From a bacterium (lineage in GTDB: Bacteria > Planctomycetota > UBA11346), in contig JAIFND010000013.1 in the NCBI GenBank assembly GCA_020047915.1, forward strand, positions 1 to 35,440: a stretch of DNA of 35,440 bases. The letters run 5' to 3'. The position numbers were made by a program, and so were the translations under genes. Numbering within the stretch: the stretch's first letter is position 1; every line of letters starts with the position of its first letter. Positions 1 through 35,440 of this stretch are shown one piece after another. Below the pieces are notes generated by a model. It had not been told where the DNA came from and searched no databases. It worked only from the letters and a program-made list of their open reading frames with translations.

Positions 1-20
1 GGCTGTGCCCCCGCACCCCC

Positions 21-88
21 GAGTCCTCAAGGGCAGCGACTTTGCCGACTTTGACTTGGCAGGTCAAAGTCGCTGCCCTCAAGGACTC
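21..88. repeat. Intergenic inverted repeat (about 24-bp arms)
   Basis: The left arm (21-44) and right arm (65-88) are reverse complements over about 24 bp with two mismatches, around the shared core GGGCAGCGACTTTG. A second possible pairing, GACTTTGAC (47-55) with GTCAAAGTC (63-71), sits inside it. The element lies 5 nt beyond the stop codon of the CPBP protease gene, so it could act as a terminator. It lacks a T-run and resembles the other inverted-arm elements in this window. The rest of 1-93 holds no gene. Confidence 0.8.
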
Positions 89-93
89 TAGGT

Positions 94-3077
<2,984 letters not shown>

Positions 3078-3083
3078 CCCGAG

Positions 3084-3169
3084 GAGCTTTGAGCTTTGAG
3101 CTTTGAGCTTTGAGCCCGCAGGGCTCATCTCGAGCTACGGGCCCAAGGCACCAAGCTCAAAGTCAAAGC
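3084..3169. repeat. GAGCTTT heptamer inverted-arm element between guaB and guaA
   Basis: GAGCTTT is repeated four times in perfect tandem (3084-3111) and followed by GAGC. The opposing arm at 3154-3169 reads AGCTCAAAGTCAAAGC, which is the reverse complement of about two units. The intervening sequence is about 38 nt. The element fills nearly the whole guaB-guaA gap and ends 5 nt before the guaA ATG. In RNA it could pair and mask the guaA start region, but that is inference. Confidence 0.85.
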
Positions 3170-3174
3170 AAGAC

Positions 3175-4725
<1,551 letters not shown>

Positions 4726-4730
4726 CGCCG

Positions 4731-4761
4731 TAAACCCGGCCGGCACAGCCGGCCGGGTTTA
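4731..4761 (+). terminator. Perfect 14-bp hairpin after guaA
   Basis: TAAACCCGGCCGGC (4731-4744), a 3-nt loop ACA, and the exact reverse complement (4748-4761) begin 5 nt after the guaA stop codon. The position suits a terminator for guaBA. There is no T-run after it, so it may be a factor-dependent terminator or an RNA-protecting hairpin. Confidence 0.65.
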
Positions 4762-4967
4762 GGACGCCCCGGGCGGGGCGTCCGGCGGCGTCACTCGCGC
4801 GCACGACCCGATAGGGTCGGCAGCGCGACGCCCCGCAGCGAGCCGGCTGGCGAGCAAGGGGTGGCGAGCGAGGCGGCCATGAGCCGCCGAGCGGATAGAA
4901 CGCGACAGATCAGCCCCGGGCGGGGCGTCCGGCGGCGTCACTCGCGCGCACGACCCGATAGGGTCGG
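4762..4967. repeat. Two 54-bp direct repeats rich in small hairpins
   Basis: The 54-bp segment beginning CCCCGGGCGGGGCGTCCGG and ending CCCGATAGGGTCGG occurs at 4767-4820 and again at 4914-4967, a spacing of 147 bp. The first copy is extended into a perfect 9-bp hairpin, GGACGCCCC/GGGGCGTCC (4762-4783). Both copies carry the small hairpin CGACCC-GATA-GGGTCG. Between them lies another stem, GGCGGC/GCCGCC (about 4873-4889). No credible gene lies in 4726-4986; the small ORF called there is a translation of the repeats. It looks like a REP-type or decayed tandem element. Confidence 0.8.
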
Positions 4968-4986
4968 AATCGCGGCATCGGCAGAG

Positions 4987-6093
4987 TCAGCCGGCGAACT
5001 GCCCCACCGGTGTGACCACCACCTCGCAGCGCCCGCGCGCCGTGCTCATCCACACGACAAAGCGGCCATCGGGCGAGAACTGCGGATGCGGATCAAGATG
5101 CCACGGCCCACGCGCGTGTGGCGGCTGCGGCAGGCCGCTGTGGATGACGCGGCGCGTGCGCGTCAACGCGTCGTAGAACAGCACCTGGCAGGGCTTCTCG
5201 GCCCAGTAGTACGGCGACTGGTCGGCGCACCAGAAGCGCGCGCTACGATCGGCGTGGGCGTGGCACAGCGGCTCGGGCCAGACCAGGGTCGTCGTGCCGT
5301 CGCGCAGGTCGTGCACATGCACGCCGCTGTCGTACTCGATGTAGGCGATGCGGCCGTCGGCCAGCCACCATTCGTGGCAGGCGCCATGGTATGGACGGCA
5401 CGGAAACTGCGCGTTGATGCAGCGGTAGCCGCTGCCGTCTCGACGCATGGTGAAGGTGCGCAGGCGGTGGTGGATGAAGCGGCCGGAGACCGGATGCCGC
5501 GCCTGGTCTTGGGCGATGAGCAGCAGGTCGGGATCATGCAGACTGAACTGGGCATGGTTGTGCCGCGCCTGGAACTCCTGCACCATCTGCACTGCGCCGC
5601 TGCGCAGATCAAGCAGGGCGAGGGCACAACTGTCACCGACTTCGCAGTCGAGGGCGAGATGATGGCCGTCGGCCGAGCAGGTGAGGTGGGTGGCGGTGCG
5701 GAAGATGTGGCGACCGGCGACGAACTCCGCAGGCAGCGCACCAAGGCGTTCGAGACGGCCCTCGACGTCGATACGCCACACTGCACCCTCGCTGCAGAAC
5801 CACGCCGCATCGCCGGACGGGCACACCGCCAGGGTCTCACCGCACGCGGCCTGCGGAAACCAGCGCGGTTCGCGCTCGGCCGGATCAAGCCCTATGCGCG
5901 CGGCGAAGACCTGCGGATTGGGCGGGAAGGCGACCGCGAACCACAGCCAGTGTCCATCCGCCGAGATCGCCGGGTTGGTGTAGTAGAGGCCGCGCTGGAT
6001 CGGGGCGATCGCGCTATCCAGGTGCCAGCTCAACGTGCCCGAGAGCGGATCCGGGACGGCGGTGAAGGCGGGATGCGAAGTCGGGTCGAACAT
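4987..6093 (-). CDS. Beta-propeller protein resembling oligogalacturonate lyase
   Basis: This 368-aa protein is built of repeated beta-propeller-like blades ending in motifs such as ISADGHWLWF, CPSGDAAWF and FSPDGRFVVW. Several features recall family PL22 oligogalacturonate lyases: HNHAQFS, HEWWLADGRIAYIEY, CHAHADRSARFWCAD and a late HPQFSPDG, where His and Gln residues would bind Mn2+. That assignment is by motif resemblance only; a different sugar-acting or scaffolding propeller is possible. No signal peptide is seen, which suits the cytoplasmic Ogl type. The ATG at 6093 is chosen because it lies 2 nt after the nadA stop. The N-terminal 150 residues of the ORF-track entry are out-of-frame nadA. 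It is probably co-transcribed with nadA, an unexpected partner. Confidence 0.65.
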   Translation of the reverse strand: MFDPTSHPAFTAVPDPLSGTLSWHLDSAIAPIQRGLYYTNPAISADGHWLWFAVAFPPNPQVFAARIGLDPAEREPRWFPQAACGETLAVCPSGDAAWFCSEGAVWRIDVEGRLERLGALPAEFVAGRHIFRTATHLTCSADGHHLALDCEVGDSCALALLDLRSGAVQMVQEFQARHNHAQFSLHDPDLLLIAQDQARHPVSGRFIHHRLRTFTMRRDGSGYRCINAQFPCRPYHGACHEWWLADGRIAYIEYDSGVHVHDLRDGTTTLVWPEPLCHAHADRSARFWCADQSPYYWAEKPCQVLFYDALTRTRRVIHSGLPQPPHARGPWHLDPHPQFSPDGRFVVWMSTARGRCEVVVTPVGQFAG

Positions 6094-6095
6094 GG

Positions 6096-7067
<972 letters not shown>

Positions 7068-7089
7068 GGCGCAAAGGCTGGAGGCGGGT

Positions 7090-7109
7090 CGCGCGAGGCA
7101 ACTCGCGCG
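7090..7109 (-). terminator. 8-bp hairpin with a 4-nt loop between the S8 protease gene and nadA
   Basis: CGCGCGAG (7090-7097), loop GCAA, then CTCGCGCG (7102-7109) form a perfect stem in the 81-nt gap between the protease stop (7149) and the nadA start (7067). It may end the protease transcript or lie in the nadA leader. There is no U-run. Confidence 0.45.
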
Positions 7110-7148
7110 TGGCCGATCCGTGCCAGAGTCTGGGCGCAGCCCCCCGAA

Positions 7149-10100
7149 CTAACGCCGGCGGCGGCGGATGAGCCAAGCCACGAGCGGGATGCCGAGCAGC
7201 GCCAGACCCATGCCGCCGCCGCAACCGCTGCCGTCCTTGTCGGTCTGGATGACGACGCGGAAGGTGCGGGTGGCGGTCAGCACGCCGTCAGTCGCCGTCA
7301 CCTGCACCAGCGCAAGACCGGCGCTGGCGTTGGAGGTGACGTTGAAGGTGTACGTGCCGATGCCGTTGCCGCCAGGCGAACTGGTGAAGGCCACCGGGTT
7401 CGCGATCACGTAGGGATTGAGGCTGACCGCGGTAACACTCAGGGTTTCCGGCAATGATAGGGGCTGTCCGGCAGCCACATCCACGTCATCGGCGGCGGTC
7501 GAGACACTAACCGATCCGCCTCCCTTGGGGAAGACGATGTCAGCAATGCCGGTCAGGGTCGGACGGTGGCTGTAGCGCACGCTCAGGCCGGTATCGCACA
7601 CCTTCATGTGCGCCTGGCCAGCCGGACGCGGGCTGTTCATGATCGTCGAGGGGGAACCGTCGTCATTGCGATCGAAGGCGTCGGTAGGCGTCGCCGCAAC
7701 GGCAGCGGTGGCAGCAGGGGTCGGAAGGATGGTGACCGAACTACGACCAAGCGGGATGGCCGGGTTGGCGATCCACACCATGCCTTCTCCCGGAGTGGCC
7801 GACGCTGGGGTAATGCTGAGAATCAGATCCCCACTTGTCGCGCGCGAGGTCGTGACCGGCAGTGCCGCCGTGGCGGCAGATGTGGCGTCGTCGTTCCAAT
7901 AACCCTGCGTCACATTGACGTTGCCAGCCGAGCTGCGGAAGCCGCTGCCGATCACGGTCAGGTTGTTGGTCTCGCCGATCGCGACGCCGGTTGGCGAAGT
8001 GCTGGAAATGGTGGGGTTAGGATAGGTCTGGAAACCGTAGAGGCGCAGGTCCACCTTTTTGATCTGGCCGAAGAAGGTTCCCCCGAATTGGGACTCGTCC
8101 TGCATCAGCAGTTGCCACTCATTGTACCACAGCGGGTCGATGGCGCGCCCGGCGGAGGTCGTTGTTCCGGCGGGCGGATTCTTGGTGTAGGCCGGCTCAC
8201 CCCAATGGACGAAGGAGGTGAAGGTCCATTTCCAGATGCCGTTCTGGTTGATGATCGTGCCGGGGCGCTGGCGACCGAGATAGGCCGTGGTGCCGTAGAT
8301 CTTGTTGGGCGGTGCCGAGACCAGATCGACCGGCGGCGACACCAGCAGGAAGTGCCAATCGCCCGAGTTCGCCTGGCTGTTGGCAGGCGGACTGGGCGTG
8401 GTCATCTCGACGTCGAGTTCGACCGCCTCGACCCGGAAGTTGGCTGGGAAATCAGAGGTCGTCGGATCGACGCGCAGCGGCGTGCGGGTCCAGAAGCTGC
8501 TGGGTTTGGGGGCATTGTCCGCCACCGTGGTGCCAGCGTCGATGTCCGGCGGAGGAAGGCCGGCAATGTCCACTCCCGGTGTTACCCATTCCTCCACGAT
8601 CGCGTTGGGCTCGCCCAGGATATAGCTGTAGGATGCGGTGACCGGATTGGTCAGCATGGCCGGCATCAGCGGCCAATCGAGGGCGCCGGGTTCCTCAACG
8701 CCGCCGCCGTTGCCGCCGTTGATCAATGCGTTCACATTGAGCGCGCCAAAGCCGTAGCGACCGTTATAGACCAAGTTGGTCTTGTTGGGCAGCCACCAGC
8801 CCCAGGGGTCATGGGGAAGGCCGGTGGTTCCAAACGGTGCAATGTCAGTCTTGTCCTGGCTGCGCTGCACCATCAGGGCGCGGACGTCGCGCCAGTGCAG
8901 ATCTGTCCGCGCCTGCATCATCAGAACGCCGGCGCCACCAGCCAGGGCAGCGGCATACGAGGTGCCGGCCAGGAGGCTCTTGGGCGGCACATAGCAGCCG
9001 TTCTCGTAGGCGAGGTTATCCGGATCCTTGTAGCGGATGTTGGGATCGGGCCAGGCATCAGGGTTGGGCAGCGGGTTCGCTTGCGGCACGCCGCGCCGAT
9101 CAACAACCAGGGCATCGTCACCAAGGTTCGGCGCCGTGGTTCCATCGTCCATGCCATCGACGGCCCGATTGGGATTCAGCGGGGGTGTGATGGTGACGTA
9201 GTCATTGGTGTCAAAGTTGCAGCTGTTGCGGGCGTACCAGGTGCCCGATTCCGACACCGTGTAGGGCAGGTCGTTCATCCAACCGATCCGTCCGGTCCAC
9301 GGGCCTGGATTGCCGGGATCCGGCCAGGCGTCGGTCGGGTCGGTGGTGCAGATGCCGGGGAGAGGGAGGGTGGGTATCGGTGAGCCAGCCGGGGCAGAGG
9401 CAATCAGGTTGGGGCCATACTCGCTGAACAGGGCCTTGACGTAGCTCCTGGTGTGACCGGCGATCGGGATGACATGCCGGTTGAGGTATCCATCGAAAGA
9501 CGAGCAGTCCTGATACGAAGTGTTGGCGAAGATGAAGCCGAACTCGCCATTCGTGACACCGTCATACTCCGGATCACCCCACCGGGCATTCGGATTGAGG
9601 TGACCACCATTGCCTGCCGCCCAGAAGATCGGCGAACCGAAGCCGCCGCGGCCGTAGGCGCCAGCATCGCGCAGGCCCTGGACCACAGTCAGGGCGTCGG
9701 GGGCGTAGGTGCTTTGTCCGTTATCGACCGGACCCCAGGCGCAGACGATGGCCCAGGTGCGAAAGTTGAGGCTGGACGCGTTGAGCTGGTTGGTGATTGC
9801 GCTACGCAACCGGTCATTGGGGGTTGCCACGCTGCCGAGAATCGAGCGCCGATCCTCGGACTCGTCGTAGATCTCGGGCAGCACCTTGCTAACGAAGAGC
9901 TTGGAGGCCCACGCAACGCCCGATACACCAATGCCATTGTCACCGACGGCGCTCAACAGACCTGCCATGGCGGTGCCATGATAATCGCTAATGCTCTCCA
10001 TGTTGGGCAGAGCGTCGTTGCGCAGGTAGTCCCGGCTGTAGGTCATGTTGACGTTGCCGACGAGATCCTCGTGCGCGACATCAACACCACCATCAATCAG

Positions 10101-10868
10101 GTTGATGTTCGCCCCCAGGCCGGTGTACCCCGCTGCCCAGGCCGGCTTGACGTTCAGGCCGGCCCTCTCGAGGGTGTCGAGATGCCACTGCCCCTCAATG
10201 CTGTTGACGCCCTCGTTCGGGGGGGTCGGTCCGGGCGGGACCACGACCGGCGGGATCAGCGGGTCGTTGGGCACGGCGCGGCTGGCCAGCGGCAGCATCA
10301 GCACCGGTTCCACCGAACGTACGCGCCTGTCGCCCTGCAACGCGACTGCCGCGTCGAGGGCGGCGAGCAGGCTGGTATCCTCGGGTTCTAGCAACCAGGT
10401 GTCGCGGCTGCCGGGCAGCGCTTCACGCAGATGCAGGCGGTGGTCACGCGCGATCGCGGCCATCTCGTCGGCCTTATACGCAGCGATGATGACGCGCCGG
10501 GTGGCCAGCACGCGCGAGCCGCGGTCGCCGCGGTTGCCGTTGAGGTAGAGTACCGGGAGGGCCTCGGTGGCGGCTCCGGCCGACAGCAGATTGCGCGCCG
10601 CCGCCTGCAGGTTGCTGCGGCTGCTGCCGAGCAGGCTGACCCGCGCGGCGCCATGGCGGTTGCGCTGCACCGTGGCGACCCCAGGTACGATCGCCGCATT
10701 CTTCTCACCATCGATGTGCAACTCGTCCTCGGCCAGGACCATAGGCACAGCGCTCTGGCCCGAGCGGAGCAGCATGGGCTCGCTCGCCTGGGCAGGACCG
10801 GCCGCAAGTGCGACGGCCAGGACGACAGGCACGATGTGCCGGAGGCGACGAGACATGGAGGACTCCAT
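7149..10868 (-). CDS. Exported subtilisin-like (S8) protease with P-like and IPT/TIG domains and a sorting-like C-terminus
   Basis: This is a 1239-aa secreted protease. A signal peptide occupies about residues 5-29 (hydrophobic core VPVVLAVALAAG, cleavage near AQA-SE). The propeptide-like region runs to about 220. The S8 catalytic triad is visible: Asp in LIDGGVD (D259), His in DYHGTAMAG (H297) and Ser in AGTSYAAALAGG (S637). The oxyanion Asn lies in WAAGNGG (N420). An insert of roughly 200 residues separates N420 from S637. A proprotein-convertase P-like beta domain follows (about 770-950), then an IPT/TIG-like domain and an Ig-like domain. The tail GCGGGMG, a hydrophobic stretch and five arginines resemble GlyGly-CTERM or MYXO-CTERM surface-sorting signals. 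Either M1 or M5 (10856) could be the start. It lies 121 nt downstream of secDF on the same strand. Confidence 0.9.
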   Translation of the reverse strand: MESSMSRRLRHIVPVVLAVALAAGPAQASEPMLLRSGQSAVPMVLAEDELHIDGEKNAAIVPGVATVQRNRHGAARVSLLGSSRSNLQAAARNLLSAGAATEALPVLYLNGNRGDRGSRVLATRRVIIAAYKADEMAAIARDHRLHLREALPGSRDTWLLEPEDTSLLAALDAAVALQGDRRVRSVEPVLMLPLASRAVPNDPLIPPVVVPPGPTPPNEGVNSIEGQWHLDTLERAGLNVKPAWAAGYTGLGANINLIDGGVDVAHEDLVGNVNMTYSRDYLRNDALPNMESISDYHGTAMAGLLSAVGDNGIGVSGVAWASKLFVSKVLPEIYDESEDRRSILGSVATPNDRLRSAITNQLNASSLNFRTWAIVCAWGPVDNGQSTYAPDALTVVQGLRDAGAYGRGGFGSPIFWAAGNGGHLNPNARWGDPEYDGVTNGEFGFIFANTSYQDCSSFDGYLNRHVIPIAGHTRSYVKALFSEYGPNLIASAPAGSPIPTLPLPGICTTDPTDAWPDPGNPGPWTGRIGWMNDLPYTVSESGTWYARNSCNFDTNDYVTITPPLNPNRAVDGMDDGTTAPNLGDDALVVDRRGVPQANPLPNPDAWPDPNIRYKDPDNLAYENGCYVPPKSLLAGTSYAAALAGGAGVLMMQARTDLHWRDVRALMVQRSQDKTDIAPFGTTGLPHDPWGWWLPNKTNLVYNGRYGFGALNVNALINGGNGGGVEEPGALDWPLMPAMLTNPVTASYSYILGEPNAIVEEWVTPGVDIAGLPPPDIDAGTTVADNAPKPSSFWTRTPLRVDPTTSDFPANFRVEAVELDVEMTTPSPPANSQANSGDWHFLLVSPPVDLVSAPPNKIYGTTAYLGRQRPGTIINQNGIWKWTFTSFVHWGEPAYTKNPPAGTTTSAGRAIDPLWYNEWQLLMQDESQFGGTFFGQIKKVDLRLYGFQTYPNPTISSTSPTGVAIGETNNLTVIGSGFRSSAGNVNVTQGYWNDDATSAATAALPVTTSRATSGDLILSITPASATPGEGMVWIANPAIPLGRSSVTILPTPAATAAVAATPTDAFDRNDDGSPSTIMNSPRPAGQAHMKVCDTGLSVRYSHRPTLTGIADIVFPKGGGSVSVSTAADDVDVAAGQPLSLPETLSVTAVSLNPYVIANPVAFTSSPGGNGIGTYTFNVTSNASAGLALVQVTATDGVLTATRTFRVVIQTDKDGSGCGGGMGLALLGIPLVAWLIRRRRR

Positions 10869-10989
10869 GGAAGGGACCCCTATGAGACACGGTTCGGACC
10901 CGAGGAATTACCCCCAAACGCCCACCGGCGTTGGAGTGTGGCAAACGCTCGGGGGCGCGCCTCGTCCGACCGGACAGGTCTGGATCGAC

Positions 10990-13900
10990 CTATTCAGCCG
11001 GTTTGGCGTCCACAACCGGGGCGGCGGGCGCCTGGGCGCCAGCTTCGACCTGGCGACGGAAGGACAGCAGCAGCGGGCTGGCGATGAACACCGAGGAGTA
11101 GGTGCCCAGCGTAATGCCGATGAGCAGGGTGGCGCAGAAGCCCTGCAGCGAATCGCCCGCGAAGATCAGCATGAAGATCAAGGCGACGATGACCATGCCG
11201 CCGGTCAGCACGGTGCGCGGCATGGTGTCGGCGATCGCCGCATCGATGACCTGGTCGAGTGGCTTGCCGGCCATCTTGCCGACATATTCGCGGATACGGT
11301 CATACACGACGATCGTATCGTTGATCGCGTAGCCGATCACGGTCAGCACCGCGGCTACCACGGTCAGGTCGATGCGGATGCCGAACAGGACCGCCAGGCC
11401 GACGGTCTGGATGACCACATGCAGCAGGCTGACAGCGGCGCCGAAGCCGTAGGCCAGCTCGAAGCGGGCGGCGATGTAGAGCAGCATGGCGACGAGGGCC
11501 AGCGAACAGGCGACCAGGGCCTGCCACTTCATGCGGTCGGCGACCTGGCCGCTGAAGTGCTGGCTGGCGGGGAAGGGCTGGGCGACGACGATGCGCTGCG
11601 CGGCGGCGGCATCGACCAGGCGTTCGACCACTTCGCCGGCCACCGCGCCGAGCGGCTTGGCGTCGGCCTCGGCGATGCCGCCGGTCACCAGCAGTCCGGC
11701 ACAGCGCTTGGCGATGGCGTCCATCGCTTCCACGGCGCCGGCTCCCGGTCGTGGGCGGTCAGCGTACTGCACGGTGAGTTCGAGGGTCGAGCCCACGGCC
11801 TTGGCGGTGACCGTGCGGCCGAGGTTGGCCAGCCGCGAGGCGATCTCCTCAGCTTGGAGAGTGGTTGCGGGTTCGAGCAGGGCGACGGCGACGCTGAGGC
11901 GGTTGTCGGCGAAGCTGGTGGTCAGCACCTCGTCGCCTTCGGCGGCGACCGCGCCGGCGAAGGCCTGTCCGATCGCGACCTTGAAGGCGTCGGTGCGCTG
12001 CGAGATGGCTTCGGACTGGGTGGCGATGCGGGCCGAGAGCGGATTCAGGCGATCGCGCTCGACGACGCGGGCGCCAGCGGTGTCCGGCGGGGTGGCGCCG
12101 CGCAGGCGCTCGATCTCGCGGATCAGTTCGCCGCGCTGCTGTTCCAGTTCGTTGCGCTCGCGCTCAAGGCCGGCGCCTTCGACATCGCGGACGCGGAAGA
12201 CCCACTGCCGGCTGGCGGTGCCGGCCTGGGCCAGCGAGGCGAAGTAGGGCTGGGCCTGGATCTCCTCGGGATTGAGCAGGCTGCTGCCGCGTTGCGCTTC
12301 CGGCACGGTGGCCCAGGCGGCGGCGAGGCGCTGATCGATCGCATCCTTGCTCTGCTCGGCGAGGAAGCCGACCTGCACCATGGTGCCGCCGGTGAACTCG
12401 ATGTCGAAGTTGCGGTCGAAGCCGGCGCCAGGGGTCAGCTTGTGGCCGAAGGCGAAATAGCCCATGCCGGCGATGGCGGTGACGAAGGTGAGGATGTACA
12501 TCGGTATGCGCAGGCGCACGTAGCCGAAGGGCAGGGGCTTGAAGAAGGACGACAGCGAGATGCTCTGGCGGCCGCGGCACAGCCAATCGGTGAGCAGCCG
12601 GCCGAGGTAGAGGCCGCTGAACATCGAGATCGCGATGCCGATGATCAGGGTCAGACCGAAGCCCTTGATCGGGCCGGTGCCGATCATGTAGAGGACCAGG
12701 CCGGTGATGGTGAGGAAGGCGCGATCGTAGCCGGCCTCGATCGCCGCCGGCAGCCCTTTGTCCTCCTTCATTTCTTCGCGTATGCGCTCGAAGACCAGCA
12801 CATTGGTATCGATCGACATGGCGATCGACAGAATGAGGCCGGCGATGCCGGGCAGGGTCAGGGTGGCGCCGAAAATCGACAGCGTGGTCCAGGTCAGCAT
12901 GCCGCACACGCCCATCGCGGCGAGGGCGACCAGGCCAAGGCGGCGGTAGTACCAGCCGAGGAAGGCGACGATCGCGGTCAGGCACCAGGCCATGGTGACC
13001 AGGGCACGCTCGATCTCCTGGTGGCCGAGGGTCGCACCGACCACGCGCTCGGAGAGGATCTCCGGGGTGACGGCCAGCGAACCGGCCTTCAGCACCCCGC
13101 GCAGGTCGGCGATCTCCTCGCTGGTGAAGCGGCCGCTGATCACGCAGTCGCGGCTGCTCGGCTCGATGACGCGTGGATCGCTCTTGACCACGCCGTCGAA
13201 GGTGATGGCGAGACGGCCGGTGCCGGCGCCCTTGTCACCGCGCTCCTTGATGCCGCTGGTGAACTCGTGGTTCTTGCCGGTGCCGATGGCGGTGAAGGTG
13301 ATCGATACCGCCGGTTCGCCGTTGTGCAGGGTCTCGGCCGCGGTCGAGACGTCCTTGCCCGAAACGCGCACCGGTCCGAGGTGCAGGAAGCGGTCGGGTT
13401 CGAGGCCGGGCGGCGGTTCCTCGGGCGCGATGACATCCTGGCGCGTACCGACCGGCACGCGCGGATTGAAGCGGTACAGACCATTGCCGACGGCGGTCCA
13501 GGCGCAGGTCGGGTCGCCCGCCTTGGTCGAGGGGAAGTCCTGGTTGGGGTACTCGGCGATGACCTCGCGGAACTCCAGCCGGCCGGTGGTCTCCAGCACC
13601 TTGCGGGTGCGCGCCGCGTCGGCCTTGGTGCCGCCAGGGATGACGATCTGCACGTCGCCGTTGGACAGCCGTGCCACGACCGGTTCGGTCAGGCCGCGCT
13701 CGTCGAGGCGGCTGCGCAGGGTGCCGATGACCTCATCGTCGGCCGGCACCACCTGGCCGAGCTCGTTCTTCAGCCGGCAGGTGAATTCGACGCCACCGCG
13801 CAGGTCGATGCCGAGGTTGACGTGCCAGAACTCGCGCACCTCGTTGCCACGCGTGTAGGTGCGTCCGGTCAGGCGCTGGCGCAGGGCCAGCTCGTCGATG

Positions 13901-14214
13901 GTCGCCGGGGCGACGACGCGGATGCGGTGCGCCGCGGGGTCGTGGGCGACCTCGGTCACCGCGATGGCGGCATCGCGGGCGTTGCCGGCCAGACGCCGGC
14001 GCACCTCGTCGGCCTCCTGCGGCAGGGCCTCGATCGGATTGCCCGCCGCATCCTTGAGCACCACATCGAAGACGCGGCTTTCCGCCGGCTGTTCGGCGGC
14101 AGGGCGGATCTCGGCCTGCAGATCCTGGTCGCCGACCAGCACCTTGTTCTGCAGGAACTGCAGCAGCAGGGCGGTGAGCAGGACGGCGACGACGACCGAG
14201 AGGCGCTTGAGCAT
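10990..14214 (-). CDS. secDF: Protein translocase SecD-SecF fusion
   Basis: This single 1074-aa polypeptide combines SecD and SecF, inner-membrane proteins that use the proton gradient to pull exported proteins through SecYEG. The SecD half has TM1 at about 1-22, the LGIDLRGGV motif (about 135-142), a large periplasmic domain, and a TM block (about 400-545) with SIDTNVLVFERIREE. The SecF half begins about 565 with FDIEFTGGTMVQVGF and ends with a TM block (about 898-1055) containing GYAINDTIVVYDRIRE. The SecF periplasmic region (about 590-895) is about 300 residues and includes a coiled-coil-like stretch (about 683-706). That is much larger than the roughly 110-120 residues typical of SecF. 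yajC lies immediately upstream, the usual order for this system. The C-terminus is Ala/Pro-rich. Confidence 0.95.
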   Translation of the reverse strand: MLKRLSVVVAVLLTALLLQFLQNKVLVGDQDLQAEIRPAAEQPAESRVFDVVLKDAAGNPIEALPQEADEVRRRLAGNARDAAIAVTEVAHDPAAHRIRVVAPATIDELALRQRLTGRTYTRGNEVREFWHVNLGIDLRGGVEFTCRLKNELGQVVPADDEVIGTLRSRLDERGLTEPVVARLSNGDVQIVIPGGTKADAARTRKVLETTGRLEFREVIAEYPNQDFPSTKAGDPTCAWTAVGNGLYRFNPRVPVGTRQDVIAPEEPPPGLEPDRFLHLGPVRVSGKDVSTAAETLHNGEPAVSITFTAIGTGKNHEFTSGIKERGDKGAGTGRLAITFDGVVKSDPRVIEPSSRDCVISGRFTSEEIADLRGVLKAGSLAVTPEILSERVVGATLGHQEIERALVTMAWCLTAIVAFLGWYYRRLGLVALAAMGVCGMLTWTTLSIFGATLTLPGIAGLILSIAMSIDTNVLVFERIREEMKEDKGLPAAIEAGYDRAFLTITGLVLYMIGTGPIKGFGLTLIIGIAISMFSGLYLGRLLTDWLCRGRQSISLSSFFKPLPFGYVRLRIPMYILTFVTAIAGMGYFAFGHKLTPGAGFDRNFDIEFTGGTMVQVGFLAEQSKDAIDQRLAAAWATVPEAQRGSSLLNPEEIQAQPYFASLAQAGTASRQWVFRVRDVEGAGLERERNELEQQRGELIREIERLRGATPPDTAGARVVERDRLNPLSARIATQSEAISQRTDAFKVAIGQAFAGAVAAEGDEVLTTSFADNRLSVAVALLEPATTLQAEEIASRLANLGRTVTAKAVGSTLELTVQYADRPRPGAGAVEAMDAIAKRCAGLLVTGGIAEADAKPLGAVAGEVVERLVDAAAAQRIVVAQPFPASQHFSGQVADRMKWQALVACSLALVAMLLYIAARFELAYGFGAAVSLLHVVIQTVGLAVLFGIRIDLTVVAAVLTVIGYAINDTIVVYDRIREYVGKMAGKPLDQVIDAAIADTMPRTVLTGGMVIVALIFMLIFAGDSLQGFCATLLIGITLGTYSSVFIASPLLLSFRRQVEAGAQAPAAPVVDAKPAE

Positions 14215-14243
14215 GGGGCGGATTTCGAGTTGCGGGTTTTCAG

Positions 14244-14267
14244 GTTCCGGGGTCTTGCCCCCGGAAC
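14244..14267 (-). other. Hairpin between yajC and secDF
   Basis: GTTCCGGGG (14244-14252) pairs with CCCCGGAAC (14259-14267) across a 6-nt loop in the 63-nt yajC-secDF gap. There is no T-run in either direction. An attenuator or mRNA-processing hairpin inside a co-transcribed pair is plausible; that role is inference. Confidence 0.45.
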
Positions 14268-14277
14268 GCAGGCGCGG

Positions 14278-14694
14278 CTACTTCTTGGCGTTGGCGCGTT
14301 CGTTGGTGACGTTCGTGCTGATCGCACCCTTGTTGAAGGTGGCGACCACCGATTCGGCGCCCTTGCCGATGCGCACATCGACGGTGGCCTCGCCGACCGC
14401 CTCGATCACGCCGTGCACGCCGCCGATGGTGACGACCTCGTCACCACGCTTGGTCGAATCGACCATCTCCTTCCGGCGCTTCTCTTCCTTCTTCTGCGGA
14501 CGGATGACCATGAACCACATCATCAGGACCATCAGGCCGAGGAAGATGAGCATGGGCCACATCGAACCGCCCTGGGCCGGGGCGCCGGTGGGGGCGCCGC
14601 CCGGGGCCGGGCCGGCGGGGGCGCCGGGATTCGGGCCGCCCTCCTGGGCGAGAAGCAGGGCTGCGGTGGTGAGAAGAAGTACGATGCGGTGCAT
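14278..14694 (-). CDS. yajC: Preprotein translocase subunit YajC
   Basis: YajC (138 aa) is the small inner-membrane partner of SecDF. It begins with a hydrophobic segment (IVLLLTTAALLLA), followed by a Gly/Pro/Ala-rich linker (about 18-44). The conserved single TM is MLIFLGLMVLMMWFMVIRPQ, and the basic cytoplasmic stretch KKEEKRRKEM and the YajC core DEVVTIGGVHGVI follow. The N-terminal extra hydrophobic segment plus Pro/Gly linker makes the protein longer than the roughly 110-aa E. coli form. The ATG at 14694 is used; the ORF-track entry extends 580 codons further only because it is antisense to tig. It is followed by secDF after 63 nt on the same strand. Confidence 0.93.
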   Translation of the reverse strand: MHRIVLLLTTAALLLAQEGGPNPGAPAGPAPGGAPTGAPAQGGSMWPMLIFLGLMVLMMWFMVIRPQKKEEKRRKEMVDSTKRGDEVVTIGGVHGVIEAVGEATVDVRIGKGAESVVATFNKGAISTNVTNERANAKK

Positions 14695-14790
14695 GACGGG
14701 TCCGTGGCGGTGCCGTGGAACGGGAAAATGAGGCAGCACCGTACAGGTCGCGGCGAGGCCGCAAGGCTGGGCGCGCTGGCGCGCGGGGGG

Positions 14791-14969
14791 GGCGGAAGGA
14801 GGAAGGCGGAAGGAGGAAGGCGGAAGGCGGAAGGCGGAAGGCGGAAGAAATGCTTGGGCCCAGTCTGGTGCCGTACCAGGTCGATGCAGGTCGGCTGAGT
14901 CTGGGTGACGAATGTCCGATCGCGCAATCCAGCGACCCTTCCGCCTTCCGCCTTCCTCCTTCCGCCTTG
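14791..14969. repeat. GGCGGAA heptamer inverted-arm element between yajC and tig
   Basis: The left arm (14791-14848) is eight tandem 7-mers, GGCGGAA or GGAGGAA. The right arm (14937-14969) is the reverse complement, and about 32 nt match the left arm exactly, including the position of the variant GGAGGAA unit. The spacer is about 88 nt and starts with GAAATGCTTGG. The element sits in the 408-nt gap between divergently transcribed yajC and tig, so it is not at the end of either gene. The rest of the gap holds a small GC-rich stem (about 15011-15033) and the leader of tig; no gene is seen. Confidence 0.9.
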
Positions 14970-15102
14970 CGTCGCCAAGATTCCTTAACGCAACGCCATT
15001 GGCCCCGGCCCCCGCCGGGGTCCATCCGGACCCGTCCCTAACCTCCTTGCCCCCGCCGGCCCACGACGCACACTGCGCGCCCTTTTCGCGGGAGCTATAT
15101 CC

Positions 15103-16377
15103 ATGCAGGTCCAGGTCGCCGACGCCGGTACACTCGCCAAGCGCGTCACCATCAGCTACACCGCCGCCGAAGTGGCGGAACGCAAGCAGCAGCTGATCAA
15201 GCGGCTGGGTGCCGAGATGAAGCTGGAAGGCTTCCGCCCGGGCAAGGTGCCCAAGGCCGTGCTGGAGAAGCGCTACGGCGCCGCCGCCCAGGCCCAGGCC
15301 GAGGAGGCGCTGGCCGATGACGGCATGAACCAGGCGATCCGCGAGAAGAACCTGCGCCCCTTCGGCCAGCTGGTCAACGAAGGCGTCGAGCGCAAGGACG
15401 GCCTCGCCGTCACCGTGTCCTTCGAGACCTATCCGACGATCGCCATCCCCGCTCCCGCTTCGCTCAAGGTCGAGGCCGGCGATACCGCCGTCACCGATGC
15501 CGAGGTCGAGGAGTTCGCCGGTTCGATCGCCAAGCGTCTTGGCGACATGAGCGCCCTGGGCGCCGACGAGACGGTGGCCGAGGACGACTCGGTCACCCTC
15601 GACGGCTCGCTGTCGGTCGGCGGGGCCGAGATCCGCAAGCTGGCGCAGTTCAACCACCTGGTCGGCGGCTACCCGCTGTTCGGCAAGGATCCCAAGGAGG
15701 TCGTCGCGGCCTTCGCCGGCAAGAAGGTCGGCGACAGCGTGGCGATCACCACCACCCTGCCCGCCAACTTCACCCCGGCCGAGCACGCCGGCAAGGAAGC
15801 CGCGCTCGCCGTGACCATCGCCGCGGGCAACCGCATGCGCCCGGCCGCCCTCGACGACGCGCTGGCCGTGAAGGTCGGCGCCAAGGATCTCGCGGCGCTC
15901 AAGGAGACGCTCAAGCTGCGCATCGCCTCGCGCAAGCAGGGCGAGGTGCGTGGCAAGCAGCTCGAACAGCTGGTCGCCGCCCTGCTCGCCCAGATCCAGG
16001 TCGAGCTGCCGCCCAAGGCCCTCGCCGCCGCGATCACGCGCAGCGAGGCCGAGGCCGAGAAGCGCGCCACCGAGGCCAAGCAGGACGTCGCCAAGGCCAA
16101 GGCCGAGGCGGTCGAGACGCTGAAGAAGAACTTCCAGCGCCACTGCATCATGGTCGCCCTGGGCGACCACCTGAACATCCAGCTGACCGATGACGATTTC
16201 CGCGAGCAGATCATGATGGCGGCGCAGCAGACCGGCCGCAAGCCGCAGGACATCGCCGAGCAGCTGCAGAAGAGCGGCCAGGGCGCCCAGGTGGCGATGG
16301 AGATCCGCGAGGCCAAGGCCCTCGAGACCTACCTCGACCAGGTCCTCGGCCAGGCGGCGGGTACGGCAAAGGCCTGA
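15103..16377 (+). CDS. tig: Trigger factor-like ribosome-associated chaperone
   Basis: Trigger factor (424 aa) binds the ribosome exit tunnel and shields nascent chains. The N-terminal domain (about 1-115) carries the ribosome-binding signature GFRPGKVPKAVLEKRYG. The middle FKBP-like region (about 150-235) is divergent; the usual aromatic peptidyl-prolyl isomerase residues are not obvious, so isomerase activity is doubtful. The long helical C-terminal chaperone arms (about 240-420) are rich in Ala/Lys/Glu. GGGAG precedes the ATG by about 9 nt. It is the first gene of the plus-strand block, followed by rpiB after 46 nt rather than by the clpP-clpX pair common elsewhere. Confidence 0.93.
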   Translation: MQVQVADAGTLAKRVTISYTAAEVAERKQQLIKRLGAEMKLEGFRPGKVPKAVLEKRYGAAAQAQAEEALADDGMNQAIREKNLRPFGQLVNEGVERKDGLAVTVSFETYPTIAIPAPASLKVEAGDTAVTDAEVEEFAGSIAKRLGDMSALGADETVAEDDSVTLDGSLSVGGAEIRKLAQFNHLVGGYPLFGKDPKEVVAAFAGKKVGDSVAITTTLPANFTPAEHAGKEAALAVTIAAGNRMRPAALDDALAVKVGAKDLAALKETLKLRIASRKQGEVRGKQLEQLVAALLAQIQVELPPKALAAAITRSEAEAEKRATEAKQDVAKAKAEAVETLKKNFQRHCIMVALGDHLNIQLTDDDFREQIMMAAQQTGRKPQDIAEQLQKSGQGAQVAMEIREAKALETYLDQVLGQAAGTAKA

Positions 16378-16383
16378 TGCTCC

Positions 16384-16396
16384 GGGGCATTGCCCC
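16384..16396 (+). terminator. Weak 5-bp hairpin after tig
   Basis: GGGGC-ATT-GCCCC begins 6 nt after the tig stop codon and is followed by a pyrimidine-rich stretch. It is too short to be a confident terminator, and rpiB could be read through. Confidence 0.3.
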
Positions 16397-16423
16397 TGCC
16401 TGTCTGCCCCTAGCCTGCCTCTC

Positions 16424-16894
16424 ATGAAGCTCGTCATCGCCGGCGATCACGCGTCGCCCGCCCTCAAGCGTGCGCTGGTTCACCATCTGCGCGGCCGCGG
16501 CCATCAGGTCGAGGACCTCGGCACGGATGGAGAGTCCAGCGTGGACTATCCCGACTACGCCGCCCTGGCCTGCCGCGCCGTGCTCGACGGCCAGGCCGAG
16601 CGCGCCGTGCTGATCTGCGGCACCGGCATCGGCATCGGCATCGCCGCCAACAAGATCCCCGGCATCCGCTGCGGCATCGCCCACTCGGTCGATACCGGGC
16701 GTCTCGCCTGGGAGCACAACCGCGCCCAGGTCCTGGCGATCGGCGCGCGCGTGCTCGACAGCCGGACCGCCACCGCGGTGGTCGATGCCTGGCTCGACGC
16801 CAAGGCCGACGAGGGTCCGCGCCACCAGAACCGTATCGCCAAGATCGCCGCACTGGAGAACCCCGCATGTTCGACCGCCTCAAAACCCTGCTGA
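16424..16894 (+). CDS. rpiB: Ribose-5-phosphate isomerase B
   Basis: RpiB (156 aa) interconverts ribose 5-phosphate and ribulose 5-phosphate in the pentose phosphate pathway. Family hallmarks visible are the N-terminal IAGDHAS, DYPDYA (about residues 41-46), and the active-site loop ICGTGIGIGIAANKIPGIRCG. The Cys in that loop is the usual catalytic base. The length is normal. The last 28 nt overlap the start of the next gene in another frame, so the two are likely to be translationally coupled. Confidence 0.95.
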   Translation: MKLVIAGDHASPALKRALVHHLRGRGHQVEDLGTDGESSVDYPDYAALACRAVLDGQAERAVLICGTGIGIGIAANKIPGIRCGIAHSVDTGRLAWEHNRAQVLAIGARVLDSRTATAVVDAWLDAKADEGPRHQNRIAKIAALENPACSTASKPC

Positions 16895-18090
16895 GCGGGG
16901 AGAAGCCCGTGGATCCCGCGACCCTGATGCGTGATGGCAAGCTGGTCGCCGCCGCCATTGAAAGCACCAGCGGCACCCCCGCCGCGCTCAAGCCGCTGCT
17001 CGCCACGCCGGCCGCCCCCGCCGCCGCGATCATCGCCGGCGTCAGCAGCGCCGACCTGCGCGCCGACCTGCTGCCGCTGCTCAAGCAGGAAGGGCTGACC
17101 GGCCGCGCCGCGGCCTGGGCCCTGGGCCGGCTCGGCGCCGAGGCCGACCTGCTGGCGGCGGTGGCCGAGGGCGGTCTCGACCAGCGCGACAACGCCTACT
17201 GGGGCTTGGCCGTGCTGGCCGGCGCCGGTAAGGCGACCCCGGCTCTGGCGCCGGCGCTGCGCGCGCGAGTCGAGGCCGAGATCGCCAAGGCCAAGGGCGG
17301 CGGCACCGGCCTGGGTGAGCATGCCGTGCGCGCCCTCGCCGTGCTCGGCGACGCCGAAGCCGGCCGTCTGGCGCAGGCCGTCGTCGATGGCGACCGCTTC
17401 TGCGACCGCTTCGAGCTGCAGCGCATCAAGAAGGCGACCAGCGACGGCAGCCGCGACCGCGAGGCGCTGCACACCTTCACCGTCCCGTGGCCCGAGCTGT
17501 TCGCCGACCACCTCTACAACGAACCGGCGCCGAAGCCGGCAGAGAAGCCTGCGGAAAAGCCCGCCGCCAAGGTGCCGGCCCCGGTGCCGGTCAGCGATGC
17601 GCCGCCCTCCTACGACCTCGAAGCCGGCGAGCCCGCCGCCGACGAGCCTGGCGCTCCGGCCGGAGGCGGCCAGCCGGTCGATTGGAAGGCCTTCCTCGCC
17701 AGCCCCGAGGCGGCCACCCTGCAGCCGCAGGTCAAGCAGATGGCCGGCCAGCTCGGCCAGCTCCTCGAACAGCTCGCGCAGCGTGCGGTGGGCGCCCAGC
17801 TCACCGACCTGTCGCGCGATGAGTTCGCCGCCCTGCTCATGCAGGTGCTGCCGCAGGCCCTGCCGCAGCAGCACGTGCAGGCCGCGTTGTCGCCGCACGC
17901 CATGAACGCCTACCAGGCGCTGGCCAAGTTCCTGTCGCGCACCAAGGCCGCGACCCAGGGCGACGGTCTGCTCGAGGGCGTGAAGATGGTGCGCAAGATG
18001 ATGCAGGACCAGGTCCGTCGCGCCGGCATCCTTGACGGGCCCGACTACAGCGACCCGGACGAGAAGAAGCCGACCGGCCTGGTGAAGTGA
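16867..18090 (+). CDS. Unknown helical-repeat (HEAT-like) protein with a Pro/Ala linker
   Basis: I do not recognise this 407-aa protein. Residues about 35-190 are Ala/Leu-rich helices with a HEAT/armadillo-like rhythm, including GRAAAWALGRLGAEADLLAAV and GEHAVRALAVLGDAEAGRL. A flexible linker of repeated PAEKP and Pro/Ala follows (about 218-265). The C-terminal helical region (about 270-395) includes DEFAALLMQVLPQALPQ. There is no signal peptide or TM segment, so it is probably cytoplasmic. The ATG at 16867 lies inside the end of rpiB (28-nt overlap). That overlap supports expression of the frame, and the codon pattern is consistent with the neighbours. A scaffold or regulatory role is possible but not shown. 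Confidence 0.8.
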   Translation: MFDRLKTLLSGEKPVDPATLMRDGKLVAAAIESTSGTPAALKPLLATPAAPAAAIIAGVSSADLRADLLPLLKQEGLTGRAAAWALGRLGAEADLLAAVAEGGLDQRDNAYWGLAVLAGAGKATPALAPALRARVEAEIAKAKGGGTGLGEHAVRALAVLGDAEAGRLAQAVVDGDRFCDRFELQRIKKATSDGSRDREALHTFTVPWPELFADHLYNEPAPKPAEKPAEKPAAKVPAPVPVSDAPPSYDLEAGEPAADEPGAPAGGGQPVDWKAFLASPEAATLQPQVKQMAGQLGQLLEQLAQRAVGAQLTDLSRDEFAALLMQVLPQALPQQHVQAALSPHAMNAYQALAKFLSRTKAATQGDGLLEGVKMVRKMMQDQVRRAGILDGPDYSDPDEKKPTGLVK

Positions 18091-18133
18091 CGCATGACGG
18101 CCGGTCATCGCGATGCAAAGCCCAGGGAAATCC

Positions 18134-18305
18134 AAGGCGGAAGGCGGAAGGCGGAAGGAGGAAGAGATGCTGTGGCCTGGGGCGTAGGTTTGTCGGCTGA
18201 TCTGCCGACCCGCCCGAGCGGGCAACAGACGACCATGCGCGAGGCTTGCGTCCATCCACGCACCCTGGCCTTTCTTCCGCCTTCCGCCTTCCGCCTTCCG
18301 CCTTC
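18134..18305. repeat. GGCGGAA heptamer inverted-arm element before hisA
   Basis: The left arm (18134-18164) has four 7-mers, the last being a GGAGGAA variant. The right arm (18274-18305) has four and a half CTTCCGC units. The spacer is about 109 nt and begins GAGATGCTGTGG. The element fills most of the 254-nt gap between two co-directional genes. No coding sequence is seen in the gap. Confidence 0.9.
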
Positions 18306-18344
18306 GCGCGTGGTTTGCGCCCGTCCCCCCGATAGGGCGTTCGC

Positions 18345-19148
18345 ATGAGCTTGTTCCGGCCGTGCATCGACCTCCACGCCGGCGTGGTCAAGCAGATCGT
18401 CGGCGGGACGCTGCGTGACGACGGCACGGCGCCACGCGAGAACTTCGTCGCCAGCCAGCCGCCCGAGCACTTCGCCGCGCTGTACCGGCGTGACGGGCTG
18501 CGCGGCGGGCATGTCATCAAGCTGGGCCCAGGCAACGAGGCAGCGGCGCGCGCCGCCCTCGCGGCGTGGCCCGACGGCCTGCATATCGGCGGCGGCATCG
18601 ACGCGGCCAATGCCAAGGACTGGATCGCGGCCGGTGCTGAGAAGGTCATCGTCACCTCGTGGCTGTTCCCCGATGCGCGCTTCGCCCCCGAACGCCTGCA
18701 GGCGCTGACCGCAGCGGTCGGCCGCGAACGCCTGGTCATCGACCTCAGCTGCCGGCGCAAGGCGGGCGGCTGGATGGTGGCGATCGACCGCTGGCAGCGC
18801 GTCACCGGCTTCGCCGTCGATGAGGCCAATCTGACGCGCATGGCCAGCGCGTGCAGCGAACTGCTGATCCACGCCGCCGACGTCGAAGGGCTGTGCAACG
18901 GCATCGACGAGGAGCTGGTCGAGCGCCTCGGCCGCTGGTCGCCGATCCCGGTGACCTACGCCGGCGGCGCGCGTTCGGTCGCCGATCTCGCCCTAGTCGA
19001 GCGCCTGGCCCCGCGCCTCGACGTGACGATCGGTAGCGCCCTCGACATCTTCGGCGGCAGCGGAGTCACCTACGCCGACTGCGTCGCCTGGAACCGCGTC
19101 CGCAGCGTGGTCGGGGCCGAGCCCCGCCCTGGCGATGCGTCACGTTAA
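18345..19148 (+). CDS. hisA: Eukaryotic-type phosphoribosylformimino-AICAR-ribotide isomerase (HisA)
   Basis: This 267-aa TIM-barrel enzyme performs the Amadori rearrangement of ProFAR to PRFAR, the fourth step of histidine synthesis. The N-terminus FRPCIDLHAGVVKQIVGGTL has the catalytic Asp (IDL) but matches the fungal/plant form of HisA, as do VIDLSCRRK, WMVAIDRWQ and the C-terminal VTIGSALDIFGG. Typical bacterial HisA instead reads IDLxxGxxVRLxQGD and is about 240 aa. Phosphate-binding glycines are visible in HIGGGID and YAGGARSV. No other his gene is in the window, so it is an isolated his locus. The ATG at 18345 is used; the region before it is the end of a repeat element. Confidence 0.9.
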   Translation: MSLFRPCIDLHAGVVKQIVGGTLRDDGTAPRENFVASQPPEHFAALYRRDGLRGGHVIKLGPGNEAAARAALAAWPDGLHIGGGIDAANAKDWIAAGAEKVIVTSWLFPDARFAPERLQALTAAVGRERLVIDLSCRRKAGGWMVAIDRWQRVTGFAVDEANLTRMASACSELLIHAADVEGLCNGIDEELVERLGRWSPIPVTYAGGARSVADLALVERLAPRLDVTIGSALDIFGGSGVTYADCVAWNRVRSVVGAEPRPGDASR

Positions 19149-19185
19149 AAACGCTCGTTTTCGTCTGATCCTACATTGCTCCTTT

Positions 19186-19326
19186 GGGTTCGGCGTTCGG
19201 CGTTCGGTGTTCCACAGGGGATATCCATGATTCCGGCATCTGTATCATGTCACCCAGAAGGTGAACCCGACGGTTCATGTAACGTCTCTGCCTCAAACGG
19301 CGAACGTCGAACGCCGAACATCGAAC
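19186..19326. repeat. GTTCGGC heptamer inverted-arm element
   Basis: The left arm (19186-19213) is GTTCGGC/GTTCGGT in tandem. The right arm (19297-19326) is the reverse complement with scattered substitutions (GAACGTC, GAACGCC, GAACATC). The spacer is about 83 nt. It lies in the 232-nt gap between converging genes; nothing else is evident there. Confidence 0.85.
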
Positions 19327-19380
19327 GGAGGTATCAGGAAAGTCGTCTGTAACATTCCCGCATTCTCCCCGACTCCCACC

Positions 19381-19887
19381 CTATCCCCGGACCGCCGGCG
19401 TGACGTACCAGCGATCGGGGCGCGCCACCGCTCCATAGCCGGCCGGCACGGTCAGGGCATCACGCCCGCCGCCGAAGCCCTCCTCGCCGAGATAGAGCAG
19501 TTGGATGTGCTTGAATACATCCCAGGGCCGTGATTCGTCGAGATGGCCGAGCAGGCGGACATGTTCGGTGGCGGCGAGATCGACGAGACGATAGGGCAGC
19601 AGCGAGTGGTGCGGCACCCACCAGCGGCGGGCCGGGTCGCATACCCCCCAGTGCGCCCCGTCGCGGACGACCTGCAATTCCGCCTCGGCCTGGACTGCCC
19701 AACCGTTATCCACGAAACGCACGATGCGGGTATGCCGGAGTACGAGGTCGCCCCCCTGCACAGCGGCCTCCTGGGCGACCACGCAGGTGAGATGGTTCCC
19801 GCCCTGGGTCAGGACCAGGCAGGCACCTACCTGCCGGGCACGGGCCGTGATCCCCTGGAGCAGGCTGAGCTGTTCTGCGCTAAGCAC
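19381..19887 (-). CDS. Unknown 168-aa protein
   Basis: I do not recognise this protein. It starts at a GTG (MLSAEQLSLLQG). An N-terminal helix is followed by alternating beta-like stretches such as ACLVLTQGG, HLTCVVAQEA, LVLRHTRIVRF and AEAELQVVRDG, then a Trp-rich loop (ARRWWVPHHS). No signal peptide or membrane segment is seen. It is kept as a real gene because it fills an otherwise empty interval, its composition is protein-like rather than Arg/Pro-biased like the shadow frames, and no better frame exists there. It is divergent from the peroxidase gene, across an AT-rich 96-nt gap. Confidence 0.65.
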   Translation of the reverse strand: MLSAEQLSLLQGITARARQVGACLVLTQGGNHLTCVVAQEAAVQGGDLVLRHTRIVRFVDNGWAVQAEAELQVVRDGAHWGVCDPARRWWVPHHSLLPYRLVDLAATEHVRLLGHLDESRPWDVFKHIQLLYLGEEGFGGGRDALTVPAGYGAVARPDRWYVTPAVRG

Positions 19888-19931
19888 GGGCCCAGCTTAC
19901 CCCGTCGAGCAGAGAGCGGAATGTTGTCTAT

Positions 19932-19959
19932 GGAAACCGTTTTTTGTTTTGTGGTTTCC
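19932..19959. promoter_or_regulatory. AT-rich divergent intergenic region with inverted repeat
   Basis: GGAAACC (19932-19938) and GGTTTCC (19953-19959) flank a T-rich 14-nt loop in the gap between the divergent 168-aa gene and the peroxidase gene. It is one of the few AT-rich spots in this GC-rich window, and its position suits a shared promoter/operator. No convincing -35/-10 pair was assigned. Confidence 0.35.
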
Positions 19960-19983
19960 TAGTCCCGGCCAACAGTGAAACCC

Positions 19984-20550
19984 ATGAGGATCCTGCTCAT
20001 GCTCGCTGCTATCTTCGCCTCTGCCCCGGCTGCGGAATATCCCGCTGCTCCGGCCAATCCGACCGGCCCACTCGACTTCACCCTGCGCTCGATCACCGGG
20101 CAGGACTACCCGCTCGCTCAGCACAAGGGTCAGGTCCTGCTGATCGTCAACGTGGCAAGCAAGTGCGGCTTCACCAAGCAGTACAGCGGACTGCAGGCTC
20201 TCTACGCCAAGCACCAGGCCGCCGGCCTGGTGGTGCTGGGCGTGCCAGCCAATGACTTCCTGTGGCAGGAGCCGGGCAAGGACAGCGACATCGCCGCATT
20301 CTGCTCGACCACCTACGGCGTCACCTTCCCGATGATGGCCAAGACCACGGTCAAAGGCGGCGACATCACTCCACTCTACGCCTGGTTGACCACCAAGAGC
20401 CCCTTTCCGGGCGCCGTCTCGTGGAACTTCAACAAGTTCCTGATCGGCCGCGATGGCCAGGTGAAGGCGCGTTTCGGCTCGAAGGTCGGCCCCGATGATG
20501 AGGAACTGACCGGGGCGGTCGAGCGCGAGCTGGCCGCCAAGGCGCCCTGA
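19984..20550 (+). CDS. Exported glutathione peroxidase-like thiol peroxidase
   Basis: This is a GPx-family peroxidase of 188 aa, or 191 if the GTG at 19975 is used. A signal peptide (MRILLMLAAIFASAPAA, cleavage near AA-EYP) points to the periplasm. The peroxidatic Cys lies in VASKCGFTKQY. The conserved Gln is kept in an unusual NDFLWQEPG (normally NQFGGQEPG). The Trp/Asn pair is in SWNFNKFLIGRDG. A second Cys in AAFCSTTYG fits the position of the resolving Cys of thioredoxin-dependent GPx enzymes, so it probably reduces hydroperoxides with thioredoxin-like donors rather than glutathione. It converges on the next gene with stop codons directly adjacent (20550/20551). Confidence 0.92.
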   Translation: MRILLMLAAIFASAPAAEYPAAPANPTGPLDFTLRSITGQDYPLAQHKGQVLLIVNVASKCGFTKQYSGLQALYAKHQAAGLVVLGVPANDFLWQEPGKDSDIAAFCSTTYGVTFPMMAKTTVKGGDITPLYAWLTTKSPFPGAVSWNFNKFLIGRDGQVKARFGSKVGPDDEELTGAVERELAAKAP

Positions 20551-21291
20551 TCACTTCGCCTTGGGCTTGGTCATCGTCGCCTTGTAGGTCACCGAGCCGG
20601 CCGGTGCCCGTCCGCTGGCGTTGGACAGGCGCAGCAGGGCGCCCTTTGCCTCGGCCGGCACGGTCCAGGTCCAGGCCTGTTGCATCGTACCGGGTGGAAT
20701 TTCCTGCAACACTCCGGCCTCGGTCGCCAGGACCAGGCGGTAAAGCGAGCGCGAGGCGGCCTCATCCGGGCTGAGCATCGGCTGCACACCCTGACGGAAG
20801 GTCCAACTGCCGGACTGGTATTGCAGGCTGATCTGGGTGCCGGCCGGCAGATCGCCGATGATCAGCGGCTTGTCAGCCTGGATCACGATGGTGCTCTGCC
20901 ACGGCTTGCCCATCACCGGTCCGGCGCCGTCACCGAGCAGGTCCGCTCCGGCACTCTCCTCGCTCTCCAGTTCGGCCAGCACCTTGTCGAGCTGCCCGAT
21001 CGAGGTGAAGAACTGGCGCGCATCAGGATGCTGGTCATCGAGGCGCAGCACCGCCTTCCACGCCTTGACCGCCCCCGGCATGTCGCCCTTGGCAAGCAGG
21101 CGCTTGGCGATTGAGGCGATGGCCGGGGTCGATTTGTTCCGCTCCTTGGTCACGCCGTCGTCGTAGGTCTTCTGCAGTTTGGCGACCGCCTCGTCATAGC
21201 GCCCAAGTTCCTTGACCAGCGGGTCGTCCTCCGCCGCCAGGATGACGAGGGCCATGAGGAGCAGGGACAGGGGGCGAAGCATGGACGGCAT
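20551..21291 (-). CDS. Exported protein of unknown function with a TPR-like region
   Basis: This is an unrecognised 246-aa protein. The N-terminus MPSMLRPLSLLLMALVILAAEDDP is a short signal peptide, so it is likely periplasmic. Residues about 25-105 are helical and charged, with a TPR-like stretch (AKGDMPGAVKAWKAVLRLDDQHPDA). The second half (about 125-246) looks like a beta-sandwich (STIVIQADKPLIIGDLP, GTQISLQYQSGSWTFRQ, YKATMTKPKAK). The start at 21291 is chosen because upstream residues in the ORF-track entry run into the kinase gene region and the signal peptide begins here. It lies 46 nt after the PfkB gene on the same strand and may be the last gene of that operon. Confidence 0.75.
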   Translation of the reverse strand: MPSMLRPLSLLLMALVILAAEDDPLVKELGRYDEAVAKLQKTYDDGVTKERNKSTPAIASIAKRLLAKGDMPGAVKAWKAVLRLDDQHPDARQFFTSIGQLDKVLAELESEESAGADLLGDGAGPVMGKPWQSTIVIQADKPLIIGDLPAGTQISLQYQSGSWTFRQGVQPMLSPDEAASRSLYRLVLATEAGVLQEIPPGTMQQAWTWTVPAEAKGALLRLSNASGRAPAGSVTYKATMTKPKAK

Positions 21292-21337
21292 GCTAGTATT
21301 ACGCCCATGGAGCCAACCCTGTTGGCGTCGGGAAAGC

Positions 21338-22438
21338 CTACAGGCCTTCACTCCCCCAGCCCCGGCAGGCGGCGATGATGTCGGACAATCCGGCACTGGC
21401 CCCGGCACGCACGAAGCTGCCGCTGGTCGCGCAGCCCAATGCGAGGCGCTGGTCGGCGGGCAGGCCGAGCATCAGGCCCAGCCCGTAGCCGGCGTTGAAG
21501 CGGTCGCCCGCCCCGGTGAGTTTCACCGGCGTGGCCGTCCACGGTCCGCGCACCGCGCTGTCGGCCGTGGCCGCATAGTGCAGGGCGTGGACCACCACTT
21601 GCACGCCGATCGCCGTCTGCAGGCGGGCGGCCAGGGCGGACAGAGACGCATCGTCGGTGCCAGGCGCGACGCCGAGCAGACGCGCTAGCGCGTTGGCCTC
21701 GTTGAGGTTGACACCCAGGGTAGCGTCAGCGGCGCGCGCCATCGACGGCAGCACCGCGAGCATGGCGCGGACATCCTCCGACGAACGGCCACCTGGATCG
21801 ACCAGGTCGAGGATGATGGCCGGACGGTGGGCAAGCCGACTGAACACCTGCTCGGCGATCAGTTTCCATACCTCGGTCATGTGCGGATAGAGCGTCCAGT
21901 TGGTCAGCGCGATCAGGCGCGCCCGCGCACAGGCGGCTGGGAAGGCGCCTGCCAGCAGCGCGCGCTGCGCCAAGGCGACATCGAGGGCGGCCAACTGCGC
22001 GACTGCCGGCAGCATCAGCTTGCCATCGGCGAACTCGAGGGCGAGGGTGCGTCCATAGACCTCGCCGAGCGGATGCACGGCGGCAAGCCGCGCCAACACC
22101 GGGGCGAAGGCGCGATGCGGCGGGGCGCCGATGGTGGCGAACAGCTCGACCCCGACCCCGAGGGCGGCCAGGCCATCGGCGCAATTGATCGCGCAGCCGC
22201 CCGCATCTTCGCGGTGCACCACGATCTCGCGCAGGCCGCTGCGCCCGGCCGCCGCCGCAGCCCAGCCGGCGAAATCGGTAATGCTGCGCATCGGCGTGAA
22301 ATCGTCGATGCCGCGTCGGGTGCCGACCACCTGGATCATCTCATCGACGAAGCCGTCGAAACCCGCCACTGCGCGCAAAGCGGGGATCTTGCCCTGCCGC
22401 GCAGCCAGGGTCTCGGCAAGGCGGTGATAGACGCTCAT
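21338..22438 (-). CDS. PfkB-family carbohydrate kinase
   Basis: This is a ribokinase-fold sugar kinase of 366 aa. The N-terminal lobe shows AGFDGFVDEMI (substrate loop) and DAGGCAINCADGLAALG. The C-terminal PfkB signature with the anion hole and catalytic Asp is LTGAGDRFNAGYGLGL (D312). The substrate cannot be read from sequence. Coupling to the upstream mannitol-phosphate-dehydrogenase/isomerase gene makes fructose, or another ketose made by the isomerase, the best guess. The ATG at 22438 overlaps the stop of that gene by 4 nt (ATGA). The first 206 residues of the ORF-track entry are out-of-frame sequence of the upstream gene. Confidence 0.9.
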   Translation of the reverse strand: MSVYHRLAETLAARQGKIPALRAVAGFDGFVDEMIQVVGTRRGIDDFTPMRSITDFAGWAAAAAGRSGLREIVVHREDAGGCAINCADGLAALGVGVELFATIGAPPHRAFAPVLARLAAVHPLGEVYGRTLALEFADGKLMLPAVAQLAALDVALAQRALLAGAFPAACARARLIALTNWTLYPHMTEVWKLIAEQVFSRLAHRPAIILDLVDPGGRSSEDVRAMLAVLPSMARAADATLGVNLNEANALARLLGVAPGTDDASLSALAARLQTAIGVQVVVHALHYAATADSAVRGPWTATPVKLTGAGDRFNAGYGLGLMLGLPADQRLALGCATSGSFVRAGASAGLSDIIAACRGWGSEGL

Positions 22439-24069
22439 GGGCAGCGCACGATCTGGGCGTCGGTGAACACATCGGCCTCGTCGCGGCTGCGCGTCGAGAA
22501 CTCGCTGACCACTGCGCCCTGCGGTCCGGCGGTGAACCAGTGCTTCACATTCGGGCCGAGGGTCGCCTGGTCGCCGGGCTTGAGATGCACGGTGCGGAAC
22601 ACCGTCACCGCGCCGCGCTTGTCGCCAGGCAGACGGGCCAGCGCAGCGGCCTTGTCGGCCTCGCCGTGATCGCCGGCGAGATGCAGGAACACCTCGCCCT
22701 GGCGCACGCGGAAGGTCTCCTCCTTGCCCGGATCGCCCTCGATCGGCGGGTGGCGGTGCTCGGGACAGGTCTGGCCCGGCGTCATCATCAATTCCTTGGC
22801 GCAGCAGCGCTTGGTGTTGACGTAGACGTGGATGGCGAGGCCGAACTCGGCGTAGCGGCCGAGGCCGAAGTCGGCGATCTCGATCGCCTCGGCCTCGTCG
22901 TCGCGCAGGGTGAGACCGGCAGCACGCATCTGCGCGGCGGCGGCGGCAGCGCGCTCGGCGCGCTGCAACTGGGTCATCGTGGCGGCCATGATCGGATCTC
23001 CGTCGCTCAGGTTGGCGGCGGCGCGCAGACGCGCCGCAGGGGACAGGGCGTTCCACTCGGCGGCGCGCGGTTCGTCCGGCGCGGGGGTGTAGCGGCAGGC
23101 GTCAGCGATGACCGCGGCGAGCGGCGCGATACCGACCCCCTGCGCCAGGCACAGCCGCGCCGCGCCGACCAAGCGGTCGTCGGCGGCCAGCTTGCGCCAC
23201 GGATCACGCGCCACGCGCGCCACCGGATCAGCCAGGGCGCGATTGCGGTAGCGCCCCAGCAGGTCGTCGGCGATCGCCAAGCTGTCGGCCTCGGCGCTGC
23301 CACCGTGGCGACGGCCGAAGGCAGCGGCCACCGCCACCGTCACGGCGCGGACCCGCGCAACCAGGCCATCATCAGCCATGCAGTCGGGAATGGTGGCGTA
23401 GCCGCGCAGATGGCCGCCGTAGGCCAGGCAGGCGTGGGTGAGGTTGTGCAGGTAGAGCTTCTGCGCGAGCACCAGGTCGAAGTCGTCCTTGGCAACCAGG
23501 CCGGGGACCTGCGGGATCGCGGCGCGGAAGGCGGCGCGTTCGACCGGCAGCTTGGCGTAGGGTTCGACGCGGATGTCGAGCGGATCCTCGCCCGGGCCGG
23601 GTGGCGGGATCATGCGTCCGATCGAGGTGCGCACGCAGCCGAAGCGGCCGTCGAGAGCGCCATCGGCGGCGAGGATCGCGGCGCGCAACTGCTCGTGCGC
23701 CTGGGCTCCGTTCTCGCACACCAGGATGTCGAGCGGCGCCGTCCGCGTACGGATGCCGGCAGCGAGCGGCGCCCCCAGGCGCGGCAGGACATTCAACCCG
23801 ACCGCCGTGGCGGCGAGATCGCAGGCCGCAACCGCCGCCGCAACCGCCGTCTGGTCGCGGCCGTCGATGATCGCCACCCCGCGCACCTCGGTGACGCGCT
23901 CGCCGCTGTTGTCGACCAGACGCACGCGATAGCCGCCGCGCGCACGCAGGCCCTCGACCAGGACGGGGGAGACATCGACGAAGACGATGCGCCAGCCGGC
24001 CGCTGCGAAGGTCGGGGCGATGAAGCCGCGTCCGATGTTGCCGGCGCCGAACTGCACGAGGGTGGGCAT
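22435..24069 (-). CDS. Fusion: mannitol-1-phosphate dehydrogenase-like domain + D-lyxose isomerase-like cupin
   Basis: This 544-aa protein has two recognisable enzymes. Residues 1 to about 375 match the MtlD/polyol-phosphate dehydrogenase family: the Rossmann start VQFGAGNIGRGFIAP (7-19), the NAD-site stretch VCENGAQ, and the catalytic motif K204-x4-N209-x2-H212 (KLYLHNLTH). MtlD interconverts mannitol 1-phosphate and fructose 6-phosphate. Residues about 385-544 are a cupin of the D-lyxose ketol-isomerase type: CPEHRHPP (H438, H440), KEETFRV (E450/E451), NVKHWF (H510) and the family-like EFSTRSRDEADVFTD. Such isomerases interconvert lyxose/xylulose and mannose/fructose. The reading frame is open across the join, and both active sites look intact. 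It is coupled to the PfkB gene by a 4-nt overlap. Domain assignment is by motif; substrates are inferred. Confidence 0.88.
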   Translation of the reverse strand: MPTLVQFGAGNIGRGFIAPTFAAAGWRIVFVDVSPVLVEGLRARGGYRVRLVDNSGERVTEVRGVAIIDGRDQTAVAAAVAACDLAATAVGLNVLPRLGAPLAAGIRTRTAPLDILVCENGAQAHEQLRAAILAADGALDGRFGCVRTSIGRMIPPPGPGEDPLDIRVEPYAKLPVERAAFRAAIPQVPGLVAKDDFDLVLAQKLYLHNLTHACLAYGGHLRGYATIPDCMADDGLVARVRAVTVAVAAAFGRRHGGSAEADSLAIADDLLGRYRNRALADPVARVARDPWRKLAADDRLVGAARLCLAQGVGIAPLAAVIADACRYTPAPDEPRAAEWNALSPAARLRAAANLSDGDPIMAATMTQLQRAERAAAAAAQMRAAGLTLRDDEAEAIEIADFGLGRYAEFGLAIHVYVNTKRCCAKELMMTPGQTCPEHRHPPIEGDPGKEETFRVRQGEVFLHLAGDHGEADKAAALARLPGDKRGAVTVFRTVHLKPGDQATLGPNVKHWFTAGPQGAVVSEFSTRSRDEADVFTDAQIVRCP

Positions 24070-24232
24070 GGCGACCAGTATGCAGATCAGGCTGCGACAG
24101 GAATGCCTGGGGGAGCGCCGGGCATGCCTGGAGTACTACATTCGGCGACTCGATGTACAGGAGGCGCAGAGACACAGAGATTCGAAAGGGGTTAGAGATT
24201 CGGCACCGTTCATACTAAACACGGCGATAAGG

Positions 24233-24365
24233 GGCCACACAGAGCACCAGAGTGACCAGAGAGAGCATGGTTTGCACGGCGCATTGGCTTTCACCGTACG
24301 GGTGAACACGAGAAATCATGCAAAGCCTTGTCTTGACCTCTGGTAGCTCTGGTGCTCTGTGTGAA
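24233..24365. repeat. CACAGAG/CCAGAG-type inverted-arm element
   Basis: The left arm (24233-24266), CACACAGAGCACCAGAG then GACCAGAGAGA, faces the right arm (24327-24365), GACCTCTGG then CTCTGGTGCTCTGTGTG, its reverse complement with minor changes. The spacer is about 60 nt. A related fragment, GGCGCAGAGACACAGAGA, lies just before it (about 24163-24180). The 311-nt gap 24070-24380 contains no other feature I can support. Confidence 0.85.
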
Positions 24366-24380
24366 ATGCGGTCTCTGGGA

Positions 24381-24491
24381 TCAGTCCCGCGGATCGCCCC
24401 TGCCGTTCTTGCGCTGCATCGCCACCACGACGATGACCACGGTCAGGCAGACCAGTACCGCCAGGACGCTGACGAAAATCAGGATCTTCAC
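24381..24491 (-). CDS. 36-aa single-pass membrane microprotein coupled to the SPFH gene
   Basis: This gene is not in the ORF track. A GTG at 24491 overlaps the TGA of the SPFH gene by 4 nt (GTGA). A good Shine-Dalgarno AAGGAG (complement of 24497-24502) sits 5 nt upstream, inside the last codons of that gene. The product is one hydrophobic helix with a short basic tail: MKILIFVSVLAVLVCLTVV, then IVVVAMQRKNGRGDPRD. The helix spans about residues 3-25, and the tail would be cytoplasmic by the positive-inside rule. I infer a small subunit or regulator of the SPFH complex. Function is unknown. Confidence 0.78.
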   Translation of the reverse strand: MKILIFVSVLAVLVCLTVVIVVVAMQRKNGRGDPRD

Positions 24492-26113
24492 GGCTTCTCC
24501 TTGTTCAGCTGCTGCACCGACTGGTGCAGGATGGTGCCGACCAGGGCGTCGATGCCGTTGCCGCCGCCACCGACCATGACCTGCGGGGTGATCTGGATCT
24601 TGCCCTCGGCGACCAGCTTGAGCAGCTCGAGCTGTGCCACCTGGTCGCGGCCCAGCGCCTTGACCATCGCCTCGTAGGCCTTGGCGCGGCCGTCGCCGGT
24701 GATCGTCTGGTAGTCGGCCTCGCCCTTGGCCTCGGCGGCGCGCGCCTTGGCGCCCTGCTCCTTCACCAGCACCTCGTAGGTCGCCTTGGCGAGGTTGCGC
24801 TGCTGCTCGGCGTCCTCCTGCGCCTTGACGAAGGACGAACGCGATTCCTGCGCCTTGCGCTGCTCGGTGTACAACGTCTGTTCGTTGACCGCGACCTCGC
24901 GATCGGTCTGCGTGGCGATCAGCTTACGCCCGGCCTCGCTGGCATCGAGGTGGATGTTGCCGAGGAACACGCCGTCGCAGGTCACGCGGACCTTGGCCAG
25001 CTCGATCTTCATCCGGTCATTGGCGGCCTTCTCGACCAAGCTGCGGGCATTGACGAACTCCAGGGCGTTCATCGTCTCGGCGACATTGCGGAAGATCGCA
25101 CGCACCGCCGGCAGGATGACCTTGGCTTCGAGCAGTTCGAGGTTCTCGTCCTCCTGGTCGTCCTTCACCATGCGGTCGGGATCGCCGAGCAGTGCCACCA
25201 GGTAGGGCGCATTGCTCGCCTCGACCGCACAGGCGACGCGCACATCGATCGGGAAGGAGAACCCGTCCTTGGTCCGCACCGTGACCGACCAGTCCTGGCC
25301 CGCCGCCGCAGCTTTGGCTGCGGTACGCGCCGCCGCCTGCTGGTAGGTGTACACGCGCTGCGCCGTCTTGATGATCGTCGGGCTGAAGGCGTTGGTATTG
25401 AGGTAGTAGGCGCCAGGCTTCATCGGTTCGCGCCAGATGCCGCGCTCGCCCTGGGCAACCAGGCTGGTGCCGTTGACGGCGTTGGCGTCGGCGGCCGGCG
25501 CCTCGGGCCCGGTCTTGGGCAGTGTGCCGGTGCGCGCCGTGATCACCGCCACGGTGCCCGGCGCGACATTGAGCACGTCGATGTTGGTGATGCTGTGCAG
25601 CACCGGGTTGTAACGGTAGGTGCCCGGGGTCAGCACCGTCACCTGCGGCCCGCGCTGGCCGTCCTTGGTCAGGAAGGTGACCGGATCGAGCATGTCGACC
25701 ACGGTCCCCCACGGCCGGGCGAAGGTCTCGCCGTCGGCCAGGGCGCCGCCGTCCTTGGCGGTGACGAACCCGAGCTGGCCGTGCTCGATGATCGCCACCG
25801 GCACCTCCTCGACCTCGTAGAGGAAGGGGATGAAGCCGAAGTGCCAGCCGGGTCCGAGGAGCTGGGCCTGCGGACCCTGCTCGCCGGCGCGCGCGACGAT
25901 GTGGCCGGGCGGCATGTTGCCGCCGAAGTGCTTGGTCACGATGCCGGTGCGGTCGGCGGCGATCACCACCGACGAGCCGATCAGCAGTCCGGTGACCAGG
26001 AGCAGCGGCGCCATGATCAGCAGGGCGAGGCGGGCGGCGCGTGGCAGATTCGCGACCAAGGCCGCGCCGGTGACGAGGATGGCGAGGACGGTGAAGAACA
26101 GGATGGACAGCAT
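24488..26113 (-). CDS. SPFH/Band 7 (flotillin-like) membrane protein
   Basis: This 541-aa protein has two N-terminal hydrophobic segments (about 1-21 and 28-52). An SPFH/prohibitin-type domain follows (about 50-390), including FGGNMPPG, PGWHFGF, VRTKDGFSFPIDVRVAC and VEKAANDRMKIELAKVRVTCDGVFLGNIHLD. A long charged, coiled-coil Ala/Glu/Lys segment comes next (about 400-495), and the tail is Gly-rich (VMVGGGGNGID). This is the layout of flotillin-like scaffold proteins that oligomerise on the membrane. The SPFH domain carries an insert (about 200-235). No NfeD-type partner is adjacent; instead a 36-aa membrane protein is translationally coupled downstream. It is divergent from uppP across 116 nt. 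Confidence 0.88.
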   Translation of the reverse strand: MLSILFFTVLAILVTGAALVANLPRAARLALLIMAPLLLVTGLLIGSSVVIAADRTGIVTKHFGGNMPPGHIVARAGEQGPQAQLLGPGWHFGFIPFLYEVEEVPVAIIEHGQLGFVTAKDGGALADGETFARPWGTVVDMLDPVTFLTKDGQRGPQVTVLTPGTYRYNPVLHSITNIDVLNVAPGTVAVITARTGTLPKTGPEAPAADANAVNGTSLVAQGERGIWREPMKPGAYYLNTNAFSPTIIKTAQRVYTYQQAAARTAAKAAAAGQDWSVTVRTKDGFSFPIDVRVACAVEASNAPYLVALLGDPDRMVKDDQEDENLELLEAKVILPAVRAIFRNVAETMNALEFVNARSLVEKAANDRMKIELAKVRVTCDGVFLGNIHLDASEAGRKLIATQTDREVAVNEQTLYTEQRKAQESRSSFVKAQEDAEQQRNLAKATYEVLVKEQGAKARAAEAKGEADYQTITGDGRAKAYEAMVKALGRDQVAQLELLKLVAEGKIQITPQVMVGGGGNGIDALVGTILHQSVQQLNKEKP

Positions 26114-26229
26114 GGCGGGCTCCGGGGCGGGATGCTGTGGTGTCGCCGGCTGTCCTCAAGCGGCAGGTCGGCAACCTGCGTACAGCACCCGGCTTGCCCC
26201 CCGTTCCGCACCTCCCACCATCCCCGCGC

Positions 26230-27063
<834 letters not shown>

Positions 27064-27076
27064 GCCAGCATGCCGT

Positions 27077-27226
27077 CGTTCGGCGTTCGGTGTTCGGCGT
27101 TCGGCGTTGCGAGACCAGCGCATGCTGCGTTGCCCCCCGTTCACCAGACATATGAAGGAATCACAAGCGCCGGATGCCGCGGAAGACTCTGCGGAACGCC
27201 GAACGCCGAACGCCGAACGCCGAACC
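27077..27226. repeat. GTTCGGC heptamer inverted-arm element between uppP and tmk
   Basis: The left arm (27077-27110) has four to five GTTCGGC/T units. The right arm (27191-27226) has the reverse complement GAACGCC four times in nearly perfect tandem. The spacer is about 80 nt. The element occupies the whole gap up to 11 nt before the tmk ATG and leaves little room for an independent promoter or a Shine-Dalgarno site. Confidence 0.9.
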
Positions 27227-27236
27227 AATCACAGCC

Positions 27237-27836
27237 ATGCCCCTGATCGTCCTCGAAGGTCCTGACGGCTGCGGCAAGAGCACCCAGGCCGGCCTCTTGT
27301 GCGAGCGCCTGGCCGCCGCCGGGCGCACGGCGTTGCGCCTGCGCGAACCCGGCGGCACGCGCCTGGGCGAGGCGGTGCGCGGCATCCTGCTCGACAAGGC
27401 CACCGTCGCCTGCGCCGAGGCCGAGCTGTTCGGCTACCAGATGGCCCGTGCCCAGCTCTGCCACGAGGTCATCGCCCCGGCCCTGGCGCGCGGCGACTGG
27501 ATCGTGCTCGACCGCTTCTGGCATTCGACCATCGCCTACCAGGCGTGGGGCCTGGGCCTGGATCCGGTGCGCGTGCGCGCCGCGATCGATCTCGCGGTCG
27601 GCAGCGTGCGCCCCGACACCGCCCTGTACCTGCGCCTGGCCGACAGCGAAGCCCACCTGCGCCGCAGCGCCCGCGCCGAGGCCGACCGCATCGAATCGCG
27701 CGGCGACACCTACCGCAGCCGCGTGGTCGCGGGCTACGAGGCGCTCGCCACCGCCGGCGACCTGACCCCGCTCGACGCCGCAGGCACGACCGCCGAGGTC
27801 GCGGCGCGGGTGTGGGCGGCGGTCAACCGCGGCTGA
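27237..27836 (+). CDS. tmk: Thymidylate kinase
   Basis: Tmk (199 aa) phosphorylates dTMP to dTDP. It shows the P-loop LEGPDGCGKSTQ (about residues 6-17), the LREPGGTRLGEAVR loop, and the DRFWHSTIAYQ motif containing the DR pair. The length is normal. The ATG at 27237 is chosen because upstream codons of the ORF-track entry are translated repeat. The 3' end overlaps the converging methyltransferase gene by 14 nt. Confidence 0.95.
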   Translation: MPLIVLEGPDGCGKSTQAGLLCERLAAAGRTALRLREPGGTRLGEAVRGILLDKATVACAEAELFGYQMARAQLCHEVIAPALARGDWIVLDRFWHSTIAYQAWGLGLDPVRVRAAIDLAVGSVRPDTALYLRLADSEAHLRRSARAEADRIESRGDTYRSRVVAGYEALATAGDLTPLDAAGTTAEVAARVWAAVNRG

Positions 27837-28500
27837 GCCGCAGGGCCACCCACACGACATGGTGCGCGCCACGCGCGCCATGGCCACGCACGCTGACGAC
27901 CTCGGGCTGGAAGCCGGCCTGGGCCAGACGGCGGGTGAACGTGGGGTCGTCGGCCGCTGACCACACCGCCAGCACGCCGCCCGGACGCAGGACACGGTGC
28001 GCCGCGGCCAGACCGGCAGCGCTGTACAACCAGCCGTTGGTGATCGCCGTCAGGGCGCGCGGCCCGTTGTCCACATCAAGCAGGATCGCGTCGTAGGTCG
28101 ACCGGCTGGAACGCAGCAGCCCGGCGACATCCCCCTGGTGCACCTGCAGTCGCGCATCACCCAGGGCATTCCCCGCAACCTGGGCCAGCGGCCCTCGATT
28201 CCACACCACCACGGCGGGCAGCAGTTCGGCGACGGTGACGCGGCCGGCCGGCCCGACCGCGCGCAGGGCGGCGGCCGCGGTGAAGCCCATGCCCAGGCCG
28301 CCGACCAGCACACGGTGATCGGGGGCCGGGGCGAGGCGCGCACAGGCCAGGGAGGCGAGCGCGTCCTCCGAGCCGTGCGCGTGGCTGTTCATCAGCTCGT
28401 CGTTGCCCACGCGGATCGAGAAGTCGCGGCCGTGCTGGTACAGCCGCATCTCGCCGCCGCCGGCGATCGGCGCGCTATCGAGCAGGATCCACGGCTTCAT
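27823..28500 (-). CDS. Spermidine-synthase-like Rossmann methyltransferase-fold protein
   Basis: This 225-aa protein has a class I SAM-binding fold of the spermidine synthase/methyltransferase type. The nucleotide-binding loop is VLVGGLGMGFTAAAAL, the acidic strand VTVAELLPAVV, and the LLDVDNGP motif resembles the catalytic-Asp region of spermidine synthases; then RVLRPGGVLAVWS. It is shorter than classical SpeE (about 280 aa) and lacks most of its N-terminal beta domain, so polyamine synthesis is not assured. The start MKPWILL at 28500 lies 10 nt after the stop of the upstream histidine phosphatase gene and is probably co-transcribed with it. Upstream residues in the ORF track are out-of-frame phosphatase sequence. 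Confidence 0.82.
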   Translation of the reverse strand: MKPWILLDSAPIAGGGEMRLYQHGRDFSIRVGNDELMNSHAHGSEDALASLACARLAPAPDHRVLVGGLGMGFTAAAALRAVGPAGRVTVAELLPAVVVWNRGPLAQVAGNALGDARLQVHQGDVAGLLRSSRSTYDAILLDVDNGPRALTAITNGWLYSAAGLAAAHRVLRPGGVLAVWSAADDPTFTRRLAQAGFQPEVVSVRGHGARGAHHVVWVALRLSRG

Positions 28501-28510
28501 CCCCGGCCGT

Positions 28511-29185
28511 TCACGAGTGGCTGTCGCGCGGGTGGTACACGTGAACGATCTGCTCGACCGGCTCGCAGCGGTCATCCGCGCCGAGATGCGCGTGGCTGGC
28601 CAGCTCGCCGCTCAGGCGCCACTGGCGATCGACCGGCTTCTCGCGTTTGAGCACAGCGATGGCGCCGGGATGCCAATCGATGGCGACGCGGCGGCCGGTC
28701 AGCGCGGCAACCAGTTCCTTGAGGATGATCTCGTGCGAGACGATGGCGAGGCGCTGGGCGAAGGGCTTGCGTGCCTTGAGTTCAAGCACGGTCTTGGCGA
28801 TGCGCTCCTGCAGCGTGCGGTCGGACTCGGGATGCGACGGCTTGCCCGCCCCGGCGCGGCGCTCCGCCCAGTCGGGATCCATCGCGCTGGTCGGGCTGAA
28901 CGGGCTGCCGAGGACATCCGACAGCAGCACCTCGCCGAGTTTCCAGTCCGGCGTCACCGCGGCGCCCAGGCGGTCGGCCGTCTCCAGGCAGCGGCGGAAG
29001 GGCGAGCTGAGCACCGCGTCGATCGCGCCCAGGGTCTTGAGGTGCTGCGCGCAGCACTCGGCCTGACGCACCCCGATCTCGGCCAGGGCGGGATCGAGGC
29101 GCAGGTGCGGCAACGTGCCGCGCACCTTCAGCTTCTGGTCCCAGGAGACGGGATAGCCGTGACGGATGAGGATGAGGGTTTGCAT
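28511..29185 (-). CDS. Histidine phosphatase (phosphoglycerate mutase-like) family protein
   Basis: This 224-aa protein has the catalytic LIRHG at the extreme N-terminus (H9 forms the phospho-His). An Arg and Glu lie in SSPFRRCLETA, and the second catalytic His is in IVSHEIILKEL. The long middle segment (about 90-130) resembles 2,3-bisphosphoglycerate-dependent mutases more than the small SixA proteins, but whether it is a glycolytic mutase or a general phosphatase cannot be decided here. No Shine-Dalgarno site precedes the ATG; the 27 nt before it are almost pure C on the coding strand. It is followed after 10 nt by the spermidine-synthase-like gene. Confidence 0.85.
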   Translation of the reverse strand: MQTLILIRHGYPVSWDQKLKVRGTLPHLRLDPALAEIGVRQAECCAQHLKTLGAIDAVLSSPFRRCLETADRLGAAVTPDWKLGEVLLSDVLGSPFSPTSAMDPDWAERRAGAGKPSHPESDRTLQERIAKTVLELKARKPFAQRLAIVSHEIILKELVAALTGRRVAIDWHPGAIAVLKREKPVDRQWRLSGELASHAHLGADDRCEPVEQIVHVYHPRDSHS

Positions 29186-29213
29186 GGGGCGGGGGGCGGG
29201 GGGGCGGGGGGCG
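29186..29213 (+). other. G-run tract with G-quadruplex potential, adjacent to a start codon
   Basis: Four G-runs of 4 to 7 separated by single C residues occur on the plus strand directly upstream of the minus-strand histidine phosphatase ATG. This can form a G-quadruplex on one strand and an i-motif on the other. It replaces any Shine-Dalgarno site. Confidence 0.6.
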
Positions 29214-29406
29214 TTGCGTTAGCAGATATGGCAGGGATGTGATGGGGGGAAAGGCGGAAGGCGGAAGGCGGAAGGCGGAAGAGTTGCTCGCAAGCGTACG
29301 CCTGAATACCTCGCGTGGCTGCGAAAGCATTTCTTCCGCCTTCCGCCTTCCGCCTTCCGCCTTCCTACTTCCGCCTTTCACCATCGGTCACCGCTAACCC
29401 AACGCC
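29210..29406. repeat. GGCGGAA heptamer inverted-arm element with outer 14-bp inverted repeats
   Basis: The left arm (29251-29281) has four GGCGGAA units. The right arm (29333-29378) has about six CTTCCGC-type units, including one CTTCCTA variant. The spacer is about 51 nt. Outside the arms, GGCGTTGCGTTAGC (29210-29223) and GCTAACCCAACGCC (29393-29406) form a second inverted repeat with one mismatch. The element lies in the 274-nt gap between the Ser/Thr kinase stop and the phosphatase start, both on the minus strand. No gene is seen there. Confidence 0.85.
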
Positions 29407-29459
29407 ATCAGGGGGCGGGGACAGGCACACTATCGTGACCAGCAGCCAGTAGGCCCTCT

Positions 29460-30551
29460 CTACCCGCGCAACAACGCTACCGTCACCCCGGCGACCGCCG
29501 CGAGCAGCAGCAGGACGATCATCGGCATCAGCCAGACCGGCATCCCGCGCGGGGCGGCCAGGCGCTTGGCGAAGCGTTTCGCATCATCGGGGCGTTCGAT
29601 CACGGCGCGCAGTTCGCGGCTGAACTCCTCGGCGTTCTGCGGCCGCTTCGTCTTGTCCTTGTTCATCGCCCAACGGATGAAGGCGTCGATGCCCTCGGGC
29701 AGGTCGGCGAAATGGGTGCGCGGCGGCGGCGCCTCGGACTTCAGCACCTTCTCCATGACCTCCTGCGAACTGCGTCCATCGAAGGGCAGCCGGCCGGTGA
29801 CGGCGTGGTAGAGGGTGGCGCCGAGGCTGTACAGGTCGCTGCGGTGATCGGCCTGCTTGGCGTCCATCACCTGCTCGGGCGGCATGTAGGCCGGACTGCC
29901 CATCGCCACGCCCGACATGGTCAGCTGCTCCCAGGCGCCACTGCCTTCGATCTGCTTGCCGAAACCGAGGTCAGCGAGCTTGGCGACGGTACCGCCGGAC
30001 AGCATGATGTTGGCCGGCTTGATGTCGCGGTGGATGATGCCGCGTGCCGCGACCGCTTCGAGGGCGCTGGCGATTTCCAGGACCCAGCGGCAGGCGTCGC
30101 GCCATGCCACCTTGCGCTTGCGCTCGATCTCGTCCTCGAAGCTGTGCCCCTCGACCAGTTCCATGGCGAGGAAGAACTTGCCCTGGTCGAAGCCGAAGCC
30201 GCGCACGCCGACGATGTGCGGGTGATCGACCTTCTGCGCCAGCTCGGCCTCGCGCTTGAAGCGGGCGAGGAACTCCTGGTCGCGCGCCGACTCCTCGTTG
30301 AGCACCTTCAGCGCGACCTTGGTCCCGTCCGGATGGACCGCTTCATAGACCGTCGCGGTGGCGCCTTCGCCAAGCTTCTTGCCGACCCGGTACTTGCCGA
30401 GCGTGCGCTCGCCCAGCGCGGCGGGCATCGGCGAGCGGATCGGCACGCGCAGGACCTGGCCGCACGCCGGGCAGGGCAGCCGGCCATCGGCAGGGTGCGT
30501 GGTCGGGACGAACTTATGCCTGCAAGCAGGACAGCGGAAGGCTTGGGCCAC
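29460..30551 (-). CDS. Zinc-ribbon Ser/Thr protein kinase with C-terminal membrane anchor
   Basis: This is a Hanks-type kinase of 363 aa. The N-terminus is a small zinc ribbon with two CPAC knuckles (C7/C10 and C27/C30). The kinase domain spans about 54-320: the glycine loop LGEGATATVYE, the ATP-binding Lys in VALKVL (K82), the catalytic HRDIKPANIM (D176), DLG in place of DFG (194-196), and the APE-like PPEQ. A single hydrophobic helix (about 339-361) ends the protein, making it a tail-anchored cytoplasmic kinase. There is no extracellular sensor domain, so signals would reach it from the cytoplasm or through the zinc ribbon. The trypsin-like protease gene ends 58 nt upstream on the same strand and may be co-transcribed. 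Confidence 0.93.
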   Translation of the reverse strand: MAQAFRCPACRHKFVPTTHPADGRLPCPACGQVLRVPIRSPMPAALGERTLGKYRVGKKLGEGATATVYEAVHPDGTKVALKVLNEESARDQEFLARFKREAELAQKVDHPHIVGVRGFGFDQGKFFLAMELVEGHSFEDEIERKRKVAWRDACRWVLEIASALEAVAARGIIHRDIKPANIMLSGGTVAKLADLGFGKQIEGSGAWEQLTMSGVAMGSPAYMPPEQVMDAKQADHRSDLYSLGATLYHAVTGRLPFDGRSSQEVMEKVLKSEAPPPRTHFADLPEGIDAFIRWAMNKDKTKRPQNAEEFSRELRAVIERPDDAKRFAKRLAAPRGMPVWLMPMIVLLLLAAVAGVTVALLRG

Positions 30552-30608
30552 GCTGCCAGTATGGGAGGGCCGGCGACCATCGCCAGCACGAGATGAGGTG
30601 CGCGAGCT

Positions 30609-31556
30609 CTACTTCCCCATCTGAGCGTCAATCGCCGCGTCCAGGTCGGCGAAGGCCTTGTCCACCTCGGCATCGAGGGCGGCAAGGACGTTGTCGACCG
30701 ACGCCGCGGTGTAGGGCCGCGGCTTCTGCACCAGATCCGGCGCGATCGGTTCCGGCTGCGCCGTCGGGGCCTGCGCAGGCGCCGTCTCCGGCTTGGGCTG
30801 GGCGGCGGCCACCGCCGGGGCGGGGGCAGGGACGAGGTCGGAACGCTTCAGCCCCGCCCCTTCGAGGAAGCCAAGGGCCACCTGCGAGGTAACGGCGAAC
30901 TGCAGACCCTGCAGCACCACACCAGCTTCGTTCTGGCGGATCACGAAGGTGTTGATGCCCAGCACAATGCCGTCAGCGCTGATCAGCGGCCCGCCGCTGT
31001 TGCCGGGATTCACCGCCGTCTCGGTCTGATAGACGTGCTTGCCGTTGATCCCGCCGTGGTCGGCGAGGAAGCTCGACACGGTGCCGGTGGTCAGGGTCCA
31101 CAACCCGCCGTGGCCGGGATGGCCGATGGCGACTGCCGGCTCGCCGGGCACGGCGCGCTCGGGATCCAGTTTCAGCACCGGGCCGTAGTCGCCCTTGGGG
31201 ATCTCGAGCAGGGCGAGATCCAGTTCGCCGTCCTGCTTGACGATACGCGCCGGCAGCGGCTCGGCCAGGTCGCGCTTCATGTCGCCGCTGAGCTGGGCCG
31301 GCTTGCGGAACACCAGGACGCGATCCGGCACCTGGCCGCCGACACTGACGACATGCGCGTTGGTCAGCACCCGGCCGGCGCCATCGACGACGAAGCCGGT
31401 CCCGAGCGAGCAACCGTCCACCCCCTCTTTCATCGCGACGATGCACACCACGCCCGGGCTGAGGCGCTGGTACAGATCCTTGGCGCTGGCGGCCTGCGCG
31501 TCGAGCGCAAGAAGCAGCAGGCTGGCGGAAGCGGCGAGCGGGGCGATGCGGGGCAT
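30609..31556 (-). CDS. Exported trypsin-like (S1C/DegP-type) serine protease without a PDZ domain
   Basis: This 315-aa protein has a signal peptide (about 1-23, LAASASLLLLALDAQA) and a chymotrypsin-fold domain with H68 in TNAHVV, D113 in GELDLALLEI and S187 in NPGNSGGPL. This is the HtrA/DegP arrangement, but no PDZ domain follows. Instead there is a Pro/Ala-rich linker (about 242-275) and a short acidic helical tail (DNVLAALDAEVDKAFADLDA). Periplasmic quality control or a regulatory cleavage role is inferred. The ATG at 31556 is chosen because the signal peptide begins there. It lies upstream of the zinc-ribbon kinase on the same strand (57-nt gap) and is divergent from the LRR kinase. Confidence 0.9.
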   Translation of the reverse strand: MPRIAPLAASASLLLLALDAQAASAKDLYQRLSPGVVCIVAMKEGVDGCSLGTGFVVDGAGRVLTNAHVVSVGGQVPDRVLVFRKPAQLSGDMKRDLAEPLPARIVKQDGELDLALLEIPKGDYGPVLKLDPERAVPGEPAVAIGHPGHGGLWTLTTGTVSSFLADHGGINGKHVYQTETAVNPGNSGGPLISADGIVLGINTFVIRQNEAGVVLQGLQFAVTSQVALGFLEGAGLKRSDLVPAPAPAVAAAQPKPETAPAQAPTAQPEPIAPDLVQKPRPYTAASVDNVLAALDAEVDKAFADLDAAIDAQMGK

Positions 31557-31650
31557 GGGGGTCCTCGGGTCGGTACCTTGCCGCGCAACGGTGGCCAGGG
31601 CAAGCGCGGTCCGGCCACGCCGGGACAGCATGAGGCCGGCTCTGTCAATT

Positions 31651-31769
31651 GGTCACACAGAGCACCAGAGAGACCAGAGGGAAAGGGTATTGTAGGGTGC
31701 GACCCGGGAACCAGCGACATCGCGCTAAGCCTTGCCTTGACCTCTGGTCGCTCTGGTCCTCTGTGTGAA
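31651..31769. repeat. CACAGAG/CCAGAG-type inverted-arm element, second copy
   Basis: The left arm (31651-31684) begins GGTCACACAGAGCACCAGAG. The right arm (31726-31769), AGCCTTGCCTTGACCTCTGG ending in CTCTGTGTGAA, is the reverse complement and is nearly identical to the right arm at 24327-24365 (AAGCCTTGTCTTGACCTCTGG). The spacer is about 41 nt and differs from that of the other copy. It lies in the gap between divergent protease and kinase genes. The GTG used as the ORF-track start of the LRR kinase (31765) is inside its right arm. Confidence 0.88.
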
Positions 31770-31818
31770 TTCCCTGGTCTGGGTTGAGCCTTCGATCCTT
31801 CCGGCTAGCCTCGCCGCC

Positions 31819-34800
31819 GTGACCGCCTCCAGCACCCACGGTACGCAACCCGGCGGATCCGACGTCGAACGCACCATCGGCGGCGTCGATTCCGCCGCCG
31901 CCGTATCCATCCCGCTGGCCCCGCCCGAGCGCGGCTACCGCGTCGAACGGCTGCTCGGCAAGGGCGGCGAGGGCGAGGTGCACCAGGCGTTGCAGCTCGC
32001 CTTCGGCCGCGCCGTCGCCGTCAAATCCCTGCGCAACCCCACCCCCGATCCGCGCCAGATCCGCCGCTTCCGCGCCGAGGCCGCGGTCACCGCCCTGCTG
32101 GAACATCCCAACATCATCCCGGTCCACGACCTGCGGGTCGCCGAAGACGACCGGCTGCAACTGGTGATGAAACGGGTCAGCGGGCAGACCTGGCGGGGCC
32201 TGCTCGATGGCGCTCCGCCCGGACCTGGCCGCCGGCCACTCAACGGCGAGGAGCACATCGAGGTGCTGCTGAAGGTCTGCGACGCGGTGTCCTTCGCGCA
32301 CAGCCGCGGCATCCTGCACCGCGACCTGAAGCCCGAGAACGTGATGGTCGGCGAGCACGGCGAGGTGCTGGTGATGGATTGGGGCTGCGCCTGCCACGTC
32401 GGTCCGACCGCCCCGCATCCCGACATCCCCGTGCTGACCGCCCTGAGCGGGGTCAGCGGCACGCCGGCCTACGTGTCGCCCGAGCAGGCGCGCGGCGAGC
32501 ACGCCGCGTGCGGGGCATGGACCGACGTCTACCTGCTGGGCGGCATCCTCTACCGCATGCTGACCGGCAGTCCGCCACACCGCGCCACCGGCGTGCAGCA
32601 GGCGATTGCCCAAGCCGCGCGCGGAGAGCCGGTCGAAGACCCGTCGCAACGCGCCGGACGCAAGGTGCCTGGCGAACTGGCGCGCATCGCCATGGATGCG
32701 CTGCATCCGGATCCGGCCCGCCGCCTGCGTACGGTCAGCGAAATCGCCACCGCCATCCGCCGCTACGTCGAACACCGCGAAGTCCACCGCCTGCTCGCCG
32801 AGGCGCGTCGCCAGCACGAACTGGGCAAGGCCGGTGGAGCCGACAGCGACGATGCCTACCGCCGCGCGATCGGTGCCGTCGAACAGGCGGTGCAACTCTG
32901 GCCAGAGCAGGCCACCGCCCGTCGCCTGTTCGTCGAGATCGGCCTCGACTCCGCCCGTCACGCCATCGCGGCCGGCTCGTTCCGCGTCGGGCGTCGGCAG
33001 GCGCAGGCGGTGGTCGCCGAAAGCGAGCGCCTTGGTGACGGCGCCAACGCCGAGACCGCGACCAAGATCGTGGCGCTGGCCGACCTGCGCGACCGGCAGG
33101 CGCGCGGCCGCGAGGCCCAGGCGCGCAGCATGCGTCGCCTCGCCGTCGGCGGCGCCGTGGTCGCCGGCCTGGCCCTGGTCGTCGGCCTGCTCGCGGTCTG
33201 GCGCGAAAGCACACAGACCGCCCAGGCGCTCGCCGCCGCCCAGGCCAACCTCGAACGCGCCGAGCAGGAGCGCGCCGCCCGGGTCGAGGGCGAACGCCTG
33301 GCCGCACCGGCCCTGCTGTCGCAGGCCCGCGAGCTGGCCCTGCAGCGCAAGTACGATGAAGGCCTGCAGCTGGCGCTGGCCGCGCAGGGCTTCGCGCCCG
33401 AGGATGCGGCCGCACCTCTGATCGCCGCCCAGCTGCTGATCGCTGCCGGCCGGCGCACCGAGGCGATCACCGCCCTCGACCAGGCTCTCGCCCTGCGCCC
33501 CGATCCGCTGGTCGGCGAACTGCGCCAGCTCTGCCTCGCCCCGCCGGCCGACGCCGACGCGCGCATCGCCGAGACGTTGGTGCGTCTCGGCGCGGGGGCG
33601 ATGACCGGGGGCCTCAACCTCGCGGCCGAGAAGAAGGCGCAGTTGGCGCGCAGTCAGTTGACGGCCAGCTGGCCAAAGCTCGCTCCGCGCAACATCACCG
33701 CCCTTCCCGACGGCACCCTCACTGTGCGTCTGAGCCGCGGCGACTGCGAGATCGACAGTCTCGAACCGTTGCGCGGACTGCCGATCTCCAACCTCGACCT
33801 CTCCGGCCAGGACCGCGTGCGCGACCTGGCGCCGCTTGCCTCGCTGCCGCTCACCAGCCTGATCCTGAACGGCTGCGCCGCCAAGGACCTTGCCCCGCTC
33901 GCCGGGCTGCGGCTGCGCCGACTGTCCGCCGGGACGCATGTCCTGGATGCCGCGGACCGGCTGCACGGCATGCCGCTGGAGGCGCTCGACCTGACCTGGA
34001 GCGGCCAGGACTCGCTCGCGGCCTTGGCTGGCCTGCCGCTGCGCGAACTGCGCCTCTACGGCTGCGACGTCCTGGCCGACATCTCCGCTGCGGCGGCCAT
34101 GCCGCTCGAGGTCCTGGCGCTGGAGGCGAATGGCAATCGCCCGGGCGGTCCACTCAACGATCTACGCCCCCTGCGCGGCAAACCGCTGCGCGACCTGTCC
34201 CTGCTGTGGCAGCGTGGCGTCACCGAACTGGCGCCACTGCAGGGCGCTCCGCTCGGCCGCGTTGCGCTGACCGGAACCGCGATCGCCAACCTGGCGCCGA
34301 TCGCCCAGCCGGCGCTGCGCAGCCTGCTGATCAGCGAGACCGCGGTCGCCGAGCTCAAGCCGCTGCTCGGCCTTCAGCTCGACACCCTCGAACTCTCCCC
34401 GCAGCGCATCCGCTCGCCGCTCGCCGATCTGCGGCGGATCACATCCCTGCGCCTGGTCAACGGCCTGGCGCGCGACGACTTCATCCGCTGGTGCGACCTG
34501 CAACGGGCGATCGTCGCCGCCAACCCGGACTACGCCTGGAACGGCCGGGCGGTGTACAAGGACGGGAAGCCCAGCGAACTGCGCTTCAGCAGCGGACTGC
34601 GCACGGCCGATCAGCTGCGCGGACTGCCTCTCTCCCTGCTCGAACTGTCCTACTGCCAGGTCGCTGATCTGGCGCCGCTCGCCGGCCTGCCGTTGATCGA
34701 GCTCAACCTGTCGCGCAACAAGGCGAGCGACCTGAGGCCGCTCGCCGGCCTGCGCTCGCTGCGCCGGCTGAACCTGGTCGGCTGCCCGGTCGAGGATCTG

Positions 34801-34971
34801 CGTCCGCTCGCCAAGCTGCAGTTGGAAAGCATCGCCTTCTCGCCGCGCGCCAAGCTCGTCGGCGTCGAGGTGCTGCGCGGCATGTCCACGCTGAAACATC
34901 TTAGCGCCGGCGGACCGAGCCTCTCCCCGACCCAATTCTGGTCGGCCTGGGATCGCGGGGAGATCAAATAG
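31819..34971 (+). CDS. Ser/Thr protein kinase with a membrane segment and leucine-rich-repeat C-terminus
   Basis: This 1050-aa protein (1068 in the ORF track; ORF-track numbering below) has a kinase domain at about 58-340: LGKGGEGEVH, Lys in VAVKSL (K87), HRDLKPEN (D187) and DWG in place of DFG (205-207). DWG is common in kinases of Planctomycetes. A helical juxtamembrane region follows, then one TM (about 459-479), a coiled stretch, a TPR-like pair (about 515-585), and about 15 leucine-rich repeats (about 660-1045), with units such as LAPLAGLPLIELNLSRN. The LRR part would be periplasmic and could sense a ligand or partner. The start is uncertain; GTG 31819 is preferred because the 31765 GTG lies inside a repeat arm. 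It is followed 62 nt later by a STAS protein gene. Confidence 0.88.
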   Translation: MTASSTHGTQPGGSDVERTIGGVDSAAAVSIPLAPPERGYRVERLLGKGGEGEVHQALQLAFGRAVAVKSLRNPTPDPRQIRRFRAEAAVTALLEHPNIIPVHDLRVAEDDRLQLVMKRVSGQTWRGLLDGAPPGPGRRPLNGEEHIEVLLKVCDAVSFAHSRGILHRDLKPENVMVGEHGEVLVMDWGCACHVGPTAPHPDIPVLTALSGVSGTPAYVSPEQARGEHAACGAWTDVYLLGGILYRMLTGSPPHRATGVQQAIAQAARGEPVEDPSQRAGRKVPGELARIAMDALHPDPARRLRTVSEIATAIRRYVEHREVHRLLAEARRQHELGKAGGADSDDAYRRAIGAVEQAVQLWPEQATARRLFVEIGLDSARHAIAAGSFRVGRRQAQAVVAESERLGDGANAETATKIVALADLRDRQARGREAQARSMRRLAVGGAVVAGLALVVGLLAVWRESTQTAQALAAAQANLERAEQERAARVEGERLAAPALLSQARELALQRKYDEGLQLALAAQGFAPEDAAAPLIAAQLLIAAGRRTEAITALDQALALRPDPLVGELRQLCLAPPADADARIAETLVRLGAGAMTGGLNLAAEKKAQLARSQLTASWPKLAPRNITALPDGTLTVRLSRGDCEIDSLEPLRGLPISNLDLSGQDRVRDLAPLASLPLTSLILNGCAAKDLAPLAGLRLRRLSAGTHVLDAADRLHGMPLEALDLTWSGQDSLAALAGLPLRELRLYGCDVLADISAAAAMPLEVLALEANGNRPGGPLNDLRPLRGKPLRDLSLLWQRGVTELAPLQGAPLGRVALTGTAIANLAPIAQPALRSLLISETAVAELKPLLGLQLDTLELSPQRIRSPLADLRRITSLRLVNGLARDDFIRWCDLQRAIVAANPDYAWNGRAVYKDGKPSELRFSSGLRTADQLRGLPLSLLELSYCQVADLAPLAGLPLIELNLSRNKASDLRPLAGLRSLRRLNLVGCPVEDLRPLAKLQLESIAFSPRAKLVGVEVLRGMSTLKHLSAGGPSLSPTQFWSAWDRGEIK

Positions 34972-35033
34972 AGGTCCGTCCTTGGCCCGCCTTGCCGGTT
35001 GCCAGCCCCTCCCGCTGCAGACAAACCCCTCCC

Positions 35034-35440
35034 GTGGAAGCAGCTACAACACCGACCTCTTTGTACCGCCGGGCGGTGGAGGACTTCAACGTCATCAGCG
35101 AGCGTGAGAGCGGAAAATTCCGCATCTCCCTGTTTAACCTGAATGACCACCTCGTCCTGCGCCTCGAGGGCGTGGTCAGCCAGCAGAGTTCGCTGCCGCT
35201 GGTGGACAAGGTCAAACCGATCCTCGCCGAGCAGCGCACCCGCAGCCTGATCGTCGATCTCAGCCTGTGCGAACAGCTCAACTCGGCCGCCATCGGGCTG
35301 ATCGCCTTCTGCACCATGGAGATGGGCCGGCGCCAGGCGAAGACCTACCTGGTGCGGCCAAAGCCGCAGGTCGCCAGCATGCTGAAGGTGCTGGGCGCAG
35401 ACCGCACCATGACGGTGGTGGCGAGCATCGACGAGATACC
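35034..35440 (+). CDS. STAS-domain protein (anti-sigma factor antagonist type), 3' end outside the window
   Basis: The open frame continues to the window edge and is missing from the ORF track. It reads VEAATTPTSLYRRAVEDF, then a STAS domain: LVLRLEGVVSQQSSLPLVD, SLIVDLSLCEQLNSAAIGLIA, and a later VASMLKVLGADRTMTVV. This matches the SpoIIAA/RsbV fold, in which the Ser of D-S-x-x-x-G is the phosphorylation switch. Here the corresponding stretch is LNSAAIG, which keeps a Ser. The start is uncertain: GTG 35034 or 35076, neither with a good ribosome site. Its position directly after a Ser/Thr kinase suggests it may be a substrate; that is inference. Confidence 0.8.
   Translation, partial: MEAATTPTSLYRRAVEDFNVISERESGKFRISLFNLNDHLVLRLEGVVSQQSSLPLVDKVKPILAEQRTRSLIVDLSLCEQLNSAAIGLIAFCTMEMGRRQAKTYLVRPKPQVASMLKVLGADRTMTVVASIDEI

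Follow-up and report, generated by a model that had tools for sequence, protein, structure and literature searches.

The window analysed here, i.e., the whole stretch of 35,440 nucleotides from the planctomycete contig JAIFND010000013.1 (assembly GCA_020047915.1), carries a gene in which a mannitol-phosphate dehydrogenase (MtlD) is joined to a sugar isomerase-type cupin, with a sugar kinase gene adjoining. The features concerned are the following.

22435..24069, minus strand: MtlD plus D-lyxose isomerase-type cupin fusion gene, including the stop codon (single open frame, domains, 12 other genomes)
23506..24060, minus strand: Mannitol_dh Rossmann domain, residues 4-188 (Pfam, E 1.5e-29)
23071..23466, minus strand: Mannitol_dh_C domain, residues 202-333 (Pfam, E 2e-21)
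22438..22944, minus strand: D-lyxose isomerase-type cupin, residues 376-544 (PDB match, residue mapping)
22987..22989, minus strand: internal ATG (Met361) at the site where standalone isomerases start (alignment of fusions)
22998..23001, minus strand: putative Shine-Dalgarno-like GGAG, 8 nt 5' of the internal ATG
21338..22438, minus strand: prokaryotic ketohexokinase of the PfkB superfamily (PF25270), 366 aa (Pfam, 143 bits vs cut-off 35)
20551..21408, minus strand: weak TPR-repeat protein, possible third operon gene with uncertain start codon (neighbour comparison)
24070..24487, minus strand: upstream gap of 418 bases with lower G+C, likely promoter region

The fusion gene is one frame of 544 amino acids that opens with ATG and has no internal stop. 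The sequence-only reading had placed a fusion at exactly 22435-24069 and gave no strand, which we find to be the minus strand. Mannitol_dh, Mannitol_dh_C and Lyx_isomer (PF07385) follow each other in this order, each above its Pfam cut-off, as had been anticipated; Lyx_isomer occupies residues 397-542 (E 2.2e-6, 27.5 bits vs the curated cut-off of 20.8). In a PDB sequence search, residues 5-349 match the mannitol-1-phosphate dehydrogenase (M1PDH) 3h2z (E 1e-50), while residues 351-544 match the D-lyxose isomerase 7nzo (E 2e-49) and residues 382-541 match the D-lyxose isomerase 2y0o (E 4e-48). Because domain and PDB matches cover both halves, we regard both as complete and the linker as almost absent. 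A cupin of some family other than the isomerases would have spoken against the claim; here, Lyx_isomer scores above its cut-off, and 7nzo and 2y0o are matched in the PDB. Whole-chain structure prediction was based on four aligned sequences and bears out one side of the join: the dehydrogenase half adopts a predicted fold with a TM score to target of 0.80-0.82 against 3h2z and 5jnm and thus fits the M1PDH fold, whereas the isomerase half was predicted with low confidence and resembles TsLI most closely (48% identity).

Is the join genuine? We sampled 392 genomes across the phylum, 23 of them in the window's family and 369 outside. Within this family of uncultured planctomycetes, 13 of 23 genomes, the window's included, carry the fusion; they come from nine genera, and the other fusions are 57-81% identical to that of the window. 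The join is uninterrupted in all 12 other genomes (11 at full length, one, G020, cut by a contig end). Outside the family, where the three best candidates per genome were scored, none of the 369 genomes has both halves in one frame, and the halves match only apart. This answers the question of how often the two are fused. It also makes it practically out of the question that an assembly artefact or frameshift joined two genes: the genomes are fragmented drafts, but an in-frame join common to 13 genomes of nine genera, at 57-81% identity to the window, excludes a chimeric contig. A scan of genome contigs with short exact patterns returned fusions only from Planctomycetota-type MAGs, one record being titled Candidatus Kuenenia. 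Plasmid-borne fusions were not found, the best plasmid matches being unfused MtlD. The fusion of G006 (L050, about 7400-7660) has some 90 low-complexity residues inserted in frame in its dehydrogenase half, near window position 160.

Conservation of active-site residues was counted over those fusions in which the given position is present. For the dehydrogenase half, the S. aureus enzyme SaM1PDH serves as reference, with the catalytic triad Asn119, Lys200 and Asn205, and a phosphate pocket of Arg283, Arg287 and Arg294 that its authors describe as a conserved feature of M1PDHs which mannitol 2-dehydrogenases (M2DHs) do not have (PMC6623548). The window residues K204, N209 and H212, which had been named as the key residues of this half, map onto K200, N205 and H208 of SaM1PDH, so this assignment is correct. 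Together with N120 they form the catalytic Asn/Lys/Asn set plus the substrate histidine, and all four are invariant among fusions. Residue mapping further places the NAD-binding N11, D32 and E119 beside the catalytic N120 in the Rossmann domain. The phosphate-pocket residues R288, R292 and R299, to which R285 and K293 are added in the window, are likewise invariant, and the arginine pocket is also complete in the other MtlD-family dehydrogenases checked. Nevertheless, the half stays below every NCBIfam equivalog cut-off for M1PDH (best 190 bits vs 356) and is thus to be seen as a divergent homologue rather than a proven M1PDH equivalog.

In the isomerase half, TsLI from Thermofilum is the reference; it holds its sugar and Mn by K62, H75, H77, K86, E88, H143, E156 and D163 (PMC8378251). 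The window equivalents K425, H438, H440, K449, E451, H510, E523 and D530 are invariant among fusions. Four of them, H438, H440, E451 and H510, correspond to the TsLI Mn ligands H75, H77, E88 and H143. The residues proposed from sequence, H438, H440, E450-451 and H510, are therefore right except for E450, which is not a ligand. TsLI is lyxose-specific, with less than 2% activity on mannose, which was put down to R175 (PMC8378251). Its counterpart (R542 in the window) is retained by the fusions, as it is by those standalone isomerases that reach this position; as a marker of the substrate, this arginine is thus not diagnostic.

The gene downstream is, by family match, a prokaryotic ketohexokinase. 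Its start codon shares bases with the stop codon of the fusion, in the sequence ATGA. The operon kinase and its orthologues form a clade apart from more distant paralogues that also occur in the family. Kinases of the operon clade are present in 18 genomes, and in 12 of these they lie at most about 330 nt behind a fusion or an unfused MtlD. In G007 the distance behind MtlD is about 2 kb, in G004 the kinase directly follows a standalone isomerase at a place with no MtlD, and in G002 it sits at a contig edge; for G016, G026 and G128, we found no fusion, MtlD or isomerase adjoining it. No copy was found in the incomplete genomes G005 and G009. The TPR-like gene has homologues in two other genomes, each time as two copies in tandem: in G005 (L041) they follow the fusion, in G007 (L051) they follow MtlD. 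Beyond this gene in three genomes, no conserved neighbour besides the kinase was found. A sigma-70-type promoter match was not found within 24070..24487. Similar gene sets occur in other arrangements. In G323, a member of another family, three separate genes lie side by side, first a distant dehydrogenase of the MtlD family, then a PfkB kinase and finally an isomerase, and G011 (L055, 3579-10824) shows an operon-like run of a class II aldolase, a fucose-isomerase-like gene, MtlD, ketohexokinase, DUF4432 and an alcohol dehydrogenase. In G004 (L092 3628-5621, minus strand), two serially overlapping genes without a Pfam match follow the isomerase-kinase pair and are possible pathway members.

From these observations we derive, as a reading that we hold to be somewhat more probable than its negation, a bifunctional chain with two independent active sites that are linked through the ketohexokinase of the next gene. 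The N-terminal half would work as an M1PDH-type dehydrogenase of polyol phosphates that depends on NAD(H) and interconverts fructose 6-phosphate and mannitol 1-phosphate, and the C-terminal half as a Mn-dependent cupin aldose-ketose isomerase, interconverting D-mannose and D-fructose and/or D-lyxose and D-xylulose. The cupin would turn an aldose into a free ketose, the ketohexokinase would phosphorylate it, and the MtlD half would exchange the ketose phosphate with a polyol phosphate. The kinase presumably fills the gap between the halves, because the isomerase gives a free ketose while the dehydrogenase keeps its phosphate pocket. Most likely, free mannose, obtained for example from mannan, would be taken up and end as fructose phosphate, mannitol phosphate forming a side pool with a redox or osmolyte role; the joined gene may provide co-expression at a fixed ratio and keep the activities close together. 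Both activities, the substrates, the direction and any gain from proximity are what we infer. The sequence-only reading had the two halves link mannose/fructose isomerisation to fructose 6-phosphate/mannitol 1-phosphate chemistry. Of this, the fusion is real and both active sites are complete, but the link is not a direct one, a kinase step that this reading did not mention being needed, and the mannose/fructose part is uncertain.

As to the sugar, mannose to fructose is favoured because standalone isomerases of relatives adjoin a beta-mannosidase-type gene or the kinase. In G014, a beta-mannosidase-type GH2 gene with mannosidase domains precedes the standalone isomerase by 2 nt. In G011, the isomerase gene is flanked on one side by a GH2 gene and on the other by an MtlD-family dehydrogenase gene whose start overlaps it. 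Altogether, an unfused isomerase, always of the E. coli type, takes the place of the fused cupin in three family members that lack the latter, and the two never occur together in a genome; by a hand calculation, this mutual exclusion would arise by chance alone in about 7% of cases and is only suggestive. A mannitol PTS was considered as the source of mannitol 1-phosphate and rejected as unlikely, since none of the 23 family genomes has a PTS EIIC above cut-off; EIIA_2 matches are many in these genomes. Neither is a missing phosphomannose isomerase the reason for a free-sugar route, the type I enzyme being present in 18 of 23 family genomes. Several points speak against the kinase-linked reading: the haloarchaeal ketohexokinase yields fructose 1-phosphate (PMC11519228), while M1PDH normally uses fructose 6-phosphate; the kinase does not adjoin the fusion in G016, and G005 and G009 yielded no copy of the operon clade; TsLI is lyxose-specific, and the R175 equivalent R542 is kept; G007 and G014 lack the cupin; and the dehydrogenase half stays below the M1PDH equivalog cut-offs.

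The same chemistry is compatible with a neutral fusion, and the two readings differ on whether the joining matters. Here, the stop codon between two co-operonic genes would simply have been lost, the halves working as before and the internal start perhaps also being used; we rate this as possible, though doubtful. Its history can be followed in the trees. In the MtlD tree, every fusion falls into one clade with a support of 100/100, and the unfused MtlD of G007 and G014 lie inside that clade. In the isomerase tree, 12 of the 13 fused rows group together, though weakly supported: the fused isomerases form one group in 54% of the bootstraps, and the best tree needs two changes. The simplest reading of both trees is that the fusion arose once and the cupin was then lost twice, in G007 and in G014, although G014 is on a long branch. 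The join would then be dispensable, because G007 and G014 stand inside the fused clade without the cupin. Such probable losses agree with neutrality, as does the retention of the ancestral isomerase start: the position of Met361 is ATG in 12 of 13 fusions and GTG in the remaining one, and GGAG, GAGG or a similar Shine-Dalgarno-like sequence precedes it in nearly all of them. Pairing with the anti-Shine-Dalgarno sequence averages -6.3 kcal/mol at this start vs -2.8 kcal/mol at other in-frame ATGs. However, when synonymous codons were shuffled, 4.75% of the draws were as strong and most of the signal was reproduced, the fusion rows being related to each other. A working internal start is thus only possible, because the control accounts for most of the pairing signal, and a separate isomerase might be made from Met361 besides the full-length protein, the evidence for this being marginal. 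Against neutrality stands the fact that the join was kept across nine genera of the family. In either case, the preserved internal start codon may be regarded as a natural record of two neighbouring genes becoming one.

In a pentose version, the cupin would act as a D-lyxose isomerase, the kinase on D-xylulose, and the MtlD half would reduce the xylulose phosphate to an arabinitol phosphate. We consider this rather unlikely. It draws on the closest solved isomerase, which is lyxose-specific, and on the restricting arginine, which is conserved in the fusions. The MtlD half, however, fits M1PDH models best, and the standalone isomerases of relatives adjoin beta-mannosidase-type GH2 genes, though these isomerases belong to the other, E. 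coli-type subfamily. FGGY-type kinases, which could serve xylulose, are present in all 23 family genomes; this, too, counts against the pentose version, and a lack of xylulose-type kinases was rejected.

It is improbable, in our view, that both halves converge on the free ketose, the dehydrogenase oxidising mannitol to fructose, the cupin turning mannose into fructose, and the ketohexokinase forming fructose 1-phosphate as in the mannitol breakdown of Haloarcula. The module logic resembles the H. hispanica pathway (PMC11519228), and a class II aldolase is part of the G011 operon; but the arginine phosphate pocket, which M2DHs reportedly lack (PMC6623548), is complete in every fusion and in the other dehydrogenases checked.

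The product of the kinase would allow one further route. Mannitol is symmetric, and an identical mannitol 1-phosphate results from the reduction of fructose 1-phosphate at C2 and from fructose 6-phosphate (C5 of the product). By this chemical reasoning, mannose could pass via fructose, fructose 1-phosphate and mannitol 1-phosphate to fructose 6-phosphate without a 1-phosphofructokinase, and the gene could give two products, the complete enzyme and, by way of the internal start, an isomerase on its own; we regard this combination as highly improbable.

Compared to known systems, the parts are familiar and their combination is not. The MtlD enzymes of S. flexneri (3h2z) and S. aureus (5jnm) share the same two domains, the catalytic Lys/Asn/His and the arginine phosphate pocket, whereas the window protein falls below the NCBIfam equivalog cut-offs for M1PDH and has a C-terminal isomerase. 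The D-lyxose isomerases of the B. subtilis and Thermofilum type (2y0o, 7nzo) are about 44-48% identical to it and share all metal and sugar ligands and the R175 equivalent; they are standalone enzymes, while here the isomerase makes up the C-terminal part of a longer chain. The bifunctional MtlD of Acinetobacter (NF046057; 7ocn-7ocu) is likewise a single chain in which MtlD is joined to another sugar enzyme. Its partner is a mannitol-making HAD phosphatase, in contrast to the C-terminal cupin isomerase with an adjoining kinase gene described here. The sequence-only reading had named a HAD phosphatase as the partner in known MtlD fusions, in agreement with the NCBIfam model bifunc_MtlD and with 7ocn and the other A. 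baumannii structures. In our fusion, a HAD domain gave no match (the partner being PF07385), and no phosphatase was found beside the gene. The mannitol module of Haloarcula hispanica (mannitol dehydrogenase, ketohexokinase, 1-PFK and aldolase) offers an analogy in that a polyol dehydrogenase again goes with a prokaryotic ketohexokinase; it has no fusion and no isomerase, and its dehydrogenase acts on free mannitol (PMC11519228).

The only bifunctional model that the NCBIfam search returned was the phosphatase fusion, and the literature searched held no paper on mannitol-1-phosphate and lyxose isomerase together. What we describe is a new chain built from two known enzyme families and accompanied by a conserved kinase partner; since the genome survey covered the Planctomycetota, priority is not certain. 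From a biological point of view, this adds to the MtlD fusions a kind whose partner is an isomerase and not a phosphatase, and points to a compact module of isomerase, kinase and polyol-phosphate dehydrogenase that occurs in several arrangements in the Planctomycetota. It provides testable substrates for a ketohexokinase family of little-known bacterial role and suggests a way in which these bacteria may use mannose without prior phosphorylation.

Two further genes of the window are worth recording. Positions 31765-34971 of the plus strand encode a protein of 1068 aa that has a Ser/Thr kinase domain and, towards its C terminus, weak matches to leucine-rich repeats. The YajC frame (14278-16437, minus strand) is open far upstream across the opposite trigger factor gene (15103-16377, plus strand), and the true YajC start probably lies much later than the opening of the frame.
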